The position numbers were made by a program, and so were the translations under genes. Source: Acrocarpospora catenulata (lineage in GTDB: Bacteria > Actinomycetota > Actinomycetes > Streptosporangiales > Streptosporangiaceae). Taken from it: 64,000 nucleotides of DNA. Shown piece after piece: positions 1-64,000 of the stretch. The notes under the pieces were generated by a model, which saw nothing but the letters and a program-made list of their open reading frames with translations, ran no database searches and was not told the origin of the DNA. How positions within the stretch are numbered: position 1 is the first letter of the stretch; every line of letters starts with the position of its first letter. The stretch covers positions 1 through 64,000 of the forward strand of contig NZ_JAHCST010000028.1 in the NCBI RefSeq assembly GCF_018476525.1. Direction: 5' to 3'.

Positions 1-113
1 CTGCCCCCCGCCACCCATCCCCCCGGGGCCCAGCCGCCCCCATCGGCGACACCCTCCCCACCAGGATCGGGAGACGCCGTGCCGGAGCCGCCCAGCCGGT
101 AGGGTTGCCAGTC

Positions 114-551
114 GTGACTGTCGAGGTGCTCATCCACCGGCTCGACCCCGAGCTCCCGTTGCCGTCCTACGCCCACCCCGGCGACGCCGGGGCCGATCTG
201 TACGCGGCTGCCGACGTCGACCTGCTCCCGGGGGAGCGGGCCATGGTGGGCACCGGGGTGGCGATCGCGCTGCCGGACGGCTTCGCCGCCTTCGTGCACC
301 CGCGTTCCGGCCTGGCCGCCCGGCACGGCGTCACCCTGGTGAACGCGCCGGGCACGGTGGACGCCGGCTACCGGGGCGAGATCAGGGTCACCCTGCTCAA
401 CACCGATACCAAGAACGCCGTGCGGATCCAGCGCGGCGACCGGGTGGCCCAGCTGGTCATCCAGCGGGTGGAGAAGGCCGCCTTCCACGAAGTGACCCGC
501 CTGCCGGGCTCGGCGCGTGGCACGGACGGCTTCGGGTCCACCGGTAGGTAG
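114..551 (+). CDS. dut: dUTP diphosphatase
   Basis: Hydrolyses dUTP to dUMP and pyrophosphate, keeping uracil out of DNA and feeding dTMP synthesis; trimeric cytosolic enzyme. The 145-residue product carries the family motifs in order: the HPGDAGADL stretch near the N-terminus, PRSGLAARHGV in the middle, the GTVDAGYRGEI substrate motif with its catalytic Asp, and the C-terminal glycine-rich RGTDGFGSTGR arm that closes over the active site. I chose GTG at 114, preceded by TAGGG at 100-104; an in-frame TTG at 105 would add three residues. It opens a block whose order matches M. tuberculosis Rv2697c to Rv2689c. The 113 bases upstream hold no gene I can support. Confidence 0.96.
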   Translation: MTVEVLIHRLDPELPLPSYAHPGDAGADLYAAADVDLLPGERAMVGTGVAIALPDGFAAFVHPRSGLAARHGVTLVNAPGTVDAGYRGEIRVTLLNTDTKNAVRIQRGDRVAQLVIQRVEKAAFHEVTRLPGSARGTDGFGSTGR

Positions 552-667
552 CAATAAGAAAGGCGTGATCTGGACGGCCACAGCGGTGAGTCTCCTGGTC
601 GGTGACTTGTGGCTGTTCATGGGACGGGTTTCTTATTGAGTAGGCTCAAGCAAGAGGCAAGAGGAGT

Positions 668-1342
668 GTGACGAACGTGTTCCGACGTCGACGCGGCGCT
701 GCCGAGACGGCTGCGGCGGCCCCGCCAGAACAGGACGTGGCGGTCGCGGTCCGCGAGCACGGGCCGTGGGACGCCGGCGACGCCTACCCCGCCACCGAGC
801 GGGTCGACCTGGGCGGCCTGCACCTGCCCATTGGGGCCGGGTTCGAGGTGCAGCTCCAGGTCGCCGGGGACCAGATCATCGGCGCGCTGGTGCTGGTGGA
901 GGAGAGCGCGCTCCAGGTGCACGCGTTCGCCGCGCCCAAGCGCAGCGGCATCTGGGACGAGGTCAGGACCGAGCTGCTCCGCGAGGTGGCCACCGCCGGT
1001 GGCACCGCGGAGGAGCGGGAGGGCCCGTTCGGCCCCGAGCTGGCGGCCAAGGTGCCGCAGGGGGGCGAGCCCGCCCAGCCGGTCCGCTACCTGGGCGTGG
1101 ACGGCCCGCGCTGGTTCCTGCGCGCGGTGCTCAGCGGCCGGGCCGCGGTGGACCCCGCCGCGGCGGCGAGCCTGGAGGCTGTCATCAGGGACATCGTGGT
1201 GGTCCGCGGCGAGGAGCCGATGGCCCCCAAGGAGCCCATCCCGCTCCGGCTGCCCGCCGAGGCCCGGCAGGCGATGGCCGAGCCGGAGCCGGAGTACTTC
1301 AACCCGTTCGAGCGAGGGCCGGAGATCACCGAAACCCGGTGA
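668..1342 (+). CDS. DUF3710 domain protein
   Basis: Conserved actinobacterial protein of unknown function, 224 residues, corresponding by position to M. tuberculosis Rv2696c. A basic N-terminus (FRRRRG) and an acidic Ala/Glu-rich segment precede the conserved domain (about residues 40-200), which has the family hallmarks RVDLGGLHLP and VRYLGVDGPRWFLRAVLSG. No signal peptide or membrane segment. The GTG start sits directly behind AAGAGGAG at 658-665. It is separated from dut by 116 bases, so it may have its own promoter; a TTGAG/CTCAA inverted repeat lies just upstream (about 635-648). Function is not known; the constant linkage to dut and the OB-fold protein is the only clue. Confidence 0.85.
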   Translation: MTNVFRRRRGAAETAAAAPPEQDVAVAVREHGPWDAGDAYPATERVDLGGLHLPIGAGFEVQLQVAGDQIIGALVLVEESALQVHAFAAPKRSGIWDEVRTELLREVATAGGTAEEREGPFGPELAAKVPQGGEPAQPVRYLGVDGPRWFLRAVLSGRAAVDPAAAASLEAVIRDIVVVRGEEPMAPKEPIPLRLPAEARQAMAEPEPEYFNPFERGPEITETR

Positions 1343-1390
1343 AATCCGTCAATGGAAGTCGGAGCCGGACATCGCCTACGCTGGTGCATC

Positions 1391-1777
1391 ATGACGACTC
1401 AGGAGTCCCCTAAAAAGGGCGGACTACGCGGCTTCTTCCGGCGGCTGACCGCCGGCCAGGCCGAGCTTGAGGCTGCCGAACTGCGTGAGGATCTCGCCTG
1501 CCACGGCGCGACCCCGATCGCGGCGTGTGGTGAGCGGCAACGCTTCCGGGTCGCCGGTACGCTGCGTACCGTGACGCTCCGTCCACGCGGCGGCGCGCCC
1601 GCCCTGGAGGCCGAGCTGTACGACGGGTCCGACGTGATCGACCTGGTCTGGCTCGGCCGCCGCAGGATCGCGGGCATCGAGCCGGGCCGCCTGGTCCGGG
1701 CCGAGGGCCTGGTCAGCTTCCAGGACGGCCGTAAGGTCATGTTCAACCCGCGGTACGAGTTGCGCCCGGCGAGCTGA
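1391..1777 (+). CDS. OB-fold nucleic-acid-binding domain protein
   Basis: A 128-residue cytosolic protein with a short basic N-terminal helix (GFFRRLTAGQAELEAAELRE) and a C-terminal OB-fold running from about residue 40 to the end (RFRVAGTLRTVTL, then ELYDGSDVIDLVWLGRR, GIEPGRLVRAEGLV). This is the tRNA-anticodon/RecG-wedge style of OB-fold and suggests single-stranded nucleic acid binding, partner unknown. ATG at 1391 was chosen because the 13 residues upstream (from 1352) are unlike the family. It lies 48 bases after the DUF3710 gene and 35 before the DUF3159 gene, in the position of Rv2694c, so co-transcription is likely. Confidence 0.85.
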   Translation: MTTQESPKKGGLRGFFRRLTAGQAELEAAELREDLACHGATPIAACGERQRFRVAGTLRTVTLRPRGGAPALEAELYDGSDVIDLVWLGRRRIAGIEPGRLVRAEGLVSFQDGRKVMFNPRYELRPAS

Positions 1778-1812
1778 CCGGCCCCTACCAACGAGAAAAC
1801 GGTGAACGACGA

Positions 1813-2511
1813 GTGAGTACCGCCGACGAGGCCCTGCCCACCGCCGCGCCCGGCACCACCGCCGGACCGCCCACCCAGGCGTACGACACGGTGGAGTCGG
1901 TGGTCCGGGCACAGCTGGCCAAGGCGTTCGGCGGGCGGCGGGGCACCGTCGAGGCGGCCGTGCCCACGATCGTGTTCACCCTCGCCTGGATCATCACCGA
2001 GCAGCTGAAGCTCTCGCTGATCCTGAGCGGCGGCATCGCCGCGGTCCTGCTGCTGCTCCGGATCGTGCAGCGGTCCACCCCGCAGTTCGTGCTCAACAGC
2101 CTGTTCGGCATCGGCATCGGCGCCTTCTTCGCGCTGCGCAGCGGCAAGGCCGAGGACGCCTTCCTGCCCGGCATGCTGTGGATCGCCGTGGTCGAGGTGA
2201 TCATGATCTTCTCGATCCTGGTGCGCTGGCCGTTCATGGGCTTCATGCTCGGCGCCACCAACCCGGACGACCCGCTGGCCTGGCACCGGGACAAGGGCAT
2301 CGTGAAGCTGTGCGTCAAGGTCTCGTGGATCATGGCTATGCCCGGCCTGATCAAGCTGGCCGTGCAGATCCCGCTCTACTACGCCGGGCAGGTGTTCTGG
2401 CTGGGCATCGCCAAGGTGGCGCTGGGCTGGCCGGTCTACCTGGCCGCGCTGGCCACGGTCGGCTGGATCCTGGCCCGCGGGCGCACCGCCATCCAGCCGA
2501 CGACCACGTAA
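1813..2511 (+). CDS. DUF3159 integral membrane protein
   Basis: Actinobacterial membrane protein of unknown function, 232 residues, equivalent in position to Rv2693c. After a Pro/Thr-rich cytosolic N-terminus (about 50 residues) there are about five hydrophobic segments, including TIVFTLAWIITEQLKLSLIL, GIAAVLLLLRIV, AVVEVIMIFSILVRWPFMGF and two near the C-terminus. The motif NSLFGIGIGAFFALRSGKAEDAFLPG is typical of the family. Start GTG at 1813 follows a GACGA run. It is convergent with the ceoC gene, the two stop codons being 10 bases apart, which leaves almost no room for a terminator. Confidence 0.85.
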   Translation: MSTADEALPTAAPGTTAGPPTQAYDTVESVVRAQLAKAFGGRRGTVEAAVPTIVFTLAWIITEQLKLSLILSGGIAAVLLLLRIVQRSTPQFVLNSLFGIGIGAFFALRSGKAEDAFLPGMLWIAVVEVIMIFSILVRWPFMGFMLGATNPDDPLAWHRDKGIVKLCVKVSWIMAMPGLIKLAVQIPLYYAGQVFWLGIAKVALGWPVYLAALATVGWILARGRTAIQPTTT

Positions 2512-2521
2512 CCCGCCGTTC

Positions 2522-3181
2522 TCAGTGCGGGGCGAGGAGCTGGCCGAGCTCCTCCTCCACCTCCTGGCTGGCCACGAAGAGCAGTTCGTCGCCGGCCTCC
2601 AGCGGGTCGTCGGCGGTCGGCACCAGCACCCGCCCCTCGCGCAGGATCGCCACCAGGGCCGAGTCGGCCGGCCACGGCACCGAGCCGGCCCGCTGGCCGA
2701 CCACCGGGGCGTCCTCCGGCAGGGTGAGCTCCACCAGGTTGGCCTGGCCCTGCCGGAAGGTCATCAGGCGGACCAGGTCGCCGACGCTGACCGCCTCCTC
2801 CACCAGGGCGCTGATCAGGCGCGGGGTGGAGACCGCCACGTCCACGCCCCAGGACTCGTTGAACAGCCACTCGTTCTTGGGGTGGTTGATCCGGGCCACC
2901 ACCCTGGGCACCCCGTACTCGGTCTTGGCCAGCAGCGAGACGACCAGGTTGACCTTGTCGTCGCCGGAGGCGGCGATCACCACGTGGCAGGCGTTCAGAC
3001 CGGCCTCGTCCAGCGCGGTGATCTCGCAGGCGTCGGCCAGCAGCCACTCCGCCCGGGGCACACTGTCGATCTTGATGGCCCTGGGGTCGATGTCGATGAG
3101 CAGGACCTGATGGCCGTTCTCCAGGAGCTCGGCCGCGATCGACCGCCCGACGGCGCCCGCCCCCGCGATGGTGACGCGCAT
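2522..3181 (-). CDS. ceoC: TrkA-N/TrkA-C potassium uptake regulatory protein (CeoC-like)
   Basis: RCK/KTN-type regulatory subunit of potassium transport. The 219-residue protein begins with a Rossmann nucleotide-binding fold (MRVTIAGAGAVGRSIAAEL, acidic LLIDIDP at the end of strand 2, then VVIAASGDDKVN) and ends with a TrkA-C ligand-binding domain (about 135-215). Proteins of this type bind NAD(H) or adenine nucleotides and gate a membrane partner. The stop of ceoB overlaps an ATGATG start here (3184-3179); I prefer the second ATG because GAGGAG lies at proper distance. There is no TrkH/KtrB channel gene nearby; the obvious partner is the KimA-like permease beyond ceoB. Confidence 0.9.
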   Translation of the reverse strand: MRVTIAGAGAVGRSIAAELLENGHQVLLIDIDPRAIKIDSVPRAEWLLADACEITALDEAGLNACHVVIAASGDDKVNLVVSLLAKTEYGVPRVVARINHPKNEWLFNESWGVDVAVSTPRLISALVEEAVSVGDLVRLMTFRQGQANLVELTLPEDAPVVGQRAGSVPWPADSALVAILREGRVLVPTADDPLEAGDELLFVASQEVEEELGQLLAPH

Positions 3182-3849
3182 CATTTCTCCTCTTCGGACG
3201 GGGCGCCGGAGAGCACCTTGTTGATCCGGTCCATCTCGTTCTCCGCGGCCGTCAGGTGCAGGATGTCGCCCTCCTGGACCACCGTGTCGTCCTTGGGCAC
3301 CAGGGCCTCGCCCATCCGGTTGACGAAGGCCACCCTGGCCCCGGTGGCCAGCTCCACCTGGCGGGCCCTGGTTCCGATCCAGGCCGGGTTGTAGGTCACC
3401 TCGGCCAGCACCACGGTGCCCGTCGGGTCCCGCCAGAGCGGCTCGGCGCCCTCCGGGAGCACCCGGCGCAGGATCTGGTCGGCGGTCCACCGCACGGTGG
3501 CCACGGTCGGGATACCCAGCCGCTGGTAGACCTCGGCGCGGCGGGGGTCGTAGATCCGCGCCACCACGTTGTCCACGCCGAAGGTCTCCCTGGCCACCCG
3601 GGCCGAGATGATGTTGGAGTTGTCGCCGCTGCTGACCGCCACGTAGGCCTGGGCGGACTCGATGCCCGCCTCCTCCAGGACGTCCCGGTCGAAGCCGATG
3701 CCCGTCACCCGGCGGCCCCGGAAGCCGGAGCGCAGGCGGCGGAAGGCCTGCGGATCCCGGTCGATGATCGCGACCGAGTGTCCGTTGTCTTCCAGGATGT
3801 GCGCGAGCGTCGAGCCCACCCGCCCGCACCCCATGATCACGATGTGCAT
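3181..3849 (-). CDS. ceoB: TrkA-N/TrkA-C potassium uptake regulatory protein (CeoB-like)
   Basis: First gene of the ceoB-ceoC pair; 222 residues with the glycine-rich Rossmann motif IVIMGCGRVGSTLAHIL at the N-terminus, AIIDRDP after it, and a C-terminal TrkA-C domain ending in an acidic EEEK tail. It is expected to form hetero- or homo-oligomeric RCK rings with CeoC. The start at 3849 (MHIVIMG) was chosen because it begins directly on the fold and follows GGCGGGGAG; 18 upstream in-frame residues from 3903 are low complexity. The gene diverges from the KimA-like permease at 3949 across about 100 bases, so both directions probably share a regulatory region. Confidence 0.9.
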   Translation of the reverse strand: MHIVIMGCGRVGSTLAHILEDNGHSVAIIDRDPQAFRRLRSGFRGRRVTGIGFDRDVLEEAGIESAQAYVAVSSGDNSNIISARVARETFGVDNVVARIYDPRRAEVYQRLGIPTVATVRWTADQILRRVLPEGAEPLWRDPTGTVVLAEVTYNPAWIGTRARQVELATGARVAFVNRMGEALVPKDDTVVQEGDILHLTAAENEMDRINKVLSGAPSEEEK

Positions 3850-3948
3850 GCTCCCCGCCGGTGTCGAGACGTCTGTGGGGACAGTATGGCGCGACTGAGG
3901 CACCGCCGCGTGCGTTGGTCTGTGCGCGGAGGGCTACCATCGTGAGAC

Positions 3949-6006
3949 GTGTCAAAGGTGACGGATCTTACCAAGCGCCTCCTGGTCGGGCGCGCCTTGC
4001 GGAGCACCGAGCTGCACGGACAGCTGCTCCCCAAGCGTATCGCGCTGCCCGTCTTCGCCAGTGACGCGCTCTCTTCCGTGGCGTACGCGCCGCAGGAGAT
4101 CCTCGTCATCCTGTCCATCGCCGGGGTCGCCGCCTACACCTTCAGCCCGTGGGTGGCGGGGGCGGTCATCGTGATCATGCTGACCGTGGTCGCCTCGTAT
4201 CGGCAGAACGTGCACGCCTACCCCAGTGGGGGCGGCGACTACGAGGTGGCCACCACCAACCTGGGGCCCAACGCGGGGCTCACCGTGGCCAGCGCGCTGC
4301 TGGTGGACTACGTGCTGACGGTGGCCGTCTCGGTGGCCAACGGGGTGGACTACGTGGGGGCCGCCATCCCGTTCGTGGGGCAGCACAAGACCGGGCTGGC
4401 GATCGTCATCGTGGTGCTGCTCACCATGATGAACCTGCGCGGCATCCGCGAGTCCGGCATCGCCTTCGCCATCCCCACCTACCTGTTCATGGGCGCGGTC
4501 CTCTTCATGATCGGCTGGGGCCTGTTCCGGCTGCTGCTGCTGGGCGAGCCGCTGCGCGCCCCCACCTACGGCTTCGACGTGCGGCCCGAGCAGGTGGACC
4601 TGGCCGGGTTCGCGATGGCCTTCCTGATCCTGCGGGCCTTCGCCACCGGCTGTGCCGCGCTGACCGGGGTGGAGGCGATCAGCAACGGGGTGCCCGCGTT
4701 CAAGAAGCCGAAGAGCAGGAACGCCGCCACCACGCTGCTGATGATGGGGCTGATCGCGGTCACCATGTTCGGCGGCATCATCTACCTGGGGCTGAAGTCC
4801 GGGGTCACGGTGGCCGACCCGGCCGTGGCCGCGCGCGACCTGCTGCGGCCCGACGGGACGCCGGTGGGGCCCGGCTACTACCAGGATCCGATCATCTCGC
4901 AGGTGGCCTCGGCCGTGTTCGGCCCCGACACCGTGCTGTTCCTGGTGGTCTCCGCGGTGACCGCGCTCATCCTGTTCCTGGCCGCCAACACCGCCTTCAA
5001 CGGCTTCCCGGTGCTCGGCTCCATCCTGGCCCAGGACCGGTACCTGCCGCGCCAGCTGCACACCCGGGGCGACCGGCTGGCCTTCAGCAACGGCATCGTC
5101 ATCCTGGCCGCCGGGGCCGGCCTGCTCATCTGGGCCTTCGACGCGGACGTGAGCCGCCTGCTCAACCTGTACATCGTCGGCGTGTTCGTGTCCTTCACCC
5201 TCAGCCAGACCGGCATGGTCCGGCACTGGACCCGGCTGCTGCGCACCGAGACCGACCGGGCCAAACGCCTGCACATGCAGCGCTCCCGGGTCATCAACGG
5301 CTTCGGCGGGGTGATGACCGGCCTGGTGCTGCTGGTGGTGCTGTTCACCAAGTTCACCCACGGCGCCTACATCGTCTGCATCGCGATGCCGGTGCTCTTC
5401 CTGATGATGAAGGGCATCCGGCACCACTACGACTCGGTGGCCGCCGAGCTGGCGGCGCCCGAGGGCGACGGCGACCTGTCCATGCTGCCGGCCCGCAACC
5501 ACGCCATCGTGCTGGTCTCCAAGGTGCACAAGCCCACATTGCGGGCGCTGTCGTACGCGCGGGCCACCCGGCCGTCCACGCTGGAGGCGGTCAGCGTCGG
5601 GGTGGACCAGGAGGAGTCGGCCCGGCTGCGGGAGGAGTGGGACCGGCGGGGCATCCCGGTGCCGCTGAAGATCCTCGACTCGCCGTACCGGGAGATCACC
5701 CGGCCGATCCTGGAGTACGTGAAGTCGCTGCGCCGCCGCTCGCCCCGGGACGTGGTGACCGTCTACATCCCGGAGTACGTGGTGGGCCGGTGGTGGGAGC
5801 ACCTGCTGCACAACCAGAGCGCGCTCCGGCTGAAGGGGCGGCTGCTGTTCAAGCCCGGGGTGATGGTCACCAGCGTGCCCTGGCAGCTGGAGTCGGCCGG
5901 CCGTCTCCAGGGCCGTCCCGAGCGGTACGCGCCGGGGCTGGTGCGCCGCCCGTACGGGCCGAGCGACGCCGGGGAAGGGCAAGCCAGTCCTCATATCAAG
6001 GCATGA
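3949..6006 (+). CDS. APC-superfamily permease, KimA-like potassium importer candidate
   Basis: A 685-residue membrane transporter. Residues about 25-480 give 12 hydrophobic segments starting with the RIALPVFASDALSSVAYAPQ motif that marks the KimA/YdaO branch of the APC family. A soluble C-terminal domain follows (about 500-650, ARNHAIVLVSKVHKPTLRAL onward) resembling a universal-stress-protein fold. In Bacillus subtilis KimA imports potassium and is inhibited by cyclic di-AMP at this domain. Placement next to ceoB/ceoC, as with Rv2690c, supports a potassium role; amino-acid transport cannot be excluded by sequence alone. The start GTG at 3949 is 7 bases ahead of an in-frame-unrelated GTG. The RNA methyltransferase gene begins 8 bases after the stop. 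Confidence 0.85.
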   Translation: MSKVTDLTKRLLVGRALRSTELHGQLLPKRIALPVFASDALSSVAYAPQEILVILSIAGVAAYTFSPWVAGAVIVIMLTVVASYRQNVHAYPSGGGDYEVATTNLGPNAGLTVASALLVDYVLTVAVSVANGVDYVGAAIPFVGQHKTGLAIVIVVLLTMMNLRGIRESGIAFAIPTYLFMGAVLFMIGWGLFRLLLLGEPLRAPTYGFDVRPEQVDLAGFAMAFLILRAFATGCAALTGVEAISNGVPAFKKPKSRNAATTLLMMGLIAVTMFGGIIYLGLKSGVTVADPAVAARDLLRPDGTPVGPGYYQDPIISQVASAVFGPDTVLFLVVSAVTALILFLAANTAFNGFPVLGSILAQDRYLPRQLHTRGDRLAFSNGIVILAAGAGLLIWAFDADVSRLLNLYIVGVFVSFTLSQTGMVRHWTRLLRTETDRAKRLHMQRSRVINGFGGVMTGLVLLVVLFTKFTHGAYIVCIAMPVLFLMMKGIRHHYDSVAAELAAPEGDGDLSMLPARNHAIVLVSKVHKPTLRALSYARATRPSTLEAVSVGVDQEESARLREEWDRRGIPVPLKILDSPYREITRPILEYVKSLRRRSPRDVVTVYIPEYVVGRWWEHLLHNQSALRLKGRLLFKPGVMVTSVPWQLESAGRLQGRPERYAPGLVRRPYGPSDAGEGQASPHIKA

Positions 6007-6013
6007 TGGGGGG

Positions 6014-7249
6014 ATGCTCGAACTGACGGTGGGGCCGGTCGCGAACGGCGGCTGGTGTGTGGCCCGGCATGACGGCCGGGTGGTCTTCGTCCGGCACGCG
6101 CTGCCAGGGGAGCGGGTGCTTGCCGAGGTCACCGAGGAGAACGCCCGGTTCCTGCGCGCGGACGCCGTGGAGATCCTGGAGCCCTCGCCGGACCGGGTGA
6201 CCCCGCCCTGCCCGTTCAGCGGCCCCGGCCGGTGCGGCGGCTGCGACTGGCAGCACGCCGCGCTGCCCGCCCAGCGCCGCCTGAAGGCCGAGGTGGTGGC
6301 CGAACAGCTCCAGCGGCTGGCCGGGATCACCCGGGAGGTCGAGGTGGAGGAGGTGCCGGGCGCCCCCGGCGGTCTCGGCTGGCGCACCCGGGTGCGGTTC
6401 GCCGCCGACCGGGACGGCCGCCTGGGCCTGCGCCGCCACCGTTCGCACGACGTGGAGCCCATCGGGAGCTGCCTGATCGCCCATCCGGCCATCGAGGAGC
6501 TGCGCGAAGGCGCCGAGGAGTGGCCGGGCGCGGCGGCCGTGGAGTTCATCGCCGCCTCCGGTGGCGAGTGCGCGGCGATCGCCACGCCCAAGCCGCACCG
6601 GCACGTCCGGGTCCCCGACCTGGACGTCTCGGTCATGCTGGACGAGGGGCGCCGGGGCACCCGCGTGCTCCAGGGCCGGGGCACGCTCACCGAGCGGGTG
6701 GGCGAGCGGGACTTCCGGGTCTCGGCGAGCGGCTTCTGGCAGGTGCACCCGGGCGCGGCGGCCACCCTGCTGGAGGCGGTCATTGACTACGCGCGGCCCA
6801 AGCCGGGGGAGTGGGCGCTGGACCTGTACTGCGGGGCCGGTCTGTTCGCCGCCGCGCTGGCCGAGGCGGTGGGCACGTCCGGCGCGGTGCTCGGCATCGA
6901 GTCCGAGGCTCCCGCCGTCCAGGACGCCCGGTACAACCTGCGCGACCTTCCGCAGGCCAGGATCGAGCGGGGCAGGGTGGAGGAGGCCCTGGACCGGCTC
7001 GGCGTCGACCAGGCCGACCTGGTGGTCTGCGACCCGCCCCGGTCCGGTCTGGGCCGCCCGGTGGTCGGCCGCGTCGCCGCCCTCACCCCGAGCCGGGTGG
7101 TGTACGTCTCCTGCGATCCGGCCACACTTTCCCGAGATATCAAGTGGTTCGCCGAATTTGGCTACCGTTTGAGTGATTTGCGGGCTTTCGACCAGTATCC
7201 GATGACACACCATGTCGAATGTGTCGCGCTTCTGGTCACAGATTCGTGA
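6014..7249 (+). CDS. TRAM-domain class I SAM-dependent RNA methyltransferase (TrmA/RumA family)
   Basis: Predicted 5-methyluridine methyltransferase acting on tRNA or rRNA; 411 residues, cytosolic. It starts with a TRAM RNA-binding domain (residues 1-55), has an iron-sulfur site CPFSGPGRCGGC plus a later Cys in IGSCLIAHP that could be the fourth ligand, a SAM-binding motif LDLYCGAGLFAAALA (about 275), then CDPPRSGLG and YVSCDPATLSRDI, which hold the catalytic Cys of this family. Very tightly linked to the permease upstream (8 bases), so it likely shares its transcript, as in the Rv2690c-Rv2689c pair. The exact target base cannot be read from sequence. Confidence 0.92.
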   Translation: MLELTVGPVANGGWCVARHDGRVVFVRHALPGERVLAEVTEENARFLRADAVEILEPSPDRVTPPCPFSGPGRCGGCDWQHAALPAQRRLKAEVVAEQLQRLAGITREVEVEEVPGAPGGLGWRTRVRFAADRDGRLGLRRHRSHDVEPIGSCLIAHPAIEELREGAEEWPGAAAVEFIAASGGECAAIATPKPHRHVRVPDLDVSVMLDEGRRGTRVLQGRGTLTERVGERDFRVSASGFWQVHPGAAATLLEAVIDYARPKPGEWALDLYCGAGLFAAALAEAVGTSGAVLGIESEAPAVQDARYNLRDLPQARIERGRVEEALDRLGVDQADLVVCDPPRSGLGRPVVGRVAALTPSRVVYVSCDPATLSRDIKWFAEFGYRLSDLRAFDQYPMTHHVECVALLVTDS

Positions 7250-7336
7250 AAGTCCGGAAGGTCGCGTACCCCCGTTAGGGATCATCGCCGCAGCTCAGTG
7301 GCCTGGTGTTCCAGCATGGTGGTAGACAATGGCTGC

Positions 7337-7702
7337 ATGAACGCACACGAGCGGATGTGGGATCGCGTGGATCGGGCCGCTCGGGCTCGGCGGTGGGGGC
7401 GAGAGTCCGAGGGGGTCCGCGAGGAGTTGTACCGGCGGGTGGCGGCGCAGACCGCCGCGACCCGGCGCGCTCCGCTCACCCGTCAGGACGACGAGCGCAT
7501 CGTGCACCTGATGGGCGAGCTCGATCTCGACCAGGCCACCCTGCACCTGCCCACCATCGTGGGGGAGGCCCGCGAGCGGGGCGCGGTGACCATGCTCCGT
7601 GACGATCAGGGAGAGCGGGTGGCCGCCCTGGTGCCCGTGGAGGTGGCGGAGTACATCCTGCGCCTGCGCGCCGAGACCGCCGCGACCGAATTGATCAACT
7701 AA
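7337..7702 (+). CDS. Phd/YefM-like antitoxin-type protein (orphan)
   Basis: A 121-residue soluble protein. The N-terminal 55 residues are basic and helical (MNAHERMWDRVDRAARARRW). The C-terminal half, from TIVGEARERGAVTMLRDDQG to RVAALVPVEVAEYIL, follows the strand-helix pattern of Phd/YefM antitoxins, in which a residue run ending in VAALVPVE sits just after a short hairpin. No toxin gene is adjacent: the next gene is convergent. ATG at 7337 is chosen over GTG/ATG codons upstream because it is the first start in frame that does not run through the promoter. A perfect 8-bp stem hairpin (7704-7721) immediately follows the stop and probably terminates it. The assignment rests on weak pattern similarity. 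Confidence 0.55.
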   Translation: MNAHERMWDRVDRAARARRWGRESEGVREELYRRVAAQTAATRRAPLTRQDDERIVHLMGELDLDQATLHLPTIVGEARERGAVTMLRDDQGERVAALVPVEVAEYILRLRAETAATELIN

Positions 7703-8697
7703 CCCCGGGTGAGCACCCGGGCGACCTCGTCGGTCGGGGTGGCGCCGCGGACCGAGATCCAGGCCAGCTGGGTGTGGGCCCGGAACCGGGCCAGCCGCCG
7801 GGCCTCCGCCAGGCCGAGGTCCTGCGCCGCCACCAGCAGCGGGGTCACCCCCATGTGCCGCCACCCGGCCTGCTCGGTGGTCTCCAGCACCCAGGCCAGC
7901 TGCTGGTGGGTGGCCCGGGCGGCCAGCAGTAGCCGGTGGATGTTCCGCGGCGAGCCGGGCTGGAACGGGATCAGCAGGTTGACCGTGCCGATCTCCGCCC
8001 CGGCCGCCCGGGTGCGGTGCAGCATCGCCTGGTCGTCGGAGCTCAGCCCGGTGCCCGTGACGGGCAGGGTAAAGGTGATCGTGAGCGGCCGCCCCTGCTG
8101 CCTGGCCTCCCGCTGGAGCCGGGCGATGACGGCCGCCCGCCGCGCGGTGACCGCCGGGTCGGCCGAGTCGCGCACCTCGAAGTCCAGGGTGACCGGGCGG
8201 TAGGCGGCGATCACCCGCTGGTAGGCGGCGAGCAGCCGGTCCCGGTCGGCGCAGGTGGCGGAGAGTTCGTCGCCGTTGGGCCCGCCGAAGGCCAGCCCCG
8301 CGTCCCCGCCGCCCGCGCGCAGCCGCCCCACCTGTGACACCAGCGCCGCCGGTTCCCGCCCGCCCCAGGTGGGCGTGCACCCGTTCCGCCCCGCACTGAG
8401 ATGCCCCAGCGTGTACGCGGTGACCCCGGTCCGCCGCGCCGTGCCGGGGAGATCGAATCCGGGATCCCGCACCGCGTCCACGAACGCCACGTACCCGGCC
8501 GGACTGGTGAGGGGGCTGGCGACCACCACCGCGGGCCGCGCCGTGATGGGCGGCACCGCCACCGCGACCGGCGCCAGCGGCTGGCCGGGCAGCGCCCAGA
8601 GCGCGGCGGCGGTCCCGGCGACCAGCGCGGCCGAAGCCAGCACGAGCACGGATCGGGGCGGGGTTCCCGCCGGTCGGGCATGCCGTGCCGTCTCCAC
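7699..8697 (-). CDS. secreted GH18 (chitinase-like) protein
   Basis: 332 residues with a basic N-terminus, a hydrophobic signal or anchor segment (SVLVLASAALVAGTAAALWA, about 16-35) and an extracellular domain. The latter has a TIM-barrel layout like bacterial chitinase-D proteins: GYVAFVDAVRDPGFDL, a Gly-rich FGGPNGDELSATCAD loop, then YRPVTLDFEVRD where the GH18 catalytic motif DxxDxDxE should be. Only the last Asp and the Glu of that motif are clear. It may therefore be a weak hydrolase or a glycan-binding protein. GTG start at 8697 (codon CAC on the plus strand). It ends by overlapping the stop of the preceding convergent gene. Confidence 0.7.
   Translation of the reverse strand: METARHARPAGTPPRSVLVLASAALVAGTAAALWALPGQPLAPVAVAVPPITARPAVVVASPLTSPAGYVAFVDAVRDPGFDLPGTARRTGVTAYTLGHLSAGRNGCTPTWGGREPAALVSQVGRLRAGGGDAGLAFGGPNGDELSATCADRDRLLAAYQRVIAAYRPVTLDFEVRDSADPAVTARRAAVIARLQREARQQGRPLTITFTLPVTGTGLSSDDQAMLHRTRAAGAEIGTVNLLIPFQPGSPRNIHRLLLAARATHQQLAWVLETTEQAGWRHMGVTPLLVAAQDLGLAEARRLARFRAHTQLAWISVRGATPTDEVARVLTRG
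7704..7721. terminator. GC hairpin at the tail-to-tail junction
   Basis: CCCGGGTG and CACCCGGG pair over 8 bases with a 2-base loop. It lies two bases after the stop of the Phd-like gene and inside the last codons of the convergent GH18-like gene. There is no T tract, as is common in actinomycetes. Confidence 0.5.
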
Positions 8698-8801
8698 TGT
8701 CCACCACCCAGCGTCGCCTGTTGACTACATTCCGCACACGGAAGTTGCACCCTAGCAACCCCCGCCCAGGCCGGAGGGCCGATTACCGGGATAATGGCCA
8801 G

Positions 8802-9713
8802 ATGAAGTTGAGGATCTTCACCGAGCCGCAGCAGGGCGCCACTTACGACGAGCTGCTGGCCGTCGCCCAGGCCACCGAGCGGCTGGGTTTCGACGCGTTC
8901 TTCCGCTCCGACCACCTGCAGCGCATCGGCCCCGGTGATCCAGGCCCCGGCTCCACCGACGCCTGGCTGACGCTGGCCGGGCTGGCCAGGGAGACCTCAC
9001 GCATCCGGCTGGGCACCCTGGTCACCCCGGCGACCTTCCGGCTGCCCGGGCCGCTGGCGGTCAGCGTCGCCCAGGCCGACCAGATGAGCGGTGGCCGGGT
9101 CGAGCTGGGTCTGGGCGTCGGCTGGTTCGAGGCCGAGCACGCCTCCTACGGCATCCCGTTCCCGCCGATCGGGGAGCGTTTCGCGATGCTGGAGGAGCAG
9201 CTCGACATCATCACGGGCCTGTGGAGCGCCGACAAGCCGTTCTCCTACCAGGGCACGCACTACCAGGTGAGCGACTCGCCCGCGCTGCCCAAGCCGGTGC
9301 AGCGCCCGCTGCCGATCATCATCGGCGGCGCCGGGGCCCGCCGTACGCCCCGGCTGGCGGCCACCTACGCGGCCGAGTACAACGTCCCGTTCCGGAGCCT
9401 TGAGGAGACCGGGGCGGCCTTCGACCGGGTCCGGGCGGCCTGCGAGCAGGCCGGGCGGTCGATCGTGCTGTCGGCGGCGCAGACCGTCTGTGTCGGCGCG
9501 GACGAGGCCGAGATCGCCCGCCGGGCCGAGGCGATCGGCCAGGGGGTGGCGGAGCTGCGCGCGGGCGGCCTGGCCGGGACCCCCGCCGAGGTGCTGGACC
9601 GGATCGGCCGGTTCCGCGAGCTCGGCGCCGAACGCATGTACCTCCAGGTCATGGACCTGCACGACGTCGACCACCTGGAGCTGATCGCCCAGGAGATCCT
9701 GCCGCACGTTTAA
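8802..9713 (+). CDS. F420-dependent LLM-class oxidoreductase
   Basis: A 303-residue luciferase-like monooxygenase fold enzyme (TIM barrel) expected to use coenzyme F420. Diagnostic segments are ERLGFDAFFRSDHL near the N-terminus, RIRLGTLVTPATFRLPG, GRVELGLGVGWFEAEHASYG, and PLPIIIGGAGARRTPRLAA. The pattern is that of the Rv1855c/TIGR03560-type subgroup, whose substrates are mostly unknown. ATG at 8802 was chosen because homologous sequence begins there; the 39 in-frame residues upstream are promoter DNA of the divergent GH18-like gene. It stands alone, 39 bases before hen1, and may form the start of a hen1-pnkP transcript. Confidence 0.9.
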   Translation: MKLRIFTEPQQGATYDELLAVAQATERLGFDAFFRSDHLQRIGPGDPGPGSTDAWLTLAGLARETSRIRLGTLVTPATFRLPGPLAVSVAQADQMSGGRVELGLGVGWFEAEHASYGIPFPPIGERFAMLEEQLDIITGLWSADKPFSYQGTHYQVSDSPALPKPVQRPLPIIIGGAGARRTPRLAATYAAEYNVPFRSLEETGAAFDRVRAACEQAGRSIVLSAAQTVCVGADEAEIARRAEAIGQGVAELRAGGLAGTPAEVLDRIGRFRELGAERMYLQVMDLHDVDHLELIAQEILPHV

Positions 9714-9752
9714 CCGCTCGCCCGATAGATCACCGTACGGCACACTTGCCGG

Positions 9753-11153
9753 GTGTTGCTCACCATCTCGACCACCGAGCGCCCGGCCACCGATCTGGGA
9801 TTCCTGTTGCACAAACACCCGGACCGGGTGCAGGAGTTCGACCAGTCCTTCGGCCGGGCCCAGGTCTTCTACCCCGAAGCGGGCGAGGAGCGCTGCACCG
9901 CCGCGCTCATGCTCGACGTGGACCCGGTCAGGCTGGTGCGCTCACGCGGGGCCGCCTCGCCCGACTTCTCGCTGAGCCAGTACGTCAACGACCGCCCGTA
10001 CGCGGCCTCCTCACTGCTGGCGGTGGCCCTGGCCGACGTGTTCCGCACGGCCAGGGCGGGCCGGTGCGCCGCCCGCCCCGAGCTGGCCGCCCGGCCCATC
10101 CCCCTGGAGATCTTCCTGCCCGCCCTGCCCTGCACGGGCGGCGCCGACCTGGCCCGGCGCATCTTCGAACCGCTCGGCTGGCAGGTGGCGGCGGCGGCCG
10201 TACCGCTGGACGCCGGGTTCCCCGAGTGGGGCGAGTCCCGCTACGTACGGCTCACGCTCCGCGGCCAGGTGCGCCTGGCCGACGCGCTCAACCACCTGTA
10301 CGTGCTGCTCCCCGTCCTGGACGACGCCAAGCACTACTGGGTGGCCGGGGACGAGGTGGAGAAGCTGCTCCGCGCGGGCACCGGCTGGCTGGCCGCGCAC
10401 CCCGAGCGGAACCTGATCACCCGCCGGTTCCTCGCCCGCCGCCAGTCCCTGACCCGGGTCGCCTTCGCCCGCCTGGCCGAGGTCGGCGACGACACCGAGG
10501 AGACCCTGGAACCCCCCGTCGAGGAGGAGGTCACCGAGCGCGCCGTCCCGCTCAATGTGCTCCGCCGAGAGGCCGTGCTGGCCGCCCTGGACGAACTGGG
10601 CACCCGTACTGTGATCGACCTCGGCTGCGGCTCAGGACAGCTGGTCGGCGCGCTGCTGACCCGGCCGGGCCTGCACAAGATCGCCGGCGTGGACGTCTCC
10701 CCGCACGCCCTCGCCCTGGCCGCCCGCAGGCTTAAGCTTGACCACATGCCGGAGGCCAGGCGGGCCCGGCTGGAGCTGTTCCAGAGCTCCCTGACCTACA
10801 CCGACGCCCGCTTCGCCGGATACGAGGCGGCCGTGCTGATGGAGGTGATCGAGCACCTCGACCCGCCCCGGCTGCCCGCCCTGGAACGGGTGGTCTTCGA
10901 CGCCGCCCGCCCGGAGCACGTGCTGGTCACCACCCCGAACGCCGAGTACAACCCGCGCTACCCGTTCCTGGCCGGCCTGCGCCACCCCGACCACCGCTTC
11001 GAGTGGACCCGCGCCGAGTTCCGCGCCTGGGCCGCCGCCGTGGCCGAGAAGTACGGCTACCGCGTCGCCTTCCGCCCGGTCGGCGAGGAGGACCCGGACC
11101 TCGGCCCGCCCACCCAGATGGCGATCTTCACCGCGGGAGGACCCGATGCCTGA
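9753..11153 (+). CDS. hen1: bacterial Hen1, 3'-terminal RNA ribose 2'-O-methyltransferase
   Basis: Methylates the 2'-OH of the 3'-terminal ribose of a cleaved RNA before ligation, so that the repaired RNA resists a second cut. The 466-residue protein has the Hen1 N-terminal domain (about 1-240, MLLTISTTERPATDLGFLL) and a C-terminal SAM methyltransferase: IDLGCGSGQLVGALL (about 287-301), the metal-binding MEVIEHLDPPR (about 362-372) with its Glu-Glu-His triad, and a later HPDHRFEWTR His. The stop overlaps the start of pnkP by 8 bases, the normal arrangement of the Pnkp/Hen1 RNA repair system. RNA targets are likely toxin-cleaved tRNAs. Confidence 0.96.
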   Translation: MLLTISTTERPATDLGFLLHKHPDRVQEFDQSFGRAQVFYPEAGEERCTAALMLDVDPVRLVRSRGAASPDFSLSQYVNDRPYAASSLLAVALADVFRTARAGRCAARPELAARPIPLEIFLPALPCTGGADLARRIFEPLGWQVAAAAVPLDAGFPEWGESRYVRLTLRGQVRLADALNHLYVLLPVLDDAKHYWVAGDEVEKLLRAGTGWLAAHPERNLITRRFLARRQSLTRVAFARLAEVGDDTEETLEPPVEEEVTERAVPLNVLRREAVLAALDELGTRTVIDLGCGSGQLVGALLTRPGLHKIAGVDVSPHALALAARRLKLDHMPEARRARLELFQSSLTYTDARFAGYEAAVLMEVIEHLDPPRLPALERVVFDAARPEHVLVTTPNAEYNPRYPFLAGLRHPDHRFEWTRAEFRAWAAAVAEKYGYRVAFRPVGEEDPDLGPPTQMAIFTAGGPDA

Positions 11154-13632
11154 CATCACCGTGCCCGAGCTTTCGCTGGTCGTGCTGGTCGGCATCTCCG
11201 GCAGCGGCAAGTCCACCTTCGCCCGCAAGCACTTCCGGCCCAGCCAGATCGTCTCCTCCGACTTCTGCCGCGGCCTGGTCGCCGACGACGAGAACGACCA
11301 GGCCGCCACCCCGGACGCCTTCGACCTGCTCCACCACATCGTCGGCGTCCGGCTCCGCCGCGGCCTGCTCACCGTGGTGGACGCCACCAGCGTCCGCTAC
11401 CAGGACCGCCTGAAGCTGGTCGAGCTGGCCAGGGCGCACGACGTGCTGACCGACGCGATCGTGCTGGACGTCCCCGAGGAGGTGGCGACGGCCCGCAACG
11501 CCACCCGCCCGGACCGCGACTTCGGCCCGCACGTCATCCCGCGCCAGCGCAAGGAGCTGCGCCGCTCGCTGAGCAAAATGTCCAGGGACGGCTTCCGCCG
11601 CGTGCACGTGCTCCGCGGCGACGAGATCGACCAGGCCACCGTGGGCTTCGAACGCGCCTGGACGGACCGGACCGACCTGACGGGCCCGTTCGACATCATC
11701 GGCGACGTGCACGGCTGCGCCGCCGAGCTGGAGACCCTGCTCGACCGGCTCGGCTACGTGGACGGCGTGCACCCGCAGGGCCGGACCGCCGTGTTCGTCG
11801 GCGACCTGGTGGACCGCGGCCCGGACACTCCCGGCGTGCTCCGCCGGGTGATGGGCATGGTGGCGGCGGGCGCCGCACTGTGCGTCTGCGGCAACCACGA
11901 GCAGAAGCTGGTCCGCGCCCTGGACGGCAGAAAGGTCCGGCTGGCGCACGGCCTGGAGGAGTCGCTCACCCAGCTGGGCGCCGCCGACCCCGCCTTCGTC
12001 GCCGCCGCCAAGTCCTTCATGGCCGGCCTGATCAGCCACTACCAGCTGGACGGCGGCAACCTGGTGGTCGCCCACGCCGGTCTCAAGGAGCCCTACCACG
12101 GCCGCGCCTCCGGCCGCGTCCGCGCCTTCGCCCTGTACGGCGACACCACCGGCGAGACCGACGAGTACGGCCTGCCCGTGCGTTACCCCTGGGCCGAGGA
12201 CTACCGGGGCCGCGCCATGGTCGTCTACGGCCACACCCCGACCACCGAGCCGGAGTGGGTCAACAACACCATCTGCCTGGACACCGGCGTGGTCTTCGGT
12301 GGCAGCCTGACCGCGCTCCGCTACCCGGAACGCGAGCTGGTCTCGGTCCCCGCCGAGCGGGTCTGGTATGAGCCCTCCCGCCCGCTGGCCGCCCCTCGCC
12401 GCCGCGAGCCGGCCGCCCTGGACATCGGCGACGTGCAGGGCAACCGCTTCGTGGAGACCCGGTTCGGCGGCACCGTACGGGTCCGCGAGGAGAACGGCGC
12501 CGCCGCGCTGGAGATCATGAGCAGGTTCGCGGTGGACCCGCGCTGGCTGGTCTACCTGCCGCCGACGATGGCCCCGCCGGAGACCTCCCGGCTGGACGGC
12601 TACCTGGAGCACCCGGAAGAGGCGTTCGAGGAGTTCGCCCAGGCCGGGGTGGACCGGGTGGTCTGCGAGGAGAAGCACATGGGGTCGCGGGCGATCGCCG
12701 TACTGGCCCGCACTCCCGAGGCGGCGGCGCGCAGGTTCGGGGTGACCGACGGGAGCACCGGCATGGTCTACACCCGGACCGGGCGGCCGTTCTTCGACAC
12801 GCTGACCGGCGAGCTCGTGGACGGCCTGCGCGCGGCGGCCGAACCGCTCTGGGACGAGCTCGGCACCGACTGGGTGGTCCTGGACGGGGAACTGCTGCCC
12901 TGGTCGGCCAAGGCCGAGGGGCTGATCCGCGGCCAGTACGCGGCGGTGGGCGCGGCGGCAATGGCGGCGCTCCCGGCCGTGGAGGCGGCCCTGGAGGCGG
13001 CGGCCGGGCGTGGTCTGGATGTGGGCTTGGCTTTGGACCGTGCCCGGCGCCGCCGGGAGAACGCTGCCCTGTTCCGGGACGCTTATGCGCGGTACTGCTG
13101 GCCGGTTTCCGGGCTGGCCGGGGTGCGCTTCGCGCCGTTCCAGGTGCTGGCGGCGGAAGGGCGGGCCTGGGCCGTACAGGAAGGGCACGACTGGCACCTG
13201 CGGGTGCTGAGCCTGCTGGGCGGGCCGCTGGTGACGCCGACCAGGCACGTCTTCGTCACGCTCGACTCGGCGCAGTCGCGGGCGGCGGCCGTGTCCTGGT
13301 GGGCCGAGCTCACCGCCGCCGGCGGCGAGGGCATGGTGGTCAAGCCCGTCGCGCCCCCGGACGGGGAGGCGATCGGGCGCCGGGTGCAGCCCGGGGTGAA
13401 GGTCCGCGGGCGGGAGTACCTGCGGATCATCTACGGCCCCGACTACACCGAGTCGCTGGACGTGCTGCGGCGGCGCTTCCTCGGCAAGAAGCGCTCGCTG
13501 GCGCTGCGCGAGCACGCGCTCGGCCTGGAGGCGCTGGCGCGGTTGGCCGAGGGCGAGCCGCTGTGGCGGGTGCACGAGCCGGTGTTCGCCGTCCTGGCCA
13601 TGGAATCGGAGCCTGTGGACCCCCGGCTGTGA
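11146..13632 (+). CDS. pnkP: polynucleotide kinase-phosphatase-ligase Pnkp
   Basis: Tri-functional RNA repair enzyme, 828 residues. The N-terminal kinase has Walker A VGISGSGKSTF (about 15-25) and phosphorylates 5'-OH ends. The middle metallophosphatase (about 180-400) has DIIGDVHGC, GDLVDRGPD and CGNHEQ and removes 2',3'-phosphates. The C-terminal nucleotidyltransferase (about 460-828) carries CEEKHMGSRAI with the AMP-accepting Lys. The domain order and length match Clostridium thermocellum Pnkp. Ligation depends on the Hen1 product encoded immediately upstream and overlapping by 8 bases. No dedicated toxin or sensor gene is next to it; only a 48-residue CxxC protein follows. Confidence 0.97.
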   Translation: MPDITVPELSLVVLVGISGSGKSTFARKHFRPSQIVSSDFCRGLVADDENDQAATPDAFDLLHHIVGVRLRRGLLTVVDATSVRYQDRLKLVELARAHDVLTDAIVLDVPEEVATARNATRPDRDFGPHVIPRQRKELRRSLSKMSRDGFRRVHVLRGDEIDQATVGFERAWTDRTDLTGPFDIIGDVHGCAAELETLLDRLGYVDGVHPQGRTAVFVGDLVDRGPDTPGVLRRVMGMVAAGAALCVCGNHEQKLVRALDGRKVRLAHGLEESLTQLGAADPAFVAAAKSFMAGLISHYQLDGGNLVVAHAGLKEPYHGRASGRVRAFALYGDTTGETDEYGLPVRYPWAEDYRGRAMVVYGHTPTTEPEWVNNTICLDTGVVFGGSLTALRYPERELVSVPAERVWYEPSRPLAAPRRREPAALDIGDVQGNRFVETRFGGTVRVREENGAAALEIMSRFAVDPRWLVYLPPTMAPPETSRLDGYLEHPEEAFEEFAQAGVDRVVCEEKHMGSRAIAVLARTPEAAARRFGVTDGSTGMVYTRTGRPFFDTLTGELVDGLRAAAEPLWDELGTDWVVLDGELLPWSAKAEGLIRGQYAAVGAAAMAALPAVEAALEAAAGRGLDVGLALDRARRRRENAALFRDAYARYCWPVSGLAGVRFAPFQVLAAEGRAWAVQEGHDWHLRVLSLLGGPLVTPTRHVFVTLDSAQSRAAAVSWWAELTAAGGEGMVVKPVAPPDGEAIGRRVQPGVKVRGREYLRIIYGPDYTESLDVLRRRFLGKKRSLALREHALGLEALARLAEGEPLWRVHEPVFAVLAMESEPVDPRL

Positions 13633-13763
13633 CCAACCTGTGATCATGCGGGTCCGTTTACCCGCCGGTAGACGTCCAAGTGAACGACAAGTTCGGCGCG
13701 AGACTCTGCCCGAATCGGGACTAGTATCGGGACAGGCGACAGAGCGTGAGCGTGCGATCACTC

Positions 13764-13910
13764 ATGGGCAAGGCCAGTGGCGGGGGGCAACGCCCCCGGC
13801 GACGGAGGTGGCCGCACTTCCGTCACCGGTGGGAGGATGCCGAGCGGATCGGGCGGATCCGGGTGCAACTCTGCGCGATCTGCCACAAGAGCCGGGTGCG
13901 CATCGACTGA
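13764..13910 (+). CDS. small basic CxxC protein
   Basis: A 48-residue reading frame. The N-terminal half is Arg-rich (QRPRRRRWPHFRHRW), followed by an amphipathic stretch EDAERIGRIRVQL and a CAICHKSR motif near the C-terminus. A single CxxC could bind metal in a dimer or be redox active. It lies in the gap between pnkP and the DUF1707 gene, 131 bases after the pnkP stop, with a TAGTAT hexamer about 40 bases upstream as a possible -10. No strong ribosome-binding site is seen. I do not recognise a family; coding status is inferred from composition and lack of any other use for the region. Confidence 0.45.
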   Translation: MGKASGGGQRPRRRRWPHFRHRWEDAERIGRIRVQLCAICHKSRVRID

Positions 13911-13928
13911 ATGCCGGCCAGGTATCGG

Positions 13929-14459
13929 CTAGGTCCGGCGATGGCGGCGGGCCAGGCTGAAGATCAGGCTTGCCAGGCCGACGAAAAAAGCGATCTTCAC
14001 CAGGATCAGCAACGGCCAGAACATGCCCGAGGCGATCGAGGCGACCAGCGCGACGATCAGGATCACCGGGACGAACGGCGGGGGACCGTGCCGCCCCCGC
14101 CGCCTGGCCTCCCAGCGGGCCCGGCGCTCCGCGTCGAAACGCTGGTGCCACTGGGCGGCGTAGTAGTGGTGTCCCCAGGTCGCCAGGTCGCCCCGGAACG
14201 GGTAGCCGCCGGGGCCCCGGTGCTCGGCGGGGGCCCGGTACATCGGATGGGCCGGGTCGTCGGGTGCGACCAGGTCGGCCAGCACGCCGCTCAGGTCCCT
14301 GGCGGTGCGGGCGTGCAGCGTGGTCTCCAGCCGCTCGTCGAGCTCCTCCCGGGTGATCCGGCCCTGCGCGAACGCCTCGTGCAGGGCGCGGGTCACCTCG
14401 TCGCGCTCCCGGTCGCCGATCCGGAGTTCGCCTCTGGTCGTGAACCGCTCGTCGGTCAT
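13929..14459 (-). CDS. DUF1707 (SHOCT-like) membrane protein
   Basis: 176 residues. The first 55 residues are the DUF1707 domain, recognised by RIGDRERDEVTRALHEAFAQ and GRITREELDERLETTLHART, a short module common at the N-terminus of actinobacterial membrane and sensor proteins. A Pro/Arg-rich linker is followed by two hydrophobic segments (PVILIVALVASIASGMFW and LLILVKIAFFVGLASLIF) and a basic tail, so the DUF1707 part is likely cytosolic. Its start is 4 bases after the padR stop, so the two are probably one transcript. Function unknown; a membrane partner of the PadR circuit is an inference. Confidence 0.85.
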   Translation of the reverse strand: MTDERFTTRGELRIGDRERDEVTRALHEAFAQGRITREELDERLETTLHARTARDLSGVLADLVAPDDPAHPMYRAPAEHRGPGGYPFRGDLATWGHHYYAAQWHQRFDAERRARWEARRRGRHGPPPFVPVILIVALVASIASGMFWPLLILVKIAFFVGLASLIFSLARRHRRT

Positions 14460-14463
14460 CGGG

Positions 14464-15180
14464 TCACTCCTCGCCGGGGTCGCCGTCGGCCAGGACCTGG
14501 TAGAGCTTGCGGCGAGTCTCCGCCAGGATCTGCTTGGCCTGCCGGAGCTGGCCGTCGGTGCCCGTCTGGGCGATCTGGAACAGGGCGGAGGCGGCCTGCC
14601 GGGACAGGTCGAACAGCTCGTGCACGTTGTCGCCGAAGTCCGGGGTCATGTCCTCCCAGGGGGCGCGCACCTCGTCGTCGTGGTCGGCGATGTAGGCCCG
14701 GCCCGCCTCGGTGAGGTGGAAGACCTTGCGGCCGTCGGACTCGTCGGCGCGGACCAGGCCCTCGTCGGTGAGCTGCTGGAGCGCCGGGTAGACCGCGCCC
14801 GGGCTGGGCTTCCAGCCGCCCTGGCTGCGCTCGGCGATCTCCTGGATGATCTGGTAACCGTTCCGCGGTTCCTCCGCGAGCAGAGCCAGGATGGCCGCCC
14901 GCACGTCCCCGCGCTTGGCCTTCCGGGCCCGCCCGAAGCCGCCCCGGCCGCCGAACGGGAACCCACCGGGACCGAAAGGACCCCCAGGCCCGAATCCGCC
15001 CCAGCCGTGCCGGTGCCCCCGGTGCCGGTGCTCCTGCGGGCCACCTTCCCGGTGCCGTTCCCCGCCTTCCTGCCAGGCCGCCGCCATCATGCGCGCCGCC
15101 TCCTTCATGTGCCGCCGGATCTCCCGGTGAATCTCGTGCGGGTGGGACCAGGCCCCACCCATGCTGTGCGTGGAAGTCAT
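14464..15180 (-). CDS. PadR-family transcriptional regulator
   Basis: 238 residues. The winged-helix domain (about 95-170) shows the PadR signature: AAILALLAEEPRNGYQIIQEI, then PSPGAVYPALQQLTDEGLVR and GRKVFHLTEAGRAYI. A C-terminal helix (about 195-230) would serve dimerisation. The long N-terminal extension is rich in His and Gly (HRHRGHRHGWGGFGPGG), which could bind metal or be a flexible linker. ATG at 15180 is preferred; an in-frame ATG at 15207 adds nine residues. A perfect 12-bp palindrome lies 41 bases upstream and is a good autoregulatory operator. The DUF1707 gene follows at once. Confidence 0.9.
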   Translation of the reverse strand: MTSTHSMGGAWSHPHEIHREIRRHMKEAARMMAAAWQEGGERHREGGPQEHRHRGHRHGWGGFGPGGPFGPGGFPFGGRGGFGRARKAKRGDVRAAILALLAEEPRNGYQIIQEIAERSQGGWKPSPGAVYPALQQLTDEGLVRADESDGRKVFHLTEAGRAYIADHDDEVRAPWEDMTPDFGDNVHELFDLSRQAASALFQIAQTGTDGQLRQAKQILAETRRKLYQVLADGDPGEE

Positions 15181-15220
15181 GAGGTTCCCCCATCTATCGA
15201 CGATCACTCTCGATGCTTCT

Positions 15221-15232
15221 ACGATATATCGT
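15221..15232. promoter_or_regulatory. 12-bp palindrome, likely PadR operator
   Basis: ACGATATATCGT is a perfect palindrome in the padR leader. TATCGA at 15194-15199 and CGATGC nearby repeat part of it. PadR regulators commonly bind AT-rich dyads of this kind over their own promoters. Binding is inferred, not seen. Confidence 0.5.
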
Positions 15233-15324
15233 TAGTGTTCTCATGGACAAGGTGACGCACATCACTAAATTTCGTGGAAAAGCCGGGAACAGTCCCCGAG
15301 ACCTGTCCGTTATCCCCTTCAGAC

Positions 15325-15378
15325 GGAGTTGTTCTGCTCTGAGAGGGCTGGGGGGTGCTCTTGGAGCGGAACAGCTCC
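15325..15378. terminator. long hairpin between padR and the response-regulator gene
   Basis: GGAGTTGTTCTGCTC (15325-15339) pairs with GAGCGGAACAGCTCC (15364-15378) over 15 bases, with G-U pairs at two places, around a 24-base loop. On the plus strand it is followed by a run of six T, but no plus-strand gene ends here; on the minus strand it follows the response-regulator stop and has no T tract. It probably ends the two-component transcript. Confidence 0.5.
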
Positions 15379-15389
15379 GTATCTCTTTT

Positions 15390-16031
15390 TTAGCCGTCGA
15401 GACCGAGACCGGCTTCTCTTGCTCGGACTATGGCCTGGGCGCGGTCGGCGACCTGGAGTTTCGCGAAGATGGCGGAGACGTGGTTGCGGACCGTCTTGTC
15501 GGAGAGGAAGAGGCGGCGGGCGATCTCCGGGTTGGAGCGGCCGGCGGCGATCAGGTCGAGGACCTCGCGTTCGCGGTCGGTGAGCGCCGGGAACGGGCGG
15601 CCGGCGCGGGCGCCGCGACGGTCGGCGGCGAGCACGTCCAGGACCCGGCCCGCCACGTCGGCGCCGAAGACCGCGTCACCGGCGGCCACCGCGCGCACCG
15701 CGCTCATGATCCGCTCCCCGGAAGCCCCTTTGACCAGGTAGCCCCGCGCCCCGGCCCGGGTCGCCGCCAGCACGGACTCGTCGTCGTCGAACATGGTGAG
15801 CACCAGCACCCGGCACTCCGGCGCCAGCCTCCTGGTCGCCTCCACCCCGTTCACCCCGGGCATGTGCAGGTCCATCAGCACCACGTCAGGACGCAGCTCG
15901 GCGGCCAGCCGGAGGGCAGCGTCGCCGTCGGCCGCCTCGCCGACCACCTCCACGTCCCCCTCCTCGGCCAGCACGCCGACCAGCCCCCTCCGATACACCG
16001 GGTGGTCGTCGGCGACCAGCACCCGGATCAC
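15390..16031 (-). CDS. NarL/FixJ-family response regulator
   Basis: 213-residue two-component regulator. The receiver domain has the acidic pair in VLVADDHP (residues 8-9), the phospho-acceptor Asp at about 54 in VLMDLHMPG, and the conserved Lys in GYLVKGAS. The C-terminal LuxR-type helix-turn-helix reads LTDREREVLDLIAAGRSNPE then LSDKTVRNHVSAIFAKL. GTG at 16031 overlaps the kinase stop (GTGA), so the pair is translationally coupled; an upstream ATG at 16106 would lie inside the kinase gene and lacks similarity. Targets are unknown. Confidence 0.93.
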   Translation of the reverse strand: MIRVLVADDHPVYRRGLVGVLAEEGDVEVVGEAADGDAALRLAAELRPDVVLMDLHMPGVNGVEATRRLAPECRVLVLTMFDDDESVLAATRAGARGYLVKGASGERIMSAVRAVAAGDAVFGADVAGRVLDVLAADRRGARAGRPFPALTDREREVLDLIAAGRSNPEIARRLFLSDKTVRNHVSAIFAKLQVADRAQAIVRAREAGLGLDG

Positions 16032-18109
16032 GGGGTCACCGCCATCGCCAGCGGCAGCGTGGTCCGCACCGTGACCCCCGCGCCCTCCCGGAAGATGATC
16101 ACGCAACTCCCGCCGAGTTCCTCGGCCCGCTCCCGCATCGACCCGAGACCGACCCCGGGCGACCCGGCAAGACGCCCCTCCCCGTCGTCGGCCACGGTGA
16201 GCAGCAGCGTGCCCTCTCCCAGTTCCACGATCACCTCACAGGTCAGGGCCTTGGCATGCCGGGCCGCGTTGGTCATCGCCTCGGAGGCGATCCGGTAGGC
16301 CGCCACCTCCACGGCGGCGGGCAACACCGGCAGGTGCGCCGGGGCCGTCACCCGTACCGTGAACGGGCCCGCCGAGAGCAGGTCGGCGTGCCGGGCCAGC
16401 GCGGCGACCAGCCCGATCTCGTCCAGCGCGGCCGGCCGCAGGCCCGCCACCACCCGCCGGATGTGCTCCACCGACTCCGCGCTCTCCGCCCGCAGGCTCG
16501 CCAGCAGCGCGGTCGCCGAACATCCCTCCCGGGAGGCCACCCGGCCCGCCGTCTCCAGGCCGAGGGTGATTCCGGCCAGCGCCGGGCCGAGACCGTCGTG
16601 CAGGTCGCGGCGGAGCCGCCGCCGCTCCTCCTCCCGGGCGGTCACGATACGTTCCCGGGACCGGCGCAGCTCCCTGGTCACCCGCACGCCGTGCGCGGCC
16701 ACCCCCGCCTGCCGCGCGAAGGCGGCCAGAATCCGGCGGTCGGCCGCGCCCAGCGTGCGCTCACCCGCCCGGGGCGCCACCACCAGCTCCCCGATGCGCT
16801 CCCCGGCGTGCGCCAGCGGGAAGCGCGCCACCTCGCCGCCCGGCTCCCCGGACGCGCACGCGGGCTCCCCGCTCTCCAGCACCACCGCCGCGTACGGCAG
16901 ACGCAGCGTCTGCCGTACGGTCTCCACCACGGCGGGAAGCACGGCGTCGGCGTCGATGGCCTGCTCCAGGCGGTCACCCAGGGTGGTGAGCACGTCCAGC
17001 GGGTCGCGTTCGCCATAGAGCAACCGGTCCACGGCGCGCTGCACCCGCCCCCGGCCGGCCGCCAGGGCCAGCGCGGCCACCGCGGCCACCAGGGCGGGGC
17101 CGACGCTGGTGGCCACCCCGAGCAGGGCCGCCGCCCCGAGGTAGGCGGCCAGCGCGCCCCCGGTGAGCAGCGCGTACACCAGCGCCCGGGAGAGCGCCAC
17201 CTCGATGTCGAACAGGTGGTGCCGGACGATGCCCACGCCGATCGCGGCGAACGCCAGCACGTGGCAGAGGAAGCCCACCAGGTCGGGCAGGTCGCTGAAG
17301 GCGACCGGCAGGGTGATCGCCAGCGCGGCCACGAACCAGGCGTGCTGGCCGCGTTCGGCCGCCGGGGCGCGGCGCAGCCGCAGCGCGATGTCGGCCACCG
17401 CCGCCAGGCCGATCAGCAGCGTCAGCAGCATCGCCGCCTCGGCCGCCGCGACCTGCGTGTCGTCGGGGAAGGGCAGGTCGAGCGGGTTGCTCGCCTCCGG
17501 GAAGACGTCGTCGACCACGTACTCGGTGGTGACCATCGCCAGCAGCGCGACGGCCGAGGACGCGAGCGCGATCCGGGCCGGCCAGCGCCAGTGCGGTGAG
17601 CGCAACCGGCCGGCCGGGTAGAGCAGCGGCACGCCGGCCACCATGAACAGGAACGCCGGACCCCAGAGCACGCCCGCCCCCAGGGCCGCCCAGTCGGCGC
17701 CCGGCAGCCCGGGGTGGGTACGCAGGGCGAGCTCGGCGTACTCGTCGCAGCCGGCGCAGAGCGCGGCGAACAGTCCCGCGACGGTGAACAGCGGCCCGAG
17801 GCGGTTGACCGGCTGGGCCCGCCGGATCAGCAGGCCGAGCGCGCTGAAGGCCAGGCCGGCGAGCCAGGTGTTGGCCTGGTTCCCGGCCAGGAAGTGGGCC
17901 AGATCGGAGCCGTTGACCCAGGCCAGCACCAGCGTGGCCAGGGTGAGCAGCACGGACACCCCGCCCGTCGCGGCCAGAACCGCGAACGGGCGGGGTGCGG
18001 ACGTTCCGCGCCCGGACGCCGTGTGCTCCGACGCCGGGCGCTCGGACGCCGTTTGCTCGGACGCCGGACGTTCGGACGCCGGGCGCTCGGACGTTCTGGG
18101 ATCGCTCAT
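16028..18109 (-). CDS. membrane sensor histidine kinase (HisKA_3 type)
   Basis: 693 residues. The N-terminal ~35 residues are five-residue repeats (ASERP/ASEQT/ASEHT) encoded by 15-bp DNA repeats. About ten hydrophobic segments follow (about 40-310), then a GAF-like region (about 350-480). The dimerisation/phospho-acceptor helix is RRDLHDGLGPALAGI (His near 500) and the HATPase domain ends with a DDGEG G1 box and GVGLGSMRERAEELGG. This is the NarX/DesK-like kinase class that pairs with NarL-type regulators, and it is coupled to the response regulator by GTGA. ATG at 18109 was chosen since it follows the stop of the upstream membrane gene by 7 bases; the signal sensed is unknown. Confidence 0.9.
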   Translation of the reverse strand: MSDPRTSERPASERPASEQTASERPASEHTASGRGTSAPRPFAVLAATGGVSVLLTLATLVLAWVNGSDLAHFLAGNQANTWLAGLAFSALGLLIRRAQPVNRLGPLFTVAGLFAALCAGCDEYAELALRTHPGLPGADWAALGAGVLWGPAFLFMVAGVPLLYPAGRLRSPHWRWPARIALASSAVALLAMVTTEYVVDDVFPEASNPLDLPFPDDTQVAAAEAAMLLTLLIGLAAVADIALRLRRAPAAERGQHAWFVAALAITLPVAFSDLPDLVGFLCHVLAFAAIGVGIVRHHLFDIEVALSRALVYALLTGGALAAYLGAAALLGVATSVGPALVAAVAALALAAGRGRVQRAVDRLLYGERDPLDVLTTLGDRLEQAIDADAVLPAVVETVRQTLRLPYAAVVLESGEPACASGEPGGEVARFPLAHAGERIGELVVAPRAGERTLGAADRRILAAFARQAGVAAHGVRVTRELRRSRERIVTAREEERRRLRRDLHDGLGPALAGITLGLETAGRVASREGCSATALLASLRAESAESVEHIRRVVAGLRPAALDEIGLVAALARHADLLSAGPFTVRVTAPAHLPVLPAAVEVAAYRIASEAMTNAARHAKALTCEVIVELGEGTLLLTVADDGEGRLAGSPGVGLGSMRERAEELGGSCVIIFREGAGVTVRTTLPLAMAVTP
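18015..18104. repeat. six 15-bp tandem repeats at the 5' end of the kinase gene
   Basis: Units begin at 18015, 18030, 18045, 18060, 18075 and 18090; five start with GACGCC and the last is diverged. Because the unit is a multiple of three it encodes five-residue peptide repeats in the cytosolic N-terminus of the kinase, so copy-number change keeps frame. Confidence 0.9.
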
Positions 18110-18116
18110 CGTGGGC

Positions 18117-18779
18117 TCATTGTGCGGCCTGGCGCGGCGCCCGAACATAACCCCGGAGGACGGCCACCGCCAGCACGGCCGCCCAGAGGACCCCGATCGC
18201 GTGCCCGGCGATCGGCTGGTCGATCACCATGTCGGTGACCACGAACGCCACCACCAGCACCGGCACCACCCTGGGCAGGTACGGCGACCGCCACATGGCC
18301 GCCGCCAGCACCAGCACCCCGAGCAGCGCGCCGCCCAGGAACATGGCCATGCCGACCACGCCCGGAATGCCGATCTCCTCCAGCTGGAGCACCTTCAGCC
18401 CCGCGGCGGGGTCGCCCCCGATGGCCAGCGCGTACCCGGCCAGTTCGACCCCGTGCACCATGCCCAGCCCCGCCATCGAGGCGGCGAGCAGCCCGAAGGC
18501 CGTCCAGGCCAGGATCCGGGAACGTTCCGCGGTCAGCCGGGCCAGCGCCACGAACCCGCCGATGAGCAGCGGGATGGCCAGCATGCCGATCGCCATCGAC
18601 ACCCCGATCCGGCTGGGATTGGCCGTCCAGTACGCCACCCGCGCGGCCGGGCTGTCACTGGACGGTTCGATCAGGAACTCCGCGAACTGGCAGACCGCCC
18701 CGGCCGGCGGCAGCACGGCCACCGCCCAGCGGGAGACCGGGGGAGCGGGGGTAACGGTCTCGACGACCACGGCCGACAT
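18117..18779 (-). CDS. multi-pass membrane protein of unknown function
   Basis: 220 residues with about six hydrophobic segments (AVAVLPPAGAVCQFAEFLIE, GMLAIPLLIGGFVALARL, ILAWTAFGLLAASMAGLGMV, GVVGMAMFLGGALLGVLVLA, VVPVLVVAFVVTDMVID and a last C-terminal one). I do not recognise the family with certainty; similar proteins often sit beside NarL-type two-component systems. The ATG at 18779 is preceded by GAGAGGAG at good spacing. The longer in-frame version from 18869 would run through the 48-bp tandem repeat and is less likely. The kinase gene follows after 7 bases, so this protein is probably part of the same signalling unit. Confidence 0.8.
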   Translation of the reverse strand: MSAVVVETVTPAPPVSRWAVAVLPPAGAVCQFAEFLIEPSSDSPAARVAYWTANPSRIGVSMAIGMLAIPLLIGGFVALARLTAERSRILAWTAFGLLAASMAGLGMVHGVELAGYALAIGGDPAAGLKVLQLEEIGIPGVVGMAMFLGGALLGVLVLAAAMWRSPYLPRVVPVLVVAFVVTDMVIDQPIAGHAIGVLWAAVLAVAVLRGYVRAPRQAAQ

Positions 18780-18794
18780 GACGACTCCTCTCGA

Positions 18795-18903
18795 ATCGAA
18801 CCGCGAGTCCGAACCGCGCATCGACCGCGTATCGGACAGAGCATCGAACTGCGAGTCCGAACTGCGCATCGACCGCGCGTCGGACAGAGCATCGAACTGC
18901 GAG
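18795..18903. repeat. 48-bp tandem repeat, two copies plus a 13-bp partial third
   Basis: Copy 1 is 18795-18842, copy 2 is 18843-18890 and a partial copy covers 18891-18903. Copies 1 and 2 differ at only a few positions. It sits in the leader or promoter region of the membrane-protein/kinase operon. The unit is also a multiple of three. Confidence 0.92.
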
Positions 18904-19063
18904 GAGTCTGCGCCGCCCGTTGTCCCAGTTACCCGGGAGCTGTGTCACGTCCTTCACCCGGGACACCCACGGGTGGCGACAAAACAGGAAATGTCAGGAC
19001 TGTCGGTGTGGTAACCCGGGAATGTCAGTCGCTTGCCGTACCATCACGGGCTGTGATTGACGC

Positions 19064-19783
19064 ATGATGGGGCACTCGCACGCGCTGAGCGGCGCTCTGG
19101 TCTGGCTTGGGATCGCTCCAGCGCTGGCCGCGCTGCCTTCCGCCGTCTCGCCGGAACTGGCCGGGGTGGTCGGGTCGGTGCTGACGCCGTCGGAGCTGGT
19201 GGCAGGGGCGCTGATCTGCGCCGGAGCGGCCATGCTGCCCGATCTGGACCACCCGAGCGCGACCATCGCGCAGACCTTCGGGCCGGTCACCTGGGCGCTG
19301 AGCAAGGCGGTCAACTGGGTCAGCGGCGGGCACCGGAACGCGACCCATTCGCTGCTGTTCGCGGTGGTCATGGGGTTCGGGGCGCACTTCCTCGCGGAGA
19401 ACTATCCGATCGCCAAGGATGTTCTGGTGGTGTTGTCCATCGGGCTGGCGATCCGCGCGATCGGCATCGGCGTGCCCGGGAAGAGGCTCGCGTCGGCGAT
19501 GGTCAACGTCGCGCTCACCGCCGGGCTGTTCGCGACCTTCCTGACCCTCGGGGTGCAGTATGCCTGGCTCGGGCTGGCCATCGGCATCGGGTGTTTCGTG
19601 CACGTGGTGGGGGACTGCCTGACCGAGCGCGGGTGCCCGGTGCTCTGGCCGATCCCGGGCAAGTGGCTCCTGCCGTACGACATCGGGTTCAAGACCGGGA
19701 AGAAGTTCGAGCTCAACATCCTGGCGCCGGTGCTCTCGGTGGCCGTGGTCGCCCTGCTGTTCTTACGGCTGATGCCCGCCTGA
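19064..19783 (+). CDS. DUF457/YdjM-type membrane-bound metal-dependent hydrolase
   Basis: 239 residues with about five hydrophobic segments. Family marks are GHSHALSGALVWL at the very N-terminus, GAAMLPDLDHPSATIAQTFG, and GGHRNATHSLLFAVVMG, which together supply the His/Asp metal ligands, and a later HVVGDCLTERGCPVLWPI. Proteins of this family (YdjM, LexA-regulated in E. coli) are thought to be membrane hydrolases, substrate unknown. Two consecutive ATG codons (19064 and 19067) are possible starts. The gene diverges from the membrane-protein/kinase operon over about 280 bases that carry the 48-bp repeats. Confidence 0.87.
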   Translation: MMGHSHALSGALVWLGIAPALAALPSAVSPELAGVVGSVLTPSELVAGALICAGAAMLPDLDHPSATIAQTFGPVTWALSKAVNWVSGGHRNATHSLLFAVVMGFGAHFLAENYPIAKDVLVVLSIGLAIRAIGIGVPGKRLASAMVNVALTAGLFATFLTLGVQYAWLGLAIGIGCFVHVVGDCLTERGCPVLWPIPGKWLLPYDIGFKTGKKFELNILAPVLSVAVVALLFLRLMPA

Positions 19784-19785
19784 TA

Positions 19786-19799
19786 TCTTGATGTCGAGA
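19786..19799. promoter_or_regulatory. inverted repeat upstream of aconitase
   Basis: TCTTGATGTCGAGA has arms TCTTGA/TCGAGA with a single mismatch and lies about 100 bases before the acnA start. Actinomycete central-metabolism genes often carry a TCTTGA-type dyad in this position, so I take it as a transcription-factor site or promoter element. The regulator is not identified here. Confidence 0.5.
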
Positions 19800-19896
19800 C
19801 ATCCTCGGAGCCACGGGCAGACCTGACCGGCCATCCCGGCCGGTGCGCGAGGATGAAGGTAGAACGAGAAACCTTCACTGGGGAGGCGAGACTCCG

Positions 19897-22686
<2,790 letters not shown>

Positions 22687-22696
22687 ACAACCTCGG

Positions 22697-22732
22697 AAAA
22701 CCGCCCGCCGGGACGTCCCGGCGGGCGGTTTT
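22697..22732 (+). terminator. acnA terminator
   Basis: A perfect 36-base palindrome, AAAACCGCCCGCCGGGAC and its complement, ending in TTTT and followed by CTGTTT. It begins 10 bases after the acnA stop and has all features of an intrinsic terminator. Confidence 0.93.
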
Positions 22733-22789
22733 CTGTTTCCCGGAGGGGAAAACGGGGAGGGGCCGGCGGGTGACGGGGGCGTTTCTTCA

Positions 22790-22867
22790 TTGTTACCGCG
22801 GACAACAAACGTTACCGTCCTGTGTCTACCTCCCCTCACCCTCCGGGCGTACGTTGTCTCAAACAAC
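22790..22867. promoter_or_regulatory. candidate operators upstream of the xylose ABC operon
   Basis: Two dyads lie here: TTGTT-N9-AACAA at 22790-22808 and GTTGT-N5-ACAAC at 22853-22867. Both resemble the TTTGTT/AACAAA type of site used by ROK repressors of the XylR/NagC class. They sit 127 and 68 bases before the xylF start, and a ROK regulator ends the operon. Confidence 0.42.
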
Positions 22868-22934
22868 ATTCACCAATCCGGTGATGAGCTCCCACCCCCC
22901 ATAGACCCCCAGCCAGAGAAAGGACCCACGCATC

Positions 22935-24053
22935 ATGCGCAAGGGGATTCTCAGCATCGCCGCGGTCGCGGCACTTTCCCTCGGCCTCACCGCGTGCGGG
23001 GGCGACAGCGGTGACACGGGCGCCTCCAGCAGCGCCGCACCCGCCGAGTCGTCCGCCGCTGCCAAGCCTGGCAAGATCGGTGTCATCCTCCCGGACAGCA
23101 AGTCGTCCGCCCGCTGGGAGACCGCCGACCGCAAGTACCTGGAAGAGGCGTTCAAGGCCGCCGGGGTCGAGTACGACATCCAGAACGCGCAGGGCGACAA
23201 GACCGCCTTCCAGACCATCGCCGACCAGATGATGACCAGCGGCGTCACCGTGCTGGCCATCGTCAACCTGGACTCCGGCACCGGCAAGGCGGTCCTGGAC
23301 AAGGCCAAGGCGCAGGGCATCGCGACCATCGACTACGACCGGCTGACCCTCGGCGGCAACGCCGACTACTACGTCAGCTTCGACAACACCGCGGTCGGCA
23401 AGCTGCAGGGCGAGGGCCTGGTCAAGTGCCTCACTGACCTGAAGGCGGACAAGCCCGTGGTGGCCGAGCTGCACGGCTCGCCGACCGACAACAACGCCAC
23501 CCTCTTCAAGGAGGGCTACGAGAGCGTGCTCAAGCCGAAGTACGACTCCGGCGAGTACATCGCGGGCCCGGCCGACGCCGTTCCTGACTGGGACAACGCC
23601 CAGGCCGGCACCATCTTCGAGCAGCAGCTCACCAAGGAGCCGAAGATCGCCGGTGTGCTGGCCGCCAACGACGGTCTCGGCAACGCCGCCATCTCGGTGC
23701 TCAAGAAGAACAAGCTCAACGGCAAGGTCCCGGTGACCGGCCAGGACGCCACCGTGCAGGGCCTGCAGAACATCCTCGCCGGTGACCAGTGCATGACGGT
23801 CTACAAGGCGGTCAAGCAGGAGGCCGACGCCACGGCGGCGCTGGCCATCGGGCTCGCCCAGGGCCAGAAGCCCCCGGCCAGCGGCACCGTGAAGGACACC
23901 GAGACCGGCGCGGACGTCCCCGCCGTGCTCCTGGTCCCCAAGGCCATCTTCTTCGACAGCGTCAAGGACGTCGTGGCGGATGGCTTCGTCAGCAAGGACG
24001 AGCTCTGCACCGCTGACTTCGCCGAGAAGTGCACCGAGGCCGGAATCAGCTAG
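22935..24053 (+). CDS. xylF: sugar ABC transporter substrate-binding lipoprotein, XylF-like
   Basis: 372 residues. A lipoprotein signal peptide ends in LGLTAC (Cys 21), followed by a Gly/Ser/Ala linker, so the mature protein is membrane-tethered outside the cell. The periplasmic-binding-protein fold of the xylose/ribose class runs from KIGVILPDSKSSARWETADR to the end; IDYDRL followed by YYVSFDNTAVGKLQ closely follows E. coli XylF. Expected ligand is D-xylose or a related aldose. A strong hairpin lies between this gene and xylG, a common way to keep binding protein in excess of the transporter. Confidence 0.9.
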   Translation: MRKGILSIAAVAALSLGLTACGGDSGDTGASSSAAPAESSAAAKPGKIGVILPDSKSSARWETADRKYLEEAFKAAGVEYDIQNAQGDKTAFQTIADQMMTSGVTVLAIVNLDSGTGKAVLDKAKAQGIATIDYDRLTLGGNADYYVSFDNTAVGKLQGEGLVKCLTDLKADKPVVAELHGSPTDNNATLFKEGYESVLKPKYDSGEYIAGPADAVPDWDNAQAGTIFEQQLTKEPKIAGVLAANDGLGNAAISVLKKNKLNGKVPVTGQDATVQGLQNILAGDQCMTVYKAVKQEADATAALAIGLAQGQKPPASGTVKDTETGADVPAVLLVPKAIFFDSVKDVVADGFVSKDELCTADFAEKCTEAGIS

Positions 24054-24066
24054 TTTCATTCCGATT

Positions 24067-24107
24067 GGTACGGCTTGCGCCAGCTCCCTTCCGGCGCAAG
24101 CCGTACC
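24067..24107 (+). terminator. intra-operon hairpin between xylF and xylG
   Basis: GGTACGGCTTGCGCC (24067-24081) and GGCGCAAGCCGTACC (24093-24107) form a perfect 15-bp stem with an 11-base loop, 13 bases after the xylF stop. Without a long T tract it is more likely an mRNA-stabilising or attenuating hairpin than a full terminator. Confidence 0.72.
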
Positions 24108-24133
24108 CCTTGTGGAAACCAGGAGAGGTAATC

Positions 24134-24910
24134 GTGTCCCAGGCACCCGTCCTGGAACTGCGCGGAATCGACAAGAGCTTCGGCCCCGTGCAGGTCCTTC
24201 ACGACGTCGCCTTTTCGGTGTATCCCGGAGAGGTGACCGCGCTTGTCGGCGACAACGGCGCCGGTAAGTCCACGCTGGTGAAGTGCATCGGCGGAATCCA
24301 CCCGATCGACTCGGGGGAGTACTTCTTCGAGGGCGAGAAGGTCCACGTCAGCGGGCCCAGGGACGCCGCCGCCATGGGCGTCGAGATCGTCTACCAGGAC
24401 CTCGCGCTCTGCGACAACCTCGACATCGTGCAGAACATGTTCCTCGGCCGGGAGCGCAGGAGCGGCCTGGTGCTGGACGAGGCCACCATGGAGGAGATGG
24501 CCGCCAAGACCCTGTCGGGCCTGTCGGTCCGCACCGTCAAGTCGCTCCGCCAGCACGTGTCCAGCCTCTCCGGCGGCCAGCGCCAGACCGTCGCCATCGC
24601 CAAGGCCGTGCTCTGGAACAGCAAGGTCGTCATCCTGGACGAGCCCACCGCCGCGCTCGGCGTGGCGCAGACCGCCCAGGTGCTGGAGCTGGTCCGGCGG
24701 CTGGCCGACAACGGCCTGGCCGTTGTGCTCATCTCGCACAACATGAATGATGTCTTCGCCGTGTCCGACCGGATCGCGGCGCTCTACCTCGGCCGGATGG
24801 CCGCCCAGGTCAAGACCACCGAGGTCACCCACTCCCAGATCGTGGAACTCATCACGGCGGGGCGCAGCGGGGAGCTCGGCCTGCCGACCGGCAACGGAGC
24901 AAGCGCATGA
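24134..24910 (+). CDS. xylG: sugar ABC transporter ATP-binding protein
   Basis: 258 residues, a single ABC domain rather than the double domain of E. coli XylG. Walker A is GDNGAGKST, the signature is LSGGQRQ, Walker B is VVILDEPTAAL and the H-loop His is in LISHNMNDVF. Q-loop VYQDLALCDNLD is typical of the RbsA/XylG carbohydrate-uptake class. GTG at 24134 follows GGAGAGG; the in-frame sequence upstream is the xylF-xylG hairpin. Its stop overlaps the permease start by ATGA, so the two are coupled. Confidence 0.93.
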   Translation: MSQAPVLELRGIDKSFGPVQVLHDVAFSVYPGEVTALVGDNGAGKSTLVKCIGGIHPIDSGEYFFEGEKVHVSGPRDAAAMGVEIVYQDLALCDNLDIVQNMFLGRERRSGLVLDEATMEEMAAKTLSGLSVRTVKSLRQHVSSLSGGQRQTVAIAKAVLWNSKVVILDEPTAALGVAQTAQVLELVRRLADNGLAVVLISHNMNDVFAVSDRIAALYLGRMAAQVKTTEVTHSQIVELITAGRSGELGLPTGNGASA

Positions 24911-26154
24911 CGACGACAACCGGCCCGGTGCGCACCGCCACCGCGCCCCCCATCAGTTCCCAGGTCAGGGACTACTTCGAGCGGGTGCGCGGGGGCGACC
25001 TCGGCGCGCTGCCCGCGGTCATCGGGCTGGTCGTCCTCTGCGTGGTCTTCGCGTCGCTGAGCCCCTCCTTCCTGTCGCCGATCAACTTCGCCAACCTGTT
25101 CACCCAGGGCGCCGGCGTCACCGTGATCGCGATGGGCCTGGTCTTCGTGCTGCTGCTGGGCGAGATCGACCTGTCCGCCGGGTTCGCCAGCGGCGTCTGC
25201 GCGGCGGTGATGGCCGTGCTGCTCACCAACGAGGGCTGGCCCTGGTACCTGTCGGTGCTGGCCGCCATGCTCACCGGCGTGGTCATCGGCCTGGCGCTCG
25301 GCTCGCTGGTGGCCAAGCTGGGCATCCCCTCCTTCGTGGTCACCCTCGCCGCCTTCCTGGCCTTCCAGGGCGTGGCGCTGATCCTGCTGGACGAGGGCAC
25401 CAACATCTCGATCCGCGACGAGACCATCCTGGCCATCGCCAACGGCAACCTCTCGCCGCTGCTCGGCTGGCTGCTGGCGGTCATCGGCGTGGTGGTTTAC
25501 GCCGGACTCCAGCTGATCCAGGCCCACCGGCGCGCCGCCCGCGGCCTGGTGGCCGACTCGCTGGCGGTCATCGCGGTCCGGGTCGGCGCGCTCGCCGTGC
25601 TCTCCGGCCTGGCCGTGTACGTGCTCAACCTGGAGCGCAGCCGCAACCCGGCGATCATCTCGCTCACCGGGGTGCCGATCGTGGTGCCGCTGATCGTGGC
25701 GCTGCTCATCCTGTGGACCTTCGTGCTCCGCCGTACCGCGTACGGGCGGCACGTCTACGCGGTCGGCGGCAACGCCGAGGCGGCCCGCCGGGCCGGTATC
25801 AACGTGGACAGGATCCGTATCTCAGCCTTCGTGATCTGCTCGTTCATGGCCTCCATCGGCGGCATCGTGGCGGCCTCCCGGGCCAACTCGGTGGACCCCA
25901 ACACCGGCGGCAGCACCGTGCTGCTGTTCGCGGTCGGCGCGGCCGTGATCGGCGGCACCAGCCTGTTCGGCGGCAAGGGCCGGGTGCTGGACGCCATCCT
26001 CGGCGGCGCGGTGGTCGCGGTGGTCATCAACGGCATGGGCCTGATGGGCTACAGCGCCAGCGTCAAGTACGTGGTGACCGGCGCGGTGCTGCTGCTGTCC
26101 GCGGGCGTGGACGCGCTGTCCCGTAAGCGGGCATCCGCCTCCGGCCGCCGATAG
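24907..26154 (+). CDS. xylH: sugar ABC transporter permease, XylH-like
   Basis: 415-residue integral membrane protein with about ten or more hydrophobic segments. Family marks include GAGVTVIAMGLVFVLLLGEI then DLSAGFASG, the RTAYGRHVYAVGGNAEAARR cytoplasmic loop that meets the ABC protein, and GGTSLFGGKGRVLDAILGG near the C-terminus. With xylF and the single ABC protein (acting as a homodimer) it makes a complete importer. The longer middle region (about 185-255) is typical of XylH as compared with RbsC. ATG overlaps the xylG stop. Confidence 0.93.
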   Translation: MTTTTGPVRTATAPPISSQVRDYFERVRGGDLGALPAVIGLVVLCVVFASLSPSFLSPINFANLFTQGAGVTVIAMGLVFVLLLGEIDLSAGFASGVCAAVMAVLLTNEGWPWYLSVLAAMLTGVVIGLALGSLVAKLGIPSFVVTLAAFLAFQGVALILLDEGTNISIRDETILAIANGNLSPLLGWLLAVIGVVVYAGLQLIQAHRRAARGLVADSLAVIAVRVGALAVLSGLAVYVLNLERSRNPAIISLTGVPIVVPLIVALLILWTFVLRRTAYGRHVYAVGGNAEAARRAGINVDRIRISAFVICSFMASIGGIVAASRANSVDPNTGGSTVLLFAVGAAVIGGTSLFGGKGRVLDAILGGAVVAVVINGMGLMGYSASVKYVVTGAVLLLSAGVDALSRKRASASGRR

Positions 26155-26166
26155 GCCGTCGATAGG

Positions 26167-27447
26167 GTGAGTGCGACACCCGAACCACCGGTGGACCCTC
26201 CCAAGGCACACCCCCCGAAGGCACCAGAGGCAGAACGAATGTTGCGCGCCGGTCCCTCCCAGGAGGAGATCCGCCGACACAACCTGGGCACGCTGCTCCG
26301 GCACGTGCATCTGGGGGGCCCGACCTCCCGCGCGGAGCTGACCAACCGGATGGGGCTCAACCGGAGCACCATCATGGCGCTCACGGCCGACCTCACCGCG
26401 GCCGGCCTGGTCCGCGAGGAGCTGCCTCGGGACACCGGCCGCGCCGGTCGCCCGTCCCTGGTGGTCCGGCCCGAGTCCGCCCGGGTCTACGTGCTCGCCT
26501 TCGACGTGGGCGTGGACCGGGTGGTGGCGGCCAGGATCGGGCTCGGCGGGGTGATCCTGGACCGGCGCGAGACGGTCCGGCCGCGCGGCCGGTTCGACAT
26601 GGCCGAGGTGGTCGGCATCCTGGCCGGCTTCGCCGCCCAGATGCAGCGGAAGGTCCACTCCGACACGGTCTGCGTCGGCGCCGCCGCGGCCGTCTGCGGC
26701 GCGGTCCGCAAATCGGACGGGGTGGTCCGGTTCGGCCCCAACATCGGCCTGCGGGACGCGCCCTTCGGTGAGGCCCTGTCCGCCGAGCTCGCCCTGGGCC
26801 TGCCGGTCGCGGTCGGCAACGACGCCAACCTGGGTGCCCTGGCCGAGCACACCCGGGGCCTCGGGGTGGGCTGCCGCGACCTGATCTACCTGCACGGGGA
26901 CGTCGGCATCGGCGGCGGCATCATCGTCAACAACCAACTGCTCGGCGGGGCCGCCGGGTACGGCGGCGAAGTCGGTCACACCGTGGTCAACCCGGGCGGT
27001 CAGCCGTGCGGCTGCGGCGCCCGCGGCTGCCTGGAGGCCGAGGTCGGCGAGCGCGCCCTGCTGGAGCACGCGGGCCGGTTCGCCGCCGAGCGCGGCAGGG
27101 ACGGCATCCGCCTGGTGGTGGAGGCCGCCGACAAGGGCGACATCATCGCCCAGGACGCGCTGCACCGGGTGGGGGACTGGCTCGGCTACGGGGTGGCCAA
27201 CCTGGTCAACATCTTCAACCCCGAGGTGGTGATCTTCGGCGGCACCCTCCGGGAGATCTACCTCGGCTCCGCCGCCCAGGTCCGCAGCCGCCTCAACACC
27301 TGCGCGCTCTCCGCCTCCCGCGAGGCGCTGCGCCTGCGCACCTCGGCGCTGGGCGACGACGCCACCATCGTGGGGGCCGCCGAGCTGGCCTTCACCCAGG
27401 TGCTCGCCGACCCTCTGGAGGTCCTGGCCGCCCGGCTGAGCGGCTAG
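26167..27447 (+). CDS. ROK-family transcriptional regulator, XylR-like
   Basis: 426 residues. A Pro-rich N-terminus leads to a winged helix (about 30-95; RHNLGTLLRHVHLGGPTSRA, NRMGLNRSTIMALTADL) and then a ROK sugar-kinase-like domain with the zinc motif CGCGARGC (about 280) and the glycine-rich VGIGGGIIVNN. It probably represses the preceding xyl genes and is released by sugar. GTG at 26167 is 12 bases after xylH; ATG at 26239 is an alternative start just before the winged helix. A hairpin (27511-27541) follows. Confidence 0.9.
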   Translation: MSATPEPPVDPPKAHPPKAPEAERMLRAGPSQEEIRRHNLGTLLRHVHLGGPTSRAELTNRMGLNRSTIMALTADLTAAGLVREELPRDTGRAGRPSLVVRPESARVYVLAFDVGVDRVVAARIGLGGVILDRRETVRPRGRFDMAEVVGILAGFAAQMQRKVHSDTVCVGAAAAVCGAVRKSDGVVRFGPNIGLRDAPFGEALSAELALGLPVAVGNDANLGALAEHTRGLGVGCRDLIYLHGDVGIGGGIIVNNQLLGGAAGYGGEVGHTVVNPGGQPCGCGARGCLEAEVGERALLEHAGRFAAERGRDGIRLVVEAADKGDIIAQDALHRVGDWLGYGVANLVNIFNPEVVIFGGTLREIYLGSAAQVRSRLNTCALSASREALRLRTSALGDDATIVGAAELAFTQVLADPLEVLAARLSG

Positions 27448-27510
27448 GACCGCTCCCTCCGGAAACGATCAGAGCGGAGCGGCACACCTTGCGGGGAAAA
27501 CGGAGATCGT

Positions 27511-27541
27511 CGGGCGGATCAGGTAAGCCCTGACCCGCCCG
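27511..27541. terminator. bidirectional terminator between the ROK gene and a convergent peptidase gene
   Basis: CGGGCGGATCAGG (27511-27523) pairs with CCTGACCCGCCCG (27529-27541) with one mismatch and a five-base loop. It lies between two convergent genes. Confidence 0.7.
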
Positions 27542-27556
27542 TGTCCGACTATGCCG

Positions 27557-28393
27557 TCAGGCGACCCGGGCGTTGCTCACCACCCAGGTGTTGCAGGCGG
27601 CGGGGGAGCCCGACTGGAACCCGCGCTCCAGCCAGAACACCTGGTTGCGGCCCTTGCCGTGCAGGGCGTCGTCGGCGTTCTTGACCGCCCAGTTGTTGAT
27701 GTGCTCCCACTCCTCGAAGTCCACCGGCAGCGAGTCCTGGGCCCCGCTCAGGAACACCCCGGCGAAGCACTCGGCCTGCTGCTCCACCCGGTGGCTGAGC
27801 AGGTTCTTCGCCGTCTTGGTGCGGGCCCTGTAGGCCAGGTTGTAGTACGGCGTGAGCATCCCGGACCGCTGCTGCACGTGGTGCGCGATCTCGTGCGCCA
27901 TGGTCTTGGCCAGCACCAGCGGGAACGGCTGCTTGATCTGCTCGGACGTCAACAGGATGTAGATGGTCTGGTTGTGCGGGCAGTAGTGCCCCCAGTAGGT
28001 CTTGGTGAGCCGCCCGCAGGGCGTCTTGGGGCCGGAGGTCCTGATAACGATCTTCGGCACCCGGTAGGTCCAGCCCACCGCCTTGAACTTGCGGGCCCAC
28101 ATCTGGTTGACACAGCGGTAGACCTGCAGCATGTAGGTCTTGGCGGCTGCCGCGCTGCCCGCCCGGGGCTCGGTCGGGGAGCAGTCGATGGTGCCCACCG
28201 AGCCGGAGCGGTAGATCTTGTTCTTGGTCAGGACAGTGGGGAATCCCGCCTGCGCGCTCACGACGGCCCCTGCGGTGGGGGCCGCGGCCACCTGGGCGGT
28301 GCTTGCCTGCGCGGAGACCGGCAGGGCTAAGGCGGCGCTCAAGCCGAGCGTGACAGCCAGGAGAACGAGACGTGCGATAAGGGGGGTTCGCAT
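27557..28393 (-). CDS. secreted neutral zinc metallopeptidase (YpfJ-like), copy 1
   Basis: 278 residues with a classical signal peptide (hydrophobic core LVLLAVTLGLSAALALPVSA, cleavage probably after AQA near 30). The mature part holds the zincin motif HEIAHH (His167, Glu168, His171) and a downstream glutamate in EQQAECFAG (about 208) as third ligand, the arrangement of the putative neutral zinc metallopeptidase family (PF04228-like). Four to six Cys suggest disulfides outside the cell. It is the last gene of a leftward set with the kinase (75 bases upstream). A paralogue at 38473-39234 closes the other side of the cassette; substrate unknown. Confidence 0.88.
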   Translation of the reverse strand: MRTPLIARLVLLAVTLGLSAALALPVSAQASTAQVAAAPTAGAVVSAQAGFPTVLTKNKIYRSGSVGTIDCSPTEPRAGSAAAAKTYMLQVYRCVNQMWARKFKAVGWTYRVPKIVIRTSGPKTPCGRLTKTYWGHYCPHNQTIYILLTSEQIKQPFPLVLAKTMAHEIAHHVQQRSGMLTPYYNLAYRARTKTAKNLLSHRVEQQAECFAGVFLSGAQDSLPVDFEEWEHINNWAVKNADDALHGKGRNQVFWLERGFQSGSPAACNTWVVSNARVA

Positions 28394-28468
28394 GGTTCAG
28401 AGACCTTATTGCAGGTCCTATTTACACGTAAAGTTGAGGAAGTTACTGAGGTGTCAGAAGTGTCCGGC

Positions 28469-30004
28469 TCAGGACTGGAACAGGTACCGGTCCACATGCC
28501 GCCGGATCGGCTGCCCGAGCCCGGCGAGCAGCTCGCCCGCGCGCCCGTCACCGGCGGCCTGGATGATCGAGGCCACGATCGGCGGGGGCACCAGCCGCAG
28601 CACGTCACAGGCGTCCTCGACGGGCATCGCGCCGATCACCGGCCCGGCCCCGCGGTCGCCGGCCAGGGCCGTGACGATCTCCCCGGCGGCCCTGCGGTCG
28701 ACCTGCCGCAGGATGCGGGCCGCCTCCGGCGCGGGCAGCAGGGCCAGCAGCGCCGCCGCCGGGCGGTCGGTGGCGTAACTCAGCCCCCTGGCGGCCCGGA
28801 CCGGCGACAATATCGACAGCACCTCGGCCGCCCGGTCCGGCTCCTCAGCCAGCACGTCCAGCACCCGTCCGGCCGACTTGGCCGGCAGCCGGGCCAGCAG
28901 CGGGCCCGCCCGGTTCGGCGTCAGGGCCAGCAGCACCCCGCCGGCCACCCGGGGGGCGGCCGCGACCAGCAGCTCCCTGGCGGCCTCCACCGGCAGCCGG
29001 TCCACCAGCGCGGCGGCGGCCTCCCTGCTCATCCCGGCGATCACCTGGGCGGCCTCGGCGGGCCGCAGACTGGCCAGATCCACCCGGACAGTGACACCCG
29101 GGGGCGGCGTGCTCACCTTCGGCGGGGGGTTCTCACGCGGGGTCTCCCGGGGCCTGGGGGTCTCTCGGGGTGGCCGGCTGGGTGCAGGATCGGTGATCGC
29201 GCGGAGTTCGGCCGCCAGGTCCCGGGCGTTCAGGCGGCGGGCCGGATCCTTGACCAGCAGCCGGGCGATCGTGCCCGCCAGCGGCCCCGGCGGCAGCGCG
29301 GGCGGTACGTCCTTCAGGATGGCCATCATCGTGGCGGGCCCGTTGTCGTTCCGCCGGAACGGCGAGTACCCCGCCACCATGGTGTAGAGCGTCACCCCGA
29401 GCGCCCACAGATCCGAGGCCGGACCGGGCTCATGGCCCTCCAGCCGCTCCGGCGCCAGCAGCTCCAGGGTCCCGATGAACATGTTGGTCGAGGTCAGCTT
29501 GTTCTCGCCGATGATGTGCGCGATCCCGAAGTCGAGCAGGAAGACCTTGCCGGTGTCGGTGACCATGATGTTGGCCGGCTTCACGTCCCGGTGCAGCACG
29601 TCGGCCCGGTGCGCGGCGTCCAGCGCGCCCAGCACCCCCAGCGCGATCGAGGCCAGCTCCCGGTCCCCTGGCCGCCGCCCGTCGTCCAGCAGGTCCTGGA
29701 GCGAGTCCCCCTCGATGTACGCCATGACGATGCAGGGGTGGCCGTCCTCCAGGAACATGTCGAAGATCTCGACGATCGACGGGTGCTTGATCCGGCCCAG
29801 CACGTCGGCCTCCCGCAACGCGCGCGCCCGCCGTACGGTCAGGTCCTCCGCGGTGTGCTCGGGGCGGAGGATCTTGAGCGCCACCCTGCGCTCCAGCACC
29901 AGGTCGTCGGCCAGCCAGACGATGCCCATCCCGCCCCGCCCGAGCGGGGTCAGCGGCCGGTACCGGCCGCCGCCCACCGGCGGACCGTGCTCTTTGAAGA
30001 TCAT
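28469..30004 (-). CDS. Ser/Thr protein kinase with C-terminal helical repeats
   Basis: 511-residue cytosolic kinase. The catalytic domain (about 14-265) has the Gly loop LGRGGMGIVW, the ATP-binding Lys 44, the HRDVKPAN loop (138-145) and DFG (158-160), all intact. There is no transmembrane segment, unlike PknB-type kinases. A Pro-rich linker (about 270-303) leads to about 200 residues of short helical repeats (EAAQVIAGMSREAAAALVDR, then RVLDVLAEEPDRAAEVLSIL and similar), resembling the MgtE N-terminal or FliG middle superhelix. It lies 28 bases after the DUF4407 gene, so the two are probably co-expressed, and the kinase may phosphorylate its Thr-rich tail. No PASTA or FHA domain is present. 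Confidence 0.92.
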   Translation of the reverse strand: MIFKEHGPPVGGGRYRPLTPLGRGGMGIVWLADDLVLERRVALKILRPEHTAEDLTVRRARALREADVLGRIKHPSIVEIFDMFLEDGHPCIVMAYIEGDSLQDLLDDGRRPGDRELASIALGVLGALDAAHRADVLHRDVKPANIMVTDTGKVFLLDFGIAHIIGENKLTSTNMFIGTLELLAPERLEGHEPGPASDLWALGVTLYTMVAGYSPFRRNDNGPATMMAILKDVPPALPPGPLAGTIARLLVKDPARRLNARDLAAELRAITDPAPSRPPRETPRPRETPRENPPPKVSTPPPGVTVRVDLASLRPAEAAQVIAGMSREAAAALVDRLPVEAARELLVAAAPRVAGGVLLALTPNRAGPLLARLPAKSAGRVLDVLAEEPDRAAEVLSILSPVRAARGLSYATDRPAAALLALLPAPEAARILRQVDRRAAGEIVTALAGDRGAGPVIGAMPVEDACDVLRLVPPPIVASIIQAAGDGRAGELLAGLGQPIRRHVDRYLFQS

Positions 30005-30031
30005 GAATGTGCGCTCAGGCTTTCGAGGGGA

Positions 30032-31525
30032 TCAGTCTTTGGGGAACAACTCGAACCCGCTGGTACGGTCCTCCACGGGGATCGAGGCCCGGTCGAGCTG
30101 GCGGTCGTCCCGCATCGCGCGCAGCGCCTCGTCGTCCACCGACCGGTACCCCTGGGTGACGTCCGCGGGCTCCGGCCGCGCGTCCACCGCCGTGGACCGC
30201 TCGACCGCCGCGGGCTCCTCGATCACGTTGGGGCGTTCGACCATCGTGGGGCGTTCGACCATCGTGGGGCGCTGCGCCGGAATGGGACCGCTGGGCGGGC
30301 CGGACGGCGCCGTCCGGCCGGTGGGTTCCGCGGCGTCCGGCAGGTTCCAGAGCTCCCAGATGGTGGACCCGCCGGCGCCGGTCGTCCCCGGCCGCCCGGC
30401 GAAGCTCTGCTTGGCGTCCCGGAGCTCCCGCTGCTCGGCCAGCGCCAGGATCCTCTCGTAGTTGCCCGGCCGCATCATCAGCTTGACCGTCACCGGCAGG
30501 CATTCGATCAGCAGGAAGAGCAGGAAGAGCAGGATGTGCGCGGTGCGCATGGTGAAGTCCTGGCCGGAGACGTCGTTGAGCGCCTGGAGCCGGAGCAACA
30601 GGCCGCCCTCGGCCCGGGTCTCGGCGTCGGCCAGGCGTTGCAGGTCGGCCTGCCTGGCGACAGCCGCGTCCAGTTCGGCCTGGACCTTGGGCAGGTCGGC
30701 CCTGGCCTGGGTGACCCGGGTCTCCTTGTTGGCCTCCCCGGTGCGGACCAGTTCGTCCCTGCGGTTCTTGATCTCCCGGTTGAGCTGGTCCACCCGGTTC
30801 TGCGCCGTCCGGTAGGCCTTCTCACTGGCCTGGGCGAGCGGGCCGTCCCCCTTCTTGGTGCAGCCGGCGCCGCCGTACAGCTGGCACTGCCATTCCTTGT
30901 AGTGCTTGTCGGCCAGCGCCTGCTGGTCCTTGACCTGTTTGGTGAGGGCCTTGACGGTCTGGTCGGTGGCCGGGTCCAGCGGCACGTCGCCGTTGGAGAG
31001 GATCACGCTGTTGAGGTTCTCGACCTGCTTGCGGAGGGCGCTGACCTCCTGGCCGATGGTGTCCTGCTGCTGCCGCCGGGCGAACTCGTTGGCGGTGTCC
31101 TGCTTGATCTGCACGATCCGGGCCTCGATCTCCCGGTCGAAGATCTGGAGCACCAGCGGCGTGGAGATCACCAGGCCGAGCAGGACCGCCATCAGGATGC
31201 GGGGGAGCGCGATGACCCACTTGCGCGCCGCGTCCGCGCGCATGGTGCTGACCAGCCACCGGTCCAGGCTGAGGATGGCCGCCCCCCAGGCCAGGCTGAC
31301 CGGAATGGCCAGGAAAAGGGGAACGCCCAGCGCGCTCCAAAGCGCGAAAGTCATCGAAACGGACGCGAGCACACCGGTGGTGAGCACCGCGCCGCCGATT
31401 CCCTCAAATTTGCCCTGCTCGGTCTTGCAGTGCTCGAGGACTTCGGGACGGGCCCCGGACAGGGCGACTAGGACCCTTTTAATCCCATCCATTACAGAGT
31501 GTCCGTTCTGGTTGCTCAGCCGCAT
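30032..31525 (-). CDS. DUF4407 coiled-coil membrane protein
   Basis: 497 residues. Three hydrophobic segments lie within about 45-130 (VLASVSMTFALWSALGVPLF, IPVSLAWGAAILSL, ILMAVLLGLVISTPLVLQIF); a long charged coiled coil follows (about 130-330, with a Cys pair in QCQLYGGAGC), then a fourth membrane segment HILLFLLFLLIECLPVTVKL. The cytosolic C-terminal tail is Pro/Thr/Glu-rich with a repeated PTMVER hexapeptide. This is the DUF4407 layout; members are found in secretion and signalling islands but have no known activity. ATG at 31525 has AAGGAA upstream; ATG at 31492 is possible. The adjacent kinase gene suggests the tail is a phosphorylation platform (inference). Confidence 0.87.
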   Translation of the reverse strand: MRLSNQNGHSVMDGIKRVLVALSGARPEVLEHCKTEQGKFEGIGGAVLTTGVLASVSMTFALWSALGVPLFLAIPVSLAWGAAILSLDRWLVSTMRADAARKWVIALPRILMAVLLGLVISTPLVLQIFDREIEARIVQIKQDTANEFARRQQQDTIGQEVSALRKQVENLNSVILSNGDVPLDPATDQTVKALTKQVKDQQALADKHYKEWQCQLYGGAGCTKKGDGPLAQASEKAYRTAQNRVDQLNREIKNRRDELVRTGEANKETRVTQARADLPKVQAELDAAVARQADLQRLADAETRAEGGLLLRLQALNDVSGQDFTMRTAHILLFLLFLLIECLPVTVKLMMRPGNYERILALAEQRELRDAKQSFAGRPGTTGAGGSTIWELWNLPDAAEPTGRTAPSGPPSGPIPAQRPTMVERPTMVERPNVIEEPAAVERSTAVDARPEPADVTQGYRSVDDEALRAMRDDRQLDRASIPVEDRTSGFELFPKD

Positions 31526-31631
31526 CCCGACCGGTTCCTTTATCGTTATGGATTTCCCGAAAGCTGAGGCATCGTATCATGATGGAAAAACGTAGTATGT
31601 AGCCGATCATCGTCAGCTATTACAGTCATTG

Positions 31632-31660
31632 TAGATATTCGCTCGGGGGAGCGCGTCCAA
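31632..31660 (-). promoter_or_regulatory. candidate promoter for the DUF4407-kinase operon
   Basis: On the minus strand TTGGAC (31660-31655) is followed after 17 bases by TATCTA (31637-31632), about 105 bases before the DUF4407 start. A weaker rightward candidate, TTGCGG (31683-31688) with TCTATT (31705-31710), faces the vWA-like gene. The 220-base divergent intergenic region is clearly more AT-rich than its neighbours. Confidence 0.35.
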
Positions 31661-31745
31661 CCTGGTTCGGCTTTTCGTGTTGTTGCGGGTGGGGCTTGAG
31701 GCAATCTATTTCACGAAATGGGCGATTTGTAACCAAAGCTAGTCG

Positions 31746-33179
31746 GTGGGTGCTTTGACCGGTTCTGGGGAGGATCTGTTACGCAAAGCGCTCTCCGAAT
31801 CGATCAGGGCGATGGCGGCCACCGGGCCGCTGACCGTGGCGGAGGTCGCCGCCGACGGCATCGCCAGGTTCCAGCTGAGCCTGGACGGGGCGGGCACCCC
31901 ACGGTGCTGGGTCCAGCCGATCCAGTCCTGGCACGAACTGATCGGCGAGCGGTGGGGTGAGCCGGCCGGGCCCGACGACCAGGAGGCCGTCCGGGACGCG
32001 GTGCTGCGCGCCGCCGGGGTGCTCACCGATGGCACGGTCATCCTGATCTCCTCCTTCTCGCCGACCGTCAACACCGACCAGGCGATGGCCATCCTCCGCA
32101 CGGCCCGGCCGGACGCGCTCGCCCTCACCGTGCCCGGCGCCCGGGTGGACGAGCTGATCAGCGAAACCATGGCCGAGGAACCCATCACCCGGCTGTACGA
32201 CCTGGTGGTGCTGAAGACCAAGCCGGACACCGGACGGCTGGAGCTGACCGGGCACCAGCTCTTCCCCAGCGGCGCCAAGCGCGGTGAGCGGACACCGGTC
32301 TCCTTCCAGGTCGCCACCACCGACCGGCGCGGCGTCGCCTTCGCGGTGGTGGCCTGGCAGGGCCGTCATCCGCAGCTGGTCTCGGTGCACCGCGTCCGGC
32401 TCCCCCCTGGCCGTCACGAGGCCACCGCCGAGCTGCGCGCGCCCGGTCTGGTGCGCTTCCACGGCCTGCCCGGTCTGGTGGCCGACGAACGCGACTGGGC
32501 GGATCTGGTCGCCTCGATTCCGGAATCCCTCCAGGAGGCGCCGGCCGCCGTCCACCTGATCTGCGCCATCGAGATCTGCGGCCACTCCGACCAGGTCAGA
32601 ACCCGGATCGATCAGGCGGGTCAGATGGTGGACAAGGTGGCCGCCTCGTTGCCCGGGCGGCTCAAGGTCTCGCTGGTGACGTACGCGGCGCACTCCTACG
32701 ACTTCCAGGTCAAGGAGGAGGGGGTGCTGATCCCGGCCTGGAAGGTCGCCCCCGGCCAGGCGCGGGAGGAGCTGGTGGGGCTCGACCGGGCCGGCCCGGC
32801 ACCCTGGGGCTACCCCGACGGCGCCCAGCTGGAGGACATGCTCGCGGCGGTCCTCGCGCGGCTCGGCCCCGAGCGGGACGAGGACACCGTGCTGCTGATC
32901 ATCGGCGGGCGCAACCCGCATCCGCCGGCGGCCAGCTCGCACATCCTGCCCTGCCCCAACCAGCACGACTGGGAGCAGCTGGTCCGGCGGTTCGAGCGGC
33001 GGAGGGGGGCCAGGCTGGGGGTGATCCACGACCGTCCGCCCGAGCAGGCCGGCCGGGAGTGGACCCGGCTGGGGCGGGCCGCCATGGCCCACCTGGACTT
33101 CGTCGACTTCCCGGCGCTCCGCGCCGGCCTGGGCCTGTCCGCCCGGGACCAGGCCGTCAACTTCCCGCTCATCGACTGA
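31746..33179 (+). CDS. vWA-like protein of a GTPase cassette
   Basis: 477 residues, no signal or membrane segment. The first ~150 residues include TVILISSFSPTVNTDQAMAI, an alpha/beta domain I cannot name. From about 265 the pattern is that of a von Willebrand A fold: AVHLICAIEICGHSDQV at the first strand where DxSxS should be, a helix, then LKVSLVTYAAHSYDF, and later EDTVLLIIGGRNPHPP. The metal-binding MIDAS residues are not convincing, so metal binding is doubtful. GTG at 31746 is the first start after the divergent promoter region. It heads a rightward operon with the GTPase (34 bases later) and two paralogous anchored proteins. Confidence 0.62.
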   Translation: MGALTGSGEDLLRKALSESIRAMAATGPLTVAEVAADGIARFQLSLDGAGTPRCWVQPIQSWHELIGERWGEPAGPDDQEAVRDAVLRAAGVLTDGTVILISSFSPTVNTDQAMAILRTARPDALALTVPGARVDELISETMAEEPITRLYDLVVLKTKPDTGRLELTGHQLFPSGAKRGERTPVSFQVATTDRRGVAFAVVAWQGRHPQLVSVHRVRLPPGRHEATAELRAPGLVRFHGLPGLVADERDWADLVASIPESLQEAPAAVHLICAIEICGHSDQVRTRIDQAGQMVDKVAASLPGRLKVSLVTYAAHSYDFQVKEEGVLIPAWKVAPGQAREELVGLDRAGPAPWGYPDGAQLEDMLAAVLARLGPERDEDTVLLIIGGRNPHPPAASSHILPCPNQHDWEQLVRRFERRRGARLGVIHDRPPEQAGREWTRLGRAAMAHLDFVDFPALRAGLGLSARDQAVNFPLID

Positions 33180-33213
33180 CCGACCCGATCCGACCGACTG
33201 GAGCGACACGGAG

Positions 33214-34218
33214 ATGTCCAATCCGACGTTCGAACGTCCCGAGCACAGCATTGCCATGTGGGGCGCCCCGGGCTCGGGCAAGACCACCATGCTGGCCGCA
33301 CTCAGTCTCGCCCTCATCGAGAGGGACGGTCCCTGGAAACTGGTCGGCGCCGACGCCAACGCCACCAGCGTGCTCCTGGAGAAGTCCGCGGCCCTGGACC
33401 GCCAGGAGTTCCCGCTGGCCACCATCGACATCGAGAAGTTCCGCTGGCTGCTGGTCGGCAGTTCGCCACAGCAGGACCGGCGTTTCGGCGGCTGGCGCGG
33501 GCGGTCCCGGGACACCCGCGCGCCCAAGATCGGCCTGAACATGATCGATCCCCCCGGTCAGGTCTACGCGGGCGGGGCGGCCCAGCACGCCTCGCTGCTG
33601 CAGAGCCTTGAGGAGAGTCGCGGGATCATCTACCTCTTCGACCCGACGCAGGAGTACATCGCGGGGGACGCCTTCGACTACCTGCACGGCGCCTTGCTCC
33701 AGTTGGCCAGCCAGATGCTCGCCAAAGAGAACGAAACCAGCGGCCGGTTGCCGCACTATCTCGCCGTCTGTATCACCAAATTTGATGATCTGAGGGTCTT
33801 GAAGACGGCGACCAAGCTCAACGTCCTGACCCAGGATCCGAGTGACCCTCACGAATTTCCCACCGTGGAAGACGCGGACGCGCCAACACTCTTCCGCGAG
33901 CTCTGTGAGATTTCCGCCAGGGGGAGCGCCCGCCGGGTGCTGAACGCCCTGGAACGCTTTTTCCATAAGGACCGCCTGAAGTTCTTCGTCACCTCGTCGA
34001 TCGGCTTTTATCTCAAGCCCGGTACGGCCGTCTTCGATCCGCGCGATTTCCAGAACATGGTTCGGCTCTCTCCGGAAGCCGGGCGGGATCAGGACAGCGA
34101 GAAAGGCGCGCAATACCGGATTCGCGGCCAGGCCCGGCCCATCAACGTCTGCGAGCCGGTCATCTGGCTCGCCGAACGGCTGCTCGCCGAACGGCAAGAG
34201 GCCAGGAGCGGGCGATGA
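33214..34218 (+). CDS. P-loop GTPase (double-GTPase/TRAFAC-like)
   Basis: 334-residue soluble NTPase. Walker A/G1 is GAPGSGKTT (17-25), G3 is IDPPGQ (Asp112-Gly115), the base-recognition site is ITKFDDL (about 187-193, a TKxD variant of NKxD) and FVTSSIG may be G5. This favours GTP. An extended segment between G1 and G3 (about 60-105) and FERFFHKDRLKFF after G4 are unlike Ras or translation factors and fit the GTPases of predicted actinobacterial conflict systems. Its stop overlaps the next gene start by ATGA, which argues that the GTPase and the anchored protein are made together and may bind each other. Confidence 0.78.
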   Translation: MSNPTFERPEHSIAMWGAPGSGKTTMLAALSLALIERDGPWKLVGADANATSVLLEKSAALDRQEFPLATIDIEKFRWLLVGSSPQQDRRFGGWRGRSRDTRAPKIGLNMIDPPGQVYAGGAAQHASLLQSLEESRGIIYLFDPTQEYIAGDAFDYLHGALLQLASQMLAKENETSGRLPHYLAVCITKFDDLRVLKTATKLNVLTQDPSDPHEFPTVEDADAPTLFRELCEISARGSARRVLNALERFFHKDRLKFFVTSSIGFYLKPGTAVFDPRDFQNMVRLSPEAGRDQDSEKGAQYRIRGQARPINVCEPVIWLAERLLAERQEARSGR

Positions 34219-36335
34219 ACGGACACGTGCGGCTCCAGGTCGAGTGGGCGGTCGAGGGCAAGACCCCCGGCAGCAACAAGGACTACGGCCTGCTCGCCTG
34301 TAGCCGCGGTGGCCTCACCCCGCACGACTTCACCGAGATCCGGAGCCGGTACGTCACCGGCACACCCAAGGAGCTCCCGCAGATCACCATCGGCTGGGTG
34401 GGCGGCAAGGAGTACACCCGGCTGCTGCTGATCATCCGCCGCTGGTCCGACCAGGCCGACAGCTTCGGACGCCGGATCGCCCAGACGCACTACTTCAGCG
34501 TGCTCTACTCCGACCTGGCCGAGCAGCGCATCTCCTACGAGGGACTGTACGCCGCGCTCGACGCGGAACTCGACGCCGAACGCCTGGTGATCGACCTGGC
34601 CAATCCGGAGAGCTGCGACCCGCTGGACATCCACGTGCCGGTCCTGGACCCCGGCACCCTCGCCAAGCGGGTCAACGACGCCGCGATCCGGGTCGCCGCC
34701 ACCCTCCTCAGCAACCGGCAGCTCGTCGTGGTCGGCGCGGAAAGCCTCCCCCCGCTGCAGCGGCTCCGCTTCCTGGACGTGGTGACCGCGCTCCTCCCGT
34801 ACGGCCTGCGGACCAAACTGAGCGCCTCCACCTGGACCTCGGGCATCACCGACCACGGCATCAGGCTCTCCTTCGCCAGCACCGTGCCCCCCAAGGCCCA
34901 GCAGGTCACCTGGGGCGATCCGGTGACCGTTCCGTACGAGGGCAAGGCGTACTACGAGCTGCTCATCGAGCACGGCGACCGGCTCACGGACGTGGTGGCC
35001 TGGCTGGCCCGCGACTCGGAGTTGCGCAGCTTCTCGTCGGACACCGCGCGGGGGGCGGTGGGCCTGCTCGCGGGGTTCGGGGTCGCCCTGACGACCGGGA
35101 CCTACGACCCGTGGGCGGGTGGACTCCACACCCCGGGCGCCATCGGGGACGCGCTGCGGCAGTGCGACGAGCTGGTCAGGAACCAGGACATCGAGAGTCT
35201 CTCCCGCGTCCTCGGCCATCTGGAGCTGGCCGTCGCCGACCGCAAGGGCAGATTCGACCCCGACGAGCAGGCCCGCTATCGGGAGATCGTCCGGGACTAT
35301 CGCCTGCTGTCCCCGCGTCCTGGCCTGAAGAACGATGTCTGGGACCGGCTCTGCTCGGTGGTGCTGCGGATCGCGTACGGCTCGGTGCTCACCCTGGAGG
35401 GCCTGCTCCATGTCCTCGACCACGTGGACGTGGTGCGGCCGGACCTCATCCAGGCGATGGCCAGGATGGACACCCCCGACCCGTACGTGTGCCTCTATCT
35501 GGCCACCCGGCTGGAGGACTACCGGCAGGCCCAGGCGGTGGAACGGCTGTCCGTCGACGAACTGGCCCGGGCGGCGGCGCAGGAGCCCTACGACCATCTC
35601 GTGATCGAGGCGGCCCTCGACGGACTCGTCCGCCAGGGACAGCGGCAGCAGGACGGCGCCCTGGCGGCGGCGCTTCAGTCATACGGCCATCTCGTGGTCC
35701 CGGTCGTCTTCCACTTCCCGGACGCGGACCAGCGGCTCGCCAAGCTGAGGCGGCTGATCGAGGTGGCGTACGGGTCGAACCGCGACAAGCCCACCTTCGC
35801 GAAGATCGTGCCGTTCCCGCCCGCCCCCCAGGACGCCCTGCTGTTCGCCGCCGCCGCCACCTGGTACGGCCAGGGCTGGGGAGCGGCGTTCCTGGACCCG
35901 GTGATCCCGTTCCTGAGAGGCTCCGGCGTCTCCAAGAGGGAGATCGACCGGATCGGCAAGGAAATGCTCGTCAAGTCGCAGCGGGCGAAGGAACCGATCC
36001 CGGCCGGGCGCCAGATCGAATCCGTCGGGAAACCACCGAGCTTCGGCCAGGAGAACCCCCCATCGAGGCAGCCGTCACCCGAGGAGGTCTACCAGAACCT
36101 CCAGCCGGAGAAGAGGTCGAGGAGACGCCTCTTCACGAGGGTCTCGCTGGACGCGGTGGTCACCACGTTGCTGATCGTCCTGGTGGTGGTCTTCCTGGTG
36201 GGGGTCGTGATCTGGGTGCTCAGCGTGCTGAGCAAGGGCACGTCGCTGCAGGATCCCGGCGTCGGCTCCCCTCGATCCTTCTCTGCCGTGGCCACCTCCG
36301 CGCCCCCTGCCGGCGGAATTCTCCCTCCGAACTAG
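34215..36335 (+). CDS. large GTPase-associated protein with C-terminal anchor, paralogue 1 (GAP1-like)
   Basis: 706 residues. The N-terminal ~180 residues (RLQVEWAVEGKTPGS, YGLLACSRGGLTPHDF, YVTGTPKELPQITIGW, RLLLIIRRWSDQA) form a domain shared almost unchanged with the next gene. A middle region ends in LSASTWTSGITDHGIRLSF, and a helical C-terminal part follows. A single membrane segment, AVVTTLLIVLVVVFLVGVVI (about 648-668), is followed by a short Ser/Pro tail, so most of the protein is cytosolic. The layout recalls GTPase-associated protein 1 (GAP1 N, M and C domains) of GTPase-based conflict systems; this is by pattern, not alignment. The ATG overlaps the GTPase stop. Confidence 0.7.
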   Translation: MNGHVRLQVEWAVEGKTPGSNKDYGLLACSRGGLTPHDFTEIRSRYVTGTPKELPQITIGWVGGKEYTRLLLIIRRWSDQADSFGRRIAQTHYFSVLYSDLAEQRISYEGLYAALDAELDAERLVIDLANPESCDPLDIHVPVLDPGTLAKRVNDAAIRVAATLLSNRQLVVVGAESLPPLQRLRFLDVVTALLPYGLRTKLSASTWTSGITDHGIRLSFASTVPPKAQQVTWGDPVTVPYEGKAYYELLIEHGDRLTDVVAWLARDSELRSFSSDTARGAVGLLAGFGVALTTGTYDPWAGGLHTPGAIGDALRQCDELVRNQDIESLSRVLGHLELAVADRKGRFDPDEQARYREIVRDYRLLSPRPGLKNDVWDRLCSVVLRIAYGSVLTLEGLLHVLDHVDVVRPDLIQAMARMDTPDPYVCLYLATRLEDYRQAQAVERLSVDELARAAAQEPYDHLVIEAALDGLVRQGQRQQDGALAAALQSYGHLVVPVVFHFPDADQRLAKLRRLIEVAYGSNRDKPTFAKIVPFPPAPQDALLFAAAATWYGQGWGAAFLDPVIPFLRGSGVSKREIDRIGKEMLVKSQRAKEPIPAGRQIESVGKPPSFGQENPPSRQPSPEEVYQNLQPEKRSRRRLFTRVSLDAVVTTLLIVLVVVFLVGVVIWVLSVLSKGTSLQDPGVGSPRSFSAVATSAPPAGGILPPN

Positions 36336-36350
36336 TGGAATGAGACAGCG

Positions 36351-38501
36351 ATGTCCGACCCGACGCCCGAAAGCTCCGAGCCCGGCGCCGTCGCGCGGCC
36401 CGCGCGGGTACGGCTCCACGTCGAATGGGCGGTCGAGGGGAAGGTTCCCGGCAGCAGCGGCGGGTACGGCCTGCTGGCCTGTAGCCGCGGTGGCCTCACC
36501 CGCAAGAGCTTCACCGACATCCGGAACCGTTACGTCACCGGCACCCCCAAGGAACTGCCCCAGATCACCATCGGCTGGGCGGGCGGCCGGGAACACACCC
36601 GGCTGCTGCTGATCATCCGCCGCTGGTCCGACCAGACCGACCAGTTCGGCCGCAAGATCGCCGCCACGCACTACTTCAGCGTGCCCTACGGCCAGCTGGA
36701 GGAGCAGCGCGTGTCGTACGAGGGCCTGTACCACGCGCTCGACGACGCCGACCTGGTGTTCGACGAGGCGGCCCCGGAGCGCGGCGACCCGCTGAAGATC
36801 GACGTACCGGTCCTGGACCCCGCCGACCTGGCCGGCCGGGTCGACGACGTGGCCGCGGGGGTGGCCGCCACGCTGCTCTCCGAGGCCCAGGTCTGCCTGG
36901 TGGGCGGCGAGTCCCTGACCCCGCTGGAGCGCCTCCGCTTCCTGGACGTGGTGGCCGCCCTCCTCCCGTACGGCATGCGCTCCCGGCTGAGCGCCTCCAC
37001 CTGGACCTCCGGCACCGCCGACCACGACATCCGGCTCTCCTTCACCAGCACGGTGCCCGCCGCGGCCCACCAGGTGGCCTGGGGGAGCGAGGTGGCGGTG
37101 CCGCAGGATGGGCAGGCGTACTACGAGAAGCTGGTCGAGTACCGGGACCACCTGCCCGAGGTGGTCACCTTGCTGGCGGCCGACCTCGAACTGCGCGGTT
37201 TCACCCCCGAGGCCCGACGGGCGGCGCTCGTCCGGCTCTCCCGCTTCGGGGTGACCCCCCAAGACCCGGCCGACGAGGGGCAGGTGGCCGTCTTCCACGC
37301 GCCGGCCGCGATCGAGGGCGCGCTGCGGGTCTGCGGCGACCATCTGGAGAGCGGGGACCTGACCTGGCTGACCCGCTCGATGGGGTACCTGGAGATGGTC
37401 ATCGCGGACAGGGAGGGGGAGTTCGGCCCGGAGGAACAGGCCGCCTACCGGGAGATCGTCCAGGCGCGGCGGCTGCTGGCCGGGTCCGCGGAGCTCCACG
37501 GCGACCTCCGGGACTCCCTGCGCGGGGTGGTCCTGCGGATCGCCTACGGCCCGGTGCTGACCCGGGAAGGGCTGGCGCACATCGCCGCCCAGCTGGAGAA
37601 GATGCCGATCGACCTGCTCTCCGCGCTCACCCGGCTGGAGACCCCCGACCCGTACGTCCGCCTCTATCTGGCCGGACGGCTGGGCGGGCCCCGCCTGCCT
37701 GAGCTGGTGCGCAGGCTCGGTGTCGACGATCTGGTGCGGGCGGCGGCGGAGAAGCCGTATGACCGGTACGTGGTGGAGACGGCGCTGGACGAGCTGGACC
37801 AGCGCGGGAGGCGTGACCAGGACGGGAACCTGGCGGCGGCGCTCCAGGAGCACGGTCATCTGACGGAGGCCATCGCCTTCGCCTACCCCCGGGGGGAACG
37901 CCGGGTTCGCAGGCTCCGCGAGCTGCTCGTGGCCGCGTACGGCCCCCGCCCCGACCGCATGGCGTTCGCGAAGATCGTGCCGCTCTCCCTCCAGCCGGAG
38001 GAGGCGCTGCTGCTGGCCGCGGCGGCCGGGCTGTTCGGCCCTGACTGGGGGGAGGCGTTCCTGAGCGCGAGCGTGCTCCCCGCTCTCCGGGATGCCCGGT
38101 ACTCGGGCAAGGACGTCGACCGCATCCGCCGGGACCTGCGCATCGATCGGGACGTTCCCGTGGCGACCGACGAGCCGGCGGAGGTCCCGCATCTCCGGGA
38201 CAGGAGCGTCCCCTCGTCACCTTCGCCGAGGCGGGAGGTCCCGCTGAACGAACTGCCGGTCGCCGGGACGCGGCGCCGGAGCTCCAAAAACCCCCGGAGC
38301 TTGGAGCTCTGGTTCTGGGTATTGATCCTTTTCGGCGTTCTGACCATGGTGGCAACCCTGCTGGTGTTTTTTCGCACCCTCTCCGACACCGCCTCCGGCA
38401 TGGGGCCGAACGGGGATGGCCGGGAACCGGTCGCGACGGACATCGTCACGACCGGCCCGGCCATCGGAGAGGTCAGGTCAGCAGGCGGGCCGGAGCGATG
38501 A
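36351..38501 (+). CDS. large GTPase-associated protein with C-terminal anchor, paralogue 2 (GAP1-like)
   Basis: 716 residues, a tandem duplicate of the preceding gene. The first ~200 residues match nearly residue for residue (VRLHVEWAVEGKVPGS, YGLLACSRGGLTRKSF, TWTSGTADHDIRLSF), while the middle and C-terminal parts have diverged, implying an old duplication with selection on the N-terminal domain. One membrane segment, LWFWVLILFGVLTMVATLLV (about 653-673), is near the C-terminus, with a ~40-residue tail outside. It starts 15 bases after paralogue 1. Its 3' end overlaps the convergent peptidase gene by 29 bases, an unusually tight junction. Confidence 0.7.
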   Translation: MSDPTPESSEPGAVARPARVRLHVEWAVEGKVPGSSGGYGLLACSRGGLTRKSFTDIRNRYVTGTPKELPQITIGWAGGREHTRLLLIIRRWSDQTDQFGRKIAATHYFSVPYGQLEEQRVSYEGLYHALDDADLVFDEAAPERGDPLKIDVPVLDPADLAGRVDDVAAGVAATLLSEAQVCLVGGESLTPLERLRFLDVVAALLPYGMRSRLSASTWTSGTADHDIRLSFTSTVPAAAHQVAWGSEVAVPQDGQAYYEKLVEYRDHLPEVVTLLAADLELRGFTPEARRAALVRLSRFGVTPQDPADEGQVAVFHAPAAIEGALRVCGDHLESGDLTWLTRSMGYLEMVIADREGEFGPEEQAAYREIVQARRLLAGSAELHGDLRDSLRGVVLRIAYGPVLTREGLAHIAAQLEKMPIDLLSALTRLETPDPYVRLYLAGRLGGPRLPELVRRLGVDDLVRAAAEKPYDRYVVETALDELDQRGRRDQDGNLAAALQEHGHLTEAIAFAYPRGERRVRRLRELLVAAYGPRPDRMAFAKIVPLSLQPEEALLLAAAAGLFGPDWGEAFLSASVLPALRDARYSGKDVDRIRRDLRIDRDVPVATDEPAEVPHLRDRSVPSSPSPRREVPLNELPVAGTRRRSSKNPRSLELWFWVLILFGVLTMVATLLVFFRTLSDTASGMGPNGDGREPVATDIVTTGPAIGEVRSAGGPER

Positions 38502-39234
38502 AGGTGTTGCAGGCCTTGGGGCCGTTGCCGTTCCAGCCGCGCTTCATCCAGTAGTGGATGTTCTTGGTCTTGCCGTGGAGAACGTCGCCGATGGTCATGT
38601 CCATCAGGTCCTCGTAGTCGAACTGGTCACGGCCGAGGGAGTGCCAGACGCTGCCGATGAACGCCGAGGCGAAACACTCGGCCTGGAGCTCGACCTGGCG
38701 CTGGATGGCGTACTGCTTGGCCTTGCTCGCCTTCTTCTGCATGCGCATGGCCTGCCCGAGGATGCCCGCCCGATGCTGGGCGTAGTGGCCGTACTCGTGG
38801 GCGATGACGTTGAACAGGGTGAACTCGGTGGGGTCGGCCAGCTGCCACTTGCTGATGGCCACCCACATCGTCTTGTTGGCGGGGCAGTAGAGCCCGGCCG
38901 CGTAGTTGATGGGGTACTTCCCGCACCCGGTGGCCACGCTCTTGGTGATGTAGCGCACCGTCGGCTTGCTGAACGGCAGCCCGGCCTGCTTGAACTCCTC
39001 GCCCCAGGACCGGTTGAGGCAGTCGAGCAGGTGATCCAGGTAGATCCGGTAGGTGTCGAGGTTGTCGGGGCGCCGGTCGAGTTCCTTGCACTCGGTCCAG
39101 TCGAACTCGCCGGTCTTGTAGAGGGGATTCTTGGTGAGCGCGGCCTTACCCGTGGGGACCGGCGCGGCGTGAGCCGTACCCGGGAGGACGGCGGCACCGA
39201 TCAAGCCCGCGATCAGTAAAGTCAAAATTCGCAC
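38473..39234 (-). CDS. secreted neutral zinc metallopeptidase, copy 2
   Basis: 253 residues with a signal peptide (LTLLIAGLIGAAVLPGTAHA, cleavage near 24). The active site is HEYGHY (His146, Glu147, His150) and a later ELQAECFAS gives the third ligand. It shares layout with the peptidase at 27557-28393: paired Cys in the first half, the VEQQ/VELQAECFA helix and a C-terminal KACNTF/AACNTW motif. The two copies therefore bracket the kinase-GTPase cassette, both on the minus strand. Only the left copy is likely to be in an operon; this one has its own upstream region facing dxs. Confidence 0.87.
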   Translation of the reverse strand: MRILTLLIAGLIGAAVLPGTAHAAPVPTGKAALTKNPLYKTGEFDWTECKELDRRPDNLDTYRIYLDHLLDCLNRSWGEEFKQAGLPFSKPTVRYITKSVATGCGKYPINYAAGLYCPANKTMWVAISKWQLADPTEFTLFNVIAHEYGHYAQHRAGILGQAMRMQKKASKAKQYAIQRQVELQAECFASAFIGSVWHSLGRDQFDYEDLMDMTIGDVLHGKTKNIHYWMKRGWNGNGPKACNTFIAPARLLT

Positions 39235-39357
39235 AAAATCAGGAGCGTAGGGGACAAGCCAATCAGCGGCAAAACGATTGCCCCCCAGGTTGCTGAGGCG
39301 TTACAGCAGCGGCGAACTAGACTCAGGCGTGTTCGACGCCGAACCGGAGGGTGAGCA

Positions 39358-41250
39358 GTGGGGCTTCTGCAGACCATCGACGGACCGCACGACCTCAAAC
39401 GACTTGATCCGAAGCAGTTGCCCGCCCTCGCGGCGGAGATCCGTGACCTGCTCGTCGCCTCGGTGGCGGGCTCTGGGGCAGGTGGTCACCTCGGCCCCAA
39501 CCTGGGCGTGGTGGAGCTGAGCATCGCCCTGCACCGGGTCTTCGACTCCCCGCGGGACCGCATCGTCTTCGACACGGGTCATCAGTCGTACGTGCACAAG
39601 ATGCTCACCGGACGGGCCCACCAGTTCGGCACCCTCCGCCAGGAGGGTGGCATCTCCGGCTACCCCAGCCAGGCCGAGTCCGAGCACGACCTGGTGGAGA
39701 ACTCGCACGCCTCGACCGCGCTCTCCTACGGCGACGGCCTGGCCAAGGCCGTCAAGCTGCGCGGGGAGCGGGACCGGACCGTCGTGTCGGTGATCGGCGA
39801 CGGCGCGCTCACCGGCGGCATGGCCTGGGAGGCGCTGAACAACATCGCCGCCAACAAGGACCTGCCGCTGGTCATCGTGGTCAACGACAACGGCCGCTCC
39901 TACTCGCCGACCATCGGCGGCCTGGCCACCCACCTGGCCAAGCTCCGGGTCACCCAGAACTACGAGCAGGTCCTGGAGTTCGTGAAGGACCGCTTCGGCA
40001 ACGTCCCGGTGCTGTACGACACGCTGCACGGCATCAAGAAGGGCATCAAGGACATCATCGCCCCCCAGGCGATGTTCGAGGACCTCGGCCTCAAGTACGT
40101 CGGCCCCATCGACGGCCACGACGAGCCCGCCGTGGAGTCCGCGCTCCGCAAGGCCAAGGCGTTCGGCGGCCCGGTCATCGTGCACGTGCTGACCAAGAAG
40201 GGCCAGGGCTACACCCCCGCCGAGGAGCACGAGGAGGACTGCTTCCACGCGCCGCAGCCCTTCGACGTCGTCACCGGTGAGGAGGCGCCGAAGCCGTACG
40301 GCTGGACCAACGTGTTCAGCGAGGAGATGGTGCGCGTCGGCGCCGAGCGGCCCGACGTGGTGGCCATCACCGCCGCCATGCTCCACCCGACCGGCCTGGC
40401 CGACTTCGCCGACGCCTACCCCGACCGCATCTTCGACGTCGGCATCGCCGAGCAGCACGCGCTCACCTCGGCCGCCGGCCTGGCCATGGAGGGCCTGCAC
40501 CCGGTGGTCGCGGTCTACTCGACCTTCCTCAACCGGGCCTTCGACCAGCTGCTGATGGACGTCGCGCTGCACCGGCTCCCGGTCACGGTCGTACTCGACC
40601 GGGCGGGCGTCACCGGCGACGACGGGGCCAGCCACAACGGCATGTGGGACCTGTCGATCCTCCAGGTCGTCCCCGGCCTGTCGGTGGCGGTGCCGCGGGA
40701 CGCCTCGCGCCTGCGCGAACTGCTCAACGAGTGCCTGGACATCACCGACGGACCCTCGGTGGTGCGCTTCCCCAAGGGCGCCGTGGTCCGCGAGTTCGAG
40801 CCGGTCGGCCACCTCGGGCGGATGGACGTGCTCCGCGCCGCCACCGAGCCGGACGTTTTAGTGGTGGCGGTGGGCCCGCTGGCCGAGATCTGCCTGGAGG
40901 CGGCCGTGCTGCTGGACGCGCAGGGCATCGCGGTCACCGTGGTGGACCCGCGCTGGGCGCTGCCGCTTGACCCCGCGCTGGTCGGCGCGGCGGCCCGGAG
41001 CAAGCTGGTCGTGGTGGCGGAGGACAACGGCCGGGTGGGCGCCACCGGCGACGCGGTGGCCCGGCTGCTCCGCGACGCCGACGTGGACGTGCCGGTCCGC
41101 ACCTTCGGCATTCCGCAGCGCTTCCTCGACCACGCCAAGCGCGGCAAGCTGCTGACCGAATTCGGGCTCACCGGGCAGGACCTGGCTCGTCAGATCACCG
41201 AGGCCATCGCCAAGCGCGGCGCGTCCCTGGAGGACCAGCCCACCGCCTGA
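39358..41250 (+). CDS. dxs: 1-deoxy-D-xylulose-5-phosphate synthase
   Basis: First enzyme of the MEP isoprenoid pathway: condenses pyruvate and glyceraldehyde 3-phosphate with thiamine diphosphate. 630 residues, full length. TPP-binding motif is [16 protein letters not shown] (about 141-156); the catalytic His lies in [11 protein letters not shown]; the transketolase central domain has [20 protein letters not shown] and the C-terminal domain has [19 protein letters not shown] at 39358 follows GGAGGGTGAGCA. It stands alone between the metallopeptidase (divergent) and a permease gene; no riboswitch was recognised in the 120-base leader. Confidence 0.97.
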
Positions 41251-41329
41251 GCCTTTTCCGTTCCGCTCGTGTTCTCCGCCCGGTGCCGGGAAGTCTCCTG
41301 GCAGCGGGCGGGAGCAGGGGAGGGCCGGA

Positions 41330-42796
41330 ATGACCATCTTCCGTACCAAGTCGGTCGAGCAGTCGCTGGCGGACGCCCAGGGTGGCGAGCACCGCCTGCG
41401 CCGCACGCTCAGCGCCCTCGACCTGACCGTGTTCGGCATCGGCGTCATCGTCGGCACCGGCATCTTCACGCTGACCGGCGTCGTGGCCCGCAACTACGCC
41501 GGGCCGTCGGTGGCCGTGGCGTTCGTGGTGGCGGCGGTGGTCTGCGGGCTGGCCGCGCTCTGCTACGCCGAGTTCGCCTCCACCCTCCCGGTGGCGGGCT
41601 CGGCCTACACCTTCGCCTACGCCACCATCGGCGAGTTCCCGGCCTGGGTGATCGGGTGGGACCTGATGCTGGAGCTGGCCCTGGGCGCCGCCGTGGTGGC
41701 GGTCGGCTGGTCGGGGTACGCGGCCTCCGCGCTGTCGGCCGCCGGGGTGAACCTGCCGGGGCTCAGCGCGGGCGGCTGGACCTTCAACTACCTGGCCGTG
41801 CTCATCGTGCTGCTGCTGACCTGGCTGCTGGTCACCGGGATCAAGCTCTCCGCCCGGTTCAACCTGGTCATGGTGACCATCAAGCTGGCGGTGATCCTGC
41901 TGGTCATCGTGGCCGGCCTGTTCTTCGTGAACGGCGCCAACTACCGGCCGTTCGTGCCGCCCGCGCAGCCCACCGCCGGGACGGGCGGGCTGGCCGCGCC
42001 GCTCATCCAGGTCCTGTTCGGGATCACGCCCACCGCGTACGGGCTGACCGGGATCTTCGCGGCGGCGGCCGTGGTCTTCTTCGCCTACATCGGCTTCGAC
42101 GTGGTGGCCACCGCCGCCGAGGAGACCCGCCGCCCGCAGCGCGACCTGCCCATCGGCATCATCGCCTCCCTCAGCGTCTGCACCGTGCTGTATGTCCTGG
42201 TCTCCCTGGTCGTGGTCGGCATGCAGCACTACACCCAGTTGAGCGAGACAGCCCCCCTGGCCGACGCCTTCAAAGCGGTGGGCCAGCCCTGGCTGGCCGG
42301 ACTGATCAGCATCGGCGGCATCTCCGGCCTCACCACGGTCATCCTCATCCTGATGCTCGGCCAGAGCCGCGTCTTCTTCGCGATGAGCCGCGACGGCCTG
42401 CTCCCCCGCAGCCTGGCCGTGGTCTCCCCCCGCTACGCCACCCCCGCCCGCATCACGCTCATCATCGGCGTCGTCACCGCGATCCTCGCCGGTTTCATCC
42501 CGCTGCGCGCCCTCGCCGAAATGGTGAACATCGGCACCCTCTTCGCGTTCGTGGTCGTCTCCATCGGCGTGGTGATCCTCCGCCGCACCCGCCCCGACCT
42601 CCCCCGCTCGTTCCGCACCCCACTGGTCCCGTGGCTCCCCGTGGCCTCGGTCCTGGCCTGCCTCTACCTGATGCTCAACCTGGCAGTCGAAACCTGGCTC
42701 CGCTTCGCCGCCTGGATGCTGCTCGGCATCACCGTCTATTACCTGTACGGCACCCGCCACAGCCGCGTGGGCACCCTGACCTCCCCGCAAGCCTGA
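41330..42796 (+). CDS. APC-family amino acid permease (cationic amino acid type)
   Basis: 488 residues, about 12-13 membrane segments. The start LDLTVFGIGVIVGTGIFTLTG is the substrate-binding helix 1 of the family, and the FFAYIGFDVVATAAEETRRP segment in the middle and LSIGGISGLTTV-like helix 8 region identify the CAT/YfnA subgroup, which exchanges or imports Arg, Lys or branched-chain amino acids. Inner membrane. ATG at 41330 follows GGGAGGGCC. It is 79 bases downstream of dxs and probably independent of it in function. Confidence 0.9.
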   Translation: MTIFRTKSVEQSLADAQGGEHRLRRTLSALDLTVFGIGVIVGTGIFTLTGVVARNYAGPSVAVAFVVAAVVCGLAALCYAEFASTLPVAGSAYTFAYATIGEFPAWVIGWDLMLELALGAAVVAVGWSGYAASALSAAGVNLPGLSAGGWTFNYLAVLIVLLLTWLLVTGIKLSARFNLVMVTIKLAVILLVIVAGLFFVNGANYRPFVPPAQPTAGTGGLAAPLIQVLFGITPTAYGLTGIFAAAAVVFFAYIGFDVVATAAEETRRPQRDLPIGIIASLSVCTVLYVLVSLVVVGMQHYTQLSETAPLADAFKAVGQPWLAGLISIGGISGLTTVILILMLGQSRVFFAMSRDGLLPRSLAVVSPRYATPARITLIIGVVTAILAGFIPLRALAEMVNIGTLFAFVVVSIGVVILRRTRPDLPRSFRTPLVPWLPVASVLACLYLMLNLAVETWLRFAAWMLLGITVYYLYGTRHSRVGTLTSPQA

Positions 42797-42859
42797 CGGA
42801 TCGCGGCGCGGCTGTTGTGCGGGTCGTACGACGCGGCGGCCCGGTTCGGATCGGACGCC

Positions 42860-43381
42860 CTAGAAGAAGCCGAAGAATTCGGGCGTCTTGAAGGTGCGCT
42901 TCGCCCCGGTTCGGGGATCCGTGAAAATGATCTTCGCGTAGAGCTCGTCTCCGCCCCCCGGGTCTTCGTTGAGCGCGGACGCGGAGGGGTAAGAGTCGAA
43001 CTCGGCGCTGAGTCCGCCCTCCGCCGGAGCCCACATACGGGTTTGGACGGGCATATACGCCTGGAAGTCATCCAATACCCCTCCGCCGTCGGATCCCCAC
43101 AGCTCGGCTTGGAAGACGTAGCGGCTGGCATTGATGATCGTCTGGGCTTCCTGCTTGCTCAACTTGCGCATGTCGATGCCAAGGTGGAGCAGGTACTTTC
43201 CGCTGCTGGTCTTGCTGATGGTGATGCACGCGTTGTAGTCAGCGGTGTAGTTGCACAGCGGCGCGGCGGAGGCCGGCCCCGCCATCAGAACGACACCGAC
43301 GGCGGGCGCCGTGACTATGGCAAGCGCCTTCATAAGGCCGCGCTTCAAGCGACCCTTGGGCCGCTGTTCTTTAGTGTTCAT
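42860..43381 (-). CDS. small secreted protein of unknown function
   Basis: 173 residues. A long basic n-region (KEQRPKGRLKRGLMK) and hydrophobic core (ALAIVTAPAVGVVLMAG) end at PASAA, a signal-peptidase site near residue 41. The mature domain of about 130 residues has two Cys close together (LCNYTADYNACITI) and is rich in aromatic residues and strands (GKYLLHLGIDMRKLSKQEAQ, YVFQAELWGS). No catalytic motif recognised. ATG at 43381 follows GAGGAAAG. It is convergent with the amino-acid permease gene. Confidence 0.75.
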   Translation of the reverse strand: MNTKEQRPKGRLKRGLMKALAIVTAPAVGVVLMAGPASAAPLCNYTADYNACITISKTSSGKYLLHLGIDMRKLSKQEAQTIINASRYVFQAELWGSDGGGVLDDFQAYMPVQTRMWAPAEGGLSAEFDSYPSASALNEDPGGGDELYAKIIFTDPRTGAKRTFKTPEFFGFF

Positions 43382-43770
43382 CGTGCTTTCCTCGTGATTC
43401 GGGCACCTTCCGGACGGCGGCACCTCATCACCAAGGGCGTGACACGACGGGACACAACATGGAACTGCGGGGCACGACATGGAACCGTGCGATCAACTGC
43501 TGTTGCCCGCAAATTTCGTGATCAGCTACGGAGTTGATCGGCGGATGAGGAGAACCCTTTTGCGAGGAGGCGGAGTCCCACGAGGCCGTAGGTTTGGATA
43601 CAACCGCTCCTCGAAGGTGGCTCTCCTCACCCCTTGGCGCCGTGCAGTCGGCAATCACGGGTGCTGAGAGAAGCCAATGTCATGGCAGTGCCATGGAACC
43701 CACCACGATCTTTAGTCGACTCTGTACGCCGAGGATCTGCACATAGACTTGTGAGGTGGTCTACCGCCCA
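43382..43770. other. non-coding gap before the nucleotidyltransferase pair
   Basis: No credible gene. It contains several dyads: GATCAACT (about 43489) and GTTGATC (about 43534), and CATGGCA-G-TGCCATG at 43681-43695. Composition is less GC-rich than neighbours. It must hold the divergent promoters of the secreted-protein gene and of the toxin-antitoxin-like pair. Confidence 0.5.
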
Positions 43771-44136
43771 ATGTCCGTGGCCGAACTCGCGGTCAAGCTC
43801 AGAGCAACCGACAATGACAAGATCCGCTGGAAGCTGGTCTGGGAGTTCTTGGAGGAGTATCGCTGGGAGCAAGCCGTAGATCAGCTCACCCTCCTGGCGG
43901 CGGAACCCTGTCCGGTTGGCGACGAGCGATGGGATGCCCTGCTTGCCGCGCTCACCGAGCACCTTGCCGCGCAGCACGACCTCGCGCCCCCGCTCTGGAC
44001 CGCGTCCCACGTATTGGAGCGCCCCTGGTTCCCCGCCGAGTTGCCTTCCCAGCGAGCTGAGGCACTTGTTTGGGCTCCGGCCGCCTTCCGCAAGCATGGT
44101 GTCTACCTGTCCGCTCACGATCTCCAAGCCGCGTGA
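43771..44136 (+). CDS. helical partner of a nucleotidyltransferase (antitoxin-like)
   Basis: 121 residues, soluble. The N-terminal half is helical (SVAELAVKLRATDNDKIRWK, LVWEFLEEYRWEQAVDQLTL), and the C-terminal half has WASHVLERPWFPAEL-like Trp/Pro segments and ends EALVWAPAAFRKHGVYLSAH. Small proteins of this kind regularly precede DUF6036-type nucleotidyltransferases in actinomycetes and are taken as antitoxins. ATG at 43771 is chosen with GAGGTGG at 43753-43759; GTG at 43756 is possible. Its stop overlaps the next start (GTGA). Confidence 0.68.
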   Translation: MSVAELAVKLRATDNDKIRWKLVWEFLEEYRWEQAVDQLTLLAAEPCPVGDERWDALLAALTEHLAAQHDLAPPLWTASHVLERPWFPAELPSQRAEALVWAPAAFRKHGVYLSAHDLQAA

Positions 44137-44654
44137 CAGACGACGGCCTCCTCGGCAGAGCCGAGCTCGAGCGAGCCTTCACGGCTCTTGGTGACCGTCT
44201 CGTCCGGCGAGGCATTGTCGCCGACCTTTTCATCGTTGGCGGCGCCGCGATGGCCCTGGCCTACGATGCCGTTCGGGTCACCAGAGATGTCGACGCCCTT
44301 TTCGTGCCTCACGGCGTCGTCCTCGAAGAGTCCCGCGAGGTCGCCAAAGCTCTGGATCTTCCGCCTTGGTGGCTCAACGAGCAGGCCAGCGTCTACATCT
44401 CCGGGCAGGATGACCCTGGGAAAAGGCGAGTTTTCGATCATCCCGGGCTTCGCGTGATGGCAGCCTCCCCCGAGCACATTTTTGCCATGAAGGCCATCGC
44501 GGCCCGCACGCGCGATATCGATGACCTACGCCATCTCGCATCTCTTACCGGTACCACCACGCTCGCCGACGCTCTCGCTCTCTGTCGTCGCTTCTTTCCC
44601 AGCGAAGACGTATCTCCTCGCGCGACGGCAGTGCTGAGCGATCTCTTCTCGTAG
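44133..44654 (+). CDS. DUF6036-type nucleotidyltransferase (toxin-like)
   Basis: 173 residues with the minimal nucleotidyltransferase fold: FIVGGAAMALAYDAVRVTRD then VDALF, matching GG-x(n)-R-x-T-x-DxDxxF of the superfamily, followed by a helical part with PEHIFAMKAIAARTRDIDDL, which supplies the third Asp region of AbiEii/DUF6036 enzymes. Such proteins add nucleotides to tRNA or other acceptors, and in two-gene units act as toxins. GTG overlaps the partner gene stop (GTGA), typical of toxin-antitoxin operons. A strong hairpin (44805-44834) follows. Confidence 0.8.
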   Translation: MTDDGLLGRAELERAFTALGDRLVRRGIVADLFIVGGAAMALAYDAVRVTRDVDALFVPHGVVLEESREVAKALDLPPWWLNEQASVYISGQDDPGKRRVFDHPGLRVMAASPEHIFAMKAIAARTRDIDDLRHLASLTGTTTLADALALCRRFFPSEDVSPRATAVLSDLFS

Positions 44655-44804
44655 TCGGCTTTGCGTGGGGATCGCCTCATCGCCGTCATGCATGTGGTTC
44701 GCAGCCAAGAACACGGTCCCGGCAGGGAACCAGATGGCCCCCCAACGCCACGGTGTCGAGCAACGCACATTCAGCCCTGGCTCTCACCCTGCGATGCCAA
44801 GGTT

Positions 44805-44834
44805 CTCCCGGTCGGGTTGCTGCCCGACCGGGAG
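44805..44834. terminator. bidirectional terminator
   Basis: CTCCCGGTCGGG (44805-44816) pairs perfectly with CCCGACCGGGAG (44823-44834) around a TTGCTG loop, between the nucleotidyltransferase gene and the convergent PepSY gene. The 150 bases before it (44655-44804) hold no gene I can support. Confidence 0.85.
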
Positions 44835-44844
44835 AGCTCACGAG

Positions 44845-46248
44845 TTATTCAGCGGACTTCTGGCTGGCCATTCTGGAGCGGAGCCCGAGTAGAGCGTCGA
44901 TCACCAGGAAGGCGGCCAGGGAGATCCCCATCAGCGGGATGAAGTAGCCCACCGCGAGGGCCAGCAGAGCGAGTGGCGCGAGGATGCCCCAGTGCACTGC
45001 TCGCCAGCCTCCGCGGGGGTAGGGCGTGCCGAAGCCGCGGGTCGGGCGGCGGCGCCACCACATCCGGTAGCCCAGCACGATCAGCGTGATGATCCCGACC
45101 GCGAGCGCGGCCAGGACGATCTGGTTGGCCAGGCCGAACAGCAAGCCCATGTGAGCGTCGATGCCCCAGCGGGTGAGCTTGGCGGCCAGGGGATAGTCGG
45201 CGAACCGCAGCTCGTCCACCACCTGCCCGGTCGCCGGGTCGACCGCTACCTGGTCCAGGCGTGTGGGCGCGGTCTTGTCGATCTCCTTGACCACGTACGC
45301 GCCTCCGGGTTCGGCCGACCATACGATCTCCAGCGGGCCGGACAGTCCCTTGCCGGCGGCCGCCTGCACGACCTGGTCGATCCCCACGTCGGAGGTGCCG
45401 CCGGTCTGCTGGCCCGCCGGGGAATGGCCGGCGTGGTCACCGGCGGAGGAGCTGATCGACGGGGTTGCCCAGCCGAGGGCGGTGCGTAGCTCGTCGACGT
45501 TGGCTCCGGCGTACTTCGACCAGGTCAGGCCGGTGGCGGACAGGAACAGCAGGCCGAGCAGGGCCCACAGGCCGACCGAGCCGTGCCAGGACAGTGTCCT
45601 GCGCAGCCCGGTGGCGGAGCGGTCGGGAGTGAGCAGGCCGCGCAGACGGCGGCCGTTGCGGCGACGCCTGGTCAGCCAGAGCAGGAGCCCGCCGAGGGCG
45701 ACCACCCACAGCCAGCTGGCGGCCAGCTCGCTGTAGATCCGCCCAGGCTCGCCCAGGTGGAGGCGACGGTGCAGGTCGGAGATCCAGGCGCGCACCGGCA
45801 ACGCGCCGGAGCTGCCGTAGCTTTCCAGCACGCCGCGCACCTGGCCCGTCGAAGGGTCGACGAAGACCGCCATCTTCGTGCTCTCGGCCAGGCCTGGCTG
45901 GTCCAGAAGGACCTGGGTGGTGTCGCCGGGCTCGGCCGCGGGCCGTACCACGGAGACCGTTCCCTGAGGCTGGGCTTGGCGGGCCGCGGCGACCTGCTCG
46001 TTCAGGGGGAGGCTGGTCTGGCCCACCGGCGCGGTCAGTTCGTGCCGGTAGACGACCTGCTCGATCTGGAAGGAGGCGGCGTACAGCAGGCCCGTGGCCG
46101 CGGCCACGAGCAGGAAGGGGGCGATGAGGATTCCGGCGTAGAAGTGCAGGCGCAGCACCAGCGGACGCAGCGCCGACCAGGCCGCGCGTCTGGGGTGGGG
46201 AGGCTGGGCCGGATCGACGACACGGTGAGCGTCAGTCGTGGAGGTCAT
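44845..46248 (-). CDS. PepSY-associated transmembrane protein
   Basis: 467 residues. Four membrane segments in the PepSY-TM pattern: LRLHFYAGILIAPFLLVAAA near the N-terminus, WLWVVALGGLLLWLTRRRR, LWALLGLLFLSATGLTWSKY and VLAALAVGIITLIVLGYRMW plus a last helix. Two extracytosolic PepSY-like domains lie between (VVYRHELTAPVGQTSLPL; GSSGALPVRAWISDLHRRL follows). Members are linked to iron-siderophore reduction or uptake and sometimes copper. ATG at 46248 with GGAGAAC just upstream. The membrane gene at 46404-47012 is on the same strand and 155 bases upstream. Confidence 0.88.
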   Translation of the reverse strand: MTSTTDAHRVVDPAQPPHPRRAAWSALRPLVLRLHFYAGILIAPFLLVAAATGLLYAASFQIEQVVYRHELTAPVGQTSLPLNEQVAAARQAQPQGTVSVVRPAAEPGDTTQVLLDQPGLAESTKMAVFVDPSTGQVRGVLESYGSSGALPVRAWISDLHRRLHLGEPGRIYSELAASWLWVVALGGLLLWLTRRRRNGRRLRGLLTPDRSATGLRRTLSWHGSVGLWALLGLLFLSATGLTWSKYAGANVDELRTALGWATPSISSSAGDHAGHSPAGQQTGGTSDVGIDQVVQAAAGKGLSGPLEIVWSAEPGGAYVVKEIDKTAPTRLDQVAVDPATGQVVDELRFADYPLAAKLTRWGIDAHMGLLFGLANQIVLAALAVGIITLIVLGYRMWWRRRPTRGFGTPYPRGGWRAVHWGILAPLALLALAVGYFIPLMGISLAAFLVIDALLGLRSRMASQKSAE

Positions 46249-46403
46249 GGGGTTCTCCGTTCACGGTGAACACGCACATCAACAGGTACGCGTCACGTCA
46301 CTAAGGGGGGTTCGACCGCCGATCCCCGCATAGGGGGCTCAAGGCGGCAAAGGGCGTACGGCATGACAAGCCGGTGCCACCACAAAGAAGGCGGCAGCCC
46401 TGA

Positions 46404-47012
46404 TCAGAGAACGGAGACGGCTGGCGGCGGACCACGCCGCGTGACCACCACGACGAAACCGGATCGTCTGAGAGGCGGTGCGGGACGATCCCGCACCGGT
46501 CCGCCGAACGTGGGCGGAACGATGTCAACCAGCGCACCCACAAGGCTGCGCAGCAGCCCCCGCAAACCGCGCACCGGCGCGACCGCGAGATACACGATCA
46601 ACGCCAGGGCCGACTCGCCGCGCTCCAGCATCCAGGTGGACAGGATCGCCATCGCGACATGGATGAGCACCATCCCCACCCCGGTGCCGTCGCCGTGCTC
46701 ATCGGCCCACGGCGAGGACGCGCTGGTCTCAGCGCCAACGGTGAACAGATGGTGCATGCCGTACTGCGCACCGAAGCAGGCTGCCAGCAGGACATCCATC
46801 CCCCGCTGCCGCCCGGCCAGCAGATACGCCCCCAGCCAGGTCAGCATCATCGCGGCGGCCAGGTACCCCACGCGTACGGGCGCACCCCCAGCCAGGACGT
46901 GCAGAACAGCCGAGATCAGCACGCACACAGCCGCGAACACCGCGGCCCGTAACACGCGCAGGGACGATCGGCCGACATACACGGGCGCAATAGTGCCAGA
47001 GCACCCAAACAC
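46404..47012 (-). CDS. integral membrane protein of unknown function
   Basis: 202 residues with about five hydrophobic segments (AAVFAAVCVLISAVLHVLAG, YLAAAMMLTWLGAYLLAG, MDVLLAACFGAQYGMHHLF, VGMVLIHVAMAILSTWML, ALALIVYLAVAPV). A His/Asp-rich loop (MHHLF, then WADEHGDG, then LIHV) between segments 3 and 4 could bind a metal. I chose GTG at 47012 (VFGCSGTIAP), since similar actinobacterial membrane proteins begin just before SSLRVLRAAVFAA. The PepSY gene downstream hints at a metal-related role (inference). Confidence 0.7.
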   Translation of the reverse strand: MFGCSGTIAPVYVGRSSLRVLRAAVFAAVCVLISAVLHVLAGGAPVRVGYLAAAMMLTWLGAYLLAGRQRGMDVLLAACFGAQYGMHHLFTVGAETSASSPWADEHGDGTGVGMVLIHVAMAILSTWMLERGESALALIVYLAVAPVRGLRGLLRSLVGALVDIVPPTFGGPVRDRPAPPLRRSGFVVVVTRRGPPPAVSVL

Positions 47013-47400
47013 GATCCATCCTTGACTTGCCCGGACATCTAACGCTAAAGCCCCGCCCGTTCCTCTTGGACGAGGCCTGACCGGCTTCGACCCGCTTGTC
47101 ACGGTGGCGGGAGAGCTGAAGGAAATCATGAAACATACGGGCAGCGTCCGCGGCAGGAAAGCCCGAAGGACAGCCACTCGCTGCCGTGTATGACCGGTAC
47201 GGCCTCTGGCTGTTGCTACCGATCGTGACTGGGCGATCCCGGTACACCCTTCCCTGGCGATCCCATTGCTCCATCAGCAAGCTAGGGAGCCTCATGCTGG
47301 CATCTGTAGGAGTAGCGTCATAGGCTGTTTCGTGCAGGCTCTCTGCACGAAGAGGCAGATGACAGGGCAGAGACTCGTGTCTCGGTAGGAGGGGACCACG
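47013..47400. other. non-coding gap upstream of rloA
   Basis: No gene supported on either strand. A perfect 7-bp stem, CGTGCAG (47331-47337) and CTGCACG (47343-47349) with a GCTCT loop, lies about 50 bases before the rloA start and could be a leader hairpin or operator. The region is more AT-rich than average. Confidence 0.5.
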
Positions 47401-48675
47401 GTGCTGATCCGTTTCCGGCTGGCAAACCATCGGTCCATCCGTGACGAGCACGAGCTGTCGCTGATCGCAACTGAATTCGATGAGGGCACGGGACGCAGGA
47501 CTGGTCTCAGTCACCGGGGGCGGGATGTTTCGGTGCAACCCGTACTGGGTGTGTTCGGAGCAAACGCATCGGGGAAGTCCAACCTGCTCAGCGGGTTCCA
47601 GTTCATGCGCGACGCGGTGCGGGATTCTTTCGCGGACTGGGCCAAGGCGCCAGGGATGGTTCCCCGGCGGCCGTTCAAGCTCGATTCCACGTCCCGCGAG
47701 GAGACGAGCCTGTTTGAAGTGGACCTTGTACTGGGCCGGGATCCCGTCCGCTACACCTATGGTTTTGAGTTGTCGGACGAGCGGGTGGAGGCGGAGTGGC
47801 TGCACGCATATCCGCATGGCCGCCGGAATGTCTGGTTTGACCGAGAGGCGGTCCGCCCGGAGTCGGAAGGTGGGGAATTCATCTTCAGGGGAGAGGGGTT
47901 CAAAGGAGAACGAGAACCCCTAGTGAAGCTGACCCGCCCGAATGCCCTGTTCCTGTCCGTCGGTGCGACCCTCAACGATCCTCAGTTGTCGGTAGTACAC
48001 AGATGGTTCCTGAACAACCTGTGGCTGGTGACACCGGAAAGAGATCTAGGTGGTCGGGTGGGCTGGACCACGGAACTTCTGACACGCCCAGATAATGCGG
48101 GGTCTTATCATCAGCGGATCGTGCAGTTGCTGCAATCGGCTGACCTGGGAATCACCCGTCTTGACACGGACCCCGAGACCGGTGATATCAGGCTGTGGCA
48201 CCGTACGGCGGATGATGGAGAGACACCGCTGGATTTCCGCACCGAAGAGTCTCTAGGAACGCACGCCTGGTTTGCCTTTCTGGGACCCATGCTCACCATG
48301 CTGGACCGGGGATCGGTCCTGCTGGTGGACGAATTGGATTCGAGCCTGCACCCTACACTCGCGGCCGAGGTCGTACGTGTCTTCCAAGATCCCGCGTCCA
48401 ATCCACGCGGTGCGCAGTTGATTTTCACCACGCACGACGCAACCTTGCTGGGCAATGAGGTGCTTGACCGTCCGCTCAACCGTGATCAGGTGTGGATAAC
48501 AGCCAAGCGGCGCACAGGAGAAACCGAACTGTATCCGCTTACGGAAGCTAAGCCGCGTAAGGAGGAGAACCTCGAACGCGGTTATCTACGTGGCCGCTAC
48601 GGTGGGGTACCACGGGTGACCGCAGGGGAGATCGCCCGTGAGCTGTCCAGGCAAGAGGCGAAGGCGACGGCGTGA
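47401..48675 (+). CDS. rloA: RloA-type AAA ATPase (AbiL-like defence)
   Basis: 424 residues of the OLD/RloA ABC-like ATPase group. Walker A is GANASGKSNL (53-62), the signature region follows the long insertion, Walker B is SVLLVDELDSSLHP (about 303-316) and the switch His is in IFTTHDATLLG. It begins with the SMC-like first strand MLIRFRLANHRSIRD. Paired with an RloB nuclease-like protein, as in AbiL-type abortive-infection units and RloAB cassettes inside restriction loci. GTG at 47401 follows GGAGGGGAC. Base composition is lower in GC than the flanking core genes, in keeping with transfer. Confidence 0.9.
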   Translation: MLIRFRLANHRSIRDEHELSLIATEFDEGTGRRTGLSHRGRDVSVQPVLGVFGANASGKSNLLSGFQFMRDAVRDSFADWAKAPGMVPRRPFKLDSTSREETSLFEVDLVLGRDPVRYTYGFELSDERVEAEWLHAYPHGRRNVWFDREAVRPESEGGEFIFRGEGFKGEREPLVKLTRPNALFLSVGATLNDPQLSVVHRWFLNNLWLVTPERDLGGRVGWTTELLTRPDNAGSYHQRIVQLLQSADLGITRLDTDPETGDIRLWHRTADDGETPLDFRTEESLGTHAWFAFLGPMLTMLDRGSVLLVDELDSSLHPTLAAEVVRVFQDPASNPRGAQLIFTTHDATLLGNEVLDRPLNRDQVWITAKRRTGETELYPLTEAKPRKEENLERGYLRGRYGGVPRVTAGEIARELSRQEAKATA

Positions 48676-49508
48676 GCAGACGGACGGGGAAAGAGCAGGA
48701 ACAGGGAAGGCGGAAAAGACGCGGGCGTCTGGAGGACGAACGGCCGTTAGCGCCAAGGTCCAGCCTGCACTCTCGTGAGGTACGGGTGCTGTACGTGGCC
48801 TGCGAGGGTGAATCCACGGAACCCGACTATCTGCAGTATCTGAATGAGCGGTTCGGGGACGGCGATGGCCGGGCCAGACAGCCTTTCCGCATCCAGCCGG
48901 TCTACCGCAGAAACGGGTGGACGCCTTCAGGGGTCGTCGAAGCCGCGCGGAAGGCCGCCGGCGAGGACGAGGCGTGGGCGCTCTTCGATCGTGACCAGTG
49001 GGATGACATCCCGCAGGCAGTCAAGGACGCGGCCGAGTCCGGAATCGAGCTTGCGTTCTCACACCCGTCATTCGACCTGTGGCTACTGCTGCACTTCCAG
49101 TCATTCGGAGGCGCGCAGAGCGGCAGCAGCAAACTCGTGGTCGAGAAACTACGGCAGGCCAAGGGGGCGGACGCCTTCAAGGACTACGACAAGAGAGGTG
49201 ACAAGAGCATCAAGGGCGCTCGGCGTGATGCCCTGAAGGGCCGGGAGGACAAGGCGGTGGCGCACGCCCGTAGCTTGGTCGCCTCCTGCACCCACGGGCT
49301 CTGCAAGCCCGGCCAGGCGCAGACGGAACCGGTCGGCGAGGATGTCGCGCGTCAATCTCACCAAGAGTGGGCGGCTCGCTCCGGTCACACGCCGGACTGC
49401 CCAGTTCTGCAACGTGATCCCTCCACTGACGTATGGCGCCTGCTCGTCAGGTTGGGCATCGTCGTAAGAGAGCCCGCAATAGCGGTAGGCCCACAGACAC
49501 GGAATTAG
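48672..49508 (+). CDS. rloB: RloB-family protein (Toprim-like effector)
   Basis: 278 residues. A basic N-terminus (KEQEQGRRKRRGR) leads to the RloB core: VLYVACEGESTEPDYLQYL with its Glu, and ALFDRDQWDD with an Asp-x-Asp pair, which together match a Toprim-type metal site, then FSHPSFDLWLLLHF, a hallmark of the family. Expected to be the nuclease or effector controlled by RloA, with GTGA overlap of the two genes. The C-terminal ~60 residues (CKPGQAQTEPVGEDVARQSH onward) look atypical and may come from readthrough into foreign sequence after a recombination point. Confidence 0.87.
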   Translation: MSRRTGKEQEQGRRKRRGRLEDERPLAPRSSLHSREVRVLYVACEGESTEPDYLQYLNERFGDGDGRARQPFRIQPVYRRNGWTPSGVVEAARKAAGEDEAWALFDRDQWDDIPQAVKDAAESGIELAFSHPSFDLWLLLHFQSFGGAQSGSSKLVVEKLRQAKGADAFKDYDKRGDKSIKGARRDALKGREDKAVAHARSLVASCTHGLCKPGQAQTEPVGEDVARQSHQEWAARSGHTPDCPVLQRDPSTDVWRLLVRLGIVVREPAIAVGPQTRN

Positions 49509-49567
49509 CCTCCTTCCCGTTTTTGCCGGACCACCTGACCTCCCCGTAACCCGACAAACGAGGCAGC

Positions 49568-49723
49568 CGCCGCTTGTGAGCGTTCCGGGTTGTCTGGCTC
49601 AGGCTGTAAGGCCGCAATGGCGGGCGACATGTGGGAGGCGGCGGATGAACTCTGCGTCGTTGCCGAAATCCCATTCCTCGCCATCGGGCCACGTGGTCAC
49701 GATGGGGAATTTGCTGTGAACTC
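49568..49723. repeat. 156-bp direct repeat, left copy
   Basis: Matches 50211-50367 with only a few differences. On the minus strand it encodes the last ~40 residues of the DUF4240 protein (KFPIVTTWPDGEEWDFGND onward) plus 3' flanking bases. It is an extra copy of that gene's 3' end without the rest of the gene. Confidence 0.93.
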
Positions 49724-49919
49724 GAAGTTGTCGGCCGATCTTGTCAACGTGGACGATCTGCACGCGCTCATGGCCCGCTGTCAAGGCCAGATGCGCGGCA
49801 TGCAACCGGACGGACATCGCCCTGTCCGTCGCCGCCGCGACAGGCCCTCGTTGTCGAGGGACGAGCGCCCCATGCTCGCGCGGACGCACCCGCTGCCGGC
49901 GCTTCACGAGCTCGGCCAC
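49599..49919 (-). pseudogene. decayed VapC-like PIN toxin fused to a DUF4240 3' fragment
   Basis: On the minus strand a reading frame from GTG at 49919 gives about 105 residues. The middle, AMSVRLHAAHLALTAGHERV, looks like helix 1-2 of a PIN-domain toxin; the expected first strand and catalytic Asp (SLDNEGLS) appear in the next frame at about 49840-49865, so a frameshift separates them. The last 40 residues belong to the left copy of the 156-bp repeat, copying the C-terminus of the DUF4240 protein. The gene is therefore truncated, frameshifted and fused, and probably dead. Confidence 0.5.
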
Positions 49920-50029
49920 TCAGCCCGCGCCGCTGCCAACTCCTCTTCAGTGACCGGGCCGTGGAACTCCCGAAGCTCCGCCACCAGGTCTCTCAGCCGA
50001 TCGCGGGCTAACTGCCGAACCTCACCCAT
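49904..50029 (-). CDS. VapB-like antitoxin remnant or mini-protein
   Basis: A 41-residue reading frame (MGEVRQLARDRLRDLVAELR, then EFHGPVTEEELAAARAEWPS). The helix-loop-helix ending in EELAAARAEWP is the usual C-terminal toxin-binding part of actinobacterial VapB-type antitoxins placed just before a PIN toxin. A TAGGA lies 8 bases before the ATG. Its stop overlaps the start of the decayed VapC-like frame. It may still be made, or be a remnant of a longer antitoxin. Confidence 0.45.
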   Translation of the reverse strand: MGEVRQLARDRLRDLVAELREFHGPVTEEELAAARAEWPSS

Positions 50030-50210
50030 ACCGCGATCCTACCGATGGGAGGATCGGCCTACCCAGACCTGCTCGCCTTGCCTCTTGGCGGCTACCAACG
50101 CGTCGGACACCTGTCCGTCTCGTGTTCACAACGCGATGTACCGCGATGCGGGCTGCTGCGCCTGCGAAGCGACCACGCGCCGGGCCCGTCGATGACGGGG
50201 GAGTCGAAGT

Positions 50211-50367
50211 CGCCGCTTGTGATCGTTCCGGGTTGTCTGGCCTCAGGCTGTAAGGCTGCAATGGCGGGCGACCTGTGGGAGTCGGCGGATGAACTCTGCG
50301 TCGTTGCCGAAATCCCATTCCTCGCCATCGGGCCACGTGGTCACGATGGGGAATTTGCTGTGAACTC
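50211..50367. repeat. 156-bp direct repeat, right copy (3' end of the DUF4240 gene)
   Basis: Right-hand copy of the repeat at 49568-49723; the two copies are 487 bases apart and in the same orientation. Differences are scattered single bases and one extra base in the non-coding part. Confidence 0.93.
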
Positions 50368-50902
50368 CTCGTGCTCGGCGGGCATCGCCCAGGCCGTCCA
50401 CGTCGAGGCCGGTGACCCGCATGTACGGAACGAAGGTCACGTAGGCGAGCGGCTCGAACTCGGGGGCGTCCTCGCGTGACCACAGCTCCCGCCGGGTGTA
50501 CGTGACGCGCTGAAGGCGGAACTTGCCAGCTCTGCCCCAACTCGTCCGGAAGAGGCAGAAATTCAGGATCAGGTTGTAGACACGCCGAGCTTCTGGCACC
50601 TCGAAAATCAGGTCAGGGCAGGTGGCGACCTTCTCGAAGGCATCGCGGCCAAGGCTGATCAGCCAGTTCACGAAGTACTCGAAGCCATCGGACGATACCC
50701 GGTTCGTAATGGCCCAGTACACCGCGAACATGTCCCAGGAGAAGGCGCGGTTGGCGCAGATGGTGAACCAGACCTCGTAGTCCACGATCTCCTCGACGGA
50801 CAGGCCGGAGAGGTGATTCTCGAGCCACGCTACCCGGGCTGCCCGATTGTCGGTCTCGCGGGCAGAGCGCTCGATCAGTTCCCAGAAGCCGTCAATGTCC
50901 AC
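50243..50902 (-). CDS. DUF4240 domain protein
   Basis: 219 residues, soluble. The first ~130 residues are a DUF4240 domain: MDIDGFWELIERSARETDN, LSVEEIVDYEVWFTICANRA, YFVNWLISLGRDAFEKVATC. The family is widespread in actinomycetes with unknown role, frequently near mobile or defence genes. GTG start at 50902. The C-terminal 40 residues are exactly the part duplicated at 49568-49723. The neighbouring decayed toxin-antitoxin DNA lies between the two copies. The 180 bases upstream, to the LysE gene, hold nothing I can support. Confidence 0.82.
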   Translation of the reverse strand: MDIDGFWELIERSARETDNRAARVAWLENHLSGLSVEEIVDYEVWFTICANRAFSWDMFAVYWAITNRVSSDGFEYFVNWLISLGRDAFEKVATCPDLIFEVPEARRVYNLILNFCLFRTSWGRAGKFRLQRVTYTRRELWSREDAPEFEPLAYVTFVPYMRVTGLDVDGLGDARRARGVHSKFPIVTTWPDGEEWDFGNDAEFIRRLPQVARHCSLTA

Positions 50903-51084
50903 AAGATGTGATCATGGTGCATATCCGGCATCTCGGCCCGGCATTACGCTGAAAAGGGAGGATGGTTCGAGCGGCTGATCCTGGGTCACCTGGTCAGTTT
51001 GTAGCTCCAGGCGCGCTTGTCTCTCGTCCATCTGCGTGGATTTCCGATGTAGAGGCATGCTCGTACCGAGAAACCGTGGGGACG

Positions 51085-51684
51085 TCAGGAGAGTCCCGCG
51101 ACGATGAGTGCCACTCCCGCTCCCGTGAGGAGCACAGCGCTTCCTGCCAGCAGTATGCGGTAGCCGGTTACGCCGATCCGGTGTCTGCCTGCTCCGATCA
51201 GTCCGGCCAGGACCACCTTGGAGCCGACCAGGACCAGGTAGAAGCCGGTGGCGAAGGCTATCGCGCGTACCGGTGCGGTGGTCCAGGCGGCGACGAGTAC
51301 CGGTGCGCCCACGGTTGCCCAGAAGAGCCAGGGGTGGGGGTTGAGCATGTTGACCAGGACACCCTTGAGTACCGGTGCGGGGGTTCCGACACCGGGCTCG
51401 GGGGGTTCTGCCTTTCGGGCCTCCCACAGCCCTTGGGCCCCTAGGAACACCACGTACGCGCCGCCGGTGAGTGAGAGCACCTGCAGGAACGTCTCCGGGA
51501 GTGTGCCGACTGCGGCCACCGTCAGTAGGACGATCGGGAGGTCGGAGAGGAGGGGGACGCAGGCGATTCGCAGGCCTGCCGGGAAGCCTCCGCGCAGGCT
51601 GGCTGTGATCACCAGGCTGAGGAGGGCTCCTGGCGCGATTCCGGCGCCCAGGCCGAGGCCTAGTCCTAACAGCAGTTCGCGCAC
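51085..51684 (-). CDS. LysE-family translocator
   Basis: 199-residue exporter of the LysE/RhtB family with six hydrophobic segments. The family signature is at the N-terminus: GAGIAPGALLSLVITASLRG, and VLKGVLVNMLNPHPWLFW follows in the middle, the NPK-like loop of the family. It would export an amino acid or related metabolite; substrate not predictable. GTG at 51684 follows a good GGAGG. It stands alone and faces away from the LacI gene. Confidence 0.9.
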   Translation of the reverse strand: MRELLLGLGLGLGAGIAPGALLSLVITASLRGGFPAGLRIACVPLLSDLPIVLLTVAAVGTLPETFLQVLSLTGGAYVVFLGAQGLWEARKAEPPEPGVGTPAPVLKGVLVNMLNPHPWLFWATVGAPVLVAAWTTAPVRAIAFATGFYLVLVGSKVVLAGLIGAGRHRIGVTGYRILLAGSAVLLTGAGVALIVAGLS

Positions 51685-51953
51685 CTAACCTCCGTTTTGT
51701 CCCATCCGGAGGGTAGCGCCAAGCCGGATGCGGCGGGCGGCCACGTCCACGGTCAGGGCGGCGATCTGCTCGGGGGTTGAGGGAGGGCGGGGAGACCGAC
51801 GTTCTGGGGGAGATCGATCGGCGCCTCCGGTGTGGCCATCTCACACGTTGTGTCGGTTCGGGTTGGTCTCAGGTCAGTCGCGCTGTATGTGAGCGTGGGT
51901 CGGGTTGGTGGGCCGGCGAATAGCGTTGGGGTGCTGTGGTGGTCGCGCATACT

Positions 51954-51967
51954 GGAAATCGCTTTCC
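51954..51967. promoter_or_regulatory. LacI-type operator in the lacI-like gene leader
   Basis: GGAAATCGCTTTCC has perfect GGAAA/TTTCC arms and differs by one base from the dyad at 62234-62247. It ends 10 bases before the regulator start codon, so binding would repress the regulator's own gene. Confidence 0.7.
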
Positions 51968-51977
51968 GGGAGGGTGC

Positions 51978-53012
51978 ATGGTGACCTTGGAAGATGTGGC
52001 GCGGCAGGCGGGGGTGTCGCTGGCGACCGCGTCCCGGGTGCTCAACGGGAGTACCCGGCAGGTGGGGGCGGCGATGCGGGCGCGGGTGGAGAAGGCCGCC
52101 GCCGAGTTGGGTTACCGGACCAATGTGGCCGCGCAGACGCTGGCGAGGGGGGCCAGCAATGTGATCGGGCTGGTGGTGCACGATCTCGTCGATCCGTACT
52201 TCGCGGCGATCGCGGATGGGGCGATGCGGACGGCGGACGCGGAGGGGCATGTGGTGATGGTGGGGACCACGCACCGCGACCCGGAGCGGGAGATCGCGTA
52301 CGTGGCCACGCTCAACGCGCAGCGGGCCAAGGCGGTGCTGCTGGCCGGGTCGCGGGTGGCCGATCCGGTGGTGACCGGGCGGCTGCGGGCCGAGTTGGAC
52401 CGGTACCGGGAGACCGGCGGGCGAGTGGCCTGTGTGGGGCAGGATCTGCTGGGCGTGGACACGGTGGCACCGGGCAACCGGGCCGGAGCCGCCGCGCTGG
52501 CCAGGGAACTGGCCGCGCTGGGCCACACGCGGTTCGCGGTGCTGGCCGGGCCGCCGAACCTGATCACCGCCGTGGACCGCAGGGACGGATTCTGCGGCGC
52601 GCTGACCGAGCTGGGCCTGCCGGACCCGCAGATCGTCTACGGCCGCTTCGACCGGGACGGCGGCTACGCCGCGGCCGCCGCCGTGGAGCCCGGCGTGACC
52701 TGCGTGTTCGCGGTCAACGACGTGATGGCGGTGGGGGCGCTCGCGGCCTTCAGGGAGCGCGGCGTCCGAGTGCCCGAGGACGTGTCGGTGGCGGGCTTCG
52801 ACGACATTCCGACGCTGCGGGACCTGGTGCCCGCGCTGACCACGGTACGGCTCCCGCTGGCCGCGATGGGCGCGCACGCGGTGGAGTTGGCGCTGTCATC
52901 GATCGGTGAATCCCGGGTAGTAGTCGTGGCCGGACAAATCGTGGTACGGGATAGTGTGCGAGACCTGCGGACCGAAATTCCGTTTGGGACGAGCGCTGGT
53001 GGTGGATCGTAA
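51978..53012 (+). CDS. LacI-family transcriptional regulator
   Basis: 344 residues. The DNA-binding head is TLEDVARQAGVSLATASRVL (2-21) followed by the hinge helix RVEKAAAELGY; the remainder is a periplasmic-binding-protein-like sugar-sensing domain (NVIGLVVHDLVDPYFAAIAD, FAVNDVMAVGALAAFRERGV, DVSVAGFDDIPTLRDLVPAL). ATG at 51978 follows GGGAGGG. It is followed after 21 bases by a sugar isomerase gene. Matching GGAAAGCGCTTTCC operators in its leader and in the 62.2-kb divergent intergenic region make it the likely repressor of the whole sugar island. Confidence 0.94.
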   Translation: MVTLEDVARQAGVSLATASRVLNGSTRQVGAAMRARVEKAAAELGYRTNVAAQTLARGASNVIGLVVHDLVDPYFAAIADGAMRTADAEGHVVMVGTTHRDPEREIAYVATLNAQRAKAVLLAGSRVADPVVTGRLRAELDRYRETGGRVACVGQDLLGVDTVAPGNRAGAAALARELAALGHTRFAVLAGPPNLITAVDRRDGFCGALTELGLPDPQIVYGRFDRDGGYAAAAAVEPGVTCVFAVNDVMAVGALAAFRERGVRVPEDVSVAGFDDIPTLRDLVPALTTVRLPLAAMGAHAVELALSSIGESRVVVVAGQIVVRDSVRDLRTEIPFGTSAGGGS

Positions 53013-53033
53013 GCGGAGAGTAAGGGGGGCGCC

Positions 53034-53804
53034 GTGAGGCTGGCGGTCAGCACGCTGGGCATGCCGGGGGAGAAGCTCCCGGCCGCGATCGTCGTCGCGT
53101 CCGGCCACGGCTGCGACGGGTTGGAACTCCGATTGCACCCGGACACCGGCGTGCACGCCGGTCTCTCGCTCCTGGAGCGTACGGCGGTGCGCCGCGCGGT
53201 GAGCGACGCCGACCTGAGCATCGCGACTCTCGCCGGATACATCAGAATCGCCCAGACGGGCCGGGACACCCCGGTGATCGAGGCGCTCCAGGCCGACCTG
53301 GAACTCGCCGCCGACCTGGGCGCACCCGCGGTCCGGGTCTTCCCCGGCGGCGACGACATCGCCGCCGGCGCCCGGCGGCTCCGCGCGGTAGCCGATTTCT
53401 GCCGGGAGCGCAGGCTGCGGGTACTGGTGGAGACCCATGACGCGCTCCCCACCGGCGCCGGCGTGGCCACCCTGCTGGACGCCGCCGACCGCCCGGAGGC
53501 CGCCGCCATCTGGGACGTGCTCCACCCGTGGCGCAACGGCGAGCCCCCCACCGACACGGTCAAGGCGCTCGGCGACCATCTGGCGTACGTGCAGATCAAG
53601 GACGCGGCCTCGGCGGCCAACCCGACCCCGCGCCGGCTCGGGTCGGGCGCGGTGCCGCTGGAGGAGTGCGGCGAGCAACTGCGCGGGTTCGGCGGCTGGG
53701 TCTCCCTGGAGTGGGAGCGCACCTGGTATCCCCAGGTCGAGCCGGTCGAACGGGTACTGCCCGGCGCGGTCGCCTGGGTGGCCCGCTACGGCTGGGGCTC
53801 CTAG
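53034..53804 (+). CDS. sugar phosphate isomerase/epimerase (AP-endonuclease-2 fold)
   Basis: 256-residue TIM-barrel enzyme of the xylose-isomerase-like/EndoIV superfamily. Motifs include GHGCDGLELRLHPDTGVHAG, VRVFPGGDDIAAGA, LRVLVETHDALPTG (metal-binding Glu and His), AAIWDVLHPW (Asp and His) and the C-terminal VSLEWERTWYP Glu. It probably interconverts keto- and aldo-sugars or hydrolyses a 3-keto-glycoside in the pathway controlled by the upstream LacI gene. GTG at 53034 with GGGGGG just upstream. A second enzyme of the same fold is encoded at 59071-59913. Confidence 0.87.
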   Translation: MRLAVSTLGMPGEKLPAAIVVASGHGCDGLELRLHPDTGVHAGLSLLERTAVRRAVSDADLSIATLAGYIRIAQTGRDTPVIEALQADLELAADLGAPAVRVFPGGDDIAAGARRLRAVADFCRERRLRVLVETHDALPTGAGVATLLDAADRPEAAAIWDVLHPWRNGEPPTDTVKALGDHLAYVQIKDAASAANPTPRRLGSGAVPLEECGEQLRGFGGWVSLEWERTWYPQVEPVERVLPGAVAWVARYGWGS

Positions 53805-53811
53805 CTCCCAT

Positions 53812-53821
53812 CACATATGTG
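53812..53821. promoter_or_regulatory. 10-bp palindrome upstream of the SARP-like gene
   Basis: CACATATGTG is a perfect palindrome between the isomerase stop and the SARP-like start (53857). It could be an operator for that gene. Short length limits confidence. Confidence 0.35.
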
Positions 53822-53856
53822 CCATTGAGGGGGGCGAAGCCTATGCTTCTCTCGAA

Positions 53857-56637
53857 ATGGCGCGTTTGTGGGTTCTCGGGCAGCTCCGGGGCGAGGTCGA
53901 GGGGCAGCCGGTCGATCTGGGCCCGCCGCTCCAGCGGGCAGTGATCTCCAGATTGGTGTGCGCCGGCGGGCACGTGGTCTCCGCCGACAGGTTGATCGAC
54001 GATCTGTGGCGGGGTCAGCCGCCGCCGAAGGCGCTGGGCGCGCTGCAGGTGTACGTATCCAACCTCCGCCGAGTCCTGGAGCCAGGCAGGGCCCCACGGA
54101 CCCCGGCCACGGTCCTGGCGAGCGCTCCGCCTGGCTACCTGCTGCGGCTTGACGACGACGCCGTCGACGGGTGGCGGTTCGCCAAGCTCGTTGGTGCCGC
54201 GGCGAACCTTCTCCATGAGGGACAGCCGGCCAAGGCGCTGCGCACGATCGACGATGCCTTGTCGCTGTGGGGAGGTCCCGCCCTCGCCGAGTTCGCCGAG
54301 GAGGAGTGGGCGGTTCTCGAGGCGTCCAAACTGGAGGGGTTGCGGGTCGACGCGGTCGAATACCGCGCGGAAGCGGCGCTTGCCGTCGGTCGTCATGTGG
54401 AGGTCGTTCCCGAGCTGGAGCGGCATGTCGCCGCCCACCCGCTTCGGGAGAACGCGGTGCGGCTCCTGGCTCTGGCCTACTACCAAGGGGGGCGGCAGTC
54501 GGAGGCGCTGGCGGCGCTGCGCAGGACCCGGGCGATGCTCGCCGATGAGCTGGGTACGGATCCCGGACCTGCGCTGAGAAAGCTCGAGGTCGACATCCTC
54601 GCTCACAACGTCGTCCTTGACGTGCCCGTGGTCGCCGCTGTTTCCGCCATTCCTGCCGAGCCGGCGTCTCAACCCGCACCGCCGTCCGGGATGATCGGCC
54701 GTGCGGCGGAGTTGGCCCGCCTGGTCTCCGCCGCCGAGCAGGCCAGGCGCGGGTTCCGGGTGGTCTGGCTCGGTGGGGATCCCGGCGCGGGCAAGAGCAC
54801 CCTGGCCGACGCCCTGCTGCGCCACCTCGGTGACGAGGGCTGGCAGGTCACGGTCGGCCGGTGTCCGGAAACGCTCGGCGGTGTGCCGCCCGCGTGGGCG
54901 TGGAGTGAGATCCTCCGCGACCTGTTCGCCGTGCACCCCCCGGACCCCGAGATCGAGGTACGGCTGGCGCCCCTGCTGGGCCACGACGCCGCGCCAGTCG
55001 GTGAGTTCTGGCTGGCGCAGGCTGTGGGGGACTACCTGGAGGGCGTGCCGGGGCCGCTGCTGCTGGTGCTTGAGGATGTACACCGCGCCGACGACGCCAC
55101 TCTCCAGTTGCTGCGTCACCTTGCGGCGAGGCTGGCCGACATCCCCGTCCTGGTGGTCTTGACGCACCGGCCCTCCGAGACGGGCGACCACCTGGTGGCG
55201 GCGGGGGCCGCCCTGGCCGTCCAGGCGGCCGAGAACGTGACCCTCCGGGGGCTCGGTGAGGACGATGTCCGCCGCCTGCTGGCGGAACGGTCCGGTATGG
55301 AGGTGGACGCGGCCATCGCCCGTACGGTCACCGAACGCACCGGGGGCAATCCGCTGTTCGTGGCCGAGACAGCCAGGTTGCTCGCGACCGAGGGGGCCTC
55401 GGCGGCTCATTCGCTGCCGCCCGGCGTCCGCGATCTCATCCGCAGGCGTATCGCCCGCCTCCCCGCGACGGCCCAGACAACCCTGCGCAACGCCGCGGTC
55501 ATGGGACGGGACGCCGACGTGGACGTGCTGATCGCCATCCAGGATGTTGACGAGGAGACGGTGCTGGACGGCCTGGAGGCGGGCGTGCTCACCGGGCTGC
55601 TCACCGAACCCAGACCCGGGCAGGTCCGCTTCACGCACGTCCTGGTCCGCGAGACCCTCTACGAGGACATCACCAGGCTGCGCCGTACCAGGCTGCACGC
55701 GAAGGTGCTCGCCGCGCTGGAGCGGCTGCGGCCGGGCGACGTCGGCGCGCTCGGCTACCACGCGCTGGCCGCCGCCACCGCCGCCACGGCCCGCGACGCC
55801 GCCGAGTACGCGCGGAGAGCGGCGACCCAGGCGTCCGGCGTGTACGCCCACCGGGAGGCGGCGGTGCTGCTGGAGGGCGCCCTAGACGCCCTCGACCTCG
55901 GGACGGAACCCGCCGACGACCTCCGGTTGGATTTGCTGTGTCGCCTGACCTCCGCGCAGGCGAGCGCGGGTGACCTGGTGCGGGCGACGGCGACACGCAA
56001 GGGTGCGCTGGCGATCGCCCGGCGGCTCGGCGACCCGGTCGCGCTCGCCCGCGCCGCGGTGGCCAACGACGCGCCCGTGATCTGGATGGGGCAGACCGAC
56101 AACGAGGTCGACATCGACCTCGTGGCGGCCATCCGCGGGTGCCTGCCCGTCGCGAGCGGCGAGCTGCGGTGCCGGCTGCTCGCCACGCTCACCCAGGAGT
56201 TGGTGGGCCACGACGACGAGCTCACGGAAAGCGCGAGCACCGAGGCCGTCGAGATCGCCCGCGGCCTCGGCGACCCCCGCTTACTGTGCCTGGCGCTCAA
56301 CGCGCGCTACTGGGTGGCATTCGTGGCCGATCGCCGCGAGGAACTGGAGGCGATCGGGCAGGAACTGCTGGAGACCTCCGTCCGCGACGGCCTGCTCGGC
56401 TACCAGACCCTCGGCCACTACGCGCTGGGCATGGTCGCGCTCGGGCGCAACGACTGGGCCACGGCCCAGAGTCACGCCGGACGGGCGCTCGAATACGCGA
56501 GGCTCAGCTGGCCGTCATCGCGTTCCCCGATGCCCTCCACCTCCTGGTCAAGGGAGAATGCGAGCGGGCTGAGGCGGCCCTTCCCGAGTTGGCGGGTGAG
56601 GCCGGCCAATCCGATACCGCCCTCCACGCAACCATGA
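53857..56637 (+). CDS. SARP/BTAD regulator with AAA ATPase domain, 3' end frameshifted
   Basis: 926 residues in the intact frame. The N-terminus is an OmpR-like DNA-binding domain (MARLWVLGQLRGEVEGQPVD, WRGQPPPKALGALQVYVSNL), followed by a bacterial transcriptional activation domain (about 100-250) and a STAND-like ATPase with Walker A GDPGAGKST (about 307-315) and LLLVLEDVHRADDAT (about 398-412), then TPR-like helices. This is the AfsR/large SARP class, often pathway-specific activators. Past about 56505 the frame gives low-complexity Pro/Ser residues while the next frame continues the helical pattern (AVIAFPDALHLLVKGECERA) to a stop at 56672. The gene is therefore frameshifted and lacks its usual C-terminal part. 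Confidence 0.88.
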   Translation: MARLWVLGQLRGEVEGQPVDLGPPLQRAVISRLVCAGGHVVSADRLIDDLWRGQPPPKALGALQVYVSNLRRVLEPGRAPRTPATVLASAPPGYLLRLDDDAVDGWRFAKLVGAAANLLHEGQPAKALRTIDDALSLWGGPALAEFAEEEWAVLEASKLEGLRVDAVEYRAEAALAVGRHVEVVPELERHVAAHPLRENAVRLLALAYYQGGRQSEALAALRRTRAMLADELGTDPGPALRKLEVDILAHNVVLDVPVVAAVSAIPAEPASQPAPPSGMIGRAAELARLVSAAEQARRGFRVVWLGGDPGAGKSTLADALLRHLGDEGWQVTVGRCPETLGGVPPAWAWSEILRDLFAVHPPDPEIEVRLAPLLGHDAAPVGEFWLAQAVGDYLEGVPGPLLLVLEDVHRADDATLQLLRHLAARLADIPVLVVLTHRPSETGDHLVAAGAALAVQAAENVTLRGLGEDDVRRLLAERSGMEVDAAIARTVTERTGGNPLFVAETARLLATEGASAAHSLPPGVRDLIRRRIARLPATAQTTLRNAAVMGRDADVDVLIAIQDVDEETVLDGLEAGVLTGLLTEPRPGQVRFTHVLVRETLYEDITRLRRTRLHAKVLAALERLRPGDVGALGYHALAAATAATARDAAEYARRAATQASGVYAHREAAVLLEGALDALDLGTEPADDLRLDLLCRLTSAQASAGDLVRATATRKGALAIARRLGDPVALARAAVANDAPVIWMGQTDNEVDIDLVAAIRGCLPVASGELRCRLLATLTQELVGHDDELTESASTEAVEIARGLGDPRLLCLALNARYWVAFVADRREELEAIGQELLETSVRDGLLGYQTLGHYALGMVALGRNDWATAQSHAGRALEYARLSWPSSRSPMPSTSWSRENASGLRRPFPSWRVRPANPIPPSTQP

Positions 56638-56654
56638 CTGCTCCGAAAAACCGG

Positions 56655-56684
56655 TTCTCTCGGGCGTACTGATCTCAGTACACT
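56655..56684 (+). promoter_or_regulatory. candidate promoter with operator dyad upstream of the EF-G-like gene
   Basis: A possible -35 TTCTCT (56655-56660) and -10 TACACT (56679-56684) are 18 bases apart. Between and overlapping the -10 is a perfect dyad, GTACTGA-TC-TCAGTAC (56666-56681), as expected for a repressor or activator site. The transcript would start near 56691 and give a leader of about 300 bases. Confidence 0.48.
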
Positions 56685-56738
56685 CGCCGCGAACGGCGCG
56701 CCGACGAGCGTGTCATTGACGAGGGAGAGGAGCCGACT

Positions 56739-56828
56739 GTGCGGCACAGCATCGCTGCGGTCATTCCCCCGTCACGGTATGAGGTGATCCTGGTGTCTTC
56801 GCCCGCCCGGTGCCGGCTGCGCGGCTGA
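56739..56828 (+). CDS. putative 29-residue leader peptide of the EF-G-like gene
   Basis: GTG at 56739 follows GGGAGAGGAG with good spacing and opens a 29-codon frame (MRHSIAAVIPPSRYEVILVS, then SPARCRLRG). Its stop lies inside the loop of a CCGGTG (56809-56814) / CACCGG (56829-56834) hairpin. Translation of the leader could therefore control folding and readthrough, as in attenuated antibiotic-resistance genes. No other feature fills the 350 bases between the SARP-like gene and the GTPase gene. Confidence 0.4.
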   Translation: MRHSIAAVIPPSRYEVILVSSPARCRLRG

Positions 56829-56990
56829 CACCGGAGACCCCGGCGGACATCTGACCTTCCTGCTCCGCGTCGAAACGGTCGGCGGGGCAATGTTCTGCTG
56901 ACGCGGTGCTGCCGCGTCGGATTTTCACGTGCCTGTCTTGTCCGGGAATCGCGCTGTCCCCAGCTGGATCGTCCTGAAGGGCCATGGGCC

Positions 56991-59024
56991 ATGCGCAACC
57001 ACACGTTCCCTGTCCGCAATCTCGGCATTCTTGCCCACGTCGATGCCGGCAAGACCACCGTCACCGAGCGGATCCTCTATCTCACCGGCACCACGCACAA
57101 GCGCGGTGAGGTGCACGACGGGACCACCGTCACCGACTTCGACTCCCAGGAGCGCGATCGTGGGATCACCATCTTCGCCGCGGCGGTGAGCTGTGTCTGG
57201 GACGGCCACCGGATCAACCTGATCGACACCCCGGGTCACGTCGACTTCGCCGCCGAGGTGACACGTTCGCTCCGGGTCCTCGACGGCGCGGTCGTGGTGT
57301 TCGACGGTGTCGCCGGGGTCGAACCGCAGAGCGAGGCGGTCTGGCGGCAGGCCGACCGGTACGGAACACCCCGGATCGCCTTCGTCAACAAACTGGATCG
57401 GGTCGGCGCCGACCTCGACGCGGTGGCCGACGCGATCCGCGCGCGACTGCACCCGACTCCGTTGGTGGTCCAGCTGCCGATCGGGCACGCGGGCGGGTTC
57501 GCCGGCGTGGTTGACCTGGTGCGGATGCGGTCGCTGATCTGGGCCGACGGCCGCGACACGGTCCGCGAGGGCCAGGTGCCGCACATCCTGTGGAGCGAGG
57601 CCCAGCGGCGTCGCCGCCTACTGGAGGAGGCGGTCGCCGAACGGCACGCGAACGCGTTGGAGGAGTTCTGCGCGGAGTCGACGATCTCCGCCCCGACTCT
57701 CGCCGCCGCGCTCCGCGACCTGACCCTCACCGGCGAGGGCGTGGTGGTGCTGTGCGGATCGGCCTACCGCAATCGCGGAATCGAGCCGCTGCTCGACGCC
57801 GTCGTGTCCTACCTGCCCGGACCTCAGGATGTCCCTGCGGTACGCGGCACCCATGGGCAGGAGCGCGCCCCCGATCCCGGGGCTCCGCTGGCGGCGCTGG
57901 TGTTCAAGGTGTCCTCGAACGCCACCGGACGCCTCGCTCACCTGCGCGTGTATTCGGGAACGATCGAGAAGGGAGACACGGTGCTGGACACCGGTACGGG
58001 ACGTACGGAGCGGATCGGACGGATCCTGCGGGTCCAAGCCGATCGCCACACCGAGGCGGACCGGGCGGTGGCCGGGGACATCGTCGCGGTGGTCGGGCTG
58101 AAGGCGGTGCGTGCCGGTACCACGCTGTGCGCGCCCGGGGCTCCGTTGGTCCTCGAACCGCCGGGTACGACCGACCCGCTCGTTTCCGTGGCCGTCGAAG
58201 CCAGGCGGAGCACCGACACCGACCGGCTGGCGGCGGCGCTGGCGCGGCTGACCGAGGAGGATCCTTCGCTGGTGGTCCGGACCGCCGAGACCGGTCAGAC
58301 GCTGCTGTCGGGGATGGGCGAACTGCACCTGGAGGTTGCCGTGGAGAAGATCCGCCGGACCGCGCGCCTCGACGTCAACGTGGGCCGGCCACGGGTGGCC
58401 TACCGGGAGACGGTGGTCCAGGGCGTGTCCGGGCTGGTGTACCGCCACGTCAAACAGGACGGCGGCGCCGGTCAGTTCGCCCATGTCGTGCTCGATGTGG
58501 CGCCGCTGGAGTCCACCGAGGGCTTCGAGTTCCACTCGGCCGTCGTGGGCGGCCGGGTGCCGAAGGAGTACGTCCGGGCAGTGGAGGCAGGCGCCAGGGA
58601 CGCCCTGGCCGAGGGCCCGCTCGGCGGCCACCCGGTGACCGGCCTGCGCGTCACGCTGCTCGACGGGGCCACCCACCCGAAGGACTCCTCCGAGCTCGCC
58701 TTCCGTACGGCGGGCAGGCTCGGCCTCAGGGAGGCCCTGCGGGCCGCGACGATGGCGCTGCTCGAACCGGTGGCCGAGGTCACGGTGACCGTGCCGGAGG
58801 CCGACGTCGGCGGGGTGCTGGGCGATCTGGCGGCACGGCGCGGCCGCGTCACCGGCTCGACCGCGCGGGCGGGCACGGCGGTCGTCACCGCGATCGTGCC
58901 GCTGGCCGAGACGTTCGGCTACGCGACCCGCCTGCGCAGCCGTACCCACGGCCAGGGGACCTTCACGACCAGGTCCGCCGGTTACGCCCCGGTGGGCACT
59001 GCCGCGGCGGGGAAGTCCCGCTAG
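56991..59024 (+). CDS. EF-G-like translational GTPase (paralogue or ribosomal protection type)
   Basis: 677 residues with the five-domain EF-G layout. G1 is AHVDAGKTT (15-23), the switch region is [10 protein letters not shown]3 is DTPGHVDF (about 78-85), G4 is NKLD (about 132-135). Domain IV and V motifs ([60 protein letters not shown]) are present. It is not the housekeeping copy, which would sit in the str operon beside tuf, and has features shared with Tet-type ribosomal protection proteins and secondary EF-G forms. A regulated leader and an adjacent SARP-like gene suggest a stress- or antibiotic-linked role (inference). A strong terminator follows. Confidence 0.85.
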
Positions 59025-59031
59025 CCCAGCC

Positions 59032-59061
59032 ATGGCCCCGTCCGCACGCGGACGGGGCCAT
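59032..59061. terminator. bidirectional terminator after the EF-G-like gene
   Basis: ATGGCCCCGTCCGC (59032-59045) pairs perfectly with GCGGACGGGGCCAT (59048-59061) with a two-base centre. It lies between the convergent EF-G-like and isomerase genes. Confidence 0.88.
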
Positions 59062-59070
59062 CCCCGGACC

Positions 59071-59913
59071 TCAGGCAGGCCCGAGGTCGGGGGCGATCAG
59101 CCGGGCGTAGCGGTCGCGGGTGGTGGTCAGGACGGTCTCCGGGTCGGCGGCCCAGAGGTCGGCGTTGAAGATCTCGACCTCGATGTCGCCGGCGTACCCG
59201 GTCTCGGCCACCGCCCGGGTGAGCGGGGTGAAGTCGATCACGCCGTCGCCCATCATGCCCCGGCCGAGCAGGACGTCGGCGGGGAGGGGGACGAGGAAGT
59301 CGCAGACCTGGTAGCTCGCGATCCGGGTTCCGGCGCGGGCGATCTGCGGGAGCACGTCGGGATCCCACCACAGGTGGAAGGTGTCCACGACGACGCCGAC
59401 CACCTCGGGCGGGTACGGCTCCGCGAGGTCGAGCGCCTGGGCCAGGGTGGAGAGCACCGCCCGGTCGGCACAGTACATCGGGTGGAGGGGTTCCAGCGCC
59501 AGCCGTACGCCACGGTCGGCGGCGTAGGGGGCCAGTGTGGCGAGCGCGTCGGCCACCCGGGCGCGGGCGGCGGGCAGGTCGCGGGAGAAGGTGCCGAGGG
59601 GTTCGCCGGGGATCACGCCCGGGAGGCCGCCCACCACCATGACGAGACAGGCGGCCTGGAGCGCCGCGGCCTCGTCGATCGCGCGGCGGTTGTCGGCGAG
59701 GGGGTCGGGGCCGGTCAGGAAGCCGCCGCGGCAGAGTGAGGAGACCCGCAGGCCGGCGTTCTGGACCAGTTTCACCGTCTCGTCCAGGCCCTGTTGGGCG
59801 ACGTCCTGCCGCCAGAGGCCGATGGCGCCGACGCCGTGCCGGACGCAGCCGGCGACCGCCTCGGCGACCGTCCAGCGCCGGGTCGTCCACTGGTTGAGGG
59901 AGAGGCGGTTCAC
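59071..59913 (-). CDS. sugar phosphate isomerase/epimerase
   Basis: 280-residue TIM-barrel enzyme. Motifs of the xylose-isomerase-like family are LSLNQWTTRRWTVAEAVAGC at the start, VRLALEPLHPMYCADRAVLS (metal Glu), VGVVVDTFHLWWDPDV (Asp/His) and DIEVEIFNADLWA (last metal Glu). It is last in a three-gene leftward operon: Gfo/Idh dehydrogenase, DUF993 protein, isomerase, all with 4-base overlaps (ATGA here with the DUF993 stop). Likely acts on the product of the dehydrogenase or aldolase step. Confidence 0.9.
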   Translation of the reverse strand: MNRLSLNQWTTRRWTVAEAVAGCVRHGVGAIGLWRQDVAQQGLDETVKLVQNAGLRVSSLCRGGFLTGPDPLADNRRAIDEAAALQAACLVMVVGGLPGVIPGEPLGTFSRDLPAARARVADALATLAPYAADRGVRLALEPLHPMYCADRAVLSTLAQALDLAEPYPPEVVGVVVDTFHLWWDPDVLPQIARAGTRIASYQVCDFLVPLPADVLLGRGMMGDGVIDFTPLTRAVAETGYAGDIEVEIFNADLWAADPETVLTTTRDRYARLIAPDLGPA

Positions 59914-61082
59914 CGGCCGTGCACCGCGAGGAGGGCGCGCATGCGGTACGCGGCGAGGTCCGGGTCGGTCAGCAGCCCGGCCTGGTCGGCCAGCCGGAAC
60001 ACCTCGGCCAGGTGGGGCAGCGACCGGGCCGACTGGGCGCCGTTGACCATGGTGAACGCGGGCTGGTGGCCGTTGAGCCAGGCCAGGAAGACGATTCCGG
60101 TCTTGTAGTGGTAGGTGGGCGCTTCGAAGATCTTCCGAGACAGCGCAACGGTTGGTCCGAATATTTCGTGATATTTCGCGAGGTCGGCCGCACGCCCGCT
60201 GCCGACGGTTTCTGTTTCGGCTTGGTCGAGGGCGTGGAGGGCGGCTGCGGCGGCTGGGGCGATGGCGTCGAAAATGCCGAGAAGCGCGTGTGAGCCTGAG
60301 GCGATCAGCGACGGATAGTTGAAGTCGTCACCCGTGTAGACCCGCACCCCCGGCGGCAGCGCCGCCCGTAGCCGGATCTCGTGGTCCTCGTCCAGCAGGG
60401 AGACCTTGACCCCGTCGATCCGGGCGGCGTTGGCGTGGATCAACTCCAGAAAGGACGCGGTGGCCGCCGCCACGTCACGCGCCCCCCAGTAACCCGCCAG
60501 CTGAGGATCGAACATCTCACCCAGCCAGTGCAGGATCACCGGACGGTCCACCTCGGCCAGCAGCTTGCCGTAGACCGCGTGATAGTCCGAGGGGGTACGC
60601 GCGACCGCCGCCAGCTGCCGGCTGGCCATGATGATCACCCCGGCCCCGGCCTCCTGGACGGTGGCGATCTGCTCCCGGTAGGCGGCCTCGATGGCCGGGA
60701 GGGTGCGCGCCTCCGGCAGATGATCGGTCCCCGCCCCACAGGCCACCAGCTCCGCCGGATCCCCGAAGTCCCGCGCCAGCTCGGCGGTCCGCCGGATCAG
60801 CTCCCGGGTGGCAGCCCAGTCCAGCCCGTTGTTCCGCTGCGCGGTGTCCATGGCCTCGGCCACCCGCAGCCCGTACGACCAGAGGTGCCGCCGGAACCCC
60901 AGCGTGGCCGCCCAGTCCAGCGCGGCCGGCGCCCCGGGCGTGTTGTCCCGCAGCGGATCGGCCACCACATGCGCCGCAGCGTACGCCACCCGCCCGGCGG
61001 GGGGACCCTCCGGCTGCTCCCAGACGACGGGTGAGCGGAGCGGGTACCGCCCCAGGCCCGGCAGTTCCACGACCGCGCTCAC
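59910..61082 (-). CDS. DUF993 family (dihydrodipicolinate-synthase-like) protein
   Basis: 390 residues with an aldolase-type barrel: VVELPGLGRYPLRSP start, ACGAGTDHLPEARTLPAIEA, AGAGVIIMASRQLAAVAR, VILHWLGEMFDPQLAGYWGA, and ARIDGVKVSLLDEDHEIRLR with the Lys that would form the Schiff base in class I aldolases. The family is typically between a Gfo/Idh dehydrogenase and a sugar isomerase, as here. Expected to cleave or rearrange an oxidised sugar acid; substrate unknown. GTG at 61082 overlaps the dehydrogenase stop (GTGA). Confidence 0.88.
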   Translation of the reverse strand: MSAVVELPGLGRYPLRSPVVWEQPEGPPAGRVAYAAAHVVADPLRDNTPGAPAALDWAATLGFRRHLWSYGLRVAEAMDTAQRNNGLDWAATRELIRRTAELARDFGDPAELVACGAGTDHLPEARTLPAIEAAYREQIATVQEAGAGVIIMASRQLAAVARTPSDYHAVYGKLLAEVDRPVILHWLGEMFDPQLAGYWGARDVAAATASFLELIHANAARIDGVKVSLLDEDHEIRLRAALPPGVRVYTGDDFNYPSLIASGSHALLGIFDAIAPAAAAALHALDQAETETVGSGRAADLAKYHEIFGPTVALSRKIFEAPTYHYKTGIVFLAWLNGHQPAFTMVNGAQSARSLPHLAEVFRLADQAGLLTDPDLAAYRMRALLAVHGR

Positions 61083-62218
61083 AGGTCGGTCACCGCCAGC
61101 CGCCGCCCCTCCGCGTGCGAGCGCAGCCCGAGCTCGGCGAGTTGCACCCCGCGAGCCCCGGCCCGCAGCGTGTACGGGAACGGGGTGCCCGCCAGCACAT
61201 GCCGCACGAACATCTCCCACTGGATCTTGAACCCGTTGTCGAACTCCCCGTTATCCGGAATTTCCGACCAACCATCGCGGAACCGGGTGTCGGCTGGAAT
61301 ATCGGGATTCCAGACCGGCTTGGGGGTCACGCTGCGATGCTGCACCCGGCACCCTCGCAGCCCGGCCACCGCGCTCCCATGGGTCCCGTCCACCTGGAAC
61401 TCCACCAACTCATCCCGATGCACCCGCACCGCCCAGGAGGAGTTGATCTGTGCCACCACCCCCCCTTCCAGCTCGAAGATCCCGTACGCCGCGTCGTCGG
61501 CGGTCGCCTTGTACCGCTGCCCCCGCTCGTTCCACCGCTCCGGAACATGCGTGCTGACCTGCGCGTACACCGAAACCACCCGCCCGAACAGGTTCTCCAG
61601 GACATACGCCCAGTGCGGGAACATGTCCAGCACGATCCCGCCCCCGTCCTCGGCCCGGTAGTTCCAGGACGGGCGCTGCGCGGCCTGCCAGTCGCCTTCG
61701 AAGACCCAGTAGCCGAACTCACCGCGTACCGACAGGATCTGCCCGAAGAACCCGCCGTCGATGAGCCGCTTCAACTTCAGCAGCCCCGGCAGGAAGAGCT
61801 TGTCCTGCACCACGCCGTTGCACACCCGCGTCTCCTCGGCGGCCCGCGCCAGCCGGATCGCGTCCGCCACCGTCTCGGCGGTCGGCTTCTCGGTGTAGAC
61901 ATGCTTGCCGGCCGCGATGGCCTTCAGGGTGGCATCCACCCGGGCGGGGGTGACCTGGGCGTCGAAGTAGATCTCGGCGTCGGCCAGCGCGGCGTCCAGG
62001 TCGGTGGTGTGGTCGGGGATGCCGTGCCGTTCGGCGATCTCGGCCAGCTTGGCGGCGTTGCGCCCGACCAGGATCGGCCGCAGCCGGACCCGTTGCCCGG
62101 TGGGCAGGTCCACCCCGCCCTGCGCGTTGATGGCCAGCACGGATCGCACCAGATGCTGCCGGTACCCCATCCGTCCGGTGACGCCGTTCAACACGACGCT
62201 GAGCACACGGTCGCCCAT
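61079..62218 (-). CDS. Gfo/Idh/MocA-family sugar oxidoreductase
   Basis: 379-residue NAD(P)-dependent dehydrogenase. N-terminal Rossmann fold: VVLNGVTGRMGYRQHLVRSV, with a long strand 2 region IALRPILVGRN-like, then the family motif GKHVYTEKPTAETVADAIRL whose Lys is catalytic. The C-terminal alpha/beta domain follows (GGGIVLDMFPHWAYVLENLF). Probably oxidises the sugar at C1 or C3. ATG at 62218 is preferred over GTG at 62221 because AAGGAG is then five bases away. First gene of the leftward operon, with a LacI-type operator 16 bases upstream. Confidence 0.9.
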   Translation of the reverse strand: MGDRVLSVVLNGVTGRMGYRQHLVRSVLAINAQGGVDLPTGQRVRLRPILVGRNAAKLAEIAERHGIPDHTTDLDAALADAEIYFDAQVTPARVDATLKAIAAGKHVYTEKPTAETVADAIRLARAAEETRVCNGVVQDKLFLPGLLKLKRLIDGGFFGQILSVRGEFGYWVFEGDWQAAQRPSWNYRAEDGGGIVLDMFPHWAYVLENLFGRVVSVYAQVSTHVPERWNERGQRYKATADDAAYGIFELEGGVVAQINSSWAVRVHRDELVEFQVDGTHGSAVAGLRGCRVQHRSVTPKPVWNPDIPADTRFRDGWSEIPDNGEFDNGFKIQWEMFVRHVLAGTPFPYTLRAGARGVQLAELGLRSHAEGRRLAVTDL

Positions 62219-62233
62219 CACATCTCCTTGAGT

Positions 62234-62247
62234 GGAAAGCGCTTTCC
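62234..62247. promoter_or_regulatory. perfect LacI-type operator
   Basis: GGAAAGCGCTTTCC is a perfect 14-bp palindrome, the classical LacI/GalR site with central CG. It lies just before the Gfo/Idh start in the divergent intergenic region and matches the site in front of the LacI gene at 51954-51967 with one difference. Confidence 0.85.
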
Positions 62248-62277
62248 GCTCCTAGGGTAGGAGTCCGTGACTGGGTC

Positions 62278-62291
62278 GGCAAGCGCTTTCC
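62278..62291. promoter_or_regulatory. second LacI-type operator
   Basis: GGCAAGCGCTTTCC differs from the perfect dyad by one base and is 44 bases (about four helical turns) away from it, so two repressor dimers could bind on one face. It faces the GH13 gene that starts at 62343. Confidence 0.75.
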
Positions 62292-62342
62292 GAGCAGGTT
62301 GGCTGATTAACTTGGCGAAGTACGTACGAACAGGGAGAACCC

Positions 62343-63899
62343 GTGACCCAATGGTGGCGTGACGCCGTCGTCTACCAGATCTACCCCCGTAGCTTCGCCG
62401 ACGGCAACGGCGACGGCACGGGCGACTTCGCCGGCGCGCTGGCCCGGCTGCCGTACCTCGCCGAACTCGGCGTGGACGCGGTCTGGTTCTCGCCCTTCTA
62501 CCCGTCCCCGCTCGCCGACGGCGGCTACGACGTGGCCGACTACTGCGACGTGGACCCCAGGTTCGGTACCCTGGCCGACTTCGACGCCTTCGTCGCGGCG
62601 GCGGCCGAGCTGGGCATCCGGGTGATCGTCGACATCGTGCCCAACCACTGCTCCAGCGCCCACCCGGCCTTCCAGGCCGCGCTGGCCGCCGGGCCCGGCA
62701 GTCCCGAGCGCGACCTGTTCATCTTCCGGGACGCCCCCAACAACTGGCAGTCCGTCTTCGGCGGCCCCGCCTGGACGCAGACCCCGGACGGCCAGTGGTA
62801 CCTGCACCTGTTCGACTCCTCCCAGCCCGACTGGAACTGGTCCAACCCGGCGGTGCCCGCCCTGTTCGAGAAGGTGCTCCGGTTCTGGCTGGACCGGGGC
62901 GTGGCCGGACTCCGGGTGGACGTCGCGCACGGCCTGTTCAAGGACCCGGACCTGCCCGACGTGCCCGACCCGTCCCCCTCCGACCGGCCCTCACCCTGGT
63001 TCCACCGGCCCGAGCTGATCGAGCACTACGCCGGCTGGCGGGCCATCCTGGACTCCTACCCGGAGGACGTGTTCCCCGGCAGGCGTACCGCGGTGGGGGA
63101 GTTCTGGGGTGACGAGATCACCCACCTGGAGCCGTACTTCATCCCCGGCGGCATGCCGCAGGCGTTCAACTTCTTCCTCTTCCGCACCGCCTGGAACGCC
63201 CCCGCCCTGCACCACACCATCACCGCCTCCATCGCACTGGCCGACGGCTCCGACGTGGTCGCCCCCTGGGTGATCAGCAACCACGACGTGATGCGCCCGG
63301 TCAGCCGGTACGGCGGCTCCCCCGAGGCCCGCTCCGACGCCGAGGTGGACCTGGCCCTCGGCACCCGCCGCGCCCGCGCCGCCGCCCTGCTGCTGCTCGC
63401 GCTGCCCGGCTCCGCCTACGTCTACCAGGGCGAGGAGCTCGCCCTGCCGGAGTACCTGGACATCCAGGACGCCGACCGCGACGACCCGGTCTTCCGCCGC
63501 ACCGGCGGCGCCCGCCTCGGCCGCGACGGCTGCCGTGTCCCGATGCCCTGGTCCGGCACGCGGGCCCCGTACGGCTTCGGCGACAACCCCGACACCTGGC
63601 TGCCCCAGCCCCCCAACTGGGCCCCGCTCACGGTGGAGGCCCAGCTGGACGACCCGGACTCCACGCTCTCCCTCTACCGGAAGGCGATCGCCCACCGGCC
63701 CAAGGGCGAGTTCCACTGGCTGGAGCCCGAGCCCACCGCCCTGGCCTTCACCCGGGGCGCCGGCTTCGCCTGCGTGGTCAACTTCGGCGGCGACCCGGTC
63801 GCCCTCCCCGACCACGAGGAGATCATCCTGGCCAGCGGCCCGGTCACCGGCGGCACCCTGCCGCAGGACACCGCCGTCTGGCTGCGACTCAACCCGTGA
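62343..63899 (+). CDS. GH13 alpha-glucosidase/alpha-amylase family enzyme
   Basis: 518 residues, cytosolic (no signal). The (beta/alpha)8 catalytic motifs are in order: DIVPNHCSS (region I), GLRVDVAHGLF with the Asp nucleophile (about 200), AVGEFWGDE with the Glu acid/base, and VISNHDVMRP with the transition-state Asp. Start WWRDAVVYQIYPRSFADGNG is standard for oligo-1,6- or alpha-glucosidases of actinomycetes. It would release glucose from an imported alpha-glucoside. GTG at 62343 follows CAGGGAG. Divergent from the Gfo/Idh operon, with two LacI operators between. Confidence 0.94.
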   Translation: MTQWWRDAVVYQIYPRSFADGNGDGTGDFAGALARLPYLAELGVDAVWFSPFYPSPLADGGYDVADYCDVDPRFGTLADFDAFVAAAAELGIRVIVDIVPNHCSSAHPAFQAALAAGPGSPERDLFIFRDAPNNWQSVFGGPAWTQTPDGQWYLHLFDSSQPDWNWSNPAVPALFEKVLRFWLDRGVAGLRVDVAHGLFKDPDLPDVPDPSPSDRPSPWFHRPELIEHYAGWRAILDSYPEDVFPGRRTAVGEFWGDEITHLEPYFIPGGMPQAFNFFLFRTAWNAPALHHTITASIALADGSDVVAPWVISNHDVMRPVSRYGGSPEARSDAEVDLALGTRRARAAALLLLALPGSAYVYQGEELALPEYLDIQDADRDDPVFRRTGGARLGRDGCRVPMPWSGTRAPYGFGDNPDTWLPQPPNWAPLTVEAQLDDPDSTLSLYRKAIAHRPKGEFHWLEPEPTALAFTRGAGFACVVNFGGDPVALPDHEEIILASGPVTGGTLPQDTAVWLRLNP

Positions 63900-63902
63900 G
63901 CC

Positions 63903-64000
63903 TCACAGCTCGCCCTTGAGCTCCAGCCGTTGCAGCGCCTTGGCGAGTGGCAGCGCGGTCAGCCCGACCTGCCACTCCCTGGCCCCCAGCTCGCGCAGCC
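63903..64000 (-). CDS. C-terminal end of an unidentified gene (partial)
   Basis: The last ~32 codons of a minus-strand gene cut by the window edge; the product ends in ELGAREWQVGLTALPLAKAL and RLELKGEL. The Leu-rich amphipathic helix looks like the end of a cytosolic protein. It is convergent with the GH13 gene, the stops being three bases apart. I cannot name it. Confidence 0.5.
   Translation of the reverse strand, partial: LRELGAREWQVGLTALPLAKALQRLELKGEL

Follow-up and report, generated by a model that had tools for sequence, protein, structure and literature searches.

What does a third gene for elongation factor G (EF-G) do behind a short leader reading frame, and what would turn it on? 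The question is raised by a locus of Acrocarpospora catenulata, which lies in a GC-rich stretch of 64,000 nucleotides (64 kb; here called the window, meaning the whole stretch that was analysed) from a genome of 10.3 Mb. The preliminary description of this DNA had placed an operator, a promoter and an attenuating leader peptide before a GTPase that might be an inducible ribosome-protection factor. Here we consider in turn the gene product, its relatives, the promoter, the leader and the RNA behind it, and then how these parts might work together.

The gene product is of EF-G type

56991-59024, plus strand: EF-G-type GTPase of 677 aa, one of three EF-G-like genes in this genome

The 677-aa product contains the full EF-G set of Pfam domains (GTP_EFTU, D2, III, IV and the C-terminal domain) and passes the cut-off of the canonical EF-G model TIGR00484 (754.8 bits against 659.4). 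The P-loop and switch II residues typical of a working EF-G are kept in it. Also kept is the domain IV tip of EF-G, H..DSSE, in place of which Tet-like proteins have a different and longer loop. The domain IV histidine is present in 64/64 clade members (the clade being the group of close relatives described below) and in 74/74 other EF-Gs. Within the same genome, the product is 51% identical to that of canonical fusA and 36% identical to an EF-G2-like protein. The canonical gene adjoins a tuf-like match. As judged from its sequence, the product is a spare EF-G of canonical type and a putative working translocase. With canonical EF-G it has in common the domains, the GTPase motifs, the domain IV His and DSSE; it differs in having only about 50% identity, no tuf neighbor, a number of fixed differences and changes in the drug pocket.

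In a tree, the clade forms a single group with a support of 99, set apart from the canonical EF-Gs and the Tet-like proteins; the tree was made by a quick method with 30 of the 65 clade rows, and in it EF-G2 sits on a very long branch with an unsure position. Checked against the Tet, FusB and EF-G2 families, as the preliminary description had proposed, the protein fits none. EF-G2 identity was rejected by score (PRK12740.1-1: 471.8 bits, cut-off 890), and the staphylococcal FusB type on the ground that FusB is a separate two-domain protein that binds EF-G, whereas the window protein is EF-G itself. The idea that the gene encodes a ribosome-protection protein of Tet type behind a classical leader draws on a similarity of 371.8 bits to the tet_protect model, but that score is under the cut-off of 775, the domain IV tip is that of EF-G, and in the tree the protein is separate from the Tet-like rows (four in number, all of them under the curated tet_protect cut-off, the best at 707 bits). 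This idea is largely refuted already, and we regard it as extremely improbable. The earlier Tet-like reading may have been wrong in family and yet near in function.

On the upstream side of the locus, an AfsR/SARP-type regulator (53863-56672; BTAD and AAA domains) has an end that looks broken: as read by eye, the ORF reaching to 56637 passes near 56500 into the ORF 56139-56672, and the second frame has no family match. Probable sugar-metabolism genes flank the locus at 51978-53804 and 59071-63899, with no visible link to translation; among them are a LacI-type regulator, an ORF weakly matching sugar epimerases and, by eye, an alpha-glucosidase-like ORF.

The clade is patchily distributed

At E ≤1e-220, relatives were found in 28/200 genomes drawn from the source family and in 95/199 drawn from a second genus. 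Five named Streptomyces records (L016-L019, L021) have the gene with 76-78% identity, which is our reason for equating the second genus with Streptomyces. The gene is present also in Actinoplanes aureus (69% identity). Of five genomes of the genus Acrocarpospora, two besides that of the window have the gene (77-78%), one has a broken copy and one has none. The spread of the clade is patchy. The broken copy (L015, genome G001) has suffered an internal loss, matching only residues 8-286 and 504-653; its leader is nonetheless intact and similar, so that a decaying copy exists within the same genus. A more distant gene, L046, is 54% identical, falls outside the clade in the tree and has no such leader; it was excluded from the 65 loci on which the counts below are based.

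A promoter resembling the WblC/WhiB7 kind

56645-56684, plus strand: WblC/WhiB7-like promoter by resemblance to the consensus (GAAAAAC box, TTCTCT, TACACT)
56666-56681, no strand assigned: perfect 7+7 dyad GTACTGA-TC-TCAGTAC, judged to be a chance occurrence

The consensus for WblC promoters has been given as GAAAWY-N3-TKGMNN-N16-19-TANNNT (PMC7157823). The window has AAAAAC at 56646-56651, then 3 bp, a -35 TTCTCT at 56655-56660, 18 bp, and a -10 TACACT at 56679-56684. The spacing and the -10 fit the consensus. One base of the AT-rich box is mismatched, and the -35 agrees at two of the four named positions and is mismatched at the other two. A loose form of the promoter (box, spacing and -10, with the -35 left free) occurs at 49/65 loci against 0.07 expected in shuffles, and the strict box at 25/65 against 0.03; these are probably undercounts, since at the 11 loci without a pattern-anchored leader the promoter was scanned in a fixed stretch and some were probably missed. 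The window matches the loose form only. The -10 candidate of the preliminary description is borne out; TACACT recurs in the relatives. A scan for sigma-70 promoters found none, but the consensus used by that scan does not cover WblC promoters.

The dyad that overlaps the -10 is present as described earlier; its reading as an operator did not survive. Among 55 loci where the -10 was found, the dyad is seen in the window only and is absent from the 54 others, two of which have unrelated 6+6 dyads. The window as a whole has 99 perfect dyads (arms of at least 7, spacer 0-6), compared to 75-86 in three shuffles. An operator was therefore rejected, the dyad being a chance occurrence that is not conserved in relatives.

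The genome of the window encodes a WhiB protein (L218) with GVWGG and a C-terminal RPRGRPRK, which are described as marks of WblC/WhiB7 (PMC4921905). WblC binding at the window promoter and its induction by drugs are putative; the one study of these matters concerns S. coelicolor (PMC7157823). In Streptomyces coelicolor, fusB (SCO6589), tetM, fusA and SCO1528 are named as EF-G paralogues, and WblC-activated genes and their paralogues are said to respond differently to tetracycline; the order of the names in that account suggests that fusB and tetM are the WblC-activated ones, and fusidic acid is among the drugs for which MICs were measured (PMC7157823). From the kinds of EF-G-like genes present in such genomes, SCO6589 is probably the orthologue of the clade gene of the window. 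Authors of another study suppose fusB to be a possible substitute for fusA when the latter is mutated (PMC9282665). The WblC regulon of S. coelicolor, in whose account fusB, tuf3 and tetM appear, resembles the present case in promoter layout and in the naming of an EF-G paralogue, and differs in that the word “leader” has no occurrence in the main text of the regulon paper (PMC7157823).

The leader peptide is conserved in one frame

56721-56732, plus strand: leader ribosome-binding site GAGGGAGAGGAG, purine-rich, in the same place before the leaders of the printed relatives
56739-56828, plus strand: leader ORF of 29 codons, VRHSIAAVIPPSRYEVILVSSPARCRLRG, with a GTG start at 56739 and a TGA stop at 56826-56828
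56772-56801, plus strand: core codons S-R-Y-E-V-I-L-V-S-S, with the candidate stall site V-S at 56793-56798

A leader lies upstream of the EF-G gene at 64/65 clade loci, 54 found by pattern and 10 by reading, and in its typical form is [V/M]R.R[TI]AVVxPxSR[YH]EVILVS. Eight of the 10 found by reading retain the V-[IL]-L-V-S end; the leaders of L147 and L162 are shortened to VRDRTAVILLSS. In the second genus, these counts cover the upstream DNA of 30 of the 95 clade-bearing genomes. The sole clade locus with no leader is L103 (genome G031), which retains the element found 3′ to the leader elsewhere; no promoter box was seen by eye in its 430 upstream bases, a stretch that looks repetitive. In a subset of the loci, leader lengths range from 29 to 39 codons, and the gap between leader stop and EF-G gene from 55 to 365 nt.

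At 34 loci, the core residues were counted as S 33, R 33, Y/H/F 34, E 31, V 33, I 33, L 33, V 33 and S 34, with 19 for the last S. The leader alignment displays 27 of these 34 loci, omitting L010, L109, L112, L113, L116, L119 and L117 (L117 is identical to L106 across 21 residues). SR[YHF]EVILVS is thus nearly invariant as protein at these 34 loci, and its codons vary. Of the single-base codon differences in the core, 2294/3295 (0.70) are synonymous in the leader frame, as opposed to 330/3373 (0.10) and 216/3127 (0.07) in the other two frames; the comparisons are among 52 distinct cores from 54 loci, which share ancestry, so the events behind the counts are not independent. Averaged over pairs of cores, the difference is 0.078 at the first codon position, 0.065 at the second and 0.295 at the third. 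Such a frame-specific excess of synonymous changes is the result expected from selection on the peptide. The 29-codon leader with a good ribosome-binding site, first noticed in the window alone, is accordingly real, its frame-specific constraint being far above chance.

The hydrophobic end of the core brings to mind the leaders of macrolide resistance genes. The leader has VILV before Ser, and at residues 5-8 it has [IT]A[VA]V, whose form [IT]AVV is like the IAVV motif of ErmAL. ErmCL-type leaders carry an attenuating hairpin behind the arrest peptide. Stalling in ErmCL needs the hydrophobic stretch IFVI at residues 6-9 (PMC5915450). One could suppose from these likenesses that the leader is an ErmCL/ErmAL-type attenuator, in which VILV|S or [IT]AVV would arrest the ribosome only when a macrolide or a similar tunnel drug is present. 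However, R, Y/H and E are among the best conserved residues; the stall would come at codon 19, later than in ErmCL; and it is not obvious how an EF-G would relieve a macrolide block. ErmCL also has another sequence and precedes another gene, and arrest in the present leader is putative. We consider the macrolide explanation quite unlikely.

Among the genomes searched, the leader occurs with this gene alone

A profile of the leader was searched against genomes at two levels. In 396 genomes of the phylum, 12 matches were obtained at E ≤0.01, and eight of these, including one at E 0.004, adjoin a clade gene. The remaining four are weak (E 0.0045-0.0076), have no adjoining clade gene and look like noise. 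In 199 genomes of the second genus, 64 matches were obtained at E ≤1e-5; for 59 of them a clade gene follows on the same strand, 151-317 nt downstream, and three more (G392, G661, G712) were placed before a clade gene by reading. The match in G610 is at a contig end, and the EF-G gene of that genome starts at the end of another contig. The leader of G606 seemed to be away from its EF-G gene, a candidate exception that was rejected as a misassembly: adapter-like letters AAGAGACAG, which we take to be Nextera, are present at both ends of the split locus (L191 and L192). Another 34 clade-bearing genomes of the second genus gave no profile match at E ≤1e-5; upstream DNA was fetched for 11 of them, and all 11 carry the leader, mostly in diverged form. 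In sum, among the 396 phylum and 199 second-genus genomes, no confident copy of the leader was found away from a clade EF-G gene.

The main texts of the open-licence PMC papers searched contained no report of the leader, and the strings EVILVS or YEVILV appear there in one paper, on pepper. The leader family appears to be undescribed in the open literature searched. Its general kind is already known, that is, drug-sensing leader peptides and WblC-controlled paralogues.

Beyond the peptide core it is the RNA that is kept

56807-56834, plus strand: hairpin 1, CCGGTGCCGGC-TGCGCG-GCTGACACCGG, identified by covariation
56898-56920, plus strand: a second, terminator-like inverted repeat, CTGACGCGG-TGCTG-CCGCGTCGG, with ATTTTC behind it
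56945-56959, plus strand: conserved element GGAATCGCGCTGTCC, whose core TCGCGC is complementary to the hairpin 1 loop GCGCGG
56976-56981, plus strand: ribosome-binding site of the EF-G gene, GAAGGG, 9 bases before the ATG at 56991

Past VSS comes hairpin 1, with the consensus CCGGYGCC-GGC-YGCGCG-GCC-GGCRCCGG. In 38 distinct sequences out of 54, 381/418 cells pair (shuffle mean 361, maximum 369) and 8/11 pairs have changes on both sides; when the partner strand is slid by 1 or 2, pairing falls to 0.21-0.41. The stem starts 14 nt past the first base of the V codon of VS at 38 loci, as it does in the window, 16 nt at 15 loci and 13 nt at one. The 2-nt difference shifts the reading frame through the hairpin, giving RCRLRG in some leaders and GAGRAAG in others. 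Since the frame there differs between relatives, it is the RNA and not the peptide that is kept after VS. The constraint, as the alignments indicate, is on the peptide as far as VS and on the RNA beyond. The leader was earlier said to end inside a hairpin loop: the stop codon is indeed within a conserved hairpin in the window, but in its 3′ arm rather than its loop, and in most relatives it is beyond the hairpin.

The same facts bear on whether the short ORF simply encodes a functional small protein that is co-expressed with EF-G. In-frame conservation is what one would expect of such a protein, but the frame through the C-terminal third changes between relatives and the length varies from one leader to another, and we hold the proposal to be very unlikely.

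It should be noted that hairpin 1 does not stand out by energy or by family: the fold energy of 56780-56880 is not unusual (z 0.57; 139/200 shuffles at least as good), and Rfam gave no match in 56400-57100 at E up to 1. Further downstream, stems of at least 6 bp are present within the 56 nt before the 3′ element at 25/63 loci as opposed to about 9 expected, and at 9/63 loci there is no stem of even 4 bp; at loci with a short gap (e.g., L009 and L010) the stem found belongs to hairpin 1. A terminator scan found none and did not report the 56898-56920 repeat.

The leader region is closed by a conserved (A)TCGCGC block. Its core was found by script at 62/65 loci (TCGCGC 54, TTGCGC 7, ACGCGC 1) and by eye also in L096 and L107; it is absent in L020. 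By letters, a kissing contact is possible between the hairpin 1 loop GCGCGG and TCGCGC; both are nearly invariant, so there is no countable covariation. In L020 (Actinoplanes aureus), the locus without the 3′ TCGCGC, the hairpin 1 loop is altered too, as a loop contact predicts, although this is a single case. At the 62 loci, a stem around the element is no better than with permuted flanks (32/62 with at least 4 bp, about 29.6 when permuted), and RNAalifold gave no structure for the block. GGAATCGCGCTGTCC has one exact copy in the source genome (G000). Near-copies with up to 2 mismatches occur at 56 places compared to 12 for the reversed control, about five times more commonly; the excess is possibly due to codon usage.

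In a fold test that covered 52 of the 54 loci, the predicted openness of the ribosome-binding site of the EF-G gene is the same whether the leader ribosome is stalled or has finished. Since terminator-like stems are enriched and the folds for release of the ribosome-binding site were negative, we infer that transcription attenuation is somewhat likelier than translational control.

These results have to be weighed against a simpler possibility, that WblC alone controls the gene and that the leader, constitutively translated, insulates it or couples translation (by reinitiation or by protection from Rho), with no stalling involved. The promoter match is in keeping with this, as are the leader stop-to-gene gap and the failure of the fold test to find a coupling structure. 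What it does not account for is that amino acids of the core are conserved beyond the need for a mere open frame, and coupling alone leaves unexplained why the frame is free past VS. We find this possibility unlikely, if still to be taken seriously.

The clade departs from other EF-Gs at fusidic-acid-linked positions

Clade (64 rows) and canonical (28 rows) proteins differ at 32/227 columns, the 227 being those at least 95% uniform in both sets. Seven of the 32 fall at residues 46-63, which we take to be switch I. Changes are seen also at positions linked to fusidic acid in Staphylococcus aureus EF-G (PMC12493156, PMC12073777), the numbering being transferred via match ranges to Thermus and S. 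aureus structures. The counts are for 64 of the 65 clade members, the truncated L015 being excluded. The equivalent of L461 is A in 64/64 clade members and L/I/V in 74/74 other EF-Gs; that of R464 is K in 56/64 and R in 74/74; and that of V90 is D in 60/64 and V/I/A/M in 74/74. The window protein has A, K and A, respectively. It does not have the D of the clade at V90, and the A there is found in 10/74 other EF-Gs as well, so that two of the three pocket positions are changed in the window. F88, L456 and H457 are unchanged. The substitutions described for fusidic acid are L461K/S and V90I, and the two accounts disagree as to whether L461 contacts the drug directly (PMC12493156, PMC12073777). 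The clade paralogue is perhaps insensitive to fusidic acid.

How the gene might be switched on

A stress-responsive leader, the inducible element suspected from the start, has become the most likely interpretation, given that the peptide is conserved in one frame, its presence is specific to this gene in the genomes searched, the hairpin covaries, and the promoter is WblC/WhiB7-like. We are inclined, with somewhat more belief than doubt, to see in the locus a stress-inducible spare EF-G under two layers of control, WblC and leader stalling. In the first layer, inhibition of translation would turn the gene on through the WblC/WhiB7-dependent promoter. In the second, the C-terminal motif SRYEVILVS would arrest or slow the ribosome at V-S under stress. 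A ribosome running through the leader would open hairpin 1, and one held at V-S would leave it folded. RNase R is halted 17 nt downstream of the P site (PMC6238534), and by this measure a ribosome whose P site holds V would extend roughly to where the stem begins. The folded hairpin would raise EF-G expression, via relief either of termination or of poor initiation, and the paralogue with its altered fusidic-acid pocket would take over from the inhibited housekeeping EF-G. Activation that depends on stalling seems to us, by a modest degree, probable; both the stalling and the direction of the switch are read from sequence patterns.

A more specific form of this scheme is that the candidate SRYEVILVS arrest peptide monitors EF-G itself. 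A block of the housekeeping factor by fusidic-acid-like or other translocation inhibitors would stop the leader ribosome at V-S, and the cell would then make a replacement EF-G with a rebuilt drug pocket. We offer this form as a speculation, more doubtful than otherwise by a wide measure.

The leader of the wblC gene offers a comparison, and Lee et al. (2022) is reportedly a study of that uORF. The attenuation at whiB7/wblC is likewise actinomycete, with an antibiotic-responsive uORF and an auto-regulated WblC promoter (PMC7157823); it concerns another gene, and the likeness is one of description. The ABC-F leaders of Streptomyces (tiaA, are5sc) also have a uORF and a drug-sensing ribosome in the 5′ UTR, as is proposed here, but as described their uORFs are very short, with a stall at the start codon, whereas here a long, sequence-specific core lies late in the leader (PMC12421871).

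In closing, work on the WblC stress regulon of S. coelicolor mentions an EF-G paralogue (PMC7157823) whose role is putative. The leader, as a candidate arrest peptide, would add to the arrest-type peptides one with a new and sharply defined motif. Together with the pocket changes, it makes for a concrete and quickly testable idea, namely that stalled ribosomes turn on a translocase that tolerates the drug. If the EF-G-sensing form is true, the locus would form a circuit that bypasses the target, its leader detecting the failure of the very factor that the gene replaces.
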